Positions 1 to 64,000 of a stretch of 64,000 bases of DNA are shown here, in pieces. Below the pieces are notes generated by a model. The model ran no database searches and was not told the origin of the DNA. It saw only the letters and a list, made by a program, of their open reading frames with translations. How positions within the stretch are numbered: the stretch's first letter is position 1; each line of letters starts with the position of its first letter. This stretch comes from Reyranella aquatilis (GTDB lineage Bacteria; Pseudomonadota; Alphaproteobacteria; Reyranellales; Reyranellaceae), in contig NZ_JAJISD010000009.1 of the NCBI RefSeq assembly GCF_020880995.1, positions 186,001 to 250,000 of the forward strand. The letters run 5' to 3'. Both the position numbers and the translations under genes were made by a program.

Positions 1-474
1 GGCCGCGTCATCCTCTATGCCGACAAGATGACGGACTCGATCAAGTACGCCATGGCCGAGACCGACCGCCGCCGGGCCAAGCAGAAGGCCTACAACGAGA
101 AGCACGGCATCACGCCCGCTTCGGTGAAGCGCAACATCGCCGAGATCCTGCAGTCGACCGCCGAGCGCGACCACTACACGGTCGACACCGGCGTCTCGGG
201 CGACGTGCATCTCGTAGGCCACAACCTGCGGACCCATATCGCCGAACTCGAGAAGCGCATGCGCGCCGCCGCCGCCGATCTCGAATTCGAGGAAGCCGGC
301 CGCCTGCGTGACGAGATCCGACGCCTCGAGGCCCACGAGCTCGAATTGCCGGGCCAGGCCGCCAGCGCTAACGTCGGCGTCCATCTCGGCAAGATGCAGC
401 ATTCCCGGGTCTTCCGCGGCGTGCGGACGGGCTCGGGGGGACGCGGCAAGCCCGCTCGACGCAGCGGCCGCTAG
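1..474 (+). CDS. uvrB: UvrB, excinuclease ABC subunit B (3' end only)
   Basis: The open frame runs in from base 1 with no start, so only the last 157 residues are present. The segment holds the end of the helicase region (GRVILYADK, then [15 protein letters not shown]) and the C-terminal UVR motif ([20 protein letters not shown]), the coiled-coil that docks UvrC. UvrB is the damage-verifying subunit of nucleotide excision repair. The tail after the UVR motif is basic and low-complexity, as in other alphaproteobacterial UvrB proteins. The next gene starts 9 bases after the stop, so the two may share a transcript, though their functions are unrelated. Confidence 0.95.
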
Positions 475-483
475 GAGATCACG

Positions 484-1323
484 ATGCGCTTGGGCCCGGT
501 CGCAGTTCTTCTCTTCTTCTTTTTCTGCATCGGGCCCCTCGCCGCCCAGGATCGCGAGCAGGTGGTTCGCCTGCCGGGACCCAACGGATCGACCCTGGTG
601 GCCACGGTGATGCGGCCTCCGGGCGAGGCGAAGAACCCGCTGGTCGTCATCAATCACGGTTCGCCGGCCGACGGTTCGCAGCGCTACAAGATGGAACGGC
701 CACGCTACACGGCCTTGTCGTCGTGGTTCCTGTCGCGCGGCTATGTCGTGGCACTGCCGCTGCGGCGCGGCTACGGCGAGACCGGCGGCGACTGGGCGGA
801 GGGGTACGGCCTGTGCGACGCCCCCGACTATTACCGGGCCGGCCTCCAGGGCGCCGCCGACATCCAGGCCACGATCGACTTCATGCGCACGCAGCCCTAC
901 GTCGCGGCCGATCGCACCCTCGTCGTCGGCCAGTCGGCTGGAGGCTGGGCCACGGTGGCGCTGTCCAGCCGCAACCCGGCCGGCGTGGCGGGCATGATCA
1001 ACTTTGCCGGCGGACGCGGCGGACATCAGAAACTGTCGGGCGGCGGCATCGGCAACTGCACGCCGCGCGCGCTGGTCGACGCGGCCGGCAGGTACGGCGC
1101 GACCGCCCGCGTCCCCATGCTCTGGATCTATGCCGAGAACGACAGCTTCTTCGAGCCGTCTCTCGCCAGGCGAATGGCGGAAGCCTACAACACCGCCGGT
1201 GGCAAGGCGACCTACCGCCCGGTCGGCGCCTTCGGTCGCGACGGGCACAGTCTGGCGGGCGCCAGCAACGGCAATTCCGTCTGGTCGCCTCTCGTCGAGA
1301 GTTTCCTCGCCGGGCTCCGCTAG
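484..1323 (+). CDS. Exported alpha/beta hydrolase (dienelactone hydrolase/prolyl oligopeptidase-like)
   Basis: 279 residues. An N-terminal signal peptide is visible (hydrophobic VAVLLFFFFCIGPLAAQ). An oxyanion region follows (VVINHGSPADG), then the nucleophile elbow GQSAGG and a late acid and histidine (ENDSFFEP, then RDGHSL), giving a Ser-Asp-His order typical of alpha/beta hydrolases. The start at 484 has the Shine-Dalgarno-like AGGAGATC just upstream. It is probably a periplasmic esterase or peptidase; the substrate cannot be told from the sequence. It is followed after 20 bases by an MFS transporter, so a joint transcript is likely. Confidence 0.8.
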   Translation: MRLGPVAVLLFFFFCIGPLAAQDREQVVRLPGPNGSTLVATVMRPPGEAKNPLVVINHGSPADGSQRYKMERPRYTALSSWFLSRGYVVALPLRRGYGETGGDWAEGYGLCDAPDYYRAGLQGAADIQATIDFMRTQPYVAADRTLVVGQSAGGWATVALSSRNPAGVAGMINFAGGRGGHQKLSGGGIGNCTPRALVDAAGRYGATARVPMLWIYAENDSFFEPSLARRMAEAYNTAGGKATYRPVGAFGRDGHSLAGASNGNSVWSPLVESFLAGLR

Positions 1324-1343
1324 GTCGCTATAGTCGCGGCGCC

Positions 1344-2555
1344 ATGCCCGCCGCGCCGACCGATCTTCGTCGATACCTCATCGCGCTCGTCTCGCTCACC
1401 CTCGTCCAGGTCGTGTCGACGATGGTGTTCAACCAAGCTTCGGTGCTGGCGCCGGCCGCCGCACCGGAACTCGGCGTTGCGGCCGCGGACATCGCCTACT
1501 ACGTGTCGATCGTCTATCTCGCGGCGATGATCTCGACGGTGGGTGGCGGCACGATCAACCGCCGGCTGGGTCCGATCCGCTTCATCCAGACCGGACTTGC
1601 CATCGCGGCTCTCGGCTCCTTCGTCCTGGCCTTGGGTGGCGTGGCGATGGCCGCGCTCTCGGCCTTCATCGTGGGCCTGGGCTCGGGCCCGCTGACCATC
1701 GCCAGTTCGCACATTCTCGCCCGCGTCTCGCCGCCGCGGCTGGCCAACGTCACCTTCTCGCTTAAGCAAAGCGGCGTGCCGCTCGGCTTCGCGATCTGCG
1801 GCGCGGTGCTACCTACCCTCGCGCTCGATTTCGGCTGGCGCTGGGCCGCGGCTGCCGTCGGCCTGCTGTCGATCGCCGGCGCGATCGCCGTGCAGCCGCT
1901 GCGCGCGCTCTACGACGACGAGCGCAGCGGCGCCAACGCGCGCCTCCCAACGCTGGCCGAGATCTTCGAGCCGCTGCAGCTCGCCTGGCGCGATCCGATC
2001 CTGCGGCCGATGTGCTTCATCGGCATGCTGTTCTCGGCGACGCAGGCGATTGTCGTGAACTTCACGGTCGTCTACGCCGTCGACGGGCTGCAGATGTCCT
2101 ACGTGCTGGCGGGTGCGCTACTGTCGGCCGCAACGGTCGCCGGCGCCTTCGGCCGCATCTTCTGGGGAGCGCTCGCGGATCTGCTGCGCCGTCCCTCCGC
2201 CGTGCTGGCCGGGATCGGCGCCATCATCGCGATCGCCGCCACGGTGATGTCTTTCACGACGCCGGCCTGGCCCACGACGGCCGTCTACATCGTCTGCACG
2301 ATCCTGGGCGGTACCGCCGTGGGCTGGAACGGCGTGTTCATCGCCGAGAGCGCCTCGCGGGCGCCGCCGGGTCGCGCCGCCGAGTTCACCGGCGCCACCC
2401 AGCTCTTCGTATTCGCCGGCGCGCTTCTCTCGCCACTCCTGTTCCGCACCGTCCTGGCCGTCACCGGCTTCTACGAGGCTGGTTACCTGCTGCTGGCGGC
2501 GGGCGTGGCGACGGCATCCTTCTTCCTCGGCCGGGCCGCCCGGCGGGGCGGCTGA
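1344..2555 (+). CDS. MFS transporter
   Basis: 403 residues starting MPAAPTDLRRYLIALV. The protein is almost wholly hydrophobic, with about 12 membrane segments in two halves and a charged central loop (YDDERSGANARLPTLAEIFE). A basic motif after the second helix (GGGTINRRLGPIRF) resembles the MFS loop 2-3 signature. The same frame stays open far upstream, but those residues are an Arg-rich shadow of the hydrolase gene, so I place the start at 1344, after the hydrolase stop. It resembles CynX/NimT-type or general drug/metabolite MFS permeases; no substrate can be assigned. Confidence 0.8.
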   Translation: MPAAPTDLRRYLIALVSLTLVQVVSTMVFNQASVLAPAAAPELGVAAADIAYYVSIVYLAAMISTVGGGTINRRLGPIRFIQTGLAIAALGSFVLALGGVAMAALSAFIVGLGSGPLTIASSHILARVSPPRLANVTFSLKQSGVPLGFAICGAVLPTLALDFGWRWAAAAVGLLSIAGAIAVQPLRALYDDERSGANARLPTLAEIFEPLQLAWRDPILRPMCFIGMLFSATQAIVVNFTVVYAVDGLQMSYVLAGALLSAATVAGAFGRIFWGALADLLRRPSAVLAGIGAIIAIAATVMSFTTPAWPTTAVYIVCTILGGTAVGWNGVFIAESASRAPPGRAAEFTGATQLFVFAGALLSPLLFRTVLAVTGFYEAGYLLLAAGVATASFFLGRAARRGG

Positions 2556-2635
2556 AAATGCCCTGAACCATGCTTCCTGCAGAGGCGCACGCTCTGCCGA
2601 GTGACCGGACAGGCATTCCGGCGGCCGGGTCGGCT

Positions 2636-3712
2636 CTATTTTTCGATCGTCGGCAACAATGAATACAGGCAGAGCCCGAAGAACAGCAGAGGCACGGTGA
2701 GCCGAAGGTTCCGGCGCACCTCCGGCAGAAGGTAGGGAAAACGCCGCGCGAAGCGACTGTTGTCGAGACCAGGGAACAGGTCGATCAATAGCACCGCGGG
2801 CAGATAGAGATATCCCATGGAGATCATTGCCGCGATCGGCGAATTCATCGAGATCGAGCCGGGGAAGCTCGCTTCGAAAGTGAAGCTGAGGGCCGCGAGG
2901 GCGAGCAGCGTCGAAAACACCATGGGCACACGCTGGGTGTTCGGCAGCACGCTCGTCGAGGCCCACAGCAGGAAAAGAGACAGCGACATGATGGCGATGA
3001 AGGGTACGAACAGGCGCAGTATGTAGCGCGTCCAGTCTCTTTCGACCGTCGTGATCAGCGTAATGCGGGAAAACGGGCGGGCATTCCAGCCGAAGAAACT
3101 GCTCTGCACGAAAGAGACGCCACGCGGCTTCCAGTTGTTCGCCGAGATGTCGGGATTGACCGTCGAGAAGTTGCGGTCGAACTCGGTGGTCGTGAGCGCG
3201 ACCTCATGGGCCGAGTGGCGTGCCGTACTGAAGCTGAGCGGCAGATACTGCGTATCGAAGGGGAAGCTCGACATGTTGGCGCGTATGCGGAAGTCGGCAT
3301 CGAGCCGGCGAATCTGCACGACCCTGCCATCGTGGAATATCGACAGAAAGACGGTCTGCGAGCGCGGGTTGCCGATCATGTTGTCGATGGTGATTCCCGG
3401 GCGCCAGATCTGGCCGAGACGGGCCTCGGCCGCGGCACCCGTCAGGTCGATATGCTCCTCGCCTTTCGCGACCGGATCGAAACGCAGGCCGGGATCGACC
3501 CAGCGCTGAGTGTACTCGATGGAGGCACTGAGTTCGCCCGTGGTCTCGATCAAACGGGTGATGTTGAGGATACGCACCGACAGGCGCACCTCGATGGGCA
3601 GTTCGACGCCTGCCGGCAAGGGAGGCGGAATGGCGGGCGACGCTGCGCTCTGTGCTTGCACGGGGCCTGAGCATGCGATGAGGATCGCCACCAAGGCGAA
3701 GGCCCATCTCAT
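2636..3712 (-). CDS. Prokaryotic pentameric ligand-gated ion channel (pLGIC, ELIC/GLIC type)
   Basis: 358 residues. A signal peptide (1-20) is followed by a beta-rich extracellular domain carrying the bacterial Pro-loop (FPFDTQYLPLSF, about 150-161), which replaces the eukaryotic Cys-loop. Four membrane helices follow: M1 about 228-251, M2 260-279, M3 290-313, M4 335-353. M2 (VFSTLLALAALSFTFE) aligns by eye with the GLIC pore helix, including S6' and T7' and a hydrophobic 9' Leu. The acidic residue at -2'/-1' seen in cation channels is absent and 0' is Arg, so ion selectivity may differ from GLIC (inference). There is no cytoplasmic domain, as is usual in bacteria. Its ATG overlaps the stop of the upstream dCache gene by four bases (ATGA), implying coupled translation. 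Confidence 0.92.
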   Translation of the reverse strand: MRWAFALVAILIACSGPVQAQSAASPAIPPPLPAGVELPIEVRLSVRILNITRLIETTGELSASIEYTQRWVDPGLRFDPVAKGEEHIDLTGAAAEARLGQIWRPGITIDNMIGNPRSQTVFLSIFHDGRVVQIRRLDADFRIRANMSSFPFDTQYLPLSFSTARHSAHEVALTTTEFDRNFSTVNPDISANNWKPRGVSFVQSSFFGWNARPFSRITLITTVERDWTRYILRLFVPFIAIMSLSLFLLWASTSVLPNTQRVPMVFSTLLALAALSFTFEASFPGSISMNSPIAAMISMGYLYLPAVLLIDLFPGLDNSRFARRFPYLLPEVRRNLRLTVPLLFFGLCLYSLLPTIEK

Positions 3713-4827
3713 GTCGCAGGCTCTTTCGCCCCGGCGGAGGCGGGCACCACCCGGCCTGCCAGTGCCGTCGCGGCCTTGACGATCCGGTCGGCGTCCGCAG
3801 CACCCGGCGGCGGAACCGCGCTGCCAGGCTGACGACCCTCGGCCAGGGCTTCGAGCCAGTCGCCCAGCACCTGAAGTGGACGAGCGACGAAGCTCTTCAT
3901 TGCCACGGCGATGACGCTGAAGCAGACGACCACCGCGGCAAACGCCGCAAAAAGCAGCTTCCAGGCCTGGCGCGAGTAGCTGGCGTGCAGGGTCGTGAAA
4001 TTCGCCGCAGCGATGAAGCCGCCGATCATGCGGCCGCTGTAGTCGAGCAGCGGCGTGACGACGATTCCCCAGGTCGCGTCGTCGAGCACGGCTTCGGCGA
4101 AGGAATCCTCGCGCGCCAGACGCGGCGATGCCGCTTCCAGCAACCGCGCAAACAGGGTGCTGTCGGTCGATTCGCTGATGACGAGGTCGCCATACACCTT
4201 CTTGTCGCCGTGCTGCGCTCCCATGCCAACCGAAAGGACGACCGCGACCTCCGCGCCGGTTCGCGTCTTGACCGCCCGGATCAGATCGGGAAGGCCGAGC
4301 CCGACCTCGGCCGTGCCGACCAGCTTGGCTCCGTCCATGACCGGCGCCACGCCCCGGAGGGCCAGCCCTCGCCGGCCCAGTTCGACACCACTCTGACCCA
4401 TATGGCTGTGGTTGACCGCGACGACCATCGGGCGAGCCTGCGAAACGTCGTCGCCAAAATTTTCCGGCTCCTGCAAGCGCAGGAACATCTTGAGATCTGC
4501 GCTCTGGAACTGGAGCATTTCCACGCCATTCTGCTTGCTGAGATAGGCGTAGACCGGCTTCAGCCTCTCGAGGATTGCTCCACGGTCGCCGCTGGCGACC
4601 GCCGAGACGTTACCCGGCTGCAGAGCGAAGACCTGCGCCAGCGCAAGCGCCGTATTGCCGTTTCGTTCCAACGTGGAACGCAACGTAAGGCCGACGGTCT
4701 TGAGAGCCGCACCCTGCCGCTGGCGCATGTCGTCGCGCAAATCGGACAAGGTGAGCGCGATCATGGTACCGAAGCTCGCCAGCAGCACGACCGACATGAT
4801 CGCGGCGATGCGGTTGCCGAACGTCAT
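3709..4827 (-). CDS. Membrane-anchored dCache sensor protein without an output domain
   Basis: 372 residues. TM1 (about 7-28), a large periplasmic domain (about 29-288), TM2 (289-310) and a short cytoplasmic tail of about 60 residues. The periplasmic part has dCache_3-like features of bacterial chemoreceptors and kinases: FLRLQEPENFGDD, then GRRGLALRGVAPV and a second lobe. The region after TM2 (KSFVARPLQVLGDWLEALAE) looks like a partial HAMP helix, but no kinase, cyclase, MCP or GGDEF domain follows. I chose the start at 4827 because AAGGA lies about seven bases upstream; an in-frame start 60 codons further up gives an unlikely N-terminus. Its stop overlaps the pLGIC start, which suggests it works with the channel. 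Confidence 0.85.
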   Translation of the reverse strand: MTFGNRIAAIMSVVLLASFGTMIALTLSDLRDDMRQRQGAALKTVGLTLRSTLERNGNTALALAQVFALQPGNVSAVASGDRGAILERLKPVYAYLSKQNGVEMLQFQSADLKMFLRLQEPENFGDDVSQARPMVVAVNHSHMGQSGVELGRRGLALRGVAPVMDGAKLVGTAEVGLGLPDLIRAVKTRTGAEVAVVLSVGMGAQHGDKKVYGDLVISESTDSTLFARLLEAASPRLAREDSFAEAVLDDATWGIVVTPLLDYSGRMIGGFIAAANFTTLHASYSRQAWKLLFAAFAAVVVCFSVIAVAMKSFVARPLQVLGDWLEALAEGRQPGSAVPPPGAADADRIVKAATALAGRVVPASAGAKEPAT

Positions 4828-5232
4828 GACTTGTCCTTCAGGCGTGGAGTCGTGACCAGAACTCGCGTGAAGTGCGGGGCCGTGTTCGCGCCATCTCCCC
4901 ACGTCGATCGGCGGTATGCGGCGGAAGTCCGGCCCGGAAACGCCACGACTGGCAATCTTGCCGCCGATGGTTCTCGCAACACGACTCCCCCCACCACGTG
5001 ATTGCAACCACGAGTATCACCGGAGACATGGTCCAGCCGGCGACAACGCCAGCCCCACATTTTGATCGATGCCCCGCGAACCGTTCGAAAGCTAACATTG
5101 CGCCGCGCTGCAGGTAAAGCGCCGGCACCCGGCGCGGTCGAATCCACCGCTTCACTACAACTGATATCCGGGACGCCTCCAGTTCATCGATTGGGCCCAC
5201 TCCCCGTCATCCACGCCCGCACTTTCCGTCCC
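4828..5232. other. Intergenic region between the dCache gene and the ABC permease
   Basis: About 405 bases with no convincing gene; both flanking genes are on the minus strand. It must hold the promoter for the dCache-pLGIC unit. I could not pick a clear -35/-10 pair. The only structured element is the hairpin at 5119-5135. Confidence 0.5.
5116..5135 (-). terminator. Weak hairpin terminator downstream of the ABC permease
   Basis: Stem GCGCCGG/CCGGCGC with a three-base loop. Read on the minus strand it is followed by TTTA, a short U tract. It would end the dioxygenase-ATPase-permease transcript before the dCache-pLGIC unit begins. Confidence 0.35.
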
Positions 5233-6009
5233 TCACCTTTCCTCGCCGAGCGCGCTTTCGTGCCAGCGCCGCAGCAGAAGGTGCGAAATCAGCGACAGCA
5301 GCAGGTAGATCGCGATGCCCGCGGCCGAGATCAGCACCAGGGCCGCGAACATGCGCGGGATCTTGAGCTGATAGCCGGATTCGAGGATGCGATAGGCGAG
5401 GCCCGACGCGCGCCCGCCGGAGCCCGCAACGAATTCGGCGACGACGGCGCCGATCAACGCCAGGCCGCCCGAGATCCGCAAGCCCCCCAGGAAGTACGGC
5501 AGTGCCGCCGGCAGGCGCAGCTCGAGCAGCGTGCGCCATCGGCTCGCGCCATAGAGTTCGAACAGGTCTAGCAGGTTGCGGTCGACCGAGCGCAGGCCCA
5601 GCACGGTGTTGGACAGGATCGGAAAGAAGGCCACCAGCCAGGCGCAGATCAGCAGCGAGACATCGACATCGTCGACCCAGGCGATGATCAGCGGTGCAAT
5701 GGCGACGATGGGCGTCACCTGCAGGATGATGGCGTAGGGAAAAAGCGACAGTTCGATCCAGCGCGACAGCGAGAACAGGAGCGCCAGCGCTCCGCCGACC
5801 AGCACCGCGGCCAGCAGGGCCTGCAGGGTGATGGTGAGTGTCACCACCAGCGCCGGCCAGAGCGTGCCCCAGTCCGACACCAGGGTCTTCGCCACCAGGA
5901 TCGGCCCCGGCAGGATATAGGGTGGGATCGCCATCGCGCGCACGAGCCCTTCCCACAGGACCAGCATGAAGATGCCCATGAGGACGGGCGCAATGAAGCG
6001 GGCACTCAC
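5233..6009 (-). CDS. ABC transporter permease (SsuC/TauC/NrtB type)
   Basis: 258 residues, GTG start. About six membrane helices, with the inner-membrane permease EAA-like loop (LFELYGASRWRTLLELRLP, then ALPYFLGGLRIS) that contacts the ATPase. Strong resemblance to permeases of the nitrate/sulfonate/taurine/pyrimidine-precursor class. The ATPase gene lies upstream in the same direction, separated by a palindromic repeat pair. No substrate-binding protein gene is present in this cluster, so the substrate is unknown. The linked intradiol dioxygenase hints at an aromatic or related carboxylate (inference). Confidence 0.85.
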   Translation of the reverse strand: MSARFIAPVLMGIFMLVLWEGLVRAMAIPPYILPGPILVAKTLVSDWGTLWPALVVTLTITLQALLAAVLVGGALALLFSLSRWIELSLFPYAIILQVTPIVAIAPLIIAWVDDVDVSLLICAWLVAFFPILSNTVLGLRSVDRNLLDLFELYGASRWRTLLELRLPAALPYFLGGLRISGGLALIGAVVAEFVAGSGGRASGLAYRILESGYQLKIPRMFAALVLISAAGIAIYLLLSLISHLLLRRWHESALGEER

Positions 6010-6014
6010 CGGGA

Positions 6015-6116
6015 AGCCCCCTCACCCAACCTCTCCCCCAAGGGGGAGAGGAACATGAAGGCCAGCCGTCTCCTGCTCCTCTCCCCCGCTAGGGGGAGAG
6101 GCTGGGTGAGGGTGTT
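6015..6116. repeat. Dispersed palindromic (REP-like) repeat pair, head-to-head
   Basis: Two inverted copies of one unit. The left copy reads CCCTCACCCAACCTCTCCCC and ends GGGGGAGAGG. The right copy is its reverse complement with small changes (CTCTCCCCCGCTAGGGGG, then GGGTGAGGG). Each copy has its own hairpin (CTCTCCCCC/GGGGGAGAG). The same unit recurs at 36619-36711 in the opposite arrangement. It lies between an ATPase gene and its permease and may stabilise or attenuate the mRNA. Confidence 0.8.
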
Positions 6117-6142
6117 GCACGCACCCAGCGTTACTGACGTCG

Positions 6143-6883
6143 TCATGCCGCCATCGCGTCCGAGAGCTGGGCCGAAGCGAGGCGACACAGGGCGGCATAG
6201 TCGGCCGAGGTCCCGAAGGTTTCGGTGCGGGGATAGGGCGCCGATATCGCGAGCTCGGACCGTACGCGCCCTGGGCGCGCGCTCATCACGGCGATGCGCT
6301 GCGACAGGAAGACCGATTCGAACACCGAATGCGTCACGAACACCGCGGTGAAGCGGGTGCGCTCCCAAAGCGCCAGCAGGTCGGTGTTGAGTTTGCGCCG
6401 CGTGATCTCGTCGAGCGCCGCGAAGGGCTCATCCATCAGGAGCAGCTTCGGCTCGGTGACGAGTGCGCGGGCGATCGAGACGCGCATCTTCATGCCGCCC
6501 GACAGTTCGCGCGGAAAGCTCTTCTCGAAGCCGGCGAGGCCCACACCCGCGAGCGCCTCGGCGGCGCGCGCCTCGCGCTCGGATCGTGCCTGACCGCGCA
6601 GCTTCAGCGGCAGCGCCACGTTTCCCAGCGCCGTGGTCCACGGCATGAGGGTCGGCTCCTGGAAAACGAAGCCGAGATCGGGCCGGCCCTGCGGCCAGTC
6701 GATCGTCCCCGCTGTCGGCTCGGCAAGCCCCGCAAGCAGACGCAACAGCGTGGACTTCCCGCAACCCGAGGGACCGAGCACGCTCAGGAACTCACCGACG
6801 CCGATGTCCAGTGACACGCCTCCCAGCGCCTGAACGCCGTTCGCGAAGACTTGCGAGACGTCCCGGACGCGGACGAGCGGCAT
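6143..6883 (-). CDS. ABC transporter ATP-binding protein (SsuB/TauB/NrtD type)
   Basis: 246 residues. Walker A GPSGCGKS (37-44), Q-loop FVFQEPTLMPW, signature LSGGM (127-131) and Walker B LLLMDEP (147-153) followed by the D-loop and switch histidine (VTHSV). It energises the adjacent permease at the inner face of the membrane. The start at 6883 gives a four-base ATGA overlap with the dioxygenase stop, so the two are probably translationally coupled. The frame stays open upstream, but that part is an Arg-rich shadow of the dioxygenase gene. Confidence 0.92.
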   Translation of the reverse strand: MPLVRVRDVSQVFANGVQALGGVSLDIGVGEFLSVLGPSGCGKSTLLRLLAGLAEPTAGTIDWPQGRPDLGFVFQEPTLMPWTTALGNVALPLKLRGQARSEREARAAEALAGVGLAGFEKSFPRELSGGMKMRVSIARALVTEPKLLLMDEPFAALDEITRRKLNTDLLALWERTRFTAVFVTHSVFESVFLSQRIAVMSARPGRVRSELAISAPYPRTETFGTSADYAALCRLASAQLSDAMAA

Positions 6884-7752
6884 CAGGCTGGCGGCAGCGT
6901 CAGGTCGAGACGGGCCGTCCAGACCGGCAACGGCAGCGTGTCGCGCGCGGCGAGATTGGCCGGCAGCGCCGCGCGGTCGGTCACCTTGCCGAATGGCAGG
7001 ACGAGTCCCGCCCGGACACCGAACACGGCATCGCCGTCGAGATGCTCGTCGTCCTCGGGAAAGAACTCGGTGATCAGCGGCGCATGGCCGGGAGCCTGCA
7101 CGATCATGTGCAGATGGGCCGGCCGCCAGGCATCGCGGCCCAGGACGCGGAGCATGTCCCCGGCCGGGCCGTCGTCCGGCACCTTGTAGGAAACCGGCCG
7201 GACCGTGCTGAAGGAGAAGGTGCCGTCGTCCGCCACCGTGAGGCGAGCATGATAGTTGGTCGGCGACTGCGCGGCGTCCTGCTGGGCATAGAGGCCGTTG
7301 CCGGCATTCTGCCAGAGCGCGAGCACGGTGCCCTTGGCCGGCGCGCCCTTCTGGTCGACGACGCGGCCGCTCACGACCAGCGGCTCGCCGACCTGGCCGC
7401 GCCACAGGTCGCCGCCGTTCGGCAGTTCGGGCGCACCTTCGATGTGAAACGGCCCCAGGACCGACGACGGCGTGCCGGCCGGTGCGGCATTCACCATGTC
7501 GACCAGCGACGAGACGCCCAGCAGATCGGAGAAGAGGATGTACTCGTTGCGTTTGTCGTCGGTGAACTTCGTGGCGCGGGTCAGCGCATCGATGGCCGCT
7601 CCCCACTCCGCCTGGGTCACCTTGTTGTCGCGCACGAAACTGTGGAGATGGCCGGCCAGCGACACCAGCAGCGTCCGGGCACGTTCCGAGGGCGCGTTGC
7701 GCGCATAGTCGGCGAAGGCCTGCGTGATCGTGGTCGGTGTCAGATTGCGCAT
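6883..7752 (-). CDS. Intradiol ring-cleavage dioxygenase (catechol/hydroxyquinol 1,2-dioxygenase family)
   Basis: 289 residues. Iron(III) ligands of the family are recognisable: Tyr155 (GLYAQQD), Tyr189 (VSYKVPDDGPAGDML) and His213/His215 (RPAHLHMIVQAPGH). The helical N-terminal linker domain (about 1-100) is that of catechol and hydroxyquinol dioxygenases rather than the protocatechuate enzyme. It would cleave a catechol or hydroxyquinol ring between the hydroxyls to a muconate or maleylacetate. No muconate-pathway genes are nearby. Instead it is coupled to an ABC ATPase and permease, so the unit may import and open an aromatic substrate (inference). Confidence 0.9.
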   Translation of the reverse strand: MRNLTPTTITQAFADYARNAPSERARTLLVSLAGHLHSFVRDNKVTQAEWGAAIDALTRATKFTDDKRNEYILFSDLLGVSSLVDMVNAAPAGTPSSVLGPFHIEGAPELPNGGDLWRGQVGEPLVVSGRVVDQKGAPAKGTVLALWQNAGNGLYAQQDAAQSPTNYHARLTVADDGTFSFSTVRPVSYKVPDDGPAGDMLRVLGRDAWRPAHLHMIVQAPGHAPLITEFFPEDDEHLDGDAVFGVRAGLVLPFGKVTDRAALPANLAARDTLPLPVWTARLDLTLPPA

Positions 7753-7794
7753 GAACGCTCCCGGGGATCAGGGCTGGGGACGGGCCGCCGCCCG

Positions 7795-8403
7795 CTACCG
7801 CGGCGCCCGCAGAAGAGCGTCGTAGTCGGCGCGCAGCAACGCGAACAGAAGATGGTCGGCCCACTGGCCGTTGATCCGCAGATACTGCCGCGCGAGGCCT
7901 TCCTCGTGGAACCCGACCTTCGTCAGGACCCCCTTGGAAGGCTCGTTATGGGGCAGGCAGGCCGCCTCCAGCCGGTGCAGGCGGAGATCGTCGAACACGA
8001 ACGGCAGGGTCGCGCGCAACCCATCAGTCATCAGCCCTTGGCCGGCATAGGGCTGGCCCATCCAGTACCCGACCGAGGCCGTCTGGGCGACGCCGCGGCG
8101 GACGTTGCTGAGATTGATGCCGCCCACCAGCCGGCGCCCCTCGTTGGTGAACAGGAACAGGCCGTAGGCCTCGCCCGCCCGCCATTCCTTGGCCTGCTGG
8201 CGCAAGCGGCGGCGGAAATGGTCCCGGGCCAGCGAATCCTCCGGCCAGGTCGGTTCCCAGGGGGTGAGGAAGGACCGGCTGCGGGCCCGCAGTTCCGCCC
8301 ATTCCGCCCAATCGTCCATGCTGGGCGCGCGCAAAAAGACGCGCTTCCCGGCGATCCTGGTCATCCCGGACAGCGACAATGGGACGTCGGCAAAACGGAA
8401 CAT
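7795..8403 (-). CDS. GNAT family N-acetyltransferase (RimJ/RimL-like)
   Basis: Up to 202 residues; a second Met (MTRIAGKRVFLRAP) at 8364 is an equally good start. GNAT hallmarks: motif A around GYWMGQPYAGQGLMTDGL with the acetyl-CoA loop QPYAGQG, and the C-terminal block NEPSKGVLTKVGFHEEG. RimJ/RimL enzymes acetylate the N-terminal alanine or serine of ribosomal proteins, but many relatives have other substrates. In related genomes a GNAT of this kind often follows thrC and the M16 peptidase; here a plus-strand gene lies between them. Confidence 0.85.
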   Translation of the reverse strand: MFRFADVPLSLSGMTRIAGKRVFLRAPSMDDWAEWAELRARSRSFLTPWEPTWPEDSLARDHFRRRLRQQAKEWRAGEAYGLFLFTNEGRRLVGGINLSNVRRGVAQTASVGYWMGQPYAGQGLMTDGLRATLPFVFDDLRLHRLEAACLPHNEPSKGVLTKVGFHEEGLARQYLRINGQWADHLLFALLRADYDALLRAPR

Positions 8404-8555
8404 CTTGGGCTATAATAGCGCTTCTCCGGAATTCTGACATGTTTTCCGGGGGTTGACGCAAGAAATTGAGTTTTCGCGCCCGGCAGCTCAGCCGCCGCCA
8501 TTTCGCCAAACCGGCGCGCGACACCCGCCCATCGGAGTCCTCGAGGCAACCAGTC

Positions 8556-9353
8556 ATGCAAACGGATAACAAGCCGAGCGTCGGTGAAAAGGGTCGGTTC
8601 TACCTGACCAAGCACATCTGGCTGCCGCAGCAGCCACTGGAAGACTTCAACCTGAAGCTCTCGGACATGATCCTTCGGAACATGCCGAAGCTGCCGCTGG
8701 GCGGCGAGGACGCGCTGAAGGCCTTCCCGGTCCTGGCGGAGCTCAAGAAGAGCCACGACAAGATCAAGGCCGACCTCAACTACCTGCTCAGCCACCACGA
8801 CGAGATTCCCGCGTTGCACGAGGTCCATCCGCGCGACCTCTACGTGCCCGGCCGCGCCTGGCGCACCTTCCTCCTGAAGCTGTGGGGCCACGAGGTGACG
8901 GAGAACGCGGCTGCCGTTCCGGACACGATGGCCGCGATCGCCAAGATCCCCGGCGTCCATTCGGCGCTGTTCAGCATTCTTGCGGGCCGTGCCGAGATCG
9001 AACCCCATCGCGGCTCCGCCGCCGGCGTCATCCGCTTCCACTATCCGCTGATCGTGCCGAAGGAGCCCGAGAAGTGCTGGATCGAGATCGGCGGCCACCA
9101 CTTCTTCTGGAGGGAAGGCGAGCCGCTGGTGTTCGACGACACGCGCGAACACTGGGTGAAGAACCAGACCGACGAGACGCGCGTCGTGCTGATCATCGAC
9201 TTCAACGCCGCGATGCCCTTCCCGGTGAACCTCTATACCGGCCTGCGCTACAACCTGGTTCGCCGCAGCAAGGAAGTGATGACCGTCATCGAGCGCGCCT
9301 CGATCGGCGTCCCCCCGCGCACCGCGCAGCCGGCGCTGGCCAAGGCTGCTTAG
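8556..9353 (+). CDS. Aspartyl/asparaginyl beta-hydroxylase-like Fe(II)/2-oxoglutarate dioxygenase
   Basis: 265 residues from MQTDNKPSVGEKGRF. The C-terminal half has the double-stranded beta-helix pattern of the family: EIEPHRGSAAGVIRFHYPL with the first metal His and the conserved RxH-type region, then FDDTREHWVKNQTDETRVVL with the distal His and Arg. A longer reading from 8466 is open, but GAGG sits upstream of the 8556 ATG and the extra residues look non-conserved. A TATAAT hexamer at 8411-8416 could be its -10 box. It likely hydroxylates a peptide, lipid or small molecule in the cytoplasm; target unknown. Confidence 0.82.
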   Translation: MQTDNKPSVGEKGRFYLTKHIWLPQQPLEDFNLKLSDMILRNMPKLPLGGEDALKAFPVLAELKKSHDKIKADLNYLLSHHDEIPALHEVHPRDLYVPGRAWRTFLLKLWGHEVTENAAAVPDTMAAIAKIPGVHSALFSILAGRAEIEPHRGSAAGVIRFHYPLIVPKEPEKCWIEIGGHHFFWREGEPLVFDDTREHWVKNQTDETRVVLIIDFNAAMPFPVNLYTGLRYNLVRRSKEVMTVIERASIGVPPRTAQPALAKAA

Positions 9354-9363
9354 CTCGTCGTGA

Positions 9364-10632
9364 CTAAGCCGCCAGTCGGGCGGCGATCCTGTCGAGGGAT
9401 TCCAGGCCGTCGATGGGCCCCAGCGCGGCAAGCGTGAGCTTGCCCTGCAGCAGGCGACGGGCGACGCGTCGCACGGCGTCCTGGTCGACCGCCTCGATGC
9501 GCGACACGATTTCCTCGTAGGGGATCGTGCGGCCGTGGACGATCAGGTGGCGGGCCGCCTGTTCGCAGCGGGAGCCGCTCGATTCGAGCGACATGAGCGT
9601 GCCGGCCTTGATCTGGTTGCGCGCCCGCACGAGTTCCTGCTCGTTCAGCGTGTCGGCCACGCCGACGAACTCCTCGCATACCGCCGGGATCAGCTCGGCG
9701 AGATCGTCCTCGCCCGTGCCGGCATAGATGCCGAACAGGCCACCATCGGCGTAGGCCGTATTGAAGCAGTGGATGCCGTAGACCAGGCCGCGATCCTCGC
9801 GGATGCGCTGGAACAGGCGCGAGGACATGCCGCCGCCGAACAGAGTCGAGTAGATCGCCAGCGCGAAGTAGTCCGGATCGCGATAGCCGATCCCCTCGCA
9901 ACCCAGCACGAGATGCGCCTGCTCCAGCACGCGCTGCTCGCGGCCGTCGCCGCCGACATAGGCGAGCGGCACCGGAGCCTCGGCATTGGCGGGCGTGCGC
10001 GGCACGGAGCCGAAATACTTCTCGGCGAGATCGACGATCTGGTCGTGCTCGACGCGGCCGGCGGCCGACAGGACCATGTTCGACGCCGTGTAATGACGTG
10101 CCAGATAGGCGAAGAGATCGTCGCGGCCGATCGCCTCCACCGTGGTCGCGGTACCGAGGACCGGACGGCCCAGCGGCTGGCCCGGCAGCGCGGTTTCCTG
10201 GAACTGGTCGAAGATGATGTCGTCGGGCGTGTCGAGCGCCTGGCCGATCTCCTGGAGGATAACGCCCCGCTCGCGCTGCAGCTCGTCGGGATCGAACACC
10301 GAGTTGCGCAGGATGTCGGACACCATCTCGACGCCCAGCGCCACGTCCTCCTTCAGGACGGAGGCGTGGTAGGCGGTGATCTCGCGGCCCGTATAGGCGT
10401 TCAGGCTGCCGCCGACATTCTCGATCTCCTCGGCGATGGCGCGGGCGCTGCGGGTCCGGGTGCCCTTGAACGCCATGTGCTCCAGCATGTGGGCCATGCC
10501 GTTCAATTCGGCCGATTCGTGACGCGTGCCGCAGGCGACCCAGATGCCGAGCGAGGCCGATTCCACTTCGGGCATCGGATCCACGGCGACGCGCAGACCA
10601 TTGGCCAGCGTCGTGACCTTCACGTTGCTCAC
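9364..10632 (-). CDS. M16 family zinc peptidase (processing-peptidase-like)
   Basis: 422 residues. Inverted zinc motif HMLEH (His48, Glu51, His52) with the third ligand Glu128 (ERGVILQEI) at the classic 76-residue spacing, then the C-terminal inactive lobe with the R/Y pair region (GGGMSSRLFQRIREDRGLVY). The family includes the mitochondrial processing peptidase beta subunit, whose closest bacterial relatives are alphaproteobacterial. Start is GTG, overlapping the thrC stop (GTGA), so it is coupled to thrC. That linkage is a widespread alphaproteobacterial synteny without a known functional reason. Confidence 0.93.
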   Translation of the reverse strand: MSNVKVTTLANGLRVAVDPMPEVESASLGIWVACGTRHESAELNGMAHMLEHMAFKGTRTRSARAIAEEIENVGGSLNAYTGREITAYHASVLKEDVALGVEMVSDILRNSVFDPDELQRERGVILQEIGQALDTPDDIIFDQFQETALPGQPLGRPVLGTATTVEAIGRDDLFAYLARHYTASNMVLSAAGRVEHDQIVDLAEKYFGSVPRTPANAEAPVPLAYVGGDGREQRVLEQAHLVLGCEGIGYRDPDYFALAIYSTLFGGGMSSRLFQRIREDRGLVYGIHCFNTAYADGGLFGIYAGTGEDDLAELIPAVCEEFVGVADTLNEQELVRARNQIKAGTLMSLESSGSRCEQAARHLIVHGRTIPYEEIVSRIEAVDQDAVRRVARRLLQGKLTLAALGPIDGLESLDRIAARLAA

Positions 10633-12074
10633 GGGCGCACCTTGCTCCGGCTGGCCGGCGCGGCCGCCATCTCCCGCCGCTCGTCGATCATGGATTTCAA
10701 CGCCTCGACGTCGTTGCGCAGTCCGTCCGAGCGCTCGGTGCGCTCCAGCAGGTCGGCAAGACGGGCCGGCAGGCGCGGCCGCTGGCCGGTCGCCTTCTCG
10801 ACGGCATCCGGGAACTTGGCGGGATGCGCGGTCGCCAGCACCACCATCGGGATGGCGGTATCGCGCCGATGCTGCTGGGCCAGCGCATAGCCCACGGCAG
10901 TGTGCGGATCGATCGTCTCGCCGTAGCGCTTCAGGCAGTCTGCCATGGCCGCGAGCGTGCCGGCATCGTCGAGGCGGCCGGCGTCGAACAGCTCGCGCAC
11001 GCCCGCCAGCACGTTGCCGCCGACCTCGAGCGTACCGGTGCTGCGGAACGAGGTCATCGCTTCCGCGAGCGCCACGCCATTGCGATCGTAGAGATCGAAC
11101 AGCAGACGCTCGAAATTGCTCGAGATCTGGATGTCCATGCTCGGGCTCAAGGTCGGCACGACCTCCGACGTCTTCATCGTCCCGCTCTCGAAGAAGCGGG
11201 CCAGGATGTCGTTGCTGTTGGCGCCGACCACGAAGTGCGAGATCGGCAGGCCCATCTGCTTCGCGGCATAGCCCGCGTAGACGTTGCCGAAGTTGCCGCT
11301 GGGCACGCTGAAGGCGACGGGACGCTCCGGCGCCCCGAGCTTCAGGGCGGCCCAAAAGTAATAGACGATCTGAGCCATCACGCGGGCGAAGTTGATCGAG
11401 TTCACGGCCGTCAACGCATGGCGGTCGCGGAATGCGAGATCGTTGAAGCAGGCCTTGGCGAGGTCCTGGCAGTCGTCGAACGTGCCCTGGACCGCGATGT
11501 TGTGGACGTTGGCCGCCAGCACCGTCGTCATCTGTCGCCGCTGGACCTCGCTCACGCGGCCCTTGGGGAACAGCATGAAGATGTCGATGGTCTTGCGGTC
11601 GCGCACCGCCTCGATGGCGGCCGAGCCGGTGTCGCCCGACGTCGCGCCGACGATGGTCGCGTGCTGGCCGCGCGCCGTCAGCGTCTGGTCGAGCATGCGG
11701 CCGAGCAGCTGCAGCGCCACGTCCTTGAAGGCGAGCGTCGGGCCGTGGAACAGTTCGAGCAGGTGCAGGCCCGAATCGCCGAGCGGCTTCAGCGGCGCGA
11801 CCTCCGGTGTCTCGAACGAGGCATAGGCCTCGCCGATCAGGCGGCGGAAGGTCGCCTCGTCGAACGAGTCGCCGACGAAGGGCCGCATCACGCGGAAGGC
11901 GAGCTCGGTGTAGCCGAGCCCTTGCATCGCCGCGATCTCGGCCTTGCTGAACTGCGGCCATTCGGCCGGCAGATAGAGGCCGCCGTCGCGGGCGAGACCC
12001 GCAAGCATGATGTCTTCGAAGCCAAGCGGCGCAGGCGTGCCCTGCGAACCGTGGCGGGTGCTGATGTAACGCAT
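10629..12074 (-). CDS. thrC: Threonine synthase
   Basis: 481 residues. Converts O-phosphohomoserine to threonine using PLP. The PLP lysine is Lys117 in GPTLAFKDVALQLLG, and the phosphate-binding glycines lie in SGDTGSAAIEAV. The N-terminus MRYISTRHG is typical of the longer class of ThrC found in proteobacteria and fungi. I chose 12074 because family members begin with this sequence; the upstream extension is a repeat-derived stretch. Coupled to the downstream M16 peptidase. Confidence 0.95.
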   Translation of the reverse strand: MRYISTRHGSQGTPAPLGFEDIMLAGLARDGGLYLPAEWPQFSKAEIAAMQGLGYTELAFRVMRPFVGDSFDEATFRRLIGEAYASFETPEVAPLKPLGDSGLHLLELFHGPTLAFKDVALQLLGRMLDQTLTARGQHATIVGATSGDTGSAAIEAVRDRKTIDIFMLFPKGRVSEVQRRQMTTVLAANVHNIAVQGTFDDCQDLAKACFNDLAFRDRHALTAVNSINFARVMAQIVYYFWAALKLGAPERPVAFSVPSGNFGNVYAGYAAKQMGLPISHFVVGANSNDILARFFESGTMKTSEVVPTLSPSMDIQISSNFERLLFDLYDRNGVALAEAMTSFRSTGTLEVGGNVLAGVRELFDAGRLDDAGTLAAMADCLKRYGETIDPHTAVGYALAQQHRRDTAIPMVVLATAHPAKFPDAVEKATGQRPRLPARLADLLERTERSDGLRNDVEALKSMIDERREMAAAPASRSKVRP

Positions 12075-12125
12075 TAACGATTGCTCCGAACGCGACCGGG
12101 AGGCCTCATTCCAACGAGGCACGGA

Positions 12126-12163
12126 TAGGATCTCTCCACTCCGCTTCGCTCCGGTCGAGATGA
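12126..12163. repeat. Possible dispersed repeat fragment (GGATCTCTCCACTCCGC family)
   Basis: The stretch containing CTCTCCACTCCGCTTCGCTC followed by CGGTCGAGATGAC matches, from memory, a short motif scattered between genes in many proteobacterial genomes. Only one copy is seen in this window, so the repeat status cannot be tested here. Confidence 0.35.
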
Positions 12164-12167
12164 CAAA

Positions 12168-12419
12168 TCAGGCGACCTGCCGGCAGGCCTCATGGTCCTT
12201 GCGGACCCGTTTCGTGGAGGCCGGGAACTTGGCCAATGCTTTCTCGGGGCGGGTCGGGCGCTTGACCAGGTCGCCGCCGCAGTTCGGGCAATGTCCGCCC
12301 AGGCGGGTTCGCGCACAATCCGCGCAGAACGTGCACTCGAAGGTGCAGATCAGGGCGTCGGACGCGCCGTTGGGCAGGTCCTTGTCGCAGCATTCGCAAT
12401 TGGGGCGCAGGTCGAGCAT
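12168..12419 (-). CDS. DUF1272 small zinc-ribbon-like protein
   Basis: 83 residues, MLDLRPNCECCDKDLP at the N-terminus. Eight cysteines in CxxC-like pairs (CECC, CTFECTFCADC, CPNC) match the DUF1272 pattern and suggest one or two bound zinc ions. The function of the family is unknown. It follows the M32 carboxypeptidase by nine bases on the same strand and is likely co-transcribed. Confidence 0.85.
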   Translation of the reverse strand: MLDLRPNCECCDKDLPNGASDALICTFECTFCADCARTRLGGHCPNCGGDLVKRPTRPEKALAKFPASTKRVRKDHEACRQVA

Positions 12420-12428
12420 CCGTCCCTC

Positions 12429-13931
12429 TTACGCCTGCAGGTAGCGGCTTTCCAGATGCGCTTTGAAGGCCGACGCCCCAAGCGGCGTGCCGGTGGCCGC
12501 GGTCAGGATCTCGTCGGTCGTGGCGATCGAGCCCTTGCCGTGGACGTTCGTCCGCAGCCAGGCCAGCAGCGGCGCGAAATCGCCCCGTCCGATGGCCTCC
12601 ATCAGGTCCGGATTCGCCCGGCGGGCGGCGGCAAAGAGCTGGGCCGCGGCGAGCGCCCCCAGCGTGTAGGTCGGGAAATACCCCCACCCGCCGTCCGGCC
12701 AATGGATGTCCTGCAGGCAACCCAGCGAATCGTCGGGCGGCACGATGCCCAGAAGCTCCCGCATGCCGTCGTTCCAGGCCCCCGGCAGATCGGCGAGCGG
12801 CAGATCCCCCGCCAGCATCGCGCGCTCCAGCCGGTAGCGCAGCATGATGTGCAGCGGATAGGTAACCTCGTCCGCGTCGACACGGATGAAGCCCGGCGCC
12901 ACGCGGGTATAGAGCCGGTGGATGTTGTCCTCGGTCCAGGCCGGCCCGTCCTTGCCGAAGGCGGCCCGCATGCGCGGCGCCGCGAAGGCGAGGAACGCGT
13001 CGCTGCGACAGGCCTGCATCTCCATCAGCAGCGACTGGCTCTCGTGCAGGGTCATGCCGCGGGCATTGCCGACCGGTTGACGCCGCCAGGCCTTGGGCAG
13101 GCCGGCCTCGTAGAGACCATGCCCGGTCTCGTGCAGCACGCCCATCAGGGCGCGCGCGAAATCCTGCTCGTCGTAGCGCGTGGTGATGCGCACGTCGTCG
13201 GCGGTACCGCCGGTGAAGGGGTGGGCCGACACGTCGAGGCGGCCGTGATGGAAGTCGAAACCGATCCGGCGGATCAGCTCCTCGCCCAGCCGGCGCTGCG
13301 CCTCGACCGGGAACGGCCCCTCCAGCGGCAACGGATCGGGCCGGCTCTTCTGGCGCTCCAGCACGCGGCCGAGCAGGTCGGGCAGGAAGCCGCGCAGCTC
13401 GGCGAACAGCGCATCGATGCGGCCGGAACGGCCGCCGGGCTCGAACTCGTCGAGCAGCGCGTCGTAAAGCGAGGTGCCGAGGGCGGCGGCCTTCGCCTCG
13501 CCCACACGACGCATGATGGTCAGCACTTCCGCGAGCGTCGGCAGCAGCGACTTGAAGTCGGCGTTCTTCTTTGCGGACCGCCAGGCCAGCTCGCAGGCCG
13601 AACAGGCGCGCGTGCGCGCCTCGACGAGGTCGGCCGGCAGGGCACTCTCATGCACCCAGGTTCGGCGCATTTCGCGCAGGTTGGCAGCCTGCCAGGGATC
13701 GAGCGATGCCCTCCCCTCCTCGGCGCGCTCGAGCAGCTCCGGCATCTCCGGCGCGGCGATCATCTCGTGCGCGATGAGGCCCAGGGTCGCGAGCTGGTCG
13801 GCGCGGTCCCCGCTGGCGCCGTCCGGCATCATGGTCGACCGGTCCCAGTTCAGGATCGCCGCCGCGCGTCCGACATCGCTCATCCGCGCGAAACGGCGCT
13901 CGAGCTCGACGTAGGGATCGTTGACGATCAT
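12429..13931 (-). CDS. M32 family metallocarboxypeptidase (Taq carboxypeptidase type)
   Basis: 500 residues, the usual family length. Zinc motif HETGH (His267, Glu268, His271) within LHETGHGLYEAGLP, followed by the family's HESQSLLMEMQ with the third ligand Glu. It removes C-terminal residues from peptides in the cytoplasm. The ATG overlaps the SURF1 stop by four bases, so it has been recruited into the oxidase-assembly transcript although it has no known role there. Confidence 0.93.
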   Translation of the reverse strand: MIVNDPYVELERRFARMSDVGRAAAILNWDRSTMMPDGASGDRADQLATLGLIAHEMIAAPEMPELLERAEEGRASLDPWQAANLREMRRTWVHESALPADLVEARTRACSACELAWRSAKKNADFKSLLPTLAEVLTIMRRVGEAKAAALGTSLYDALLDEFEPGGRSGRIDALFAELRGFLPDLLGRVLERQKSRPDPLPLEGPFPVEAQRRLGEELIRRIGFDFHHGRLDVSAHPFTGGTADDVRITTRYDEQDFARALMGVLHETGHGLYEAGLPKAWRRQPVGNARGMTLHESQSLLMEMQACRSDAFLAFAAPRMRAAFGKDGPAWTEDNIHRLYTRVAPGFIRVDADEVTYPLHIMLRYRLERAMLAGDLPLADLPGAWNDGMRELLGIVPPDDSLGCLQDIHWPDGGWGYFPTYTLGALAAAQLFAAARRANPDLMEAIGRGDFAPLLAWLRTNVHGKGSIATTDEILTAATGTPLGASAFKAHLESRYLQA

Positions 13932-14665
13932 TTCGCCTTCCCGCGGCCGTTGATCTCCAGCCGCCCGTTCTCCCAGTGATAGGCGAGATAGACGCCGGAC
14001 AGCGCCAGCGCGATCAGGAACCAGGTGATGGCGTACTGGAGATGGTCGTTGGGAATCTCGAGCCGTGTCTGGCCGCCGACCGGTACCCCGCCCGGATTGG
14101 GCGTGGCGTCGGCTTCGAGAAAGAACGTGTCGAGCTTCGGGTCGGGCGGTGCCCCCGCCAGCTTGCGCATCAGCGGCACGTCGGCCTGAAACCAGACGTT
14201 CTTTTCCGGCACGTTCTCGGGCGCGAAACGCGCCCGGATCTGCGAACGGCGAACGAGGCCGGTGACCTCGACGCGCCCCGTCGTCCGGGTGATGGCCTGC
14301 GTCGCGGCCGCGCGGTCCGGCACCCATCCGCGATCGAACAGGATCACGCGCCCGTCGTCGGTCTTGAGCGGCACGATTACCTGCAGCCCGACCTTGTTCT
14401 TCAGGCTCCGCGCGGCGAGGAAGAATTCGTGGCCGTGCTCGAACGTGCCCGCGACCCTCACGCGTCCGTACTCGTGCCGCAACGGGTCGCCGGCGAGCAG
14501 CTGATCGAGCGTCATCGGCGCCGCCGCCTGGTTGGTGGCGATGCGATCGAGGATCTCCCCCTTCCACGCGCGACGCTCCATCTGCCACAGGCCGAGGCCC
14601 AGCGAGAGCACCAGGATCGGCAGCGAGACGAGCGTGGGCCAGAAAGCGGGCCGCAGCCGGATCAT
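13928..14665 (-). CDS. SURF1 family cytochrome oxidase assembly protein
   Basis: 245 residues. One membrane helix at each end (FWPTLVSLPILVLSLGLGLW and AITWFLIALALSGVYLAYHW) flanks a periplasmic domain, the standard SURF1 layout. GxW-type conserved segments (LGLWQMERRAWK, then FDRGWVP) are visible. SURF1 helps insert heme a into subunit I of aa3 oxidases. It sits at the end of the cox cluster and is coupled to the M32 peptidase gene. Confidence 0.92.
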   Translation of the reverse strand: MIRLRPAFWPTLVSLPILVLSLGLGLWQMERRAWKGEILDRIATNQAAAPMTLDQLLAGDPLRHEYGRVRVAGTFEHGHEFFLAARSLKNKVGLQVIVPLKTDDGRVILFDRGWVPDRAAATQAITRTTGRVEVTGLVRRSQIRARFAPENVPEKNVWFQADVPLMRKLAGAPPDPKLDTFFLEADATPNPGGVPVGGQTRLEIPNDHLQYAITWFLIALALSGVYLAYHWENGRLEINGRGKAK

Positions 14666-14692
14666 CGTATCTCCTCCAACCGTCGAGTTCGC

Positions 14693-15067
14693 CTAGTCAT
14701 CAAGTTCAGTCGTGCGGTGATTGAACTGCTGGGCGACCAGCAGCGCCTTCAGGAAACGCAGCATCCATACCGCCAGCGCAAAGGTCAGCGGCAGCCAGAT
14801 CAGGACATGCATCCACCACGGCGGCTCGTAGCGGAACTCCACCCAGAAGACGAGCATCATGATGATGGCGCCCAGCCCCAGGATGACGAACACCGCGGGC
14901 CCGTCGCCCGCGTCGTTGCTGCGCAGGTCGAGGCCGCATACCGAGCAGCGATCGACCACGTTCAGCAGGCCGACGAACAGCTTTCCCTTGCCACAGCGCG
15001 GACAGGCGCTGCGCAGGGCGACGTCGAACGGCGATTGGCGCGGCCAGTCGGACAAGTGCCTCTCCAA
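14693..15067 (-). CDS. DUF983 membrane protein
   Basis: 124 residues. An N-terminal zinc-ribbon-like part with two CxxC pairs (CPRCGKGKLF, CSVCGLDL) is followed by two membrane helices (AVFVILGLGAIIMMLVFWVE and LIWLPLTFALAVWMLRF). DUF983 genes almost always lie between coxC and surf1 in alphaproteobacteria, as here, so a role in oxidase biogenesis is inferred. Its start lies just inside the hairpin that follows coxC. Confidence 0.9.
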   Translation of the reverse strand: MERHLSDWPRQSPFDVALRSACPRCGKGKLFVGLLNVVDRCSVCGLDLRSNDAGDGPAVFVILGLGAIIMMLVFWVEFRYEPPWWMHVLIWLPLTFALAVWMLRFLKALLVAQQFNHRTTELDD

Positions 15068-15098
15068 AAAGCGAACCGCCGGGGAGCACCCGGCGGTT
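15066..15098 (-). terminator. Rho-independent terminator after coxC
   Basis: Stem AACCGCCGGG/CCCGGCGGTT (15074-15083 and 15089-15098), loop of five bases. On the minus strand it is followed by CGCTTTTT. It lies directly before the DUF983 start, so it probably lowers, rather than abolishes, read-through into DUF983-surf1. Confidence 0.75.
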
Positions 15099-15121
15099 CC
15101 AAGATAGTCCGTCTTCCCGCG

Positions 15122-16000
15122 TCAGTGCAGGGCGATCGGCGCTTTTCCGGCGCCCCACCAGTAGATGCAGAAGAACAGGAACAGCCAGACCACGTCGACG
15201 AAGTGCCAGTACCAGGCCGCAGCCTCGAAGCCGAAATGCTGACGCGGCTTGAACTGGCCTTTGGCGGCGCGGATCAGGCAGACGATCAGGAAGGTCGTGC
15301 CGACCAGCACGTGGAAGCCGTGGAAGCCCGTCGCCATGAAGAAGGTCGACGTGTAGATGTCCTGGCTGAACGTGAACGGCGCGTGAATGTACTCGTAGGC
15401 CTGGATGCAGGTGAAGATCGCGCCCAGGACGACGGTGCACAGCAGGCCGCGGACGGCGTCCTTCTGGTTGCCTTCGATGATCGCGTGATGCGCCCAGGTG
15501 CAGGTCGTGCCCGACAGGAGCAGGATCAGCGTGTTCATCAGCGGCAGGTCGAACGGCGCGATGATGCTGATGCCCTTCGGCGGCCAGATGCCGCCCGTCG
15601 CCTCGGTCCGGACCGGCATGTTCGGCGCGCCGGGATAGAGGGCGGAGTCGAAGAACGCCCAGAAGAAGGCCGCGAAGAACAGCACTTCCGAGGCGATGAA
15701 CAGGATCATGCCGTAGCGCAGGCCGAGCTGGACGACGGCCGTGTGATAGACCCGCGACTCGGCGATGACGTCGCTCCACCACCAGTACATCACGCCGAAC
15801 ACGAGCAGCAGGCCGGGGGCGATCGCCCACCAATGGACCGACTTCATGACGGCCTCGATGCCCGGGCCCAACATGCCCGGATGCAGCGCCAGCCCGAAGC
15901 CCAGGGCCAACAGCAGCGCCGCGAACGAACCCAGCGCCGGCCACGGGCTGGGATCGACCAGATGATAGGGATGCTTTGGAGTACCGCCGGCCATGTTCAT
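15122..16000 (-). CDS. coxC: Cytochrome c oxidase subunit III
   Basis: 292 residues, about seven membrane helices. The N-terminus (GGTPKHPYHLVDPSPWP) and the motif FYFASEVLFFAAFFWAF-like segment (IASEVLFFAAFFWAFFDS) are those of subunit III, which stabilises the aa3 core and oxygen entry. Its ATG overlaps the ctaG stop (ATGA). A strong hairpin follows the gene. Confidence 0.97.
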   Translation of the reverse strand: MNMAGGTPKHPYHLVDPSPWPALGSFAALLLALGFGLALHPGMLGPGIEAVMKSVHWWAIAPGLLLVFGVMYWWWSDVIAESRVYHTAVVQLGLRYGMILFIASEVLFFAAFFWAFFDSALYPGAPNMPVRTEATGGIWPPKGISIIAPFDLPLMNTLILLLSGTTCTWAHHAIIEGNQKDAVRGLLCTVVLGAIFTCIQAYEYIHAPFTFSQDIYTSTFFMATGFHGFHVLVGTTFLIVCLIRAAKGQFKPRQHFGFEAAAWYWHFVDVVWLFLFFCIYWWGAGKAPIALH

Positions 16001-16599
16001 CCACCCTTTCCGATTTCGTTGCCGGCCACGCCGCCGAGCAAGGTCCTGGCCCGTTCCGTCTTCGCCTCGAAGAAAGTGTACGAGAGCGTGATGGTCCGGA
16101 TGTTGTCGTAGCGCCGATCCTTATCCAACTCCGGATCGACGAAGAAGATCACGGGCATGTCCACGGACTGCCCGGGCAGCAGCAGCTGCTCGGTGAAGCA
16201 GAAGCACTGGATCTTGTTGAACCACCCGCCCGCCGTCTCCGGCGTGACGTTGTAGGTCGAGGTGCCCACGGCCGGGCGCTGCGAGAGGTTGGTCACGCGA
16301 TAGTGGGCGAGATACTCCTCGCCCAGGCGGACCTTCACTTCGCGCTGCAACGGCTGGAACTTCCACGGCAACGCCGTGTCGACGTTGGAATCGAAGCGGA
16401 CGTTGACCGTGCGATCGAGGATCGGGCGATCGCCCGCCTGCGACACGACCGGCGTCCCGCCAAAACCCGTGGTCCGGCAGAACAGGTCGTAGAGCGGCGC
16501 CGAGGCGTAGGCGAAGCCGCCCATGCCGGCCGTCGCGAGGAAGAGGCGCCGAGCGACCTTCCTGTTCTTGGCAGCGATGTCGGCCCTGGGATCGCTCAT
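15997..16599 (-). CDS. ctaG: Cytochrome c oxidase assembly protein CtaG (Cox11 type)
   Basis: 200 residues. Single N-terminal membrane anchor (RRLFLATAGMGGFAYASAPLYD), then a periplasmic copper-binding domain with the Cox11 signature IQCFCFTEQ. It delivers copper to the CuB site of subunit I. Four-base overlaps join it to coxC downstream and to the microprotein upstream, forming a tightly packed assembly unit. Confidence 0.96.
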   Translation of the reverse strand: MSDPRADIAAKNRKVARRLFLATAGMGGFAYASAPLYDLFCRTTGFGGTPVVSQAGDRPILDRTVNVRFDSNVDTALPWKFQPLQREVKVRLGEEYLAHYRVTNLSQRPAVGTSTYNVTPETAGGWFNKIQCFCFTEQLLLPGQSVDMPVIFFVDPELDKDRRYDNIRTITLSYTFFEAKTERARTLLGGVAGNEIGKGG

Positions 16600-16748
16600 C
16601 CGTAGCCGCCCATGCGCACGATCGTGAGGGCGAAGAACATCACCGCCAGCACGATCAGGAAGCCCGCAATGAAGAAATTCTTGCCGCGCTGGCGGCGGTG
16701 CATGTCGGTATCGCCCGGGCGACGGTCCTGTGCCATGGCGGCCATCAT
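16596..16748 (-). CDS. CoxF-like 50-residue membrane microprotein
   Basis: A short frame that begins MMAAMAQDRRPGDTDMHRRQ, has one membrane helix (FFIAGFLIVLAVMFFALTIV) and ends RMGGYG. It overlaps both neighbours by ATGA junctions: its ATG with the ctaB stop and its stop with the ctaG start. This exact fit, together with a clear positive-inside N-terminus, argues it is a real gene. Small single-span proteins occur at this position in other alphaproteobacterial cox clusters (CoxF type), so a role in oxidase assembly is likely; the family name is from context. Confidence 0.85.
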   Translation of the reverse strand: MMAAMAQDRRPGDTDMHRRQRGKNFFIAGFLIVLAVMFFALTIVRMGGYG

Positions 16749-17677
16749 CCCGCGATCCGGCCCACGGCCAGATCGACCGGCAGCGCCGCGAACAGCGCCG
16801 CGAGATAGATCAGCGAATAGCGGAACATCCGGCGCGCAGGACCAAAGGCGGTCTCGTCGTCGGCCGTGCGCCAGACGGCGATCGCGTGAGCGATGAAGCC
16901 GAGGCAGAGAGCCAGGGCGATCGTGCCGTAAACCCAGCCGACCGAGCCCATCAGCGTGGGCACCATGGCGACCGGCAGCAGCAGCAGTGTGTAGATCACC
17001 ATCTGCCGCTTGGTCTCGCGCGGACCGGCCACCACGGGCAGCATCGGCACGCCGGCGCGGAGATAGTCCTCGCGGCGATAGAGGGCGAGCGCCCAGAAAT
17101 GCGGCGGCGTCCAGAGGAAGACGAGAAGGAAGAGCGCGATGGCGACGGCAGAGACGTCGCCGGTCGCGGCGGCCCAGCCGATCACCGGCGGGAAGGCGCC
17201 GGCGGCGCCGCCGATCACGATGTTATGCGGCGTGCGGCGCTTCAGCCAGATCGTGTAGATGAAGACGTAGAACAGGATGGCCGCGGCCAGAAGGGCGGCC
17301 GCCACCATGTTCGTCGACACCGCCATCAGCAGTACCGAGAAGATCGACAGGAGCAGGCCGAAACCCAGCGCATCGTCGGGGGCCACGCGGCCGGCCGGCA
17401 GCGGACGGTTGCGCGTCCGCGCCATCAGCGCGTCGAGATCGCGCTCGTACCACATGTTGATGGCACCGGCCGCACCCGAGCCCAGCGCGATCGCGATCAC
17501 GGCCACCAGCATCTTGAGCGGATGGATATGCACGGGCGCGATCAGGACGCCGATCCAGCCCGTGAACACCACCAGCGACATCACGCGCGGCTTCAGCAGG
17601 TCGATGTAGTCACGCACGCGCGCGGGCGCCGTGGCGGTGTCGATTCTGTCCGAAAGAGTGTGCGCGGTCTCGCTCAT
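16745..17677 (-). CDS. ctaB: Protoheme IX farnesyltransferase (heme O synthase)
   Basis: 310 residues, about nine membrane helices. The UbiA-family Asp-rich motif is present (NMWYERDLDALMARTRNRPL) with the second polar loop (YTIWLKRRTPHNIVIGGAAG). It attaches a farnesyl group to heme b to give heme o, the precursor of heme a. Heme A synthase (ctaA) is not in this window. Confidence 0.96.
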   Translation of the reverse strand: MSETAHTLSDRIDTATAPARVRDYIDLLKPRVMSLVVFTGWIGVLIAPVHIHPLKMLVAVIAIALGSGAAGAINMWYERDLDALMARTRNRPLPAGRVAPDDALGFGLLLSIFSVLLMAVSTNMVAAALLAAAILFYVFIYTIWLKRRTPHNIVIGGAAGAFPPVIGWAAATGDVSAVAIALFLLVFLWTPPHFWALALYRREDYLRAGVPMLPVVAGPRETKRQMVIYTLLLLPVAMVPTLMGSVGWVYGTIALALCLGFIAHAIAVWRTADDETAFGPARRMFRYSLIYLAALFAALPVDLAVGRIAG

Positions 17678-17725
17678 GTGCCTTTCAAGGCGAAGGCGCC
17701 TTCTTGGGGGGCCTCCGCTCCGTTC

Positions 17726-19360
17726 CTAGTGGTGCGCCGTCGGCGAGATGTGCGGCAGTTCCTCGAACGTGTGGTACGGCGGCGGCGAGGACACGGTCCA
17801 TTCCAGCGTCGTGGCGCCCTCGCCCCAATAGTTGGCGCCGACCTTGCGGCCGAACAGGAGGGTGCCGAACACCACGAAGATCAACCAGAAGATCGTCGAG
17901 CCGAACGACAGGAACGCACCGATCGAGGACAGGTAGTTCCAGTGCGCCATCGCATCCGGGTAATCGACGTAGTGGCGCGGCATGCCGGCCAGGCCCGAGA
18001 AGTGCATCGGGAAGAACGTCAGGTTCACGGCGACGAACGTCACCCAGAAATGCACCTGGGCCGCCCACTCCGGATACTGCCGGCCCGACATCTTGCCGAT
18101 CCAGTAGTAGAAGCCGGCAAACATGCCGAACACCGCACCGAGCGACAGCACATAGTGGAAGTGCGCGATCACGTAGTAGGTGTTGTGCAGCGAGTAGTCG
18201 ACGCCGGCATTCGCCAGAACGACGCCGGTCACGCCGCCGACGGTGAACAGGAAGATGAAGCCGATCGCCCACAGCATCGGGATGGTGAGGCGGATCGAGC
18301 CGCCCCACATCGTGGCGATCCACGAGAAGATCTTCACGCCCGTCGGGACGGCGATCACCATCGTCGCGGCCACGAAGTAGGCCCGCGTGTCGACGTCCAT
18401 GCCGACCGTGTACATGTGGTGCGCCCACACGACGAAGCCGACGACGCCGATCGCCACCATCGCGTAGGCCATGCCGAGATAGCCGAAGATCGGCTTGCGG
18501 GCGAAGGTCGAGATGATGTGGCTGATGATGCCGAACGCCGGCAGGATCATGATGTAGACTTCGGGGTGCCCGAAGAACCAGAACAGGTTCAGGAACAGCG
18601 TCGGATCGCCGCCGCCCTCTGCCTTGAAGAACGAGGTGCCGAAGTTGCGGTCCGTCAGCAGCATCGTGATCGCGCCGGCGAGGACCGGCAGCGCCAGCAG
18701 CAGCAGGAACGCCGTCACGAGCACCGACCAGGCGAACAGCGGCATGCGGTGCAGCGTCATGCCCGGCGCGCGCATGTTCAGGATGGTGGTGATGAAGTTG
18801 ATCGCGCCAAGGATCGACGACGCGCCGGCAATGTGCAGCGAGAAGATCGCGAGATCCATGCCCGCGCCCTGGTTGATCGTGAGCGGCGGATAGATCGTCC
18901 ATCCGGTGCCCACGCCGCCGCCGATCAGGGCGGACATCAGCAGCAGGATGAAGGCCGGAGGCAGCAGCCAGAAGCTGATGTTGTTCATGCGCGGGAACGC
19001 CATGTCGGGCGCCCCGATCATCAGCGGCACGAACCAGTTGCCGAAGCCGCCGATCAGGCCCGGCATGACGACGAAGAACACCATGATCAGGCCGTGCGCC
19101 GTCACGACCGTGTTCCAGAAGTGGCCGTCCGGGGTGCCGTCGGCGCCGTTGAAGTACTGGACGCCCGGCTGCATGAGCTCGAGGCGCATGTAGACCGAGA
19201 ATCCGGCGCCGATCAGGGCCGCGAAGATCGAGAAGACAAGGTACATCGTTCCGATGTCCTTGTGGTTCGTGCTGTACAGCCACCGCTTGATGCCGGTTGG
19301 CGTGTGATCGTCATGCCCGTGGGCGTGGTGGTCGTGGGCGGCGCCGTGCGCGGTGGCCAT
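17726..19360 (-). CDS. coxA: Cytochrome c oxidase subunit I (aa3 type)
   Basis: 544 residues, about 12 membrane helices. The CuB/His-Tyr region ([19 protein letters not shown]) and the heme a3 region ([13 protein letters not shown]) are intact. The N-terminus is His-rich ([16 protein letters not shown]), which is common in alphaproteobacterial CoxA. It is the catalytic oxygen-reducing, proton-pumping subunit. Preceded by coxB with a 24-base gap and followed by ctaB. Confidence 0.98.
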
Positions 19361-19384
19361 TCTGTATCTCCTGCGGAGAAGCGC

Positions 19385-20251
19385 TTAGCGGTTGGCGGGA
19401 GCGGTGGCGGACGCGACGTCGGTCGCAGGCGCGAGCCCGGCGGCCTTCTTCTTGTCCGCAACCCACTTGTCGAAATCGGCCTTGGAGACCACGCGAATGC
19501 CAATCGGCATGAAGCTGTGGTTCTGGCCGCAGATCTGCGAGCACTGGCCGAAATAGAGGCCCTCTTCCTTGACGCTGATCCAGCCCTCGTTGAGGCGGCC
19601 GGGAATCACCGTCTTCTTGATGCCGAAGCCCGGGACGGTCCAGCCGTGCATGCTGCCGCCCTCGGCGGTGCCGATGATGCGCACGACCGTGTTGGCCGGG
19701 ATCACCATTTCCTCGTCGACGGCGAGCAGGCGCGGCACCTGCGGCTTGGTCTTGGCGCGATCGGCCTCGCTCAACATGCGGCTCTCGATCGTGAAATCGC
19801 CCTGGTCCGGGTAGTTGTAGGACCAGTACCACTGGTGTCCGGTGACCTTCACCGTCAGAGCCGCATCCGTCGCCTTGTCGCTGTAGTAGAGCAGGCGGAA
19901 CGACGGAATGGCGATCACGACCAGGATCAGGATCGGAATGATCGTCCAGGCGATCTCGAGCAGCGTGTTGTGGGTGACCGTCGTCGGCGTGGGGTTGCGG
20001 CCGGCATGGAAGCGCCAGACGGCGTAGACCAGCAGCAGCAGCACGAAGACGCAGATCAGGGTGATGATCACCAGCAGCAGGTCATGCAGCGATTCGACCC
20101 GCTCCATGATCGGCGTGTAGGGCGGCGGAAAATTCAGCTGCCAATCATGCGGCACGCCAATGACCTTCTGCGCCTGGGCAGGCGCCGCGATGCCGAATCC
20201 GGCCATTGCCGCCAACAGCCCAAGAACGCCCAAAACGCGCTTAACGACCAT
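19385..20251 (-). CDS. coxB: Cytochrome c oxidase subunit II
   Basis: 288 residues from MVVKRVLGVLG, chosen because a signal peptide starts here; the frame stays open 22 codons further but those residues are unlike a leader. Signal peptide 1-26, two membrane helices, and a C-terminal cupredoxin domain with the CuA ligands in GQCSQICGQNHSFM. It receives electrons from cytochrome c. First gene of the oxidase cluster, so its upstream region should carry the main promoter. Confidence 0.97.
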   Translation of the reverse strand: MVVKRVLGVLGLLAAMAGFGIAAPAQAQKVIGVPHDWQLNFPPPYTPIMERVESLHDLLLVIITLICVFVLLLLVYAVWRFHAGRNPTPTTVTHNTLLEIAWTIIPILILVVIAIPSFRLLYYSDKATDAALTVKVTGHQWYWSYNYPDQGDFTIESRMLSEADRAKTKPQVPRLLAVDEEMVIPANTVVRIIGTAEGGSMHGWTVPGFGIKKTVIPGRLNEGWISVKEEGLYFGQCSQICGQNHSFMPIGIRVVSKADFDKWVADKKKAAGLAPATDVASATAPANR

Positions 20252-20559
20252 GCATCCGTCCCCTCGGCGGTTAAGACCCGGCAGGTTTTCCGACCCGCAA
20301 AATCCCCCGCATTTCAAACGGGTTAGTACCAGATATAGCCGTGGGTCGTAACGGGTTTTCAGCCCGTGTCGGTATGTGGCGGCCGGTCGCAGCCGGCCGC
20401 AGGATGGGGAAAGCCGGCCGCCCCGGAGCGCGGCTCAGGCCCTCTCCCCGGCTCATTCGCCCCCCGATCACGCCCCGAAGTTGCCGCTTGTCTTTCGAAG
20501 ATCGCCCTTTAAGGTCCGCCCGCCGCGGCCGGACCGCGGCTTCGCCGAAGGAAATCGTC
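20252..20559. other. Divergent intergenic region between coxB and the cyclophilin gene
   Basis: About 310 bases without a gene. It should hold promoters for both directions. A perfect inverted repeat lies at 20379-20400 (GCGGCCGG/CCGGCCGC, six-base loop) with no U tract, so its role is unclear. Confidence 0.5.
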
Positions 20560-21105
20560 ATGCGGCTCGCCTTTCTGACGCCCGTCCTTGCCGTCATTCT
20601 CATGTTCGCAGGAGCAGCCTCCGCCATGGATAAGGAAAATACTCTCTACATCGACCTCAAGGACGGCCGCGTCGTCATCGAGATGCGCCCCGACCTCGCC
20701 CCCAAGCACGTCGCCCAGATCAAGAAGCTGGCGCGCGAGGGCAAGTACGACGGCGTGGTCTTCCACCGCGTGATCGACGGCTTCATGGCGCAGACCGGCG
20801 ATCCGACCGGCACCGGCAGCGGCGGCATGGGCGAAACGCTCAAGGCCGAGTTCTCCAAGGAGCCGCACAGCCGCGGCGTGGTCTCGATGGCCCGCACCAA
20901 CGACCCGAACAGCGCCCGCAGCCAGTTCTTCATCGTCTTCAAGGACTCGAACTTCCTCGACGGCCAGTACACCGTCTGGGGCAAGGTCACGTCCGGCATG
21001 GAATTCGTCGACAAGATCAAGAAGGGCGCGCCGGGCTCGGGCGCCGTGTCGGCGCCGCCGGACAAGATGATCAAGGTCCAGGTCGCGGCGGACGCGAAGA
21101 GCTAG
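20560..21105 (+). CDS. Periplasmic peptidyl-prolyl cis-trans isomerase (cyclophilin type)
   Basis: 181 residues from MRLAFLTPVLAVILMFAG, with GAAGGAAA upstream and a signal peptide ending at ASA. The cyclophilin active site is visible: FHRVIDGFMAQTGDPTGTG (Arg and Phe) and SMARTNDPNSARSQFFI (Gln and Phe). It would speed proline isomerisation during folding of exported proteins. A longer in-frame start at 20341 gives only low-complexity Arg/Pro sequence and is rejected. Confidence 0.93.
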   Translation: MRLAFLTPVLAVILMFAGAASAMDKENTLYIDLKDGRVVIEMRPDLAPKHVAQIKKLAREGKYDGVVFHRVIDGFMAQTGDPTGTGSGGMGETLKAEFSKEPHSRGVVSMARTNDPNSARSQFFIVFKDSNFLDGQYTVWGKVTSGMEFVDKIKKGAPGSGAVSAPPDKMIKVQVAADAKS

Positions 21106-21130
21106 GCTCCCCCGCGTCCGGCCCGGACGT

Positions 21131-21505
21131 CTACTTGGTAACGGTGTGGAAGGCCTTGGCGATGACCTGCCAACGGCCTTCTACTTTCAGAAGCGTCAGA
21201 TAGTCCGTGAAGTAGCGCGGCGGAATCTGGCACTCGACCTTGGCGAAGGCCGTCGCCGGGCCCGAGAAATCGATCGACACGATGCGATCGCGGCGTTCGC
21301 TGCCGCTTTCCTTGGCGGATTTGCGGCTCTCTACCATCTTGAACCAGTCGGCACGCGGCATGTCCGCGGCCTTGCCGTCAGGCCCGGCGCTGTAGAGGTG
21401 CGACGCGGGATGGAATGCTTCGCCGAGCTTCTTCGTATCGCCCTCGTAAAGCCCGTCGAAATAGACCTGCAGCACCTTCTCGATCGCCGCGACGTCGGAA
21501 CTCAT
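21131..21505 (-). CDS. NTF2-like / putative lumazine-binding fold protein
   Basis: 124 residues. The pattern fits a small NTF2-like alpha+beta barrel: YFDGLYEGDTKKLGEAFHP near the N-terminus and FTDYLTLLKVEGRWQVIAKA at the end. Members of this group are often annotated as lumazine-binding or DUF4440/SnoaL-like; no catalytic residues can be assigned. It follows an MDR reductase gene by 16 bases on the same strand and is probably its partner in one transcript. Confidence 0.7.
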   Translation of the reverse strand: MSSDVAAIEKVLQVYFDGLYEGDTKKLGEAFHPASHLYSAGPDGKAADMPRADWFKMVESRKSAKESGSERRDRIVSIDFSGPATAFAKVECQIPPRYFTDYLTLLKVEGRWQVIAKAFHTVTK

Positions 21506-21521
21506 CTCGCTTCTCCCTCTT

Positions 21522-22511
21522 TCAAATCGCGCCGTTGGGCGCCACCAGGATCTTGCCGTTGCGTCCGCCCTTGTCGGCGTGCGCCAGCGCGTCCTTGATC
21601 TTCTCGATTGGATAGACCGTGTCCACCGGGGCGTACAACGTACCCGCCATCACCTGCGCCGCAAGGTCGGCGTAGATCTCGCGGATCCTTGCCGCGTCGC
21701 GCTTGGCGAGGCCGCGGCCCAGCATGAAGCCGGTCAGCTTGATGCCGCGATAGATCAGGTTGCTGCGTCCGACCCTGGGATCCTCGCCGCTCATCGATCC
21801 GTAGTGCACCACGGTGCCCTCGGTTGCGACGCAGTCCACGATACGCCCCGTGGCGGCACCGCCGACCGCCTCGATGCCGAGCCGGATCGCGGCGTTGCCC
21901 GTCGCACCGGCCACCCGTGCCGCGAGGTCGTCGTCATCGACCAGCACCACATCAGCGCCCAGTGCCTTCAGGGCCTCCCCCAGCTCGGCGCGGCGCACCA
22001 CGTTCACCGTCCGCAGGCCGCGCTGGTGAGCCTGCACGATCAGCAGCCGCCCCACCGCGGAGTTGGCGACATTCTGGATCACCCACTCCCCGGGCGCGAG
22101 ATCGACGAAGTCGGACAGCATCAGCCGCGCCGTGGGCGGATTGATGCGCACCATCGCCGCCTGGCGCAGGTCGATCCCCGCCGGCAGCGGAATGGCGTCC
22201 TCGCCCTTCACCCGCCGCTTCTGCGTCCAGTTCTCCCGCTGCAGGTTGATGACCAGATCACCCGTCTTCACATGCTTCACGGCCGAGCCGACGGCGGTGA
22301 CGCGGCCGACGCATTCGGCGCCCGGCGTCGCCGGCAGCGGCGGCTTGAGCCGGTAGCTGCCCTTGCAGAACCACATGTCCGCGGGATTGATCGGGAAGGC
22401 GAGCACGTCGAACACGACCTCGTCGGCCGCCGGCTCCCCGACGTCCGGGACCTCGGCGCAGCGCGCCACGTCCCACGGCGTCCCGTACCGATCGATCAGC
22501 ACCTGCTTCAT
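21522..22511 (-). CDS. Zinc-independent MDR family oxidoreductase (quinone/enoyl reductase-like)
   Basis: 329 residues. GroES-like N-terminal domain (FPINPADMWFCKGSYRL, then PGAECVGRVTAVGSAV) and a Rossmann domain (VANSAVGRLLIVQAHQRGL). The catalytic-zinc cysteine and structural-zinc cysteines of alcohol dehydrogenases are missing, which fits quinone oxidoreductases and trans-2-enoyl thioester reductases (MECR/Etr1-like; note the NVANSAVG motif typical of MECR). It probably uses NADPH. The frame is open far upstream antisense to the next genes; that part is a shadow. Confidence 0.85.
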   Translation of the reverse strand: MKQVLIDRYGTPWDVARCAEVPDVGEPAADEVVFDVLAFPINPADMWFCKGSYRLKPPLPATPGAECVGRVTAVGSAVKHVKTGDLVINLQRENWTQKRRVKGEDAIPLPAGIDLRQAAMVRINPPTARLMLSDFVDLAPGEWVIQNVANSAVGRLLIVQAHQRGLRTVNVVRRAELGEALKALGADVVLVDDDDLAARVAGATGNAAIRLGIEAVGGAATGRIVDCVATEGTVVHYGSMSGEDPRVGRSNLIYRGIKLTGFMLGRGLAKRDAARIREIYADLAAQVMAGTLYAPVDTVYPIEKIKDALAHADKGGRNGKILVAPNGAI

Positions 22512-22595
22512 GCCGCGCCTCCGCCCGATGGTCACGGGCACTTTGTTGGCCCGTCGATTGCTTATATGGTGATTTGACAGGGGGTGAAATGCCGG

Positions 22596-24035
<1,440 letters not shown>

Positions 24036-24044
24036 GCCGCACCG

Positions 24045-24977
24045 ATGCTGAGCAGTACCGCCAAGAATCTCTACTGGATGGGCCGCTACCTGCAGCGCGC
24101 CAAGTCGACGGCGCGGCTGATCGAGGCGACCCAGCGCATGGCCCTTCAGTCGCGCGGCGAGGAGGCCGCCGGCGTCGCCGCGATCTTCGGCATGGAGGAC
24201 GAGTTCCGCCAGAGCCAGGCGCAGGGTCAGCGCCTTGCCAGCCTGATCGACTTCCTGGTCCTCGACGAGAACAATCCCTCCTCGATCGTCAACTCGATCG
24301 GCGCGGCCCGGCGCAACGCCCGCGAGGAACGCAACAACATCACCGTCGACGTGTGGGAGAGCCTGAACGCACTCTGGCTGGAACTGACCGCCCGGCTGCG
24401 CGGCAATCGCGCGACCCTCGACCGCGGCGCGCTGATCGAGTCGGTGAAGAAGCAGGCGGTCATGATCTTCGGCGCGGCAGCAGTGACTCTGTTGCGGGAC
24501 GAGGCCAACAACTTCCTGCAGCTCGGCGCCTTCCTCGAGCGCGCCGACAATACCGGCCGCATCCTCGACGTGAAGTTCCATCTCCTGCGGCCCGACGGCA
24601 GTCCGAGCGCCGAAGGGCTCGACTATTTCGCGTGGTCGGAGCTGCTGGCCTGCATCGGGGCCGTCCGCACCTACCGGCGCATCTATCGAAGTTCGCTCCA
24701 TCCGATGAAGGTCGCCGAGCTGATGATGTTGCGGCGCGACGTGCCGCGTTCGGTTCATCACTGCCTCTGGATGGTGGACCTCAACATGCGGGAGCTGGCC
24801 GAGGCCTACGGAACACGGGGTGAAGCCGACCGGCTGGCCGGTGAACTTCACGCCCGGCTGCGCTACGCCCGCATCGACCGGGTATTCGAGATCGGCCTGG
24901 CCAAGTTCCTCGGCGAGCTCCGGGGCGACATCGGCACGCTGTCCGACGAAATCGGCCGCCAGTTCCTCCTGGATTGA
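24045..24977 (+). CDS. Alpha-E domain protein (DUF403)
   Basis: 310 residues, mostly helical. Family motifs: MLSSTAKNLYWMGRYLQRAK at the N-terminus, LGAFLERADNTGRILDVKF in the middle and FLRRDVPRS-like MMLRRDVPRSVHHCL. The alpha-E domain (COG2307) always travels with the circularly permuted ATP-grasp protein and is thought to be part of the same complex or reaction. Nine bases separate it from the ATP-grasp gene and its stop lies beside the transglutaminase start. Confidence 0.92.
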   Translation: MLSSTAKNLYWMGRYLQRAKSTARLIEATQRMALQSRGEEAAGVAAIFGMEDEFRQSQAQGQRLASLIDFLVLDENNPSSIVNSIGAARRNAREERNNITVDVWESLNALWLELTARLRGNRATLDRGALIESVKKQAVMIFGAAAVTLLRDEANNFLQLGAFLERADNTGRILDVKFHLLRPDGSPSAEGLDYFAWSELLACIGAVRTYRRIYRSSLHPMKVAELMMLRRDVPRSVHHCLWMVDLNMRELAEAYGTRGEADRLAGELHARLRYARIDRVFEIGLAKFLGELRGDIGTLSDEIGRQFLLD

Positions 24978-24982
24978 GCAGA

Positions 24983-25804
24983 ATGATGCGCTTCTCCGTC
25001 CATCACGCCACGCGCTTCCAGTTCGACCAGCCGTCCGGCCATTCGATCCATGACGTGCGTCTCACGCCCAAGCCCGCGGCGGCACAGCGCATCGTTTCGT
25101 GGCGCATCGACGGACCCGGCAAGAAGTCGGAGTGGAAGGACGGGCACGGCAACCAGGTCACCACCTTCTCGGTCGCCCGGCAGCACGACAGTGTGGAGAT
25201 CGTGGTCCAGGGTCTCTACGAGTACAGCGGCACCGACCAGTGGCTGCGCTATGCCGAGGAACCGACTCTCCCCGCCCCTTTCTGGCTCCGCAATTCCGGC
25301 CTTGCGCGACACGACGCGAGCTTCGATCCGCTGATCGAGGGCTTCGCGAACCGCGCCGCCGATCCCGCACAGCGCGTCGCCGTGCTGCATGAGCTGATGA
25401 AGCGCATCTCCGAACGGGTCGCCTACAAGACCGGGGCGTCGACCGTCGATACCACAGCGATCGAGGCGCTGACCCGCGGCGCCGGCGTGGCGCAGGACGA
25501 AGCCCACATCTTCATCGCCTGCTGCCGCCGCCTGGGCGTGCCGGCGCGGTACGTCAGCGGCTACCTGCGCAACGACGATCCCGAACTTCATGTCGGTCGC
25601 ACCAGCCATTCCTGGGCAGAGGCCTGGGTGCCGGGACTGGAATGGGTGGGTTTCGATCCGGCCAACGGCATCAGTCCGCGCGGCGACAGCCTGCGCGTCG
25701 CGGTCGGCCTCGATTATCGTGATGCGGCCCCGGTCAGCGGCCGCCGCGTCGGTTTCGGTGACGCCAAGATGACGGTCGAGGCGTCGGTCCAACTGATCGA
25801 CTAG
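24983..25804 (+). CDS. Transglutaminase-like cysteine peptidase, ATP-grasp-linked
   Basis: 273 residues. N-terminal beta domain (MMRFSVHHATRFQFDQPS, then RLTP-type VRLTPKPAAAQR) and a transglutaminase core with the catalytic triad: Cys in HIFIACCRRLGVPARYVSGY, His in TSHSWAEAWVPG and Asp in WVGFDPANG. Such proteins usually act as peptidases or amidases. In this conserved trio it may trim or recycle the product of the ATP-grasp ligase. Start chosen at 24983; a TTG at 24974 overlaps the previous stop. Confidence 0.9.
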   Translation: MMRFSVHHATRFQFDQPSGHSIHDVRLTPKPAAAQRIVSWRIDGPGKKSEWKDGHGNQVTTFSVARQHDSVEIVVQGLYEYSGTDQWLRYAEEPTLPAPFWLRNSGLARHDASFDPLIEGFANRAADPAQRVAVLHELMKRISERVAYKTGASTVDTTAIEALTRGAGVAQDEAHIFIACCRRLGVPARYVSGYLRNDDPELHVGRTSHSWAEAWVPGLEWVGFDPANGISPRGDSLRVAVGLDYRDAAPVSGRRVGFGDAKMTVEASVQLID

Positions 25805-26307
25805 GTAGGCGTCGCCCCGCCCCGCCTGTGTTGCCAGATAGCCACGAGCAGCGCCACCGCATGGCGGGCCTGGATGAGCGCGCCGATGGAGATGAGCGTG
25901 ATCGCCACGGTCAGGAGCGTGTATTCGAGGCCCGCCGTGTTCACGATGCGGTCGGGCAGGGCGATCATGGCCACCGCGATCTCGGCAAACAGGCCGAGCA
26001 CCAGTTGGGCGACCCCGTATTCGTGGCACATTTCGTCGAGATGGACCTGCCAGGCCTCGTCCGACCGGCCCGTCACGCCGAACCGCTTGCGGATCACGGC
26101 GCGCTCCTCGAGCGCCACGCCCCAGCCGATCATGATCAGCGCGATCGTGGAGGTGATGGTGACGGGCTCGTGGGTGTCCACGTGCCGGTTCACGCTCTTC
26201 AGCACGTCGATGACCGTGAGCACCATCGGAAACAGGATGGCCACGTTCACCAGGGCGATGAAGGCCGGAGAGATCAGTGGCCGCAACGGTATGAACAGGA
26301 ACTTCAT
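25801..26307 (-). CDS. Hypothetical four-helix membrane protein
   Basis: 168 residues, family not recognised. Four membrane segments are visible (ALVNVAILFPMVLTVIDVL, TSTIALIMIGWGVALEER, YGVAQLVLGLFAEIAVAMIA and LLTVAITLISIGALIQARH). A polar loop EERAVIRKRFGVTGRSDEAW with several charged residues lies between helices two and three. It converges on the transglutaminase gene and overlaps its stop by a few bases, so it is a separate unit. Confidence 0.7.
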   Translation of the reverse strand: MKFLFIPLRPLISPAFIALVNVAILFPMVLTVIDVLKSVNRHVDTHEPVTITSTIALIMIGWGVALEERAVIRKRFGVTGRSDEAWQVHLDEMCHEYGVAQLVLGLFAEIAVAMIALPDRIVNTAGLEYTLLTVAITLISIGALIQARHAVALLVAIWQHRRGGATPT

Positions 26308-26394
26308 CTCGGCCCCTTTGCCCTAGCGCCGGTACGGCCCGCCCGACGAGAAATACCGGCCCGTCGCCTTGCGGAAACGGCCCGTCGCGACTAG

Positions 26395-27639
<1,245 letters not shown>

Positions 27640-27727
27640 CCCACGCCGACGGCGGAACGACGGGCGCCCGCCCGCCGCTCCGTCGCGCGGCGGCGAGGCC
27701 GAACCACGCCCCTGCCGGCTTGGTCCC

Positions 27728-29968
27728 TCAGCGCCACAAGACGAAGGCGATGCAGGCGGCGGTGATCGTTCCCACGAAGCCGAGGGCGAACAGGGCCCTG
27801 CCGGTCCGGTCGACGAGTACGGTCGAACGGCCTTCCAGGCGGGTCTTCTCGCCGACCAGCGCCGTGATGATGCAGACAAGGCAGAGCGCGAAGAAGACGT
27901 AGAAGCCGTATTCGACGGCGATCACGTACCCGACATTGCCCAACTGCGAATTGATCGACGAGAGAAGCACCGCGCCCGAAAGCCCGGCGGTGATCGCCAC
28001 CGTGACCTTGGCCGCCGCCAGGACCGGCGGGAAATAGAGCGTCGCGAACATGATCAGCGTCATCAGGCCGACCGGAAGAAGGGTCTTGATGAGGGTCGTG
28101 GCGATGTCGCGCTGCACCTCGATCAGCATCGCGAAGCCCGACAGTTCCCGCACCCGATCGAGGCCGACGAGGCCGGGATCGCCGAGGCCGGAGCGCGATA
28201 CCAGGATTTCGCGCACCTCGGTCACCCGCAGCGGCTGCCATTGCGTGAGATTGCGGAACGCCTTGGGAGCGGCCGTGCCGCCGAAGGCATTGGTCGCCCC
28301 GAACCCCGCATCGATACCCTCGAAGGCGCTGCGGTCGAGGACATAGACCATCCGGTCGCTGGCGGCGCGGGCGTTGAAGAAGCGGATTTCCAGCTTCTGG
28401 CGATCGGCGGGATACCGCCGCAGGTCGAAGTCGTTCTTGAAATCCCCGCTGACCCGCCACAGGCGGTAGGTCGTGCCGTCGTCGAGATCGCGCTGGCTGG
28501 CCGGGCGCGCGCTCGCGAAGGTGCCGCGGATCATGTCCGGAAACTCGAACTGCACCGGATCGGCGTCGGTCGCCGCCAAGCCTCGCGCGAAACGCACCCA
28601 GACGTAGAAGTCCGCGGAGAAGACCGACTGGGCGACATCGATGCGGGCGATCTCGTTGAGAAAGATGCCGGTATAGACGACCTGCTGCCGCCGCGCGTAT
28701 CGCCCGGGGCCGATTTCGACCAGCGTGCCGGCCGCGACTTCCTCCGCCGCCGACGACGATACGGGAACGAGCTGGATCGGCGCCGATTCGAAGAGCCCAC
28801 CCTTGCCGAAGCGCCCCATCCTGATGGGGAGCGAGCGTCCCCGCTCCGGCGTGAACCACATGGGACCGAGCAATCCCGGCACGGCGCGGGCAGGCCCGTT
28901 CAGGGAAGCGAGATAGTCGAAAGCCGCCTTCCGCCGACTGCGCAGGTCGGTGGCGTTCTTGCTGGCGAAGGCCGCCCGGATGGCGGCGATGGCGAGCTGC
29001 GCCGAATCGTAGGCCTGCACCGAGAGCCACGAAACCGACGCCTCCGGGCCGAAGCGCGCCCGGTAGCGTTCCGTGAAGGCGAGCGTCTCGGCGTTGGCGC
29101 TGTCGAGGATCACCGGCGTGGCGATGAAGAGATCCCGCGTGAAGTGACCCGGCGCGCGGCGCTCCTCCGGCTGGTCGCGGAACAGATTGAAGAAGGACTG
29201 ATCGCTGAGCACGCCGGGGCCGAGCACCGGCGCGGTGACGCCGGCGCGGCGCAGACCCATCATGATGGGGGCTGCATCGGCTTCCAGAGCGCCCAGCACG
29301 ACGGCGGGCTTGCCGGGATCGGCGGCAATCCTGCGCACTGCCTCGTCCCGCTCCGCCGCGTTCCTGAAAGGATGGTAGGTCGTTTGCAGCCCGAGCCGTT
29401 CGGCGCCGCGCCTGAACCCATCGGCGATCGTCTGGCCGTAGCCGTTGTCGGCAAATACCACCGCCGCCCGCCCTCCACCCAGCGCATGGCGAAGATAGTC
29501 GGCCACCGATTCGCCTAGGTCGCTGTTGCGGAAGACGGTCTGGAAGGTCGTGGCGTTGTTCGTGACCAGATCGCTGCCCGCGGTCGAGACGATCGACGCG
29601 ATGCCCGCCTGGGCGAAGGCCGGCCCTGCCGGCAGTGCCAGGATCGAGAGGACCGGGCCCACGGCCACGATGGCCCCGCTCTCGCCGACGCGGGTGGCCG
29701 CTTCGCGCGCACCGGCTTCGGTGCTGCGGTCGTCCTGGATCTCGAGTTCGATGCGAGGGCCGACACCGCTTGCATTGGCTTCATCGACGGCCAGGCGGAC
29801 GCTGTCGAGAAAGGGCTTGCCGTAGGATGCCTCGTATTCACCGGTGCGGCTCACGACCACGCCGAGCTTGGCCGTCGCATTCTGGGCTGCCGCCGGCGGC
29901 GCCCCCATCAGCAGCAAGCCGAACACCAGCACCAGGAGCCGCGATGCGACCGGAAGGACTTTACTCAT
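27728..29968 (-). CDS. Fusion of a periplasmic ligand-binding domain to a pentameric ligand-gated ion channel
   Basis: 746 residues. Signal peptide 1-28. Residues about 32-400 form a type I periplasmic-binding fold like LivK and class C GPCR ligand domains (LGVVVSRTGEYEASYGKPFL, AIVAVGPVLSILALPAGPAF). Residues about 425-618 are a pLGIC extracellular domain with a Pro-loop (RRYPADRQKLEIRFFN, 517-532). Then M1 about 622-645, M2 653-672 (KVTVAITAGLSGAVLLSSIN, with a 9' Leu), M3 680-703 and M4 725-744. No acidic residue lies at the inner pore mouth and 0' is Lys. No Cys-loop and no cytoplasmic domain. A ligand such as an amino acid could bind the PBP part and gate the channel (inference). A GTG at 29974 is an alternative start. 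Confidence 0.9.
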   Translation of the reverse strand: MSKVLPVASRLLVLVFGLLLMGAPPAAAQNATAKLGVVVSRTGEYEASYGKPFLDSVRLAVDEANASGVGPRIELEIQDDRSTEAGAREAATRVGESGAIVAVGPVLSILALPAGPAFAQAGIASIVSTAGSDLVTNNATTFQTVFRNSDLGESVADYLRHALGGGRAAVVFADNGYGQTIADGFRRGAERLGLQTTYHPFRNAAERDEAVRRIAADPGKPAVVLGALEADAAPIMMGLRRAGVTAPVLGPGVLSDQSFFNLFRDQPEERRAPGHFTRDLFIATPVILDSANAETLAFTERYRARFGPEASVSWLSVQAYDSAQLAIAAIRAAFASKNATDLRSRRKAAFDYLASLNGPARAVPGLLGPMWFTPERGRSLPIRMGRFGKGGLFESAPIQLVPVSSSAAEEVAAGTLVEIGPGRYARRQQVVYTGIFLNEIARIDVAQSVFSADFYVWVRFARGLAATDADPVQFEFPDMIRGTFASARPASQRDLDDGTTYRLWRVSGDFKNDFDLRRYPADRQKLEIRFFNARAASDRMVYVLDRSAFEGIDAGFGATNAFGGTAAPKAFRNLTQWQPLRVTEVREILVSRSGLGDPGLVGLDRVRELSGFAMLIEVQRDIATTLIKTLLPVGLMTLIMFATLYFPPVLAAAKVTVAITAGLSGAVLLSSINSQLGNVGYVIAVEYGFYVFFALCLVCIITALVGEKTRLEGRSTVLVDRTGRALFALGFVGTITAACIAFVLWR

Positions 29969-30252
29969 GACCACTCATCGGCCTCGATGGAACAACGCGG
30001 ATCGCCGGGTCCGGCGGGAAATCTATACCAACTCCTACCTTACACCCGCATTGACTCGCTCAACCCGGAGTGAAAGCATTTTCACCGACAAAGGGCTTCG
30101 CTCCGATCGCGGCGTTGCGGGTTGATCCCCGCGTTTGGCTGACGGCCGGAAGTTGAGTGAGAGCGACCGTTCGCGGACGCTGGGGCTGCCCGTCCTTCCG
30201 GACGCCGTCCGGAGCTTCTACGCGCGTTTTTCGCGAGAAGGAGGACGTTGTC

Positions 30253-32328
30253 ATGGCCGAATTCAAGACGGAGACGATCACGGGCGGCAGACCAGGCAGC
30301 GGCGCGCATCGCGTGGTGGCGCTGTGCGGGCCGTACCTGTCGGGCAAGACGAGCCTGCTGGAAAGCATCCTCTATGCCACGGGGGCCATCGGCCGGCGCG
30401 GTTCTACGCGCGCGGGCACCTCGATCGGCGACGGCACCGCCGAGGCGCGCAAGCGCGGCATGGGCACCGAGATCAACGTCGCTTCCATCGACTATCTCGG
30501 CGACCAGTGGACGTTTCTCGACGTCCCGGGCTCCATCGAGTTCCAGCATGACGCCTTCGCGGCGCTCGCGGTGTGCGACACCGCCGTCGTCGTCTGCGAG
30601 CCCTCGCCCGAGCGCGTGATGGCTCTCACGCCGCTCCTGAAGTTCATCGAGGACCGGCGCATCCCGCACATCATCTTCGTCAACAAGATCGACTCTGCCG
30701 AGGTCCGCGTGCGCGACATGCTGTCGGCCCTGCAGACTGTGTCGCGGCGCAAGCTGCTGCTGCGCCAGGTGCCGATCCGGCGCGCCGCGGCCGACGGCAG
30801 CGAGGAAACGGTGGGCTATGTCGATCTGGTGAGCGAGCGCGCCTATCGCTACCGGAGCAGCGGCGCCTCCGACCTGATCGAGATGCCGGCCGAGATCCTG
30901 CCGCGCGAGGCCGAGGCCCGGCGCGACATGCTCGAGACCCTTTCGGAGTTCGACGACACGCTGCTCGAACAGCTGATCGAGGACATCGCGCCGGAGAAGT
31001 CGCTGATCTATCGCGACCTTCACGACGAGTTCGGCTCGGACCAGATCGCGCCGGTCCTGCTGGGCGCCGGCGATCGCGAGAACGGCGTGCGGCGCCTGCT
31101 GAAGGCGCTGCGCCACGACACGCCGTTCGTCGGACAGTCGGCGGACCGGCGGGCGCTTGCCTGCGGCGATGCCGTCGCCGCCGAGTGCTTCAAGGTCGTG
31201 CACCAGAGCCACGCCGGCAAGCTTTCGCTCTGCCGGATCTGGTCCGGCCGGCTGACCGAGGGCCAATCGGTCGGCGGGCAACGGATCGGCACGATCCTGC
31301 GCCCCTTCGGACAGCGGTTCGACAAGACGACGGAGGCGCGCGCGGGCGAGATCGTGGCGCTGGCCAAGGTCGAGGCGCTGTCGTCGGGTCAGATACTGGG
31401 TCCCGACGGGATCGCCGCCTCGCCCGATTTCCCCGAAGCCGACCCGCCGGTGTTCGCGCTCGCCGTGTCCGCCCGCAACCGGAACGACGAGGTGAAGCTT
31501 TCCGGCGCGCTGCACAAGATCGTCGAGGAGGATCCCTCGCTGTCCTTCGAGGCGCGGGCGGAGACCCACGAGTTGCTGCTCAGGGGCCAGGGCGAGATGC
31601 ACCTCAAGGTCGCCGTCGACAAGCTCGCCGGCCGCTACAATGTCGCCGTCGAGACGACGACGCCGAGGGTCGCCTATCGCGAGTCGATCCAGGCCGGCAC
31701 GCAGCAGCATGCGCGCTACAAGCGGCAGACCGGCGGCCACGGCCAGTTCGCCGACATCAAGGTCGAGGTCAAGCCGCTGCCGCGCGGCTCGGGCTTCCGC
31801 TTCGTCGACCGGATCGTGGGCGGCGTCGTGCCGCGCAACTTCATCCCGGCCGTCGAACAGGGGCTGATCGAGTACCTGAAGGAGGGACCGCTCGGCCAAC
31901 CGGTGGTCGACATCGAGGTGACGCTGTTCGACGGCCAGTACCACGCCGTCGACAGTTCGGAGATGTCGTTCAAGATGGCCGCGCGCATCGCCTTGAGCGA
32001 GGCCATGCCCAAGTGCAGGCCGGTCCTGCTGGAGCCGATCCTGAGGGTCACGGTGAGCGGGCCCAGCGAATCGACGCCGCGGCTGCAACGGCTGATCTCG
32101 GGCCGCCGCGGACAGCTCCTGGGCTACGACGCCCGCCCCGGCTGGCCGGGCTGGGACGAGGTCTCCGCGCTGATCCCGGAAGCCGAGATCGCCGACATGA
32201 TCGTGGAGATCCGGTCGGTCACCCAGGGGATCGGCAGCTTCCGTACCGGGTTCGATCACCTGCAGGAACTGGCCGGACGAACGGCCGAACGGATCGTCGA
32301 AGAGACGAAGAAGCGTCAGGCGGCCTGA
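30253..32328 (+). CDS. Divergent elongation factor G-like translational GTPase
   Basis: 691 residues from MAEFKTETITGGRPG, with AGAAGGAGG upstream. EF-G domain order is kept: GTPase with P-loop GPYLSGKTS (25-33), NKID (144-147), domain II, domain III (ELLLRGQGEMHLKVAVDKL), domain IV (RQTGGHGQFADIKVEV) and domain V. The G3 motif reads DVPGS (90-94) instead of the canonical DTPGH, so the catalytic histidine of translational GTPases is replaced by serine. It is not the housekeeping EF-G, which normally lies with the str operon genes; it belongs to the EF-G paralogue group whose role is unclear. Confidence 0.88.
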   Translation: MAEFKTETITGGRPGSGAHRVVALCGPYLSGKTSLLESILYATGAIGRRGSTRAGTSIGDGTAEARKRGMGTEINVASIDYLGDQWTFLDVPGSIEFQHDAFAALAVCDTAVVVCEPSPERVMALTPLLKFIEDRRIPHIIFVNKIDSAEVRVRDMLSALQTVSRRKLLLRQVPIRRAAADGSEETVGYVDLVSERAYRYRSSGASDLIEMPAEILPREAEARRDMLETLSEFDDTLLEQLIEDIAPEKSLIYRDLHDEFGSDQIAPVLLGAGDRENGVRRLLKALRHDTPFVGQSADRRALACGDAVAAECFKVVHQSHAGKLSLCRIWSGRLTEGQSVGGQRIGTILRPFGQRFDKTTEARAGEIVALAKVEALSSGQILGPDGIAASPDFPEADPPVFALAVSARNRNDEVKLSGALHKIVEEDPSLSFEARAETHELLLRGQGEMHLKVAVDKLAGRYNVAVETTTPRVAYRESIQAGTQQHARYKRQTGGHGQFADIKVEVKPLPRGSGFRFVDRIVGGVVPRNFIPAVEQGLIEYLKEGPLGQPVVDIEVTLFDGQYHAVDSSEMSFKMAARIALSEAMPKCRPVLLEPILRVTVSGPSESTPRLQRLISGRRGQLLGYDARPGWPGWDEVSALIPEAEIADMIVEIRSVTQGIGSFRTGFDHLQELAGRTAERIVEETKKRQAA

Positions 32329-32397
32329 AGCCGGTACCGGCAGGTCACAAGGCAGTGAGGCCGGCCGAACATCCTTCTCCGGCCTCGACCCGCATCT

Positions 32398-32427
32398 CAT
32401 ATTCGTCCCGTGGAATGGTTCCACGGG
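32398..32427 (+). promoter_or_regulatory. Leader of the selenoprotein candidate: CATATT box and RBS-overlapping hairpin
   Basis: A -10-like CATATT (32398-32403) is followed by a perfect inverted repeat, CCCGTGGAA/TTCCACGGG (32407-32427, three-base loop). The 3' arm runs into GGGAGA, the probable ribosome-binding site, ten bases before the ATG. The paralogue has the same layout. Confidence 0.55.
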
Positions 32428-32437
32428 AGAACGGTTC

Positions 32438-32872
32438 ATGTTGAAGAGAAGGTCTCTGATGGTGGGTGGCCTGGTGGTGGCCTCCGCATCGTCACTGACC
32501 CGCGTCGCGAATGCCCAGTCTGGGCGCCCGACGCTGGTGTTCGTCGGCCACGAACTTTGAGGCGGCTGCAAGATCTGGCGTGCCCAGTCTGAGCCTGAAT
32601 TCCTCAAGTCGGACGCCTTCAAGAAGATGGACTACCAGGTCGTCCATCCGGCCACCGGCGACCTCGTGATGGTCGAGGGAAGCTGGCCCGCCGCGGCCAG
32701 GCCCATCCGGGCGGCCTTCCTCGAAAGCGAAGACGGCAAGAAGAGCCCCAATGCCACGCCACGCTTCATCCTCTTCCAGGATGGCAAGATCGTCCTCACC
32801 GTCACCGGCAATGCCGGCTGGAAGGACAAGATGTGGCCCCGCATCCAGGAAGTGACGGCCACCAAGGCCTAG
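32438..32872 (+). CDS. Candidate selenoprotein: exported thioredoxin-like protein with UGGC motif
   Basis: Read through one in-frame TGA (codon 41, 32558-32560) this is a 144-residue protein. N-terminus MLKRRSLMVGGLVVASASS is a twin-arginine-like or Sec signal peptide ending near ANA. Next come a beta strand and redox motif: TLVFVGHEL-U-GGCKIW, where U is the TGA codon. This places selenocysteine as the first residue of a CxxC-type motif at the thioredoxin position after beta-1. The frame continues unbroken for 103 codons to TAG and ends with the thioredoxin-like FILFQDGKIVLTVTGNAGW. The paralogue 68 bases downstream aligns along its length and has Ser in place of U but keeps the Cys (SEAC). 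A hairpin with SECIS features follows the TGA. A conventional caller would record only an 81-residue fragment starting at 32627. The alternative is a nonsense-mutated pseudogene. Confidence 0.8.
32561..32595 (+). promoter_or_regulatory. Bacterial SECIS-like hairpin directly after the in-frame TGA
   Basis: Counting the U of UGA as +1: lower stem GGCU (+7 to +10) with AGCC (+35 to +38), stem AGA (+14 to +16) with UCU (+31 to +33), bulged U at +17, upper stem CUGG (+18 to +21) with CCAG (+27 to +30), and loop CGUGC with GU at +23/+24. In E. coli fdhF the bulged U17 and loop G23/U24 are the contacts made by SelB. Here all three fall at the same positions, and the element spans 38 nucleotides from UGA. 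Confidence 0.78.
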
Positions 32873-32895
32873 TTTCCGGCGGACCGGCATTGCTC

Positions 32896-32925
32896 CATAT
32901 TGGCCTCGTGGGATCTGCCACGAGG
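32896..32925 (+). promoter_or_regulatory. Leader of the Ser paralogue: CATATT box and hairpin
   Basis: CATATT at 32896-32901, then inverted repeat CCTCGTGG/CCACGAGG (32904-32911 and 32918-32925), running into GGGGAGA 10 or so bases before the ATG. Same arrangement as in front of the selenoprotein candidate but with different stem bases, so structure rather than sequence seems kept. Confidence 0.5.
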
Positions 32926-32939
32926 GGAGACGTAGTTCG

Positions 32940-33377
32940 ATGCTGAAGAGACGCAATCTGATGGCGGGCGGGCTTGGAGTGGCCGCCGCGCCGATGCTGG
33001 CGCGCGCCGTCGCCGCCCAAGGCGCCAAGAAGCCCATCCTGATTTTCGCCGGTGACGAGACGTCGGAGGCCTGCAAGGTCTGGCGCACGCAGTGGGAGCC
33101 GCTCTTCAAGCAGGCGCCGGTCTTCCAGAAGGTCGACTATCGGGTCGTGTTCGCCAAGACCCCGCAGCTGCTGCTGAAGCCCGTGAGCTGGCCCGCCGAT
33201 CTTCGCTGGGTGCTCGACGCCTTCCTCATGAGCGAGGTGGGAATTGCCCAGGGTGCCGAGACGCCGCGCTTCTTCCTGATCCAGAACGGCCAGATCACCT
33301 TCACCGCCGTCGGCAACAACGCCTGGCGCGACGTCATGTGGCCGACCCTGCTCGACGTGACCAACTCGCAGCCTTAG
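32940..33377 (+). CDS. Exported thioredoxin-like paralogue with SxxC motif
   Basis: 145 residues. N-terminus MLKRRNLMAGGLGVAAAP is a twin-arginine-like leader. The redox region reads ILIFAGDETSEACKVWRTQW: Ser occupies the place of the TGA codon in the upstream copy, and the following Cys is kept. The C-terminal part (PRFFLIQNGQITFTAVGNNAW) matches the upstream copy residue by residue in pattern. It is a tandem duplicate whose first redox residue has been lost, so it may be a binding or monothiol version. Function unknown; the msrP gene follows. Confidence 0.8.
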   Translation: MLKRRNLMAGGLGVAAAPMLARAVAAQGAKKPILIFAGDETSEACKVWRTQWEPLFKQAPVFQKVDYRVVFAKTPQLLLKPVSWPADLRWVLDAFLMSEVGIAQGAETPRFFLIQNGQITFTAVGNNAWRDVMWPTLLDVTNSQP

Positions 33378-33440
33378 GTTTTTCGTTACGTCACGTTGCG
33401 TCACAGTGCAGTGAGCAGGGTTGATTTGCGACCATCCGTA

Positions 33441-33465
33441 GCCGCGCCCATCTAGGGGGCGCGGC
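33441..33465 (+). promoter_or_regulatory. Hairpin upstream of msrP
   Basis: Inverted repeat GCCGCGCCC/GGGCGCGGC with a seven-base loop, followed by AACAGGAGTTAGGCAG and the msrP ATG. No U tract follows, so it is more likely a leader structure than a terminator. Confidence 0.4.
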
Positions 33466-33483
33466 GTAACAGGAGTTAGGCAG

Positions 33484-34446
<963 letters not shown>

Positions 34447-34518
34447 CGCGCCCTCCTTTGCCTCGCCGTGCCGGGCCGCTAAAACGGAGCCCGGCCGGAC
34501 GAGGCCTCGGGAGGAAAT

Positions 34519-35490
34519 GTGAAGCTCAACCGTCGTACGACCCTGGCCGGCGCCGCCGCACTGGCTGCGAGTTCGCTGTCCAAGGCCGCCTTCGCCCAGG
34601 CCTACCCCAACAAGCCGATCAAAATCGTCGTGCCCTTCGCCGCCGGCAGCGCCACCGACCTGACCGCGCGCGGCCTCGGCGCCAAGCTGCAGGACATCCT
34701 GAAGCAGCCGGTCGTCATCGAAAACAAGCCGGGCGCCAGCGGGCAGCTCGGCGCCTCGGCCGTCGCGACCGCGCCGGCCGACGGCTACACGCTCCTGATG
34801 GGCACGAACACGACGAATGCCGCCAACGGCGCCCTGTTCAAGAAGCTGAGCTACGACATCGACAAGGATTTCGCGCCGATCATGCGCTGCGTGATGGGCG
34901 TCAACGCGCTGGTGGTGAACAACGACCTGCCGGTCAAGACCACCGCCGAGCTGGTGGACTACGCCAAGAAGAACCCGGGCAAGCTGAACTATGCCGAGGC
35001 CAGCGCCTCGCAGCGCCTGTCGGGCGAGATGTTCAATAAGCTCGCCGGCACCAAGATCGAGCGGGTGCCCTACAAGGCCAGCCCTCAGGCGCTGGGCGAC
35101 GTGGCTTCCGGCCAGGTCCAGGTGATGTTCCCCGACCTGCCGCAGGCGCTGACCCAGATCGAGGCCGGGCGCGTCCGCGGTCTCGCGACGACCGGCCCCA
35201 AGCGCACCACGGTCACGCCGAACCTGCCAGCGATCGCCGAGGCCGTGCCCGGCTATTCGCTGGTCTACTGGCTCGCGGTGTTCGCGCCGGCGGCGACGCC
35301 GAAGGACGTGCAAAAAGCGCTGGCCGATGCCATCGCCGAGGCGCTCAAGGATCCCGCGACGGCCAAGGCTATGACCCAGGGCCGCATGGAAATAGCGCCG
35401 CTCGCGCTCGACGAGTTCGCCGCCTACGTGAAGGCCGAGACGGCCTGGTGGACCAAGGAAATCCAGGCCGCCGGCATCGAGCCGGAGTGA
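34519..35490 (+). CDS. Bug/TctC family tripartite tricarboxylate transporter receptor
   Basis: 323 residues, GTG start with GGGAGGAA upstream. Signal peptide (RRTTLAGAAALAASSLSKAA), then the Bug family pattern YPNKPIKIVVPFAAGSATD and VVIENKPGASGQLGA. These periplasmic receptors bind carboxylated small molecules. No tctA or tctB membrane genes are adjacent, as is usual for the many orphan Bug proteins. The next genes act on CoA thioesters, so a carboxylic acid ligand is plausible. Confidence 0.92.
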   Translation: MKLNRRTTLAGAAALAASSLSKAAFAQAYPNKPIKIVVPFAAGSATDLTARGLGAKLQDILKQPVVIENKPGASGQLGASAVATAPADGYTLLMGTNTTNAANGALFKKLSYDIDKDFAPIMRCVMGVNALVVNNDLPVKTTAELVDYAKKNPGKLNYAEASASQRLSGEMFNKLAGTKIERVPYKASPQALGDVASGQVQVMFPDLPQALTQIEAGRVRGLATTGPKRTTVTPNLPAIAEAVPGYSLVYWLAVFAPAATPKDVQKALADAIAEALKDPATAKAMTQGRMEIAPLALDEFAAYVKAETAWWTKEIQAAGIEPE

Positions 35491-35498
35491 GGGACGCC

Positions 35499-36260
35499 AT
35501 GAGCAAGGTCATCATCGAGAAGAGCGGGCCGGTCAAAACCATCTGGATGAACCGGCCGGAGAAGCGCAACGCGCTCGACAGCGAGCTGATGCGCGAGATG
35601 ATCGACGCGCTGCAGGCGCCGGTCGCGGCAGAGGATCGTGTCGTGGTGATCCGCGGCAAGGGCAACGTGTTCTGTGCCGGACTCGACATGGCGGAGCGTC
35701 GCGAGACGATCGGCGGCGGCAACGCGAGCGGCATCGAAGTGATGCTGCGCGCGGTCGAACTCTGCCCCCTGCCCGTCGTCGCGGTCGTCCACGGCGACGC
35801 CATCGCCGGCGGCAACGAGCTGGCGCTTCATTGCGACCTCGTGGTGGCCAGCGACAAGGCGCGCTTCGGCATGTCGCTGGCCCAGGTCGGGCTGGCGCCC
35901 AACTGGTTCCTGGCCAAGAAGCTGATGGAAGTGCTCGGCCCCGTCACGACCCGGGAGATGCTGCTGCTGGGCGATCCACTGCCCTCGACCAAGCTGCACG
36001 CGCTGGGCCTGATCGCCCGCTGCGTGCCGGCCGACCAGCTCGAGGCCGAGGCGTCCAAGGTCGTCGACCGGCTGGCGGCCAATGCGCCGCTGTCGCTCAA
36101 GGCCATGAAGGCGCTCACCGTGAAGCAGCTCGAGTTCCGCGACGGCATCAAGCACGACGACGTCGATGCGCTGGTGCAGGCGGCGATGAAGAGCCAGGAC
36201 GCGCAGGAAGGCATGAAGGCGCGGCTGGAGAAGCGCACCGCGAAGTTCCAGGGGAGATAG
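35499..36260 (+). CDS. Enoyl-CoA hydratase/isomerase family protein
   Basis: 253 residues. Crotonase fold with the oxyanion-hole segments VFCAGLDMAERRE and GDAIAGGNELALHCDLVVAS. One catalytic Glu of enoyl-CoA hydratases may lie in the MSLAQVGLAPNW region, where the usual sequence has Glu-x-x-x-G; here it is Leu-Ala-Gln-Val-Gly, so the exact reaction is uncertain. Starts nine bases after the Bug receptor gene. Confidence 0.87.
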   Translation: MSKVIIEKSGPVKTIWMNRPEKRNALDSELMREMIDALQAPVAAEDRVVVIRGKGNVFCAGLDMAERRETIGGGNASGIEVMLRAVELCPLPVVAVVHGDAIAGGNELALHCDLVVASDKARFGMSLAQVGLAPNWFLAKKLMEVLGPVTTREMLLLGDPLPSTKLHALGLIARCVPADQLEAEASKVVDRLAANAPLSLKAMKALTVKQLEFRDGIKHDDVDALVQAAMKSQDAQEGMKARLEKRTAKFQGR

Positions 36261-36262
36261 CC

Positions 36263-36601
36263 ATGGCCCTGCGGCTGCGCCTCGAAAAACCCTGGCAGCC
36301 GCTGACGGCGGAGAGCGTGCAGCGCCTGCCGGGCCAGCTCGGCGTCTATCAGGTGGCGGATGCCAAAGGCGCCGTGCTCTTTATCGGCCAGGCCGGCGCC
36401 CGCTCGCCGTTCGGGCTGCGCTCCGAACTGCAGCGCGAGCATCGGGAACGCGGCGACGGCTGCCAGTTCCGCGTCGAGGTGAACCAGCAGTATCGCACGC
36501 GCTGGTTCGAGCTGCTGATGGTGCACAAGGCCGATCACGGCGGCCTCCCGCCCGACAACGCCAAGAACCCGCCGCCGCTGGGGCGGCTCAGTCCGTATTG
36601 A
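36263..36601 (+). CDS. Small GIY-YIG-like protein
   Basis: 112 residues. The central part LPGQLGVYQVADAKGAVLFIGQAG fits the start of a GIY-YIG nuclease fold, with GVY for GIY and FIG for YIG. The downstream Arg and Glu of active nucleases are only loosely matched (FGLRSELQREHRER), and the protein is short. Activity is doubtful. It starts two bases after the hydratase stop and is clearly co-transcribed. Confidence 0.6.
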   Translation: MALRLRLEKPWQPLTAESVQRLPGQLGVYQVADAKGAVLFIGQAGARSPFGLRSELQREHRERGDGCQFRVEVNQQYRTRWFELLMVHKADHGGLPPDNAKNPPPLGRLSPY

Positions 36602-36617
36602 AGCCTTGCCCTTCTTC

Positions 36618-36711
36618 CGCCTCTCCCCCGCTAGGGGGAGAGGTTGGGTGAGGGGGCGACGCACCTCCTGTAACCCCCTCACCTAGCCTCTCCCCCTAGT
36701 GGGGGAGAGGA
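36618..36711. repeat. Dispersed palindromic (REP-like) repeat pair, tail-to-tail
   Basis: Left copy CTCTCCCCCGCTAGGGGGAG followed by AGGTTGGGTGAGGGG; right copy CCCCCTCACCTAGCCTCTCC then CCTAGTGGGGGAGAGG. Same unit as at 6015-6116 but with the two copies in the opposite order. It lies between the GIY-YIG-like gene and the acyl-CoA dehydrogenase gene. Confidence 0.8.
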
Positions 36712-36728
36712 ACAAGAGGACAGAGAAA

Positions 36729-37895
36729 ATGGATTTCGAGCCCAACCAGGAACAGCAGATGCTGATCGAGCAGGTCCGCCGCTTCGTGCGGGAGGAGATC
36801 ATCCCGCTCGAAGCCAAGCTCGATCCCGACGCCTCCGAACTCGATCCCGCCGATCATGCGCGGCTGGTCGAGAAGACCAAGGCGATGGGCCTGTTCGGAA
36901 TCGATATCCCGAAGGAATATGGCGGTCCCGACATCGACATCGTGACCCGCGTACTGCTCGCCATCGAGATGGCCCAGCATCGCGCCGGTCTCTACGTGCC
37001 CTGCTACGGCACCTTCGGTGGCGCGGGCCTCGCGCAGATCTTCGAGGCCAACGAAGACCAGAAGGAGCGCTACCTCTATCCGACGCTGCGCGGCGAGAAG
37101 AAGGCGTTCTTCGGCCTGACCGAGCCGTCGGGCGGCAGCGACCCCGCGGGCGCGATCCAGACGCGGGCCGAGCGCAGGGACAATGGCTGGGTGCTGAACG
37201 GCGCCAAGCTCTACATCTCCAACGCCGATCGCGCACAGTACGGCATCGTCTTCGCCCGCACCGATTCGTCGAAGGGTCGCGCCGGCATCACCTGCTTCAT
37301 CATCGACAGCGACACGCCGGGCTTCCACGTGCGGCGTGTCGTCCACACCCTGCGCTCGTCGCACTACGCGACCGAGCTCGAGTTCAAGGATTGCTGGGTC
37401 TCGGACCACCAGGTGCTGGGCGAAGTGAACAAGGGCTTCGCGGTCGCCAACGACCGCCTCACCCGCCAGCGCATCCCCTATGCCGCCGGCTGCATCGGCG
37501 TCGCCATCGCCGCGCACGAGATGGCGATCGAATGGGCCAAGATGCGCTCGACCTTCGGCGAGAAGCTTTCGCATCGCCAGGCCGTGCAGTGGATGCTGGT
37601 CGACAACGAGATCGACATTCGCACCGCCAGGCACTTCACCCTCGAAGCCGCCGAGAAGGCACGGCGCGGCCTGCCCTTCAAGATCGAGGCGTCGATCGCC
37701 AAGCTCACGGCGTCGGAAGGCGGCGGGCGCGTCGTCGACCGGGCGATGCAGATCCACGGTGGCATGGGCATGACCAAGGACCTGCCGCTGGAGCGCTGGT
37801 ATCGCGAGATGCGCATCCGTCGCGTCGGCGAGGGTCCCAGCGAAGTGCAGCGCATGGTGATCGCGCGCGAGATCCTGGGGAGCAACCTGCGATGA
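36729..37895 (+). CDS. Acyl-CoA dehydrogenase family protein
   Basis: 388 residues from MDFEPNQEQQMLIEQVR. FAD-dependent dehydrogenase fold, with FFGLTEPSGGSDPAGAIQTR around the flavin and the C-terminal QIHGGMGMTKDLPLERWYRE. It oxidises an acyl-CoA to the 2-enoyl-CoA. The gene overlaps the next by ATGA. Together with the hydratase and CoA-transferase it suggests a short catabolic route for a carboxylic acid activated by CoA transfer. Confidence 0.93.
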   Translation: MDFEPNQEQQMLIEQVRRFVREEIIPLEAKLDPDASELDPADHARLVEKTKAMGLFGIDIPKEYGGPDIDIVTRVLLAIEMAQHRAGLYVPCYGTFGGAGLAQIFEANEDQKERYLYPTLRGEKKAFFGLTEPSGGSDPAGAIQTRAERRDNGWVLNGAKLYISNADRAQYGIVFARTDSSKGRAGITCFIIDSDTPGFHVRRVVHTLRSSHYATELEFKDCWVSDHQVLGEVNKGFAVANDRLTRQRIPYAAGCIGVAIAAHEMAIEWAKMRSTFGEKLSHRQAVQWMLVDNEIDIRTARHFTLEAAEKARRGLPFKIEASIAKLTASEGGGRVVDRAMQIHGGMGMTKDLPLERWYREMRIRRVGEGPSEVQRMVIAREILGSNLR

Positions 37896-39016
37896 GCGCC
37901 ACAGGCCCGCTCGCCGGAATTAAGGTCGTCGAGTTCGGCCAGAACCTGGCCGGTCCCTATTGCGGCCAGATCCTGGCCTTCCTCGGCGCCGAGGTGGTCA
38001 AGGTCGAGCGACCCGAGGGCGACGACGCGCGCAAATGGGGGCCTCCCTTCGTGGAGGGCGATGCGACGGGCTTCATCGCGCTCAATCGCGGCAAGAAGTC
38101 GATCACCTGCGATCTCGCCGATCCCGCCCAGCGCGAGGCGCTGATCGAGCGCATCGGCGCCGCCGATATCTTCGTGCACAATCTGCGGGCCGACGTGCCG
38201 GCGAAGTTCGGCTTCGACGGGCCTGCGCTCACCCGGCGCTTCCCGCGCCTGATCTATGCCGACCTCGGCGCCTTCGGCCATGCCGGCCCGTGGAAGGACC
38301 GGCCGGGCTACGAGCCGATCATCCAGGCCGTCGCCGGCCTCATCTCGCTCAACGGCGATCCGACCGGCCCCGAGGCCCGCATCGGCGTCTCCATCATCGA
38401 CCTGTCGACCGGCATGTGGACGGCGATCGGCGTGCTGGCGGCGCTGGCCAGGCGCACGGCCACCGGCCAGGGCAGCCTCGTGAACACCTCGCTGTTCGAG
38501 AGCGGGCTGATGTGGGCCTCCAACCATGTCGCGGGCTGGTCGGTGACCGGCAAGATGCCGCCGCGCCAGGGCACCGGGCATCCGTCGCTGACGCCCTACC
38601 AGGCGTTCGAGTGCAGCGACGGACCGCTGATGATCTGTCCCGGCAACGACCGGCTATGGCGCAAGTTCGCCGAGGCGCTGGGCCATCCGGAATGGCCAGA
38701 CGAGGAGCGCTTCCGGACCAACGTCCAGCGCAGCGAGCGGCGCGAGCTGCTGCTGGGCATGATCGCCGACATCATGAAGGAGCATCCGCGCGCCCATTGG
38801 GCCGCGAAGCTCGACGCGCTGGGGGTTCCCAACGGTCCCCTGAACTCGGTGCCGCAGGTGATGGAACTGGCACAGGTGGCGGCACTGGCGATGTTCGTCC
38901 AGCCCTATGCCGGCTCGAACGCCCTCTTCCACGGCCTGCCGCTCAGCATCGACGGCGAGCGCGCCGGCGGCATGGAAAAGGCGCCGAAGATCGGCGAGCA
39001 CAACGGCAAGGCTTGA
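37892..39016 (+). CDS. Class III CoA-transferase (CaiB/BaiF family)
   Basis: 374 residues. N-terminal LAGIKVVEFGQNLAGPYCGQ, then the catalytic Asp region (LIYADLGAFGHAGPWKDRPGYE) and the C-terminal VPNGPLNSVPQVME are those of the formyl-CoA/carnitine CoA-transferase family. It moves CoA between carboxylates through a mixed anhydride on the aspartate. Coupled to the upstream acyl-CoA dehydrogenase by a four-base overlap. Confidence 0.92.
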   Translation: MSATGPLAGIKVVEFGQNLAGPYCGQILAFLGAEVVKVERPEGDDARKWGPPFVEGDATGFIALNRGKKSITCDLADPAQREALIERIGAADIFVHNLRADVPAKFGFDGPALTRRFPRLIYADLGAFGHAGPWKDRPGYEPIIQAVAGLISLNGDPTGPEARIGVSIIDLSTGMWTAIGVLAALARRTATGQGSLVNTSLFESGLMWASNHVAGWSVTGKMPPRQGTGHPSLTPYQAFECSDGPLMICPGNDRLWRKFAEALGHPEWPDEERFRTNVQRSERRELLLGMIADIMKEHPRAHWAAKLDALGVPNGPLNSVPQVMELAQVAALAMFVQPYAGSNALFHGLPLSIDGERAGGMEKAPKIGEHNGKA

Positions 39017-39025
39017 GCGAACGGC

Positions 39026-39904
39026 CTAACCGGCGAAGCTCAGGCAGTAGTCACGCACCTGCTGGAGCGGGATGCGCGCATGGCTCTGCACGATGATGAA
39101 CTTGCCGCCCGGATCGGTCCCCGCGGGCAGCTGGACCAGCCGTTCGAAATCGTCGGCCCCCCAGACGCACGACTTCTCGGAGAAGAGGTGGACGTCGGCG
39201 GTGTAACAGGTGTCCCACTCGGCGTGATAGTCGTAGAGCGTCCCATTGATCTCGGCCGCGCTGGTGTAGAGCGAGTACTCGGTCCACGGCACATGGCCGG
39301 GCCGGCTCACGAGCCTCAGCAGCAGCGACGTCGTCGCATCGAGATAGCGGCCTCGCACGCGCGCCAGCGTCTGGCGGGCAAGATCGCCATGCAGGATGTT
39401 GGGCGTGACGGAAAGCCCATGCGCCCTGGGATCGTAGGGAATGCCGATCACCTCGGCCGCGCTGCGCCACCATTCATGATGCTGCTTGGGTTCCCAGCGC
39501 GACAGGGCCCGTTCGTGCTGCAGAAAGGTCTGTGAATCGAAGTCGCCGACGCAACAGACGTCGGAATCGAGGGTCAGGAATCCACCGAAGCCCAATACCG
39601 CCGGTACGTGCAACTTGACGATCTGCTGCCGGTACCAGCCGGTCATCCAGTAGAACGGGCTGAACGGCCGGAAGAAGTCGCCCTCGCGCCGCACATCGAC
39701 GTTGATGTTCGGGAAGCGCGGCAGTTCGGTGCGCAGAAGCCCGGCATCGCGATTGGGCGCGATGATCAGGAGTTCGAACGGCTTGCTGTCCCGCCAGTGC
39801 TTGGCCAGCGATTCGATCAGCAGCCCCGCCCGTTCGAGGTCGCCCCGGCGCTTGATGTTGCGCAGAGCGAGCGGGAGTATTCCTTGTCTGACTTCAGAGA
39901 ACAT
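39026..39904 (-). CDS. Glycosyltransferase-like protein (DUF6492-like)
   Basis: 292 residues, no signal peptide. A GT-A-like nucleotide-sugar motif is suggested by GFLTLDSDVCCVGDFDSQ and the YRQQIVKLHV segment. Remaining regions include HVPWTEYSLYTSAAEINGTL. I recall this pattern in DUF6492 proteins encoded with polysaccharide genes, but no such genes surround it here. It stands alone, convergent with the CoA-transferase gene. Confidence 0.6.
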   Translation of the reverse strand: MFSEVRQGILPLALRNIKRRGDLERAGLLIESLAKHWRDSKPFELLIIAPNRDAGLLRTELPRFPNINVDVRREGDFFRPFSPFYWMTGWYRQQIVKLHVPAVLGFGGFLTLDSDVCCVGDFDSQTFLQHERALSRWEPKQHHEWWRSAAEVIGIPYDPRAHGLSVTPNILHGDLARQTLARVRGRYLDATTSLLLRLVSRPGHVPWTEYSLYTSAAEINGTLYDYHAEWDTCYTADVHLFSEKSCVWGADDFERLVQLPAGTDPGGKFIIVQSHARIPLQQVRDYCLSFAG

Positions 39905-40023
39905 GAGGGCGCATCTCTGAACTACATATGGGCAAGGGACCGCGCGACATCAATTGAGTGCGCGGGCGTCCGGCCCACCGGCGTGAGCGGCACATCGCCC
40001 CATGAGACGACAGCCACGAGACC

Positions 40024-40053
40024 AAAAAAAACGCCGGGCCCAGGGGCCCGGCG
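40024..40053 (-). terminator. Strong rho-independent terminator
   Basis: Stem CGCCGGGCC/GGCCCGGCG with a short loop, followed on the minus strand by UUUUUUUU. It ends the candidate small RNA or the LysR transcript, whose stop is about 200 bases upstream. Confidence 0.85.
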
Positions 40054-40110
40054 AGTCAAACAGGGAGGCTTCACGTCTGGGAGACGTGGGATCATGAGGA
40101 TCCCGAGTTT
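40024..40110 (-). ncRNA. Candidate trans-acting small RNA
   Basis: On the minus strand three hairpins follow in a row: GGGATC/GATCCC (40088-40104), CACGTCT/AGACGTG (40072-40088, loop CCC) and a terminator stem (40032-40053) ending in eight U. Between the second and third lies an unpaired stretch GAAGCCTCCCTGTTTGACT, whose CCTCCC could pair with ribosome-binding sites. This is the layout of Hfq-type riboregulators in alphaproteobacteria. The 5' end is uncertain and no clear promoter was found. It could also be only the 3' tail of the LysR mRNA. Confidence 0.5.
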
Positions 40111-40257
40111 CGAACGCGATCAGCCGAAACTTTTCGTGTCGATAACCTGACCTGAACCTATGCCTCGTGGCTGAGATTGGTAGTGGTGAAGTATTGGACA
40201 CTGGCATGCGGCATGTGCATGCCTCGCACTGAGTATGCAATACTGCAGATCTCGCTG

Positions 40258-41148
40258 TTAAAAACGGGTTTCCGCCACCTTTCGCAGCAGGAAATCGCGA
40301 AAGACGGCAATGCGCTTGGAGTGCCGCAATTCTTCCGGATACGTGAAGTAGACGTCCGTGGTCCGCACGTTCAGGTCGGGCAGCACCATTTCGAGCTTGG
40401 TGGATTCCCGGGCGAGGTAGTCGGGCAGCGAGGCGATTCCCAGCCCCGACTCGACGGCGCGGAAGATGCCATAGGTATTGTTGACCCGCAGCACCACCAG
40501 CCGGGGATTCTGGTCGGCATTGCCTTCGCGCAGCAGCCAGTTCACGTCCTGGACCGGCGCCCGCGCGTCCTCGCCGAAGATGATGAGGCGGTGCTGGTCG
40601 AGTTCCTCGACCGTGGCGGGCTTGCCGTACTTCTGGACGTAGCCGTGTGACGCATAGACGTGACTACGGACGGTCAGCAGGTGGCGCTGAACCAGGCCGG
40701 GCTGGCGCGGCATGACCATGCGAATGGCCACGTCGGCCTCGCGCATGCCGAGGTCCAGTTCGTTGTCCGACAGGACGAGACTCACGTCGATCTCGGGATA
40801 GAGGGCGATGAATTCGTGCATCTGCGCGGTCAGCCACGTCGACCCGAAGCCCACCGTGGCGTGGATCTTGAGTCGCCCGGCGGGCTTGTCCTGGTTGGCG
40901 CGCAGCAGCGCCTCGGCCGTGTTGACCTTGGCCGCCATGTCGCGCGCCGTACGATAGAGCAGCTCGCCCTGCTCGGTGAGGATCAGGCCGCGGGCGTGGC
41001 GGTGGAACAGCATGACGCCCAGCTGTTCCTCGAGGGCGCCGATCTGGCGCGAGATCGCCGACTGGCTGAGCTTCAGCGATTCGCCCGCATGGGTGAAGCT
41101 GCCCGCGTCCGCCACGGCCTGGAATATGCGCAGCTTGTCCCAGTCCAT
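40258..41148 (-). CDS. LysR family transcriptional regulator
   Basis: 296 residues. Winged helix at the N-terminus (DWDKLRIFQAVADAGSFTHA, then LSQSAISRQIGALEEQLG) and a LysR substrate domain. It follows trxB by 30 bases on the same strand and could be read with it. Regulators of this kind next to trxB recur in alphaproteobacteria; the inducer is unknown. Confidence 0.92.
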   Translation of the reverse strand: MDWDKLRIFQAVADAGSFTHAGESLKLSQSAISRQIGALEEQLGVMLFHRHARGLILTEQGELLYRTARDMAAKVNTAEALLRANQDKPAGRLKIHATVGFGSTWLTAQMHEFIALYPEIDVSLVLSDNELDLGMREADVAIRMVMPRQPGLVQRHLLTVRSHVYASHGYVQKYGKPATVEELDQHRLIIFGEDARAPVQDVNWLLREGNADQNPRLVVLRVNNTYGIFRAVESGLGIASLPDYLARESTKLEMVLPDLNVRTTDVYFTYPEELRHSKRIAVFRDFLLRKVAETRF

Positions 41149-41178
41149 TCCCTTGCCTCCCCTTTCTACGTCCGCTGC

Positions 41179-42243
<1,065 letters not shown>

Positions 42244-42326
42244 TCACAGCCAGTCGGCGAAATCTCGCAACTTTATTGCGTGCGTGGCATGGTTCTGGCA
42301 TAGACCCCGGCCAACGGAGGAAAACG

Positions 42327-42806
42327 ATGGCTCGGGCCAAGCTCGATCGAATTGACCGGCGAATTCTCAGCGACCTTCAGTCCAACGGACGCATGACCAA
42401 CGTCGAACTGGCGGAACGGGCGGGCATCTCCGCGCCCCCCTGCCTGCGCCGGGTGCGGGCGCTGGAACGGGCCGGGATCATCAAGGGCTACCATGCCGAG
42501 CTCAGCCCCGAGGCGCTGGGGTACAGCGTTTCGGTCTTCGCCCTCGTCGGCCTGAACAGCCAGGCGGAGGCCGACCTCAAGTCCTTCGAGGAACTGATCG
42601 AGAAGTGGGACGAGGTCCGCGAATGCCACATGCTGGCCGGCGAAGCCGATTTCCTGCTGAAGATCGTCGCGGAAACCTGGGACGAGTATCAGAAGTTCCT
42701 GACCACCCGCCTCACCTCGGCCCCCAACGTCAGCCACGTGAAGTCGATGATGGTGTTCCGCACCGCCAAGCAGGTGCCGGGCGTTCCAATTTCGACAGAA
42801 GCGTAA
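42327..42806 (+). CDS. Lrp/AsnC family transcriptional regulator
   Basis: 159 residues, with GGAGGAAAA upstream. AsnC-type helix-turn-helix (LDRIDRRILSDLQSNGRM, then ELAERAGISAPPCLRRVRAL) and a C-terminal RAM ligand-binding domain (ECHMLAGEADFLLKIVAETW). The trxB-lrp divergent pair is a common alphaproteobacterial arrangement. Confidence 0.95.
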   Translation: MARAKLDRIDRRILSDLQSNGRMTNVELAERAGISAPPCLRRVRALERAGIIKGYHAELSPEALGYSVSVFALVGLNSQAEADLKSFEELIEKWDEVRECHMLAGEADFLLKIVAETWDEYQKFLTTRLTSAPNVSHVKSMMVFRTAKQVPGVPISTEA

Positions 42807-42878
42807 GCATCCGTCGAACTGCCGAGTGGTGGCGGGGGAACCAATAGCGATAGCGCGCACCGTACCCGGGAGGCAAAA

Positions 42879-43253
42879 ATGGCCGAAGACGTCACCTTCG
42901 AGATTCTGCACCGTGTCGCCGACGCCTTCGCCCGCCGCGACGTCGACGGGATCGTGAACTCCTTCGCCGAGGACGGCGAGTTCCGCAACGCCAAGGGCCC
43001 CGACTATTGGGGCCAGAACTTCAAGGGAAAGGCCGCGATCCGCAGCTATTTCGAGCCCCTGTTCGCGGCCGCCAGCGACGTGAAGTGGAACCACACCAAC
43101 GAGTTCATCTGCGGTGACCGGGCGGTCACGGAGTGGCATCGCATCGCCACCTTGCGGACCGGCGAACGCCAGGAATGGCTGGGCTGCGATCTCTACACCT
43201 TCCGCCGCGGCCTGATCGTCATGAAGGACACGTACATCAAGGTCGTCGTCTGA
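42879..43253 (+). CDS. SnoaL-like / NTF2-fold protein
   Basis: 124 residues. SnoaL/NTF2 features: LHRVADAFARRDVDGIVNSF, KGKAAIRSYFEPLFAAASD and the end HRIATLRTGERQEWLGCDLY. Such proteins may be enzymes (polyketide cyclase, ketosteroid isomerase) or binding proteins; the exact activity is not visible. It stands between lrp and yciB on the plus strand with no overlap. Confidence 0.75.
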   Translation: MAEDVTFEILHRVADAFARRDVDGIVNSFAEDGEFRNAKGPDYWGQNFKGKAAIRSYFEPLFAAASDVKWNHTNEFICGDRAVTEWHRIATLRTGERQEWLGCDLYTFRRGLIVMKDTYIKVVV

Positions 43254-43361
43254 GGGTGTCTCTCGCCCCCGCTGCCTGATCACCCCCTCTTGCAGGAAAC
43301 GCTGTGTATTGATAGCGTCCCTTAAATACACGCCGTTATCGCAATAGGGGGATGGCACACA

Positions 43362-43925
43362 ATGAAGGATCTCTTCCAGGCCTCGAAGGTCCTGCTCCTC
43401 GACCTCGCTTCGACCCTGCTCTTCCTCGGCGTGTACGTCGCCACGGGAAACCTCTTCCTGGCCGTCGGGCTGGGCATGGCGCTGGGCCTCGCGCAGATCG
43501 GCTGGCAGCTCTTCCACAAGGAGCCGGTCGAGGCGCTGCAATGGCTCAGCCTGCTGATCATCCTGGCGTCGGGCTCGGCGACCTTCCTCACCGACGATCC
43601 GCTGTTCGTGATGCTGAAGCCCAGCGTGATCTACGTCATCGTCGGACTGGTGATGCTGAAGCGCGGGTGGATGAACCGCTACCTGCCGCCGATCGCGCGC
43701 GCCACCGTGCCCGACCTCGGGATCACCTTCGGCTACGTCTGGGCCGGCCTGATGTTCTTCTCGGCCATCCTGAACATCGTGCTGGCACTTGCGCTCGACG
43801 TCACGACCTGGGCGGCCGTGAAGTCGGTCTGGGCGATCGGCAGCAAGGTCGGCCTGTTCGGGATCCAGTACGCGATCATGAAGTCGACCGGCATCCGCCG
43901 GGCGCGCGCCATGATGGCTAGTTGA
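43362..43925 (+). CDS. yciB: YciB/IspZ inner-membrane septation protein
   Basis: 187 residues with about five membrane helices. Family motifs: [40 protein letters not shown] and the terminal [18 protein letters not shown]. The family is linked to cell division and envelope integrity. Its end overlaps the converging greA stop by a few bases. Confidence 0.93.
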
Positions 43926-44391
43926 ACTGGACGCCCACGACTTCGTAGGACTTGCCGCCGCGCGGCGTTTGGACCTCGACCGTGTCCCCGACGGTCTTGC
44001 CGATCAACGCACGACCGATCGGCGAGGTGATGGAAATCCGCCCCTTGGCGAGATCCGCCTCATAGGGTCCGACGATCTGGTACTTCACCTTCTCGTCGGT
44101 ATCCTCGTCGGCCAGGCGCACGGTGGCGCCGAACTTGATGACCTTTCCCGTCAGCTTCGAGAAGTCGATCACCTCGGTGCGCGAGATGATGTCCTCCAGC
44201 TCGGCGATGCGTCCCTCGATGAAGCTCTGCTTCTCGCGCGCGGACGTGTACTCGGCGTTCTCCGAGAGATCGCCGTGCTCACGCGCGGTCGCGATCGCCT
44301 TGATGATCGCCGGGCGCTCCACGCTCTTCAGCGTCTTAAGTTCGCCTTCGAGGCGCTGCAGCCCCTCGGCGGTCATGGGAATACGTTCCAT
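43918..44391 (-). CDS. greA: Transcription elongation factor GreA
   Basis: 157 residues from [20 protein letters not shown]-terminal coiled coil with acidic tip ([16 protein letters not shown]), and a C-terminal FKBP-like domain ([20 protein letters not shown]). It rescues backtracked RNA polymerase. The frame is open upstream to 44445 but 44391 matches family N-termini. It lies after carB, a frequent arrangement. Confidence 0.97.
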
Positions 44392-44483
44392 CGCCAAATC
44401 GTCCTTGATCAATCGTACGGCGTCAACGCCGAACGCACCCCGCAACGGGTCGAAATCCGAGGGGTTCCGGGCACTGGCCCGCG

Positions 44484-47729
<3,246 letters not shown>

Positions 47730-47737
47730 GATGGCTC

Positions 47738-48937
47738 TTATTTGCCCTTGCTCGCGTCGATCATCTCGACGAACCGGTCGAAGAGATAATGGCTGTCGGT
47801 CGGGCCGGGCGAGGCTTCGGGATGATACTGGACCGAGAAGGCCGGCCTGTCGGTGCAGCGCAGGCCTTCGTTGATGCCGTCGAACAGCGAGACGTGCGTC
47901 ACCTCGGTGTTCTTGGGCAGCGATTCGGGGATGACGCAGAAGCCGTGGTTCTGCGACGTGATCTCGACCTTGCCGGTCGTCAGGTCCTTCACAGGCTGGT
48001 TGGCGCCGCGATGGCCGCGCTCCATCTTGCGGGTCTTGCCACCGAGCGTGAGGGCCAAGATCTGATGGCCGAGGCAGATGCCGAACAGCGGCACCTTCTT
48101 GTCGAGCACCGCCCGGATGGCAGGCGAGGCATAGACCGCCGTCGCCGCCGGATCGCCGGGGCCGTTCGACAGGAACACGCCGTCGGGCTTGTGCCGCAGG
48201 ATATCGTCGGCCGTGGCCGTCGCCGGCACGACCGTGACCCGGCAGCCGGTGTTGGCGAGGCAGCGCAGGATGTTGCGCTTGGCGCCGTAGTCGACGGCGA
48301 CGACGTGATATTTTGGATTGGTGAGCTTGCCGTAGCCCTTACCCAGCGCCCACGTCGTCTCGTCCCAGTTGTAGGTCTGCTTGGTGGTGACCTCGATCGC
48401 TAGATCCATCCCGTCGAGGCCCGGCCAGTCCTGGGCGATCTGGCGCATCTTGGGGATGTCGAACTTTCCGTCCGGTGCGTGAACGACGACGCCGTTGGGC
48501 GCGCCGCCGTCGCGAATGCGGCGGGTGATGGCGCGCGTGTCGACGTCGCAGATACCCGGCAGATTGTGGCTCTTCAGCCAGTCGTTCAGCGGCTTCACGG
48601 AGCGCCAGTTGGCGGGCTCGGTGATGTCCCCGCGCAGCACGACGCCGCGGGCGGCCGGCGTGATGGTCTCGATGTCCTCGAGATTGGTGCCGACGTTGCC
48701 GATGTGCGGGAAGGTGAAGGTGATGATCTGGCCGGCATAGGAGGGATCGGTGATGATCTCCTGGTATCCGGTCATCGAGGTATTGAAGCAGACCTCGCCG
48801 ACGGCATGGCCGGCGGCTCCCACTCCCTTGCCCCAGAAGACCGTCCCGTCGGCCAGCACGAGCGCGGCCGTGGCCCAACGCGGCGCGGCGTCAGGTACGC
48901 CGGCGGTCTTAGGTGAAGTCATGATGAAATTGCCCAT
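47738..48937 (-). CDS. carA: Carbamoyl-phosphate synthase small subunit (glutaminase)
   Basis: 399 residues from [16 protein letters not shown]; a Met five codons later is an alternative. Class I glutamine amidotransferase with the nucleophile in [18 protein letters not shown] and the His-Glu pair in [11 protein letters not shown]. Supplies ammonia to CarB. The extra N-terminal frame up to 49048 is Arg-rich and lacks a ribosome site. Confidence 0.97.
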
Positions 48938-49052
48938 TCGTGGGGCTCGCGCGGCCTCGCCCCGGACCCGGCATGGGCGAGGCGATCGGCGAGCCGCGCG
49001 GTTTGTAGCCAAGCCGCCGCGGAGGGTCAAGGCACGGAAGGCAGCCAATTTC

Positions 49053-49072
49053 TAAGCTATTTCAATAACTTA
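49053..49072. promoter_or_regulatory. AT-rich imperfect palindrome upstream of carA
   Basis: TAAGCTATT and AATAACTTA (two-base spacer, one mismatch) in an AT-rich island of an otherwise GC-rich region. It lies between divergent carA and yqeY and is a candidate operator or promoter element. Confidence 0.4.
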
Positions 49073-49147
49073 TTTGCTTTGCCAACAGCGGCCGGGACGA
49101 TTAGTTTCCGCCCCTTAGCCCTCGGGCGAACCAACGGGACCCAAGCG

Positions 49148-49606
49148 ATGCTGCGCGAGAAACTGACCGAAGCGATGAAAGAGGCGATGCGCGCCAAGGA
49201 TCAGGCGGCGCTCGGCACGATTCGGCTCATCCTGGCCAAGCTCAAGGACGTCGATATCGCCGCCCGCACCGAGGCCAGCCGAGAGGGCGTGGCCGACGAC
49301 AAGATCCTTTCGATGATGCAGGGCATGATCAAACAGCGGAACGAGTCGATTTCGCTGTACGAAAAAGGCGGCCGCACCGACCTGGCCGACAAGGAAAAGG
49401 CCGAGATCGCCGTCATCGAGCGCTTTCTGCCCCAACAGATGGACGAAGCCGCCGTCGAGACCGCCGTCCGGGAAGCCATTGCCGCCGCCGGCGCAACGTC
49501 GGTCAAGGACATGGGCGGCGTGATGGCCGCGCTAAAGGGCAAGTATGCCGGCCAGATGGACTTCGCCAAGGCATCGGCTGCCGTCAAAAAAGCGCTGAGC
49601 GCCTGA
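49148..49606 (+). CDS. GatB/YqeY domain protein
   Basis: 152 residues from MLREKLTEAMKEAMRAKD. YqeY family, related to the tail domain of GatB. Typical segments: LRLILAKLKD-like TIRLILAKLKDVDIAARTE, EIAVIERFLPQQMDEAAVE and the C-terminal GGVMAALKGKYAGQMDFAKA. Cytoplasmic, possibly tRNA-linked; function in bacteria is unsettled. It precedes dnaG by 53 bases, a conserved alphaproteobacterial order. Confidence 0.93.
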   Translation: MLREKLTEAMKEAMRAKDQAALGTIRLILAKLKDVDIAARTEASREGVADDKILSMMQGMIKQRNESISLYEKGGRTDLADKEKAEIAVIERFLPQQMDEAAVETAVREAIAAAGATSVKDMGGVMAALKGKYAGQMDFAKASAAVKKALSA

Positions 49607-49659
49607 TCTTCCCCGCTATCCCCTATGGCGTGGCCCCGAACGCGGGACCATCTTAGGGG

Positions 49660-51540
49660 ATGGCGTTCCCCCCGGGCTTCCTCGACGAACTGCGCGCACG
49701 CCTCAGCCTGTCCGACATCGTCGGCCGGAAGGTGTCGCTGAAGCGCCGTTCGGGCGCCGAGTATGCCGGACTGTGCCCCTTCCATAACGAGAAGTCGCCG
49801 TCCTTCACGGTCAACGACAAGAAGGGCTTCTATCACTGCTTCGGCTGCGGCGAGCACGGCGACGCGGTCGGCTTCGTGATGAAGACCGAAGGCCTCTCCT
49901 TCCCCGAATCGGTCGAGAAACTGGCCCGCGAGGTCAATCTCCCGGTGCCGCGGGCGACCCCGGCGGAGCGCGAGCGGGTCGAGCGCGCCTCCACCCTCCA
50001 GCAGGTCGTGGAACTGGCGGCGCAATGGTACCAGAAGCAGCTTCGCCTGCCGGTCGGCCGCCAGGGACTCGACTATCTGCGCGGGCGCGGTCTTTCCGAT
50101 GCCGTGATCGACGAATTCCGGTTGGGTTTCGCGCCTGATTCGCGCGACGGCGTGATCGCCGCCCTGAAGCGCGAGAACGTGCCGATCGACAAGATCGTCG
50201 AGGCGGGTCTCGCCATCCAGCCCGAGGACCGGCGCGAGCCCTACGACCGCTTCCGCGGCCGGGTGATGTTCGTCATCAACGACCGCCGCGGCCGCGCCAT
50301 CGCCTTCGGCGGGCGCGTCATGGGCGCAGGCGAGCCCAAGTATCTCAACTCGCCGGAAACGCCGCTCTTCCACAAAGGTGCGAACCTCTACTGCCTCGAC
50401 CTCGCGCGGCAGGCCGTGACCAAGGACCAGCCGGTCATCGTGGCCGAGGGCTACATGGATGTGATCGCCCTGCACGGCGCGGGCTTCAAGGGGGCGGTGG
50501 CGCCACTGGGGACTGCCCTCACCGAGGGCCAGCTGGCGGAGCTCTGGAAGCTGGCCGACGAGCCCTATCTCTGTTTCGACGGCGACAATGCCGGGCGGCG
50601 CGCCGCGGCGCGGGCGGCCGAGCGAGCGCTTCCCCTCCTACGACCCGGCAAGAGCCTCAGGTTCCTGACCCTGCCAGCCGGCGAGGATCCCGACAGCCTG
50701 GTGCGCAAGAAAGGACCGGAGGCGCTGCGCCGTGTGCTCGATCTCGCCCGGCCGCTGTCGGATCTGGTGTGGGACCTGGAAACCGAGGGCAAATCGACCG
50801 ACACGCCCGAGCGTCGCGCCAGCCTGCAGCGCAGCGTCGAGCAGAGGGTGGCCGGTATCGCCGATCCCATCGTCCGGGACTACTACCGGGCCGACATGCG
50901 CGAGCGGCTGAACCGGATGCGACGCCCCGAGAGGCCCGCCTGGCAGCCGGGGGCACGGAAGCCGTTCCGGCGCCCCGGCGACCCCGAGCCCGCGCCTTTT
51001 GCCGCCGGCTCGGCCGCCCGCCTCGCCGGCAGCGATCTCGACGGGTCGCGCCAGGAACGGGTGCTGCTGGGCGCGTTGATCGAGCGGCCGGCCCTCCTCC
51101 ACATCCTGGCCGAGGACGTGGCCTCCCTGCCGCTCGCCAATCCGGAACTGGACCGGTTGCGCAGCGGCCTGCTCGATGCCCTGTCGCTGGTCCCGCAGGG
51201 AGTCGACCCCGCGGCCGACGAGGCGATGGGGGACTCGGCATCCTCCCTTGAAGCCCAGCTCATCGAACAACATCTGGAGAGGATCGGGCTGGGCCGCCTG
51301 GCGGCCACAGCCCGGGCCAAGGCCCGCGAGGCCTTCCGGGACAACCCGGCAGGAACCGAGGGCTGGGTCGGCCAATGGCGCCGCGCCGCCCGGCACCTGA
51401 CCCAGCTCCAGGCCGATCCGGAGGAGCTTAAGCGGGCCGAGGAGGCCCTCGCCGAGGACATGTCGGAGGAGAATTTGCAGCGACTCCAGGCGATTCTCGA
51501 CCGGATGCGGCGCGAAAGCATCGAATCCAATGCCGGATAG
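49660..51540 (+). CDS. dnaG: DNA primase
   Basis: 626 residues. Zinc-binding CHC2 domain at 39-63 (CPFH, then HCFGCG), primase N-terminal core, and Toprim motif VIVAEGYMDVIALHGAGFKG. A low-complexity linker (about 420-450, Arg/Pro rich) leads to the DnaB-binding C-terminal domain. It makes RNA primers in replication. Part of the yqeY-dnaG-rpoD macromolecular synthesis set. Confidence 0.97.
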   Translation: MAFPPGFLDELRARLSLSDIVGRKVSLKRRSGAEYAGLCPFHNEKSPSFTVNDKKGFYHCFGCGEHGDAVGFVMKTEGLSFPESVEKLAREVNLPVPRATPAERERVERASTLQQVVELAAQWYQKQLRLPVGRQGLDYLRGRGLSDAVIDEFRLGFAPDSRDGVIAALKRENVPIDKIVEAGLAIQPEDRREPYDRFRGRVMFVINDRRGRAIAFGGRVMGAGEPKYLNSPETPLFHKGANLYCLDLARQAVTKDQPVIVAEGYMDVIALHGAGFKGAVAPLGTALTEGQLAELWKLADEPYLCFDGDNAGRRAAARAAERALPLLRPGKSLRFLTLPAGEDPDSLVRKKGPEALRRVLDLARPLSDLVWDLETEGKSTDTPERRASLQRSVEQRVAGIADPIVRDYYRADMRERLNRMRRPERPAWQPGARKPFRRPGDPEPAPFAAGSAARLAGSDLDGSRQERVLLGALIERPALLHILAEDVASLPLANPELDRLRSGLLDALSLVPQGVDPAADEAMGDSASSLEAQLIEQHLERIGLGRLAATARAKAREAFRDNPAGTEGWVGQWRRAARHLTQLQADPEELKRAEEALAEDMSEENLQRLQAILDRMRRESIESNAG

Positions 51541-51708
51541 CGGGACCGCGCTGAATCAGGTGCCGGGGCCTATCGCTGCTTGCACTGAAGCCCCATATAG
51601 TAGAAGGGTAGTTTCCGCGGGGCCGCCCTTCCCCGCCTCCCCTTCTTGCAGCCAAATGAACGGCCCGTTGGCCGTCGTATCTGTTTGTCGCACCCAAGGA
51701 TTTGAGTA

Positions 51709-53718
51709 ATGGCGACCAAAACCGCGACCGTAGCGCAACCCGAAGCCACCGACGCCCGCGAGGAGGGCCCCGACGCCCCCCTGCTCGATACCCTTGGCGC
51801 CGAGCTGAAGAAGCTCGTCCAGAAGGGCAAGGAGCGCGGCTACGTTACCTATGACGAGCTGAACGCCGCGCTGCCGCCCGACGAGGTGTCCTCCGAGCAG
51901 ATCGAGGACACGATGGCGATGCTCTCCGAGGCCGGCGTGAACGTCGTCGAGGCCGAGGAGCAGGAAGACAGCGCGAGCGCCAACCCGGCCGAGCCGGCCA
52001 AGACCGCCGTCGTCGCGGCCGAGGCCACGGGCGAGGACGAGGAGCTGGGTCGCACCGACGATCCCGTCCGCATGTACCTGCGCGAGATGGGCAGCGTCGA
52101 GCTGCTGAGCCGCGAAGGCGAGATCGAGATCGCCAAGCGAATCGAGGCCGGCCAGGACAAGATGATCGGCGGCATCTGCGAAAGCCCGATGACGATCACC
52201 GCGCTGCTGCACTGGCGCGACGCGATCAACGAGGGCCGCATCCTGCTGCGCGACGTGATCGACCTCGAGGCCACCCAGGGGGGCGGTGCCCCCGGCGAAG
52301 GCAAGGGTGCGGCCGCGGCCCCCGCCGCACCGCCGGTGCCCCGTCCCGCGATGATGCCGAAGCTGGTGCGTCCGGCGGCCCCCGCGGTGAACGGCGAGGG
52401 TGGCGAAGCGGCGGCCACGGAAGGCGGCGAAGAGGACGACGAGAACGCGCTCTCGCTCTCGGCGCTCGAGGAGAAGCTCAAGCCCGAGGTCCTGCGCACC
52501 CTCACCAAGATCTACAAAGTCTATATCGAGATGTCGAAGGTGCAGAACCGGCGCCTCTCGACACTGGCGCGCGGCCAGAAGCCCAGCGCCGACTTCGAGA
52601 AGAGCTACGAGAAGCACCGCAAGAAGATCGTCGAGCTTGTGCGCACGGTGCACATCAATGCGGCCCGCATCGAACAGCTCAAGCTGTCGCTGTATGACCT
52701 CAACCGTAAGCTGATGATGCAGGAAGGCAAGCTGATGCGGACGGCGGAAAGCTTCCGCATCTCGCGCCAGGACTTCCTCGACAACTACCTCACCCACGAG
52801 ATCGACCCCAACTGGCTCGAGAAGGTCGGCAAGCTGTCGGGCCGGGGCTGGAAGGATTTCGCCAAGAAGCGCGGCCCCGAGATCGAGAAGATCCGGGCGG
52901 AGATCAAGGAGATCTCCGATCACGCCGGCGCCCCGATCTTCGAGTTCCGCCGCATGTGCAAGACCGTCCAGGACGGCGAGCGCGAGATGATGCGGGCGAA
53001 GAAGGAGATGATCGAGGCCAACCTGCGCCTCGTGATCTCGATCGCCAAGAAGTACACGAACCGCGGCCTGCAGTTCCTCGACCTCATCCAGGAAGGCAAC
53101 ATCGGCCTGATGAAGGCGGTCGACAAGTTCGAGTACCGCCGCGGCTACAAGTTCTCGACCTACGCCACCTGGTGGATCCGACAGGCCATCACGCGCTCGA
53201 TCGCCGACCAGGCGCGCACCATCCGCATCCCTGTGCACATGATCGAGACCATCAACAAGCTGGTCCGCACCAGCCGCCAGATGCTGCACGAGATCGGCCG
53301 CGAGCCGCAGCCCGAGGAGTTGGCCGAGAAGCTCGGCATGCCTCTCGAGAAGGTGCGCAAGGTCTTGAAGATCGCCAAGGAGCCGATCTCCCTCGAAACG
53401 CCGATCGGCGACGAGGAAGACAGCCACCTCGGCGACTTCATCGAGGACAAGAACGCCGTGATCCCGCTCGAGGCGGCGATCCAGGGCAATCTCCGCGAGA
53501 GCACGACGAGGGTGCTGGCGACGCTGACGCCGCGCGAAGAGCGCGTGCTGCGCATGCGCTTCGGCATCGGCATGAACACCGACCATACGCTGGAAGAGGT
53601 CGGCCAGCAGTTCTCGGTCACCCGCGAGCGTATCCGCCAGATCGAGGCGAAGGCGCTGCGCAAGCTCAAGCACCCGAGCCGCTCGCGCATGCTGCGCAGC
53701 TTCCTCGACGAGGGCTGA
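51709..53718 (+). CDS. rpoD: RNA polymerase primary sigma factor (sigma-70)
   Basis: 669 residues. Region 1.1 at the N-terminus ([20 protein letters not shown]), region 1.2 ([20 protein letters not shown]), a non-conserved region rich in Ala/Pro/Glu, region 2 ([33 protein letters not shown]), region 3 and region 4 ([20 protein letters not shown]). It is the housekeeping sigma factor. A terminator follows. Confidence 0.98.
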
Positions 53719-53744
53719 GATCGACTCCAATGAGAGACCTTGAA

Positions 53745-53769
53745 AGCCGGGGCCCGTCCCCGGCTTTTT
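53745..53769 (+). terminator. Rho-independent terminator after rpoD
   Basis: Stem AGCCGGGG/CCCCGGCT with a five-base loop, followed by a T run on the plus strand. Located 27 bases after the rpoD stop. Confidence 0.9.
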
Positions 53770-53778
53770 CGTGTCAGG

Positions 53779-54081
53779 TCACTCGCGGTCGGCGATCCGG
53801 ACGAGCGACGGCAGGAGATCGCTCACCTTCATGTGCAGCCGGCGAACTTCCTCCAGCGCGGCCGAAAGGTTCTCCCGAGCCGCAGCGCAATGGCGAGACG
53901 CCTCGCTTCGCACATCGTCCAGCCCCGGATCGATCGCATAGGAATGACCGAGGGCCTTTCCACACTCCGCCAGCACATCGAGCAGCGCCCCCGACCGGTC
54001 CGTGCGATCGGGCGGGTGCATGAAATCCCGGGTGGCGTGCTCGATACGCTCCAACGCCGTGACAAGACCATCGACTTCCAT
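53779..54081 (-). CDS. Hypothetical helical protein, 100 residues
   Basis: Family not recognised. Starts [20 protein letters not shown] with GAGGAG upstream, and continues as a mostly helical, acidic and basic chain with no membrane segment. The longer frame to 54153 adds a stretch unlike protein. The ribosome site and codon pattern make it a likely real gene, but no function can be offered. It converges on rpoD. Confidence 0.6.
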
Positions 54082-54177
54082 GGGAGTCTCCTCGGCCGGG
54101 TACGGGACGCTGTCGTCAACGCCGATGCTGTCACCGGGCTGCGCGGCGCACAAGGCCGCCCCGCCCCGGTCCTCCCC

Positions 54178-54831
54178 TCAATTCAGCCGACGGGCCAGCC
54201 AGGAGGGCTGCCGTCGCAGGAACGCTTCCAGCCTCACCTCATAATCGACCGCGACGGCGCCGATGACCGACGGTCGCGCGGCCAACGCCCGCCGCCACGC
54301 CTGCACCTTCGGCAAATCCGCGAAGACACCGAGGTCGACGAAGCGGTCGAAGACGTCGAAGTAGCGGAAGGCCGGCGCGAACACGGCATCGACCAGGCTG
54401 AAGCGGCTTCCCGCGAACCAGGGGCCGGCCCCCAGTTCGCCCTCGAGCCGCACGAACTTCTCGCGTAGCCCCCGGACCTTCGCATCGAATGCCGCCTCGT
54501 CTGGCGTTGTCTCGATGCTCCAGATATCGGCGAGGACAGTAGAGCCGAATTCCATCCAAGCGCGATGGCGGGCGCGGGCGATGGCGTCCTCCGGATGGAG
54601 CCGTGGCGACTCTGTCTCGTCGAGATACTCCACGATGACGGCGCTCTCGAAGAGCACCTCGCGATCGACCAACAGCAGCGGCACCTTGCCCAGCGGCGAG
54701 ATCGCCCTGAACCAGTCGGGCTTGTCGGCGAGATCGACGTCTCGGCGCTCGAAGGGCACGCCCTTCTCCGCGAGCGCGATCGCCGCGCGTTGCACGTAGG
54801 GACACAGATCGAAGGAAACGAGGGTGAGCAT
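54178..54831 (-). CDS. Glutathione S-transferase family protein
   Basis: 217 residues. Thioredoxin-like N-terminal domain with LVSFDLCPYVQRAAIALAEK (catalytic Cys as in omega/beta classes), the cis-Pro segment SPLGKVPLLLVDREVLFESA, and a helical C-terminal domain. Divergent from a MarR regulator, so likely under its control and part of a response to electrophiles or oxidants. Confidence 0.9.
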   Translation of the reverse strand: MLTLVSFDLCPYVQRAAIALAEKGVPFERRDVDLADKPDWFRAISPLGKVPLLLVDREVLFESAVIVEYLDETESPRLHPEDAIARARHRAWMEFGSTVLADIWSIETTPDEAAFDAKVRGLREKFVRLEGELGAGPWFAGSRFSLVDAVFAPAFRYFDVFDRFVDLGVFADLPKVQAWRRALAARPSVIGAVAVDYEVRLEAFLRRQPSWLARRLN

Positions 54832-54848
54832 GATGGCTCCTCATGTGT

Positions 54849-54892
54849 ATGCATTTGCATTTATATACACTCGCCACTTGATGCAAGTGCAT
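54849..54892. promoter_or_regulatory. Twin ATGCA-NN-TGCAT operators between GST and MarR genes
   Basis: Two perfect inverted repeats of the same unit: ATGCATTTGCAT (54849-54860) and ATGCAAGTGCAT (54881-54892). Their centres are 32 bases apart, close to three helical turns, so two MarR dimers could bind the same face. Confidence 0.65.
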
Positions 54893-54911
54893 TAATCTCT
54901 AGAATCGAGGC

Positions 54912-55358
54912 ATGCACCCCCCTGCTCCCTCTGATGCGATCGTCCGGGCCTGGGTCCGGCTGGAGCGCGCCCACCGCGCCGCGCAATCGACCGTCGAGAT
55001 GCGCCTCAAGCAGGCGAATCTGCCGCCGCTGGCGTGGTACGACGCCCTTCTCGAACTGGAGCGCGCCGATCCCGCCGGCCTGCGCCCCTTCGAACTGCAG
55101 AAGGAAATGCTGTTCGCGCAGTACAATCTCTCCCGCCTGGTCGACCGCCTCGAAGCGGCCGGCCATGTGCTCCGTTCGGCGAGCGAAGAGGACGGCCGCG
55201 GCCAGGTGCTCACGATCACGCGGTCCGGCCGGGCGCTGCGCCAGCGCATGTGGCCGGTCTATGCGGCGGCGATCGAGGCCGCCGTCGGCAGCCATCTCTC
55301 CGAGACCGACGCCCTGACGCTCGGCGAGCTGCTGGGCCGCCTTTACGCCAAGCCCTGA
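54912..55358 (+). CDS. MarR family transcriptional regulator
   Basis: 148 residues. Winged helix region with LFAQYNLSRLVDRLEAAGHV as recognition helix and SEEDGRGQVLTITRSGRALR as the wing. A single-domain dimeric repressor. It is divergent from the GST gene, and a twin inverted repeat lies between them, a standard repressor-target arrangement. Confidence 0.92.
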   Translation: MHPPAPSDAIVRAWVRLERAHRAAQSTVEMRLKQANLPPLAWYDALLELERADPAGLRPFELQKEMLFAQYNLSRLVDRLEAAGHVLRSASEEDGRGQVLTITRSGRALRQRMWPVYAAAIEAAVGSHLSETDALTLGELLGRLYAKP

Positions 55359-56195
55359 TCAGCCGAAGCGCAACAGCGGCACGGCCGCCGCCGCCAGCAG
55401 CACGGCGGCAATACGGGTGCGCGTGAAGGGCTCCTTCAGCCAGAACACGGCGATGAGCACCGCAAAGATCGCGCTGGTGTCCCGCAAGGCCGCGGCCGGC
55501 GCGATCGGCGCGTGGCTCCAGACCCAGAGAATGAGCAGGTAGGAGGCCATCGACGCCACGGCCATCGGCAGGGCGAGCCTCCAGTGCGCCGCCACGGGAG
55601 CCCAGGGCGGCCCTGCATGCCGCTGCCGCCAGGCCATGGCCGCCGCATTGGTGATCGACACGACGAAGCCGTAGGCCCACGGCGATCCCGATAGCCGCAC
55701 CCCCTGGGCGTCGCACATGATGTAGGCGGCGGTGCCGACCCCGGCCGCCAGGATCCATCCGAGGGCCTTGCCGGTAACGCCCTGCCCGCGCGCGGCGTCC
55801 CAGGCGAGGACGATCAGCGCCAGGGATATGACCAGGACGCCCGCCATACCCGCGGTACCCAGCCGCTCGCCCGTCAGGACCGCCGCCATCGGCACCACGA
55901 GCAGGACCGCCAGCGATCGGACGACGGGATAGACCAGCCCGAAGCCGCCCAGCTCATAGGCCCGCAGCAGGGCCAGCACGGTGAGCGTGTTCATGAGCGT
56001 CGATGCCGCGATCCATCCGAAGGAGGCGAGGCTCGGGAGTCCCGACCAGAACAGCGCTGGCACGACCAGCAGCGCGCCGATGAGCATCTGGGCGGTCATC
56101 ACCTGCGTCGGATTGCGGCTGCCCTTCACCGCGGCGTTCCATCCGGCGTGCAGCACCGCGCTCAACAGGGCGGCGGACACATCGATGAGGTCCAT
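55359..56195 (-). CDS. EamA/DMT family transporter
   Basis: 278 residues, about ten membrane helices in two EamA repeats (first ALLSAVLHAGWNAAVKGSRN, second ALGWILAAGVGTAAYIMCDA). DMT proteins export metabolites or take up solutes. The gene follows an XRE-cupin regulator on the same strand, a frequent pair in amino-acid or aldehyde-linked export. Confidence 0.85.
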   Translation of the reverse strand: MDLIDVSAALLSAVLHAGWNAAVKGSRNPTQVMTAQMLIGALLVVPALFWSGLPSLASFGWIAASTLMNTLTVLALLRAYELGGFGLVYPVVRSLAVLLVVPMAAVLTGERLGTAGMAGVLVISLALIVLAWDAARGQGVTGKALGWILAAGVGTAAYIMCDAQGVRLSGSPWAYGFVVSITNAAAMAWRQRHAGPPWAPVAAHWRLALPMAVASMASYLLILWVWSHAPIAPAAALRDTSAIFAVLIAVFWLKEPFTRTRIAAVLLAAAAVPLLRFG

Positions 56196-56198
56196 CGC

Positions 56199-56771
56199 TC
56201 AGACCGGCCGCGGCGCCACGATGACCACACAGTAACGTGCCGGCCTGGACGTCGGATTGCGATAGGTGATCGGCCGGTCGAGGACCATGGCCAGGCAATC
56301 GCCGGCATCGAGTTCGTGTCTGTCTTCCCCCAGCGTGATCTCGATCTTCCCCTGCAGCACCCAGACCTGCTGGTGCGTGGTTCCGGGACGCGCCGCGGTC
56401 TCGTAGGCGACCCGGGCGCCGGCCGGAAACTGGACCTCCACGATCTGGATGGGCGACGGATAGCCGCCCGGCGACACGTTGCGACGCAGATAGCCCGATG
56501 CGGGATCGCGCCATTCGACCTGATCGGCGCGACGGGAAACGGGATGCGCAGCCGCCGCCGGCGGCTCGAAGAGGGTGGCCAGCGAGACGCCAAGACCGGT
56601 CGCCAGCTTCTCGAGAACGACGGCGGTCGGGCTGCTCTCTCCCCGCTCGACCAGCGAGATCATCGACCGGCTCACGCCACAGGCGTCCGCCAGCGCCTCG
56701 AGCGACAGGCCCGATCGGCCCCTCAGTTCGCGCACCCGGGCAGCGATGCGATGATTGATGCCATCCTTCAT
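56199..56771 (-). CDS. XRE-family regulator with C-terminal cupin domain
   Basis: 190 residues from MKDGINHRIAARVRELR. Helix-turn-helix in LSLEALADACGVSRSMISLV, then a cupin barrel (YETAARPGTTHQQVWVLQGK, DAGDCLAMVLDRPITYRN) that probably senses a ligand. Start chosen at 56771 because a TATAAT box and an operator palindrome lie just upstream and overlap alternative starts. It ends three bases before the EamA transporter gene and likely controls it. Confidence 0.88.
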   Translation of the reverse strand: MKDGINHRIAARVRELRGRSGLSLEALADACGVSRSMISLVERGESSPTAVVLEKLATGLGVSLATLFEPPAAAAHPVSRRADQVEWRDPASGYLRRNVSPGGYPSPIQIVEVQFPAGARVAYETAARPGTTHQQVWVLQGKIEITLGEDRHELDAGDCLAMVLDRPITYRNPTSRPARYCVVIVAPRPV

Positions 56772-56792
56772 AATGGATTTATCATCCATTAT
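56770..56792. promoter_or_regulatory. Perfect operator palindrome over the XRE-cupin start
   Basis: ATAATGGAT/ATCCATTAT with a five-base spacer. On the minus strand it overlaps a TATAAT -10 box and the start codon, so binding would block transcription; autoregulation is the simplest reading. Confidence 0.65.
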
Positions 56793-56863
56793 ACTGGATA
56801 CAACATCAAGCCCGCCGCTCCTGCTAGAAAGACGACCGGGAAGCGAGCGCTCTGGAGCTTGAG

Positions 56864-57262
56864 ATGGCGGACATAGTCGAGGAATTGCGCGCCCTGTGCC
56901 GCGCCGAACAGGGCGCCGCCGGTGATGCCGCGGGGACCATCGAAGGCGACGCGAGATGGCGGGCGGCGGCCGAAATCGAGGCACTGAGGCGGGGCGCGAG
57001 CGCATCATGGCAGCCGATCGCGACGGCGCCGAAGGACGAGGGTCCCCTATTGCTGTTCTGTCCGGGCCTGGCCGGCAACGCCGCCCGTGAAGTCGTCGTC
57101 GGGACCTGGCGGTTCGATGCCAACCGGCGTTCTCTGGGCTACTGGGTCAGCGATGTCGGGGTCCTCGACCCCGGGTTTGCCGAGACCGGTCCGTGGATCG
57201 AGTACTCCGAGCTTCATCCCACGCAGTGGGCGCGCCTGCCCGCCCCGCCCGCCCGGGACTGA
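56864..57262 (+). CDS. DUF551-like hypothetical protein
   Basis: 132 residues. A helical N-terminus (MADIVEELRALCRAEQGAAG) precedes a compact domain with SWQPIATAPKDEGPLLLFCP, the signature of DUF551, and ends with ELHPTQWARLPAPP. The domain is common in phages and in many proteobacteria; function unknown. No other phage genes are nearby. Confidence 0.7.
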   Translation: MADIVEELRALCRAEQGAAGDAAGTIEGDARWRAAAEIEALRRGASASWQPIATAPKDEGPLLLFCPGLAGNAAREVVVGTWRFDANRRSLGYWVSDVGVLDPGFAETGPWIEYSELHPTQWARLPAPPARD

Positions 57263-57272
57263 CCGAGCCCAC

Positions 57273-57303
57273 AAAAAAAGGCGGCCACGAGGGCCGCCTT
57301 TCC
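57273..57303 (-). terminator. Terminator between the DUF551-like gene and the OmpA-like gene
   Basis: Stem AAAGGCGGCC/GGCCGCCTTT. On the minus strand it is followed by seven U, ending the OmpA-like transcript. On the plus strand it ends in a short T run, so it may work both ways. Confidence 0.8.
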
Positions 57304-57320
57304 TTGGTCGGTTCGACGAC

Positions 57321-57953
57321 TTAGGTGCGCGGCGGCAGCGGAACCTTCGCGTCGTTCAGCAGCTTCACGAGCACCGGAATGCCCGTGGCGTAGTCGCCAG
57401 CGTTGCAAGCGGCAATCGCCTGCGGCGCCGGGCCGGACGCGTCCACGCGCGTGTATTCACGCCACTTCTGAGCCAGCGCGGCGCAGTAGGCGGCATCGTT
57501 CATCGGCATGGCGGCAGCGGCCTGCGCGATCACGATCTCGACGCGACGGTTCTGCGGCTCACGGACGTTCGGGCCGGTCTGGACCAGCAGGCCCTGCTCG
57601 CCGCGGCCGACGACGGCGATGGCGGTGGCGGGAACGCCTTCCTTGACCAGCGCGTCCTTGACCGCGTTGGCACGACGCAGCGACAGCGCCATGTTGTAGG
57701 CCGGCGTGCCCGACGTGTCGGTGTGGCCGGTCGCGGTGATGCGCGCACCACCCTTGGTCTTGTACGCGCCGGCAGCCTGGCCGACGACGTTGGCAGCCTG
57801 GGTGTTCAGCTTGGCGCTATCCCAGTCGAAGAACACCATGAAGCTCTGAGGAGCCGGCGGCGGCGGCGGCGGCGGCGCGGTGGCCGGCGCGGGCTCGTCA
57901 CAGGCGGCGATCATGAATGCAGCAGCAGCGAGAACAAACAACTTCTTGAGCAT
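57321..57953 (-). CDS. OmpA-family outer-membrane lipoprotein
   Basis: 210 residues. Lipoprotein signal with lipobox ending at Cys18 (FMIAAC), a proline-rich linker, then an OmpA-like peptidoglycan-binding domain (ATGHTDTSGTPAYNMALSLR, RRVEIVIAQ). The C-terminal extension after the domain (about 155-210) contains two cysteines (AAYCAALAQKW, IAACNAGDY). It likely tethers outer membrane to peptidoglycan. It is separate from tol-pal genes. Confidence 0.88.
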   Translation of the reverse strand: MLKKLFVLAAAAFMIAACDEPAPATAPPPPPPPAPQSFMVFFDWDSAKLNTQAANVVGQAAGAYKTKGGARITATGHTDTSGTPAYNMALSLRRANAVKDALVKEGVPATAIAVVGRGEQGLLVQTGPNVREPQNRRVEIVIAQAAAAMPMNDAAYCAALAQKWREYTRVDASGPAPQAIAACNAGDYATGIPVLVKLLNDAKVPLPPRT

Positions 57954-58130
57954 AAGCCCCTCTCCCCTATGGCCATATAGCCGCGCCTAATATGCAAAAC
58001 TGACCTTGCGTGAGCAATGCCAAAAAATTGCAGAAGGGCTGACTTGCGACTGCCCGAAACGATCCTCCAAGCCGCAACCGCCCCGTTTAGGTGCCGTTGT
58101 CGTGCGCAATCTCAACAATGGAGGGGTCCT

Positions 58131-58304
58131 GTGAAGCAACTCGCTATCATTACCATTGCCGCGTGTTCTTTCGTCGCGGGCTGTGCGTCCTATACCGAGC
58201 GTGTCGTCGAAAAACCCGTTCCGGCCCGGACGGCCGAGCGCACGGTCGTCTACGACGCCGCGCCGGCTCCCGCGCAGACGACGACCGTCTACACGACCCG
58301 CTGA
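58131..58304 (+). CDS. Small lipoprotein, 57 residues
   Basis: GTG start preceded by GGAGGGG. Lipobox SFVAGC with Cys18, then a short Val/Ala/Thr/Pro-rich tail (ERVVEKPVPARTAERTVVYD). No known domain. Resembles small entericidin-like or surface lipoproteins of alphaproteobacteria; function unknown. Confidence 0.75.
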   Translation: MKQLAIITIAACSFVAGCASYTERVVEKPVPARTAERTVVYDAAPAPAQTTTVYTTR

Positions 58305-58368
58305 TCCGAAGGGCGTGTTTGGTGCGGACGCACGTGTCCGCAGCCGGCCGTCCAATGACTGCAGCCTG

Positions 58369-58396
58369 AAAGCCCGTCTCCGCCAGGGGACGGGCT
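58369..58396. terminator. Hairpin between lipoprotein and amidohydrolase genes
   Basis: Stem AGCCCGTC/GACGGGCT with a ten-base loop. On the minus strand it is followed by TTTC. Between convergent genes it could terminate both. Confidence 0.5.
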
Positions 58397-58409
58397 CTCT
58401 CGTGCGCCG

Positions 58410-59513
58410 CTACGCGGCGAGTTTGTAAAGTTCGGCCACGTTGTCGCGCAGGATGCGCTTGCGCAGGTCCGGCGTCAGATGGGCCGTCTGCTCGGCCAGC
58501 ACGTCCTGGCTCCACGGCCACGTCGAATCGCTGTGGGGAAAGTCGTTGGCCCACATGAGCTGTTGCGGCGCCAGCTGATCGGCGAACTGGAACGCCGTCC
58601 AGTCGTCCTGGAACGTCAGCGCGATGTTCTCACGGAAATAGTCGGACGGCATGCGGGCCAGTTCCTTGCCCTTCATCCAGTAGCGATGGCGCTTGTAGGC
58701 ATGGTCCATGCGGTACATGAAGTGCGGCGCCCACCCCGCATCGGCCTCCACGCACACGACCCGCAGCGCCGGATGGCGCTCGAAGACGCCGCTGAAGACC
58801 AGCATGCCCATGATGTCTTGGCAGCCCCGGATGATCGACAGAAAGCCATTGATCTTCGGTCCGCGCGGCTTGGTGAGGGAATTGTCTCCCGAGGTGGTGA
58901 GGATGTGCCACGATAGCGGCAGTTCGAGCGCGATGGCGGCCTCCCAGAACGGGTCGTAGGCGGGATCGTCGTAGTCCTTCTCGCCGGGATTGCCCGGCAT
59001 CATGACGCCCCGGAATCCCATCGCCTTGATGCGCTGAAGGTCCTCAATGCCTTCTGCCACCGTGCGCATCGCCGTCTGGCCCATGCCGATGAGACGATCG
59101 GGTGAATGCGCGCAATAGGCCTGCAGCCACCTGTTGTAGGCGTCGAAGCAGGCCTTCTTGTAGTCGAAGTCGGGATGATTGCAGATCAGCATGCCGACGG
59201 TGGGATAGATGATCTCCGCCGCGACGCCGTCCCGGTCCTGATCCTGCAGCCGGGTCGACGGATCCCAGCCGCTGCGATGCAGGTCCTCGAATTTCGCGCC
59301 GCCGACCCGGATGTCCTTGGGTGCAACGCCCGCAGCAGCGACCAACCCCATCGGAACGGGCGCTTTCATCCCGTCGACGATGTAAATGTCGCCCATGCTG
59401 TCGTGTCGCACGACGTGCGGCGCCCGCTCGCGGAACGCCGGCTCGATGTGGTCGCGATAGCACTCGGGCGGCTCGGTGATGTGCGAATCGGCAGAAATCG
59501 GGCGCCAGTCCAT
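58410..59513 (-). CDS. Amidohydrolase family protein (ACMSD-like, amidohydrolase 2)
   Basis: 367 residues. TIM-barrel metal sites typical of amidohydrolase 2: ISADSHITEPPECYRDH at the N-terminus (DxH), a middle His (LELPLSWHILTTSG), and MWANDFPHSDSTWPW near the C-terminus with the catalytic Asp. Related enzymes decarboxylate or hydrolyse ring or amide substrates with zinc or manganese; the substrate here is unknown. Confidence 0.85.
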   Translation of the reverse strand: MDWRPISADSHITEPPECYRDHIEPAFRERAPHVVRHDSMGDIYIVDGMKAPVPMGLVAAAGVAPKDIRVGGAKFEDLHRSGWDPSTRLQDQDRDGVAAEIIYPTVGMLICNHPDFDYKKACFDAYNRWLQAYCAHSPDRLIGMGQTAMRTVAEGIEDLQRIKAMGFRGVMMPGNPGEKDYDDPAYDPFWEAAIALELPLSWHILTTSGDNSLTKPRGPKINGFLSIIRGCQDIMGMLVFSGVFERHPALRVVCVEADAGWAPHFMYRMDHAYKRHRYWMKGKELARMPSDYFRENIALTFQDDWTAFQFADQLAPQQLMWANDFPHSDSTWPWSQDVLAEQTAHLTPDLRKRILRDNVAELYKLAA

Positions 59514-59646
59514 CCATTCCTCCTGTTTTCGTTGCGAAATGGTAGGCAGAGGGAAGAAGGCACGGCAAGTCGTCGCACCGATCCAATTCCGGCCGGCGGC
59601 CAGCGGTTGAACCGCCCCCTGCCCTATGGCATACCCCCGGCCGCGC

Positions 59647-59721
59647 GCTGCCGTAGCTCAGTGGTAGAGCACCCCCTTGGTAAGGGGGAGGTCGACAGTT
59701 CAATCCTGTCCGGCAGCACCA
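59647..59721 (+). tRNA. tRNA-Thr(GGT)
   Basis: Cloverleaf by eye: acceptor GCTGCCG/CGGCAGC, D-arm GCTC/GAGC, anticodon stem CCCCC/GGGGG with loop TTGGTAA (anticodon GGT, reads ACC), T-arm GACAG/CTGTC with TTCAATC, and encoded ACCA end. Length 75. Confidence 0.95.
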
Positions 59722-59784
59722 GCGCTTCCTTGACGTCCAGGGAAAACCGGGCCTTTCTCGTTGGGTTGTCAAAAACGGTCCGAG

Positions 59785-60783
59785 ATGGCGCACAGCAGTA
59801 AATTGTCATGGGTCGGTGCCGGCGCGGCCGCGGTCGCGGTGATCGCCCTTGGCATGACCTTCGGGCTGCCGGACCTGCCCGTAGGGAGCGCCCAGAACAA
59901 ATCCTCGGAAGTCCACGGGCCGCTGATTTCACGCGGCTACACCGATGCGCCGGCCGGAACGGCCATCATTGCGGGCGACCCGGTCGGCGGTGGCGTGCTG
60001 AGCGAGCTTCGCATCAAGAATGGCCAGGCGGTCAAGCGCGACGAGATCATCGCCGTCCTGAACAACTATGCCGTCGCAGACGTCGAGGTGCGCCGTATCG
60101 AATCGGAGATCACCAAGGCCCGCCGGCAGCGCGAGACGATGGTCTCGGGATACCGGACCGCTGAGATCGCCCTTCAGGAAGTTTCGGTTAAGACGGCGGC
60201 CGAGGAGAGCCGGCTGAAGGATCTCGAACTGTCGCGGTCGAGCGCGCCTCCCGACCAGAAGCAGATCCAATCGACCTTGTCCCAGCAGACGCTCGAGCGC
60301 GAGCAGGCCAAGCTGAAGTTCCAGAAGGAAGTGCTGGCGGCCGATCTGGCCCAGACGGAGTCGAGCATCGCCATCCTCGAAACCAAGCTCGAAGAAGCCA
60401 AGGTCGAGCGCGAACTGGCCCTCGTGCGCTCCCCCCTCGACGGCGTTGTGGTCGATATCTACACCCGTCAGGGCGAGCGGATCTCGGGCCGCGGCATCGC
60501 CAAGATCGTCGACCTCAATCAGATCAGGATCTTCGCCGACGTCGATGAACTGCATCTGCGCACGATCAAGCCAGGCGGCAAGGTCGAGTTCACCTTCCAG
60601 GGCAGCCGTACCGTCCATGTCGGCACGATCACACGCACACCGCTAACGGTGAAGCGCACCAAGCGATCCGAGGCCGACTTCGGCGAATCCAATGCCCGGC
60701 TCGTCGAGGTCGAGATCAAGCCCGACGACCCGCAGAGCATTCCCCAGATGCTGGGCCGCGAAGCCCGCGTGATCTTCCAGTAG
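59785..60783 (+). CDS. HlyD-like membrane fusion / periplasmic adaptor protein
   Basis: 332 residues from MAHSSKLSWVGAGAAAVAVI, one N-terminal membrane anchor, then a lipoyl-like domain split by a coiled coil (about 110-215, ESEITKARRQRETMVSGYRT). The second lipoyl half reads LVRSPLDGVVVDIYTRQGER. Adaptors of this type connect inner-membrane pumps to an outer channel, but no pump or channel gene is adjacent. It follows the tRNA gene directly. Confidence 0.8.
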   Translation: MAHSSKLSWVGAGAAAVAVIALGMTFGLPDLPVGSAQNKSSEVHGPLISRGYTDAPAGTAIIAGDPVGGGVLSELRIKNGQAVKRDEIIAVLNNYAVADVEVRRIESEITKARRQRETMVSGYRTAEIALQEVSVKTAAEESRLKDLELSRSSAPPDQKQIQSTLSQQTLEREQAKLKFQKEVLAADLAQTESSIAILETKLEEAKVERELALVRSPLDGVVVDIYTRQGERISGRGIAKIVDLNQIRIFADVDELHLRTIKPGGKVEFTFQGSRTVHVGTITRTPLTVKRTKRSEADFGESNARLVEVEIKPDDPQSIPQMLGREARVIFQ

Positions 60784-60798
60784 GAAGGCCCGCCGCCG

Positions 60799-62808
60799 TC
60801 AGGCGGCGGCCGGTGCGGGACTCCGGGGCTGCCGGTACTCGTAGAGGATCACCGCCGCGAGCACCGCGAGACCGATCACGCGGGCGGCGACCATGCCCCC
60901 CACCCAGTCGTCGATGATGCCAGGGAAGGTAAGCGCAATGCCGGCCAGGCCGCAGATGACGCGCGTGCCCACTCCGAGGGGCCGCCACAGATGGCCCTGC
61001 GCCGTCAGGGCGAGCGCCACGATGCCGCCTGTCGCACCGAGCGTCACCCACAGGATCCAGCCCCAGCCCATGCCCTTGGGCGTCTCGAGCAGCAATCCGA
61101 TGCCGATCGGATCGAGCACGAAGATGAAGGGCACGAGGAAGGCCGGCAGGGCGTACTTCCAGCTCTGGAGCGTGGTCACGTAGGGATCGGCGCGCGTGAT
61201 CGTGGCGGCCGCGAACGGCGCGAGTGCGGTCGGCGGCGAAACCTCCGACAGCACGGCGTAGTAGAAGATGAACATGTGCGCGGCATAGTCGGGAATGCCG
61301 AGCTTGATCAGCGCCGGCGCCGCAATGACGGCACACATGATGTAGGACGCCGTCACGGGCACGGCGAGACCGACCACCCAGACGATCAGCGCCGTGTACA
61401 TGGCGGTCCAGAAAACGGAACCGCCGGCCAGGTCGATGACGATCGAAGAGAACTTGAGCGCGAGGCCGGTCTTTGTGATGACGCCGACGATCAGGCCGGC
61501 GCAGGCGCAGGTCGCGGCGACGCCCAGCGCCTGGATCGAGCCGTCGGCCAGGGCACGGAACAGTCGGTCCGGCCACAGGGCCGTGTCGGCGCGCAGGTAG
61601 CTCACCAGGATGGCGAGAAGGATCGACCAGAACACCGCATAGGTCGCCGAGAAGCCCCACACCATCAGCACGACGACCGAGATCAGCGACGTGAAGTGGA
61701 AGCCGTAGCGGGTCAGCAGCTGCTGCATCGTGAGATCGACGGTGGGATCGACGGCGCGCAGACCGTACTTGCGCGAATCGATCTCGGTCATCATCAGCAA
61801 GCCGAAATAGTAGAGGCAGGTGGGAATCAGCGCCATCCGCACGATGTCGAGGTAGGACATCTTGAGATACTCGGCGATCAGGAAGGCGGCGGCGCCCAGC
61901 ACCGGCGGTGACAGGATCGCGCCGAGGCCGCCCGCGGCAAGCAGGCCGCCCGCCGCCGACTTGCCGTAGCCCGCCTGCTTCATGATCGGCCAGGCGACGG
62001 TGCCGATGGTGACTGTGGTCGCAACGCCGGAACCCGACGGACCGCCCAGCAGGAACGACGACAGCACGACGGCGCGGCCGGCCGCATTGGGCTGGCCCTT
62101 CATGGCGCGCAGCGAGAAATCGATGAAGAACCGGCCCGCACCGGAGGCCTGCAGGATCGCACCGAAAATCGTGAACAGGATGATCAGCGTCGCCGACACG
62201 TCGATGGCCGAACCGAAGATGCCGTTCAGGGTCATGTATTCTTCGGCGATCAGGTCGGACAGCGGATAGCCCTTGTGGGTCCACGGCGCCGGCAGATAGT
62301 TGCCCCACATCGCGTAGGCGAGGAAGATCAAGGACAGGATCGGCATGATCCAGCCCGTCGCGCGCCGGGTCGATTCCAGCACCAACAGGATCAGGATGCC
62401 GCCGATGACGAGATCGGTCTGCGTCGGCGACACGTAGCGATCGAGGAAGTCGTCCGATGCGGCAAGGGAAGTCCAGGTGCCGCCCGTCATCATGTACCAG
62501 ATGACGACGAGCACCAGACCGGCCGCCGCGATGTCCCAGGGGGCGACCCTGTTGCGCCAGCTCTTGACCGCGGGGAAGAGCAGGAAGACCAGCGACAGCG
62601 CATAGGCGACATGGATTTCGCGAAGTGACTGCGTGTCGACCGTCGACGCCGCGGCATAGAGGTGGAAGATGGTCATGGTGAAGGCGATGAAGGTGAGGAC
62701 CTTGCCCCACCAGCCCACGAACTTGTGGATGCCGCCTTCTTCCTGCTCGACGAGTTCCTCGATCTTCCGCTTTTCCTCGTCGCTCAGCAGCTCGGCCTGG
62801 ACCGTCAT
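60799..62808 (-). CDS. TRAP transporter permease, TAXI type (fused small and large subunits)
   Basis: 669 residues with many membrane helices. Family signature: VSPTQTDLVIGGILILLVLE and GGPSGSGVATTVTIGTVAWP, the large-subunit motif, with the region SPPVLGAAAFLIAEYLKMSY. It uses an ion gradient to import a substrate held by the periplasmic receptor encoded just upstream. The N-terminal part (KIEELVEQEEGGIHKFVGW) is cytoplasmic. Confidence 0.93.
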   Translation of the reverse strand: MTVQAELLSDEEKRKIEELVEQEEGGIHKFVGWWGKVLTFIAFTMTIFHLYAAASTVDTQSLREIHVAYALSLVFLLFPAVKSWRNRVAPWDIAAAGLVLVVIWYMMTGGTWTSLAASDDFLDRYVSPTQTDLVIGGILILLVLESTRRATGWIMPILSLIFLAYAMWGNYLPAPWTHKGYPLSDLIAEEYMTLNGIFGSAIDVSATLIILFTIFGAILQASGAGRFFIDFSLRAMKGQPNAAGRAVVLSSFLLGGPSGSGVATTVTIGTVAWPIMKQAGYGKSAAGGLLAAGGLGAILSPPVLGAAAFLIAEYLKMSYLDIVRMALIPTCLYYFGLLMMTEIDSRKYGLRAVDPTVDLTMQQLLTRYGFHFTSLISVVVLMVWGFSATYAVFWSILLAILVSYLRADTALWPDRLFRALADGSIQALGVAATCACAGLIVGVITKTGLALKFSSIVIDLAGGSVFWTAMYTALIVWVVGLAVPVTASYIMCAVIAAPALIKLGIPDYAAHMFIFYYAVLSEVSPPTALAPFAAATITRADPYVTTLQSWKYALPAFLVPFIFVLDPIGIGLLLETPKGMGWGWILWVTLGATGGIVALALTAQGHLWRPLGVGTRVICGLAGIALTFPGIIDDWVGGMVAARVIGLAVLAAVILYEYRQPRSPAPAAA

Positions 62809-62831
62809 CTTCTTCCACCCCCAAAATGGAA

Positions 62832-62860
62832 ACGGGGCCCTCTCCCGCGGAGGGCCCCGT
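62832..62860 (-). terminator. Stable hairpin between the TAXI receptor and permease genes
   Basis: Perfect 11-base stem ACGGGGCCCTC/GAGGGCCCCGT, loop of seven. On the minus strand only a weak T tract follows, so it probably stabilises or partly terminates the receptor mRNA, giving more receptor than permease. Confidence 0.6.
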
Positions 62861-62874
62861 CTTTCTTGCTGTCC

Positions 62875-63846
62875 TTACGAGAGCTTGATGCCCTTCTCGG
62901 CGAAGAACTTCATCGCGCCGGGATGGAACGGCACCGACGAATTCGCGGCCTTCTGGTTCTCCGCCGTCATGTCGGTCGAGGCCTTGTGGGTGGCGACCAG
63001 GTCGGCGTGGTTCTCCCATAGCGTCTTGGTGATCGTGTAGGCCTGATCGTCGCTCATGGAAGCCGGCACGACGAGGATGTTCCAGATCGCGATCACGGGA
63101 ACGGCGGCATCCTGGTTCGGATAGGCTTTGGCGGGGATCTCGCTGGCGGCGAAGACCGGTCCGTACTTCTTGTTGAGGGCCGGCACCAGATCGGCCGTCG
63201 AGATCAGCTTGATCTTGATGCCCTGGGTGGCCGCCAGGTCGGTGATGGCCGCGACCGGCGGACCGCCATTGAAGAAGTAGCCGTCGAGCTTGCCGTCCTT
63301 CATGGCGTTCGTGCTCTCGGCCGGCGACAGACGCTCGCGCTTGATGTCGCTGAGCTTGAGGCCGAGTTCGTCGATGATGCGCAGCGCCATGACTTCGGAG
63401 CCGCTGACCGGGGCGCTGGTCGAGATGCGCTTGCCCTTGATGTCGGACAGCTTGTTGATGCCCGTGCCTTCCATGGTCACGAAATGCACCAGGTTCGGAT
63501 AGACCACCGCCAGGGTGCGCGATTCGACCGGCTTGCCGACGAACTTGTCGAGGCCCTTGATGGCGTCATAGGCGGTGTCGCACTGGGTCAGCGCCATCTG
63601 CGCCTTGCCGTCGCGGATCATGTGCATGTTGGCCACGGAGCCGGCGGTGGCTTCGGCCGTGACGGCCCAGCCCGGCACCTTCTTGCTGAGGATGTTCGCC
63701 ATCGCACCACCCAGCGGGTAGTAGACGGCGCCGGTCGTTCCCGTGGCGATTGAAAACTGCGCCTGCGCGGCCGCGGGCAACGCTCCACCCACGAGACCGA
63801 AAGCACCGGCGGCCGTGCCGGCGGCGAGAAATTGACGTCGATTCAT
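62875..63846 (-). CDS. TAXI-type TRAP transporter solute receptor
   Basis: 323 residues from MNRRQFLAAGTAAGAFGLVG (twin-arginine-like leader). TAXI domain motifs: FSIATGTTGAVYYPLGGAMA and YAFNGGP-like YFFNGGPPVAAITDLA. It binds a carboxylate such as an amino or keto acid in the periplasm. Longer frame to 63948 lacks signal character. First gene of the receptor-permease unit; 154 bases upstream to the window edge hold no gene. Confidence 0.93.
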   Translation of the reverse strand: MNRRQFLAAGTAAGAFGLVGGALPAAAQAQFSIATGTTGAVYYPLGGAMANILSKKVPGWAVTAEATAGSVANMHMIRDGKAQMALTQCDTAYDAIKGLDKFVGKPVESRTLAVVYPNLVHFVTMEGTGINKLSDIKGKRISTSAPVSGSEVMALRIIDELGLKLSDIKRERLSPAESTNAMKDGKLDGYFFNGGPPVAAITDLAATQGIKIKLISTADLVPALNKKYGPVFAASEIPAKAYPNQDAAVPVIAIWNILVVPASMSDDQAYTITKTLWENHADLVATHKASTDMTAENQKAANSSVPFHPGAMKFFAEKGIKLS

Positions 63847-64000
63847 GACTGAAGCTCCCATTCTGGTTCGTTCGCTCCCCGATCTGGCGCGGAAGAAACC
63901 ACGCCTGATGCAGCGAGGCAACACGCACAAAATGGCGTTTTTCGGCACCTCATCGCTGCCCGGAAACGCCTACAATCTAGGCAGCGGCTTCCGGCGTCAC

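Follow-up and report, generated by a model that had tools for sequence, protein, structure and literature searches.

Fusions of an N-terminal PBP-I domain to a pLGIC have been described in Bradyrhizobium japonicum and Magnetospirillum magnetotacticum, and a chemotactic function was proposed for such channels (Tasneem et al. 2004, PMC549065). Judged by the description in the accessible part of that paper, these fusions show the same order of PBP-I, ligand-binding domain and four TM helices as the protein studied here, and they likewise come from alphaproteobacterial hosts. Since the fusion was described in 2004, the architecture of our protein (the window protein, the window being the whole stretch of 64,000 nucleotides that was analysed) is not new, and the initial annotation was right that pLGICs with extra domains had been noted among prokaryotes, the flytrap fusion itself included (PMC549065). 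The term MscS does not occur in the accessible text of the same paper. DeCLIC, whose structure is known, is a pLGIC that likewise carries an added N-terminal domain in the periplasm, but its NTD1 and NTD2 lobes resemble calcium-binding domains, unlike the window flytrap (accessible parts of PMC9897478 and PMC12664993). None of six terms for extra domains appears in the accessible text of Jaiteh et al. 2016 (PMC4795631), and a search of the open-licence PMC literature for the function of PBP-I-fused pLGICs found nothing on it, the papers that came up being those on DeCLIC.

Other known systems share one part of the protein. GLIC, ELIC, GluCl and GABA-A beta3 have in common with it the ECD/TMD fold, the acid of the Pro/Cys-loop and the pre-M1 basic residue, but they carry no flytrap and are 14–18% identical to it (Foldseek). 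LivJ and LivK share the flytrap fold (Z up to 41.5) and the serine at S108, but they are soluble, and their Thr102 and acidic contact are both glycine in the window protein. In the animal mGlu (class C GPCRs) and NMDA receptors a PBP-I flytrap also precedes the membrane domain, but the membrane domains are unrelated. In the receptor class to which the window protein belongs, a single bacterial chain unites the two principal folds by which animal neurotransmission senses ligands.

A flytrap and a complete pLGIC in one chain

The gene lies on the minus strand (Table 1), the plus-strand frame being interrupted by a stop, and the span first assigned to it, 27728–29968, is correct for the ATG form, whose 746-residue numbering is used throughout.

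Table 1. Features of the flytrap-fused channel gene (window positions) and of one MscS-type relative (last row, positions in locus L037)
Feature	Position	Strand	Evidence or remark
Whole gene	27728..29974	-	748 codons from GTG 29974; 746 from ATG 29968; stop 27728-27730
Signal-peptide-like N-terminus, residues about 1-28	29885..29968	-	Kyte-Doolittle hydrophobic stretch; pLDDT <50 for 1-22
PBP-I / Venus flytrap, residues 31-402	28763..29878	-	Peripla_BP_6 E 1.4e-38; LivJ 4gnr Z 41.5
Flytrap contact position S108 (LivJ Ser79 position), kept	29645..29647	-	
Flytrap contact position G131 (LivJ Thr102 position), lost	29576..29578	-	
Flytrap contact position G252 (acidic in LivJ-type proteins), lost	29213..29215	-	
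Linker to first ECD strand, residues 403-422	28703..28762	-	pLDDT block means 83-91
pLGIC extracellular domain (ECD), residues 423-620	28109..28702	-	Model and Foldseek; MscS-type ECD profile comparison
Pro-loop core, residues 519-524, with P520 and D522	28397..28414	-	Conservation in pLGIC-type alignment
Pre-M1 arginine R620	28109..28111	-	R/K 66/66 in pLGIC-type alignment
Transmembrane domain (TMD) M1-M4, residues 622-745	27734..28105	-	Four model helices; TIGR00860 E 2e-4
M2 pore helix, residues 648-676; A-1', K0' (K654), T2', T6', L9'	27941..28027	-	
MscS-type fusion, L037	277-3489	-	Flytrap and pLGIC ECD on MscS pore

Peripla_BP_6 matches residues 35–360 (Pfam; 133.9 bits against a cut-off of 31.7, E 1.4e-38), and ANF_receptor lies barely above its cut-off. 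In the channel half, Neur_chan_memb reaches E 0.41 with the full protein and 0.022 with the C-terminal part alone (Pfam), and the ECD is not matched by PF02931, among whose members the window protein is absent, so that the channel half would be missed by Pfam alone. TIGR00860 matches residues 617–707 (NCBIfam), and a PDB sequence search aligned residues 606–736 with GluCl/GABA-A and GLIC-chimera chains and residues 27–364 with LivJ/LivK-type proteins, no match among the best 60 of 78 spanning both halves. The MscS beta-domain (PF00924) is absent from the window protein according to both Pfam and our own MscS profile.

The AlphaFold2 model built from a 66-row homologue alignment (mean pLDDT 89.7, pTM 0.85) contains a flytrap, an ECD that is mostly beta structure (about ten strands) and, at the C-terminal end, four long helices, with M1–M4 predicted at residues 622–643, 648–676, 684–711 and 717–745. 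In Foldseek, the flytrap part finds Leu/Ile/Val-binding proteins, and the matches of the channel half include GABA-A beta3 (9feu, E 5e-16, TM 0.71 by target) as well as GluCl (3rhw, E 2e-15). In the VIA-align comparison, whose best 50 rows are all flytrap matches and bear on the flytrap and not on the channel half, the model superposes on LivJ 4gnr (Z 41.5, 2.7 Å, 340 residues) and mGlu8 6bt5 (Z 36.2, 2.8 Å, 351 residues). The N-terminal part combines the two-lobed LIVBP fold with Peripla_BP_6 above cut-off, as in a PBP-I/Venus flytrap, and the remainder shows the AChBP/GLIC-type ECD beta-sandwich, a P-x-D Pro-loop, a pre-M1 basic residue and four TM helices, as in a pLGIC. In agreement with these data, the initial proposal of a class C GPCR-like flytrap and a complete pLGIC in one chain is borne out by Pfam, the model, Foldseek and VIA-align, the mGlu8 superposition speaking for the flytrap type, P520-x-D522 for the Pro-loop and the four C-terminal helices for M1–M4; the structure prediction that it had called for is confident and places the flytrap at the N-terminus.

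Selection and distribution in the genus

Across the whole gene, dN/dS is 0.162 against L003 (81% identical) and 0.120 against L068 (84% identical). By domain, the values for flytrap, ECD and TMD are 0.14, 0.15 and 0.18 against L003, and 0.11, 0.08 and 0.09 against L068; all three domains are under purifying selection. The gene lies between an aminotransferase gene and an EF-G-like gene. Both flanks align with the window in L003, L068 and L069, of which L069 looks like a second record of the L003 sequence, and one flank does so in L070 and L071. A match to the channel half is found in 7 of 65 genus genomes, one of these being merely a 40-residue piece, and in 4 of the 44 with at least 90% completeness; the gene, absent from most genus mates, is therefore dispensable. 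Identical frame lengths suggest that L068 comes from the same genome as G803, L070 from that of G805 and L071 from that of G804.

The window also encodes a second, flytrap-less pLGIC (2636–3712, minus strand, 358 aa; PF02931 E 2.5e-16), which shares 4 bases with the gene of a dCache_3 sensor (3709–5007, minus strand; PF14827 E 5e-24). The same pairing, a stand-alone Cache gene beside the channel, is described for Rhodopseudomonas in the accessible part of Tasneem et al. 2004 (PMC549065).

Flytrap and ECD on two kinds of pore

An ECD-alignment scan of 84,980 species genomes gave at least 78 loci, and further searches yielded matches in 43 of 398 genomes at the level of the phylum and 6 of 385 at that of the class. 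With L032, L033, L038 and L069 (repeats or apparent copies) and L127 (identical to L056) left out, 111 loci, our own included, were sorted by our own profiles. Flytrap, ECD and pLGIC TMD follow each other in 79 of the 111, a shared domain order which shows that the fusion is not due to chance. A further 23 carry flytrap and ECD on an MscS pore, five are pLGICs without a detected flytrap, three have flytrap and ECD without a pore (ORF cut short or pore missed) and one is an MscS protein in which no flytrap was found; L066 and L105, which may be cut or frame-broken genes, were counted as flytrap-less. Flytrap-fused members occur in at least six phyla, the record titles naming Pseudomonadota, Cyanobacteriota, Chloroflexota, Thermodesulfobacteriota, Verrucomicrobiota, Myxococcota and SAR324.

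The flytrap-ECD-MscS proteins (L034, L037, L039 and others) have the same flytrap, ECD and junction motif as the window protein, but differ from it in the MscS pore (PF00924), the loss of the Pro-loop acid and an N-terminal membrane anchor. In L034, L037, L039 and L143, Peripla_BP_6 and MS_channel_2nd are both recognised by Pfam. A profile made from pLGIC-type ECDs alone matches 23 of 24 MscS-type proteins (E 4.7e-29 to 3.5e-41); the exception, L067, in which no flytrap was found either, has no match to this profile and counts against shared ECDs. The reverse profile, from MscS-type ECDs, matches the pLGIC-type proteins listed (weakest 2.2e-10), and profile–profile comparison of the two ECD types gives a probability of 100 (E 5e-49). 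The ECD fragment of L034 was modelled at pLDDT 71.6 and pTM 0.52, and this model superposes on GABA-A beta3 chain 6qfa (Z 13.8, 2.9 Å, 159 residues), its best 50 Foldseek rows all being pLGICs. A kinship between the TMDs of the two types was not shown (profile comparison probability 12). On the minus strand of L034 (1–3342), the protein also has a C-terminal cNMP-binding domain, cut off by the end of the locus.

In the ECD tree the MscS type forms one clade (22 rows, SH-aLRT 99), and in the flytrap tree 18 MscS rows do not, three changes being counted there, of which well-supported branches force only one. A nesting of the MscS type inside the flytrap-pLGICs, as in the ECD-tree topology, was rejected as a conclusion: the AU test does not reject a flytrap-pLGIC clade (p 0.66), and the constrained tree that holds the flytrap-pLGICs together is 9.1 log units better.

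The two-pore architecture of the flytrap-ECD family is well supported, and it is at the family level that the finding is unexpected, with one sensor on two pores and loss of the Pro-loop acid; no title on a pLGIC-ECD/MscS fusion was found in the open-licence PMC literature. Whether flytrap and ECD form a portable sensing module that drives both pores, giving putative ligand-gated MscS channels, we regard as evenly balanced. MscS is a heptamer and pLGICs are pentamers, so that an exchange of pores would imply a change in ECD symmetry. The family also suggests that some MscS channels may respond to a ligand in the periplasm.

Proposed coupling residues change with the pore

For residue counts, which depend on the joint alignment, 66 of the 79 pLGIC-type proteins (without nine near-identical Pseudanabaena rows and proteins of <600 residues) were aligned with 23 of the 24 MscS-type proteins (without L067). 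The P520 position is proline in 66/66 pLGIC-type versus 5/23 MscS-type proteins, the D522 position is acidic in 65/66 versus 0/23 (22 Gly, 1 Ser), and the R620 position is basic in 66/66 versus 5/23 (L052, L053, L138, L142 and L143). Other ECD positions are invariant in the MscS type (Y432, G434, W457, R459, W577, G596 and P598, 23/23 each) and frequent in the pLGIC type (61, 64, 65, 65, 66, 55 and 54 of 66, in the same order). The linker is followed by a VVYTG motif (430–434), of which V431, Y432 and G434 are common to pLGIC- and MscS-type relatives. As the MscS-type ECDs form one clade, the rows are related and the counts do not represent independent events. If the sensing module is portable, the Pro-loop acid and the pre-M1 basic residue would be a sign of a link with the pLGIC pore and not of ECD folding, and the pLGIC/MscS family offers a natural experiment on how binding is coupled to gating in Cys-loop receptors.

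Pore entrance and flytrap pocket

According to the accessible part of Tasneem et al. 2004 (PMC549065), A-[RK] at the pore entrance denotes an anion channel and E-[RK] a cation channel. With primed numbers assigned from the basic residue at 0', the M2 entrance of the window protein (A-1', K0', without an acid at -1' or -2') fits A-[RK]; by this motif the channel is expected to be anion-selective. Among the pLGIC-type relatives, 0' is basic in 52/66, an acid stands at -1' or -2' in 11/66, and a basic 0' without such an acid is found in 43/66. Two members of its own clade, L072 and L074, carry E at -1', so selectivity is not fixed within the clade.

In the 4gnr alignment, LivJ Ser79, Thr102 and the acidic contact to the alpha-amino group, which we take to be Glu226, correspond to S108, G131 and G252 of the window protein, so that one of the three positions expected of an alpha-amino-acid-binding flytrap is kept. 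Docking places Ser79 and Thr102 among the contacts of LivJ to isoleucine (accessible part of PMC6983066). Across the pLGIC-type alignment the contacts are S in 61/66, T in 45/66 and D/E in 44/66, and all three in 40/66; all three are present in 4 of 20 MscS-type flytraps. The nearest relatives, L003 and L068, have the same two glycines, L070 and L071 also lack the T and D/E contacts, and the clade members L072, L074 and L075 keep them. The pocket has thus diversified among relatives, and for the window protein an amino acid should not be taken as the default ligand. The expectation of the initial annotation that the flytrap probably binds an amino acid finds no support here, G131 and G252 replacing LivJ-type contacts, and such a ligand is doubtful on the residues compared. 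Other PBP-I neighbours among the best 50 VIA-align rows bind aromatic acids, urea or amides. The pore entrance and pocket covary: the window protein, L003 and L068 combine A-1' with the G,G pocket, versus E-1' with T,D in L072 and L074.

Proposed gating and alternatives

The domains and their order, the conserved P520, D522 and R620 and the purifying selection in three domains are computed from the data, as is the retention of flytrap and ECD, but not of the Pro-loop acid, in relatives with an unrelated pore. On balance, we consider the window protein somewhat more probably than otherwise a putative pentameric channel that sits in the inner membrane, faces the periplasm and is gated by its flytrap. 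The N-terminal flytrap would close on a small solute, probably no alpha-amino acid, and the linker, which is short and well ordered, would convey the closure as a pull on the first ECD strand; the ECD movement would be relayed by D522, R620 and the M2–M3 loop to M2, the gate at L9' would open, and the A-1'/K0' entrance would favour anions. The pentamer, conductance, selectivity, direction of gating, class of ligand and location of the agonist in the flytrap rather than the ECD are what we infer. That 23 proteins carry flytrap and ECD on another pore agrees with the two acting together as a single sensor. Most PBP-I receptors act as dimers, which gives no simple fit with five-fold symmetry and counts against a flytrap-gated pentamer. 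A possible though less probable alternative is that the flytrap only modulates the channel or concentrates the ligand, the agonist proper binding at the classical ECD interface, as in GLIC and ELIC. It agrees with the view of Tasneem et al. 2004 (PMC549065, accessible part) that the PBP-I domain serves preliminary concentration or sensing, with the role as modulator of the different N-terminal domain of DeCLIC (accessible parts of PMC9897478 and PMC12664993) and with the existence of flytrap-less pLGICs that share the ECD, one of them within the window. Against it, the MscS type keeps flytrap and ECD though the Pro-loop acid is lost, leaving an ECD without its usual output contact, an arrangement with which an ECD site would still be compatible.

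That the channel is gated by an amino acid bound as in LivJ or mGluR, the ligand first suggested, appears improbable. The best structural neighbours are the LivJ/LivK and mGlu flytraps, and the S, T and D/E contacts are all kept in 40/66 relatives, but two of the three are glycine in the window protein, L003 and L068, both are missing from L070 and L071, only L072, L074 and L075 keep both within the clade, and binders of aromatic acids, urea or amides stand among the PBP-I neighbours listed. We think still less of a non-conducting receptor that docks, for example, to a transporter or another signalling protein. ABC importers are what flytraps normally work with, which favours such a role, and electrophysiology of a flytrap-pLGIC fusion was not found in the open-licence PMC literature; M1–M4, L9' and the coupling set are, however, kept under purifying selection, and the adjoining aminotransferase and EF-G-like genes include no transporter. 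An assembly artefact, a chance fusion or a decaying gene, for which the patchy presence within the genus might speak, is hardly credible, being refuted by 78 further loci of identical architecture, shared synteny, dN/dS of 0.12–0.16 and the confident model.

Additional domains and paired genes

In L076 (3711–7268), L097 (3681–7313) and L120 (1–2961), all on the plus strand, SBP_bac_1, of PBP-II type, follows M4 in a predicted periplasmic position, and L077 has an extension similar to these. Two family ORFs are present in 23 of 78 loci, on one strand in 22, some of the second ORFs being pieces. The paired ORFs (L077, L078, L102, L106, L112, L119, L124 and L131 among the loci) often overlap or stand a few dozen bases apart and are candidates for heteromeric channels. 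Neighbouring proteins of ~920 aa with Peripla_BP_6 and SBP_bac_5 are encoded on the plus strand in L100 (474–3248), L126 (890–3670) and L131 (758–3523), and neighbours of similar size in L121 and L141.
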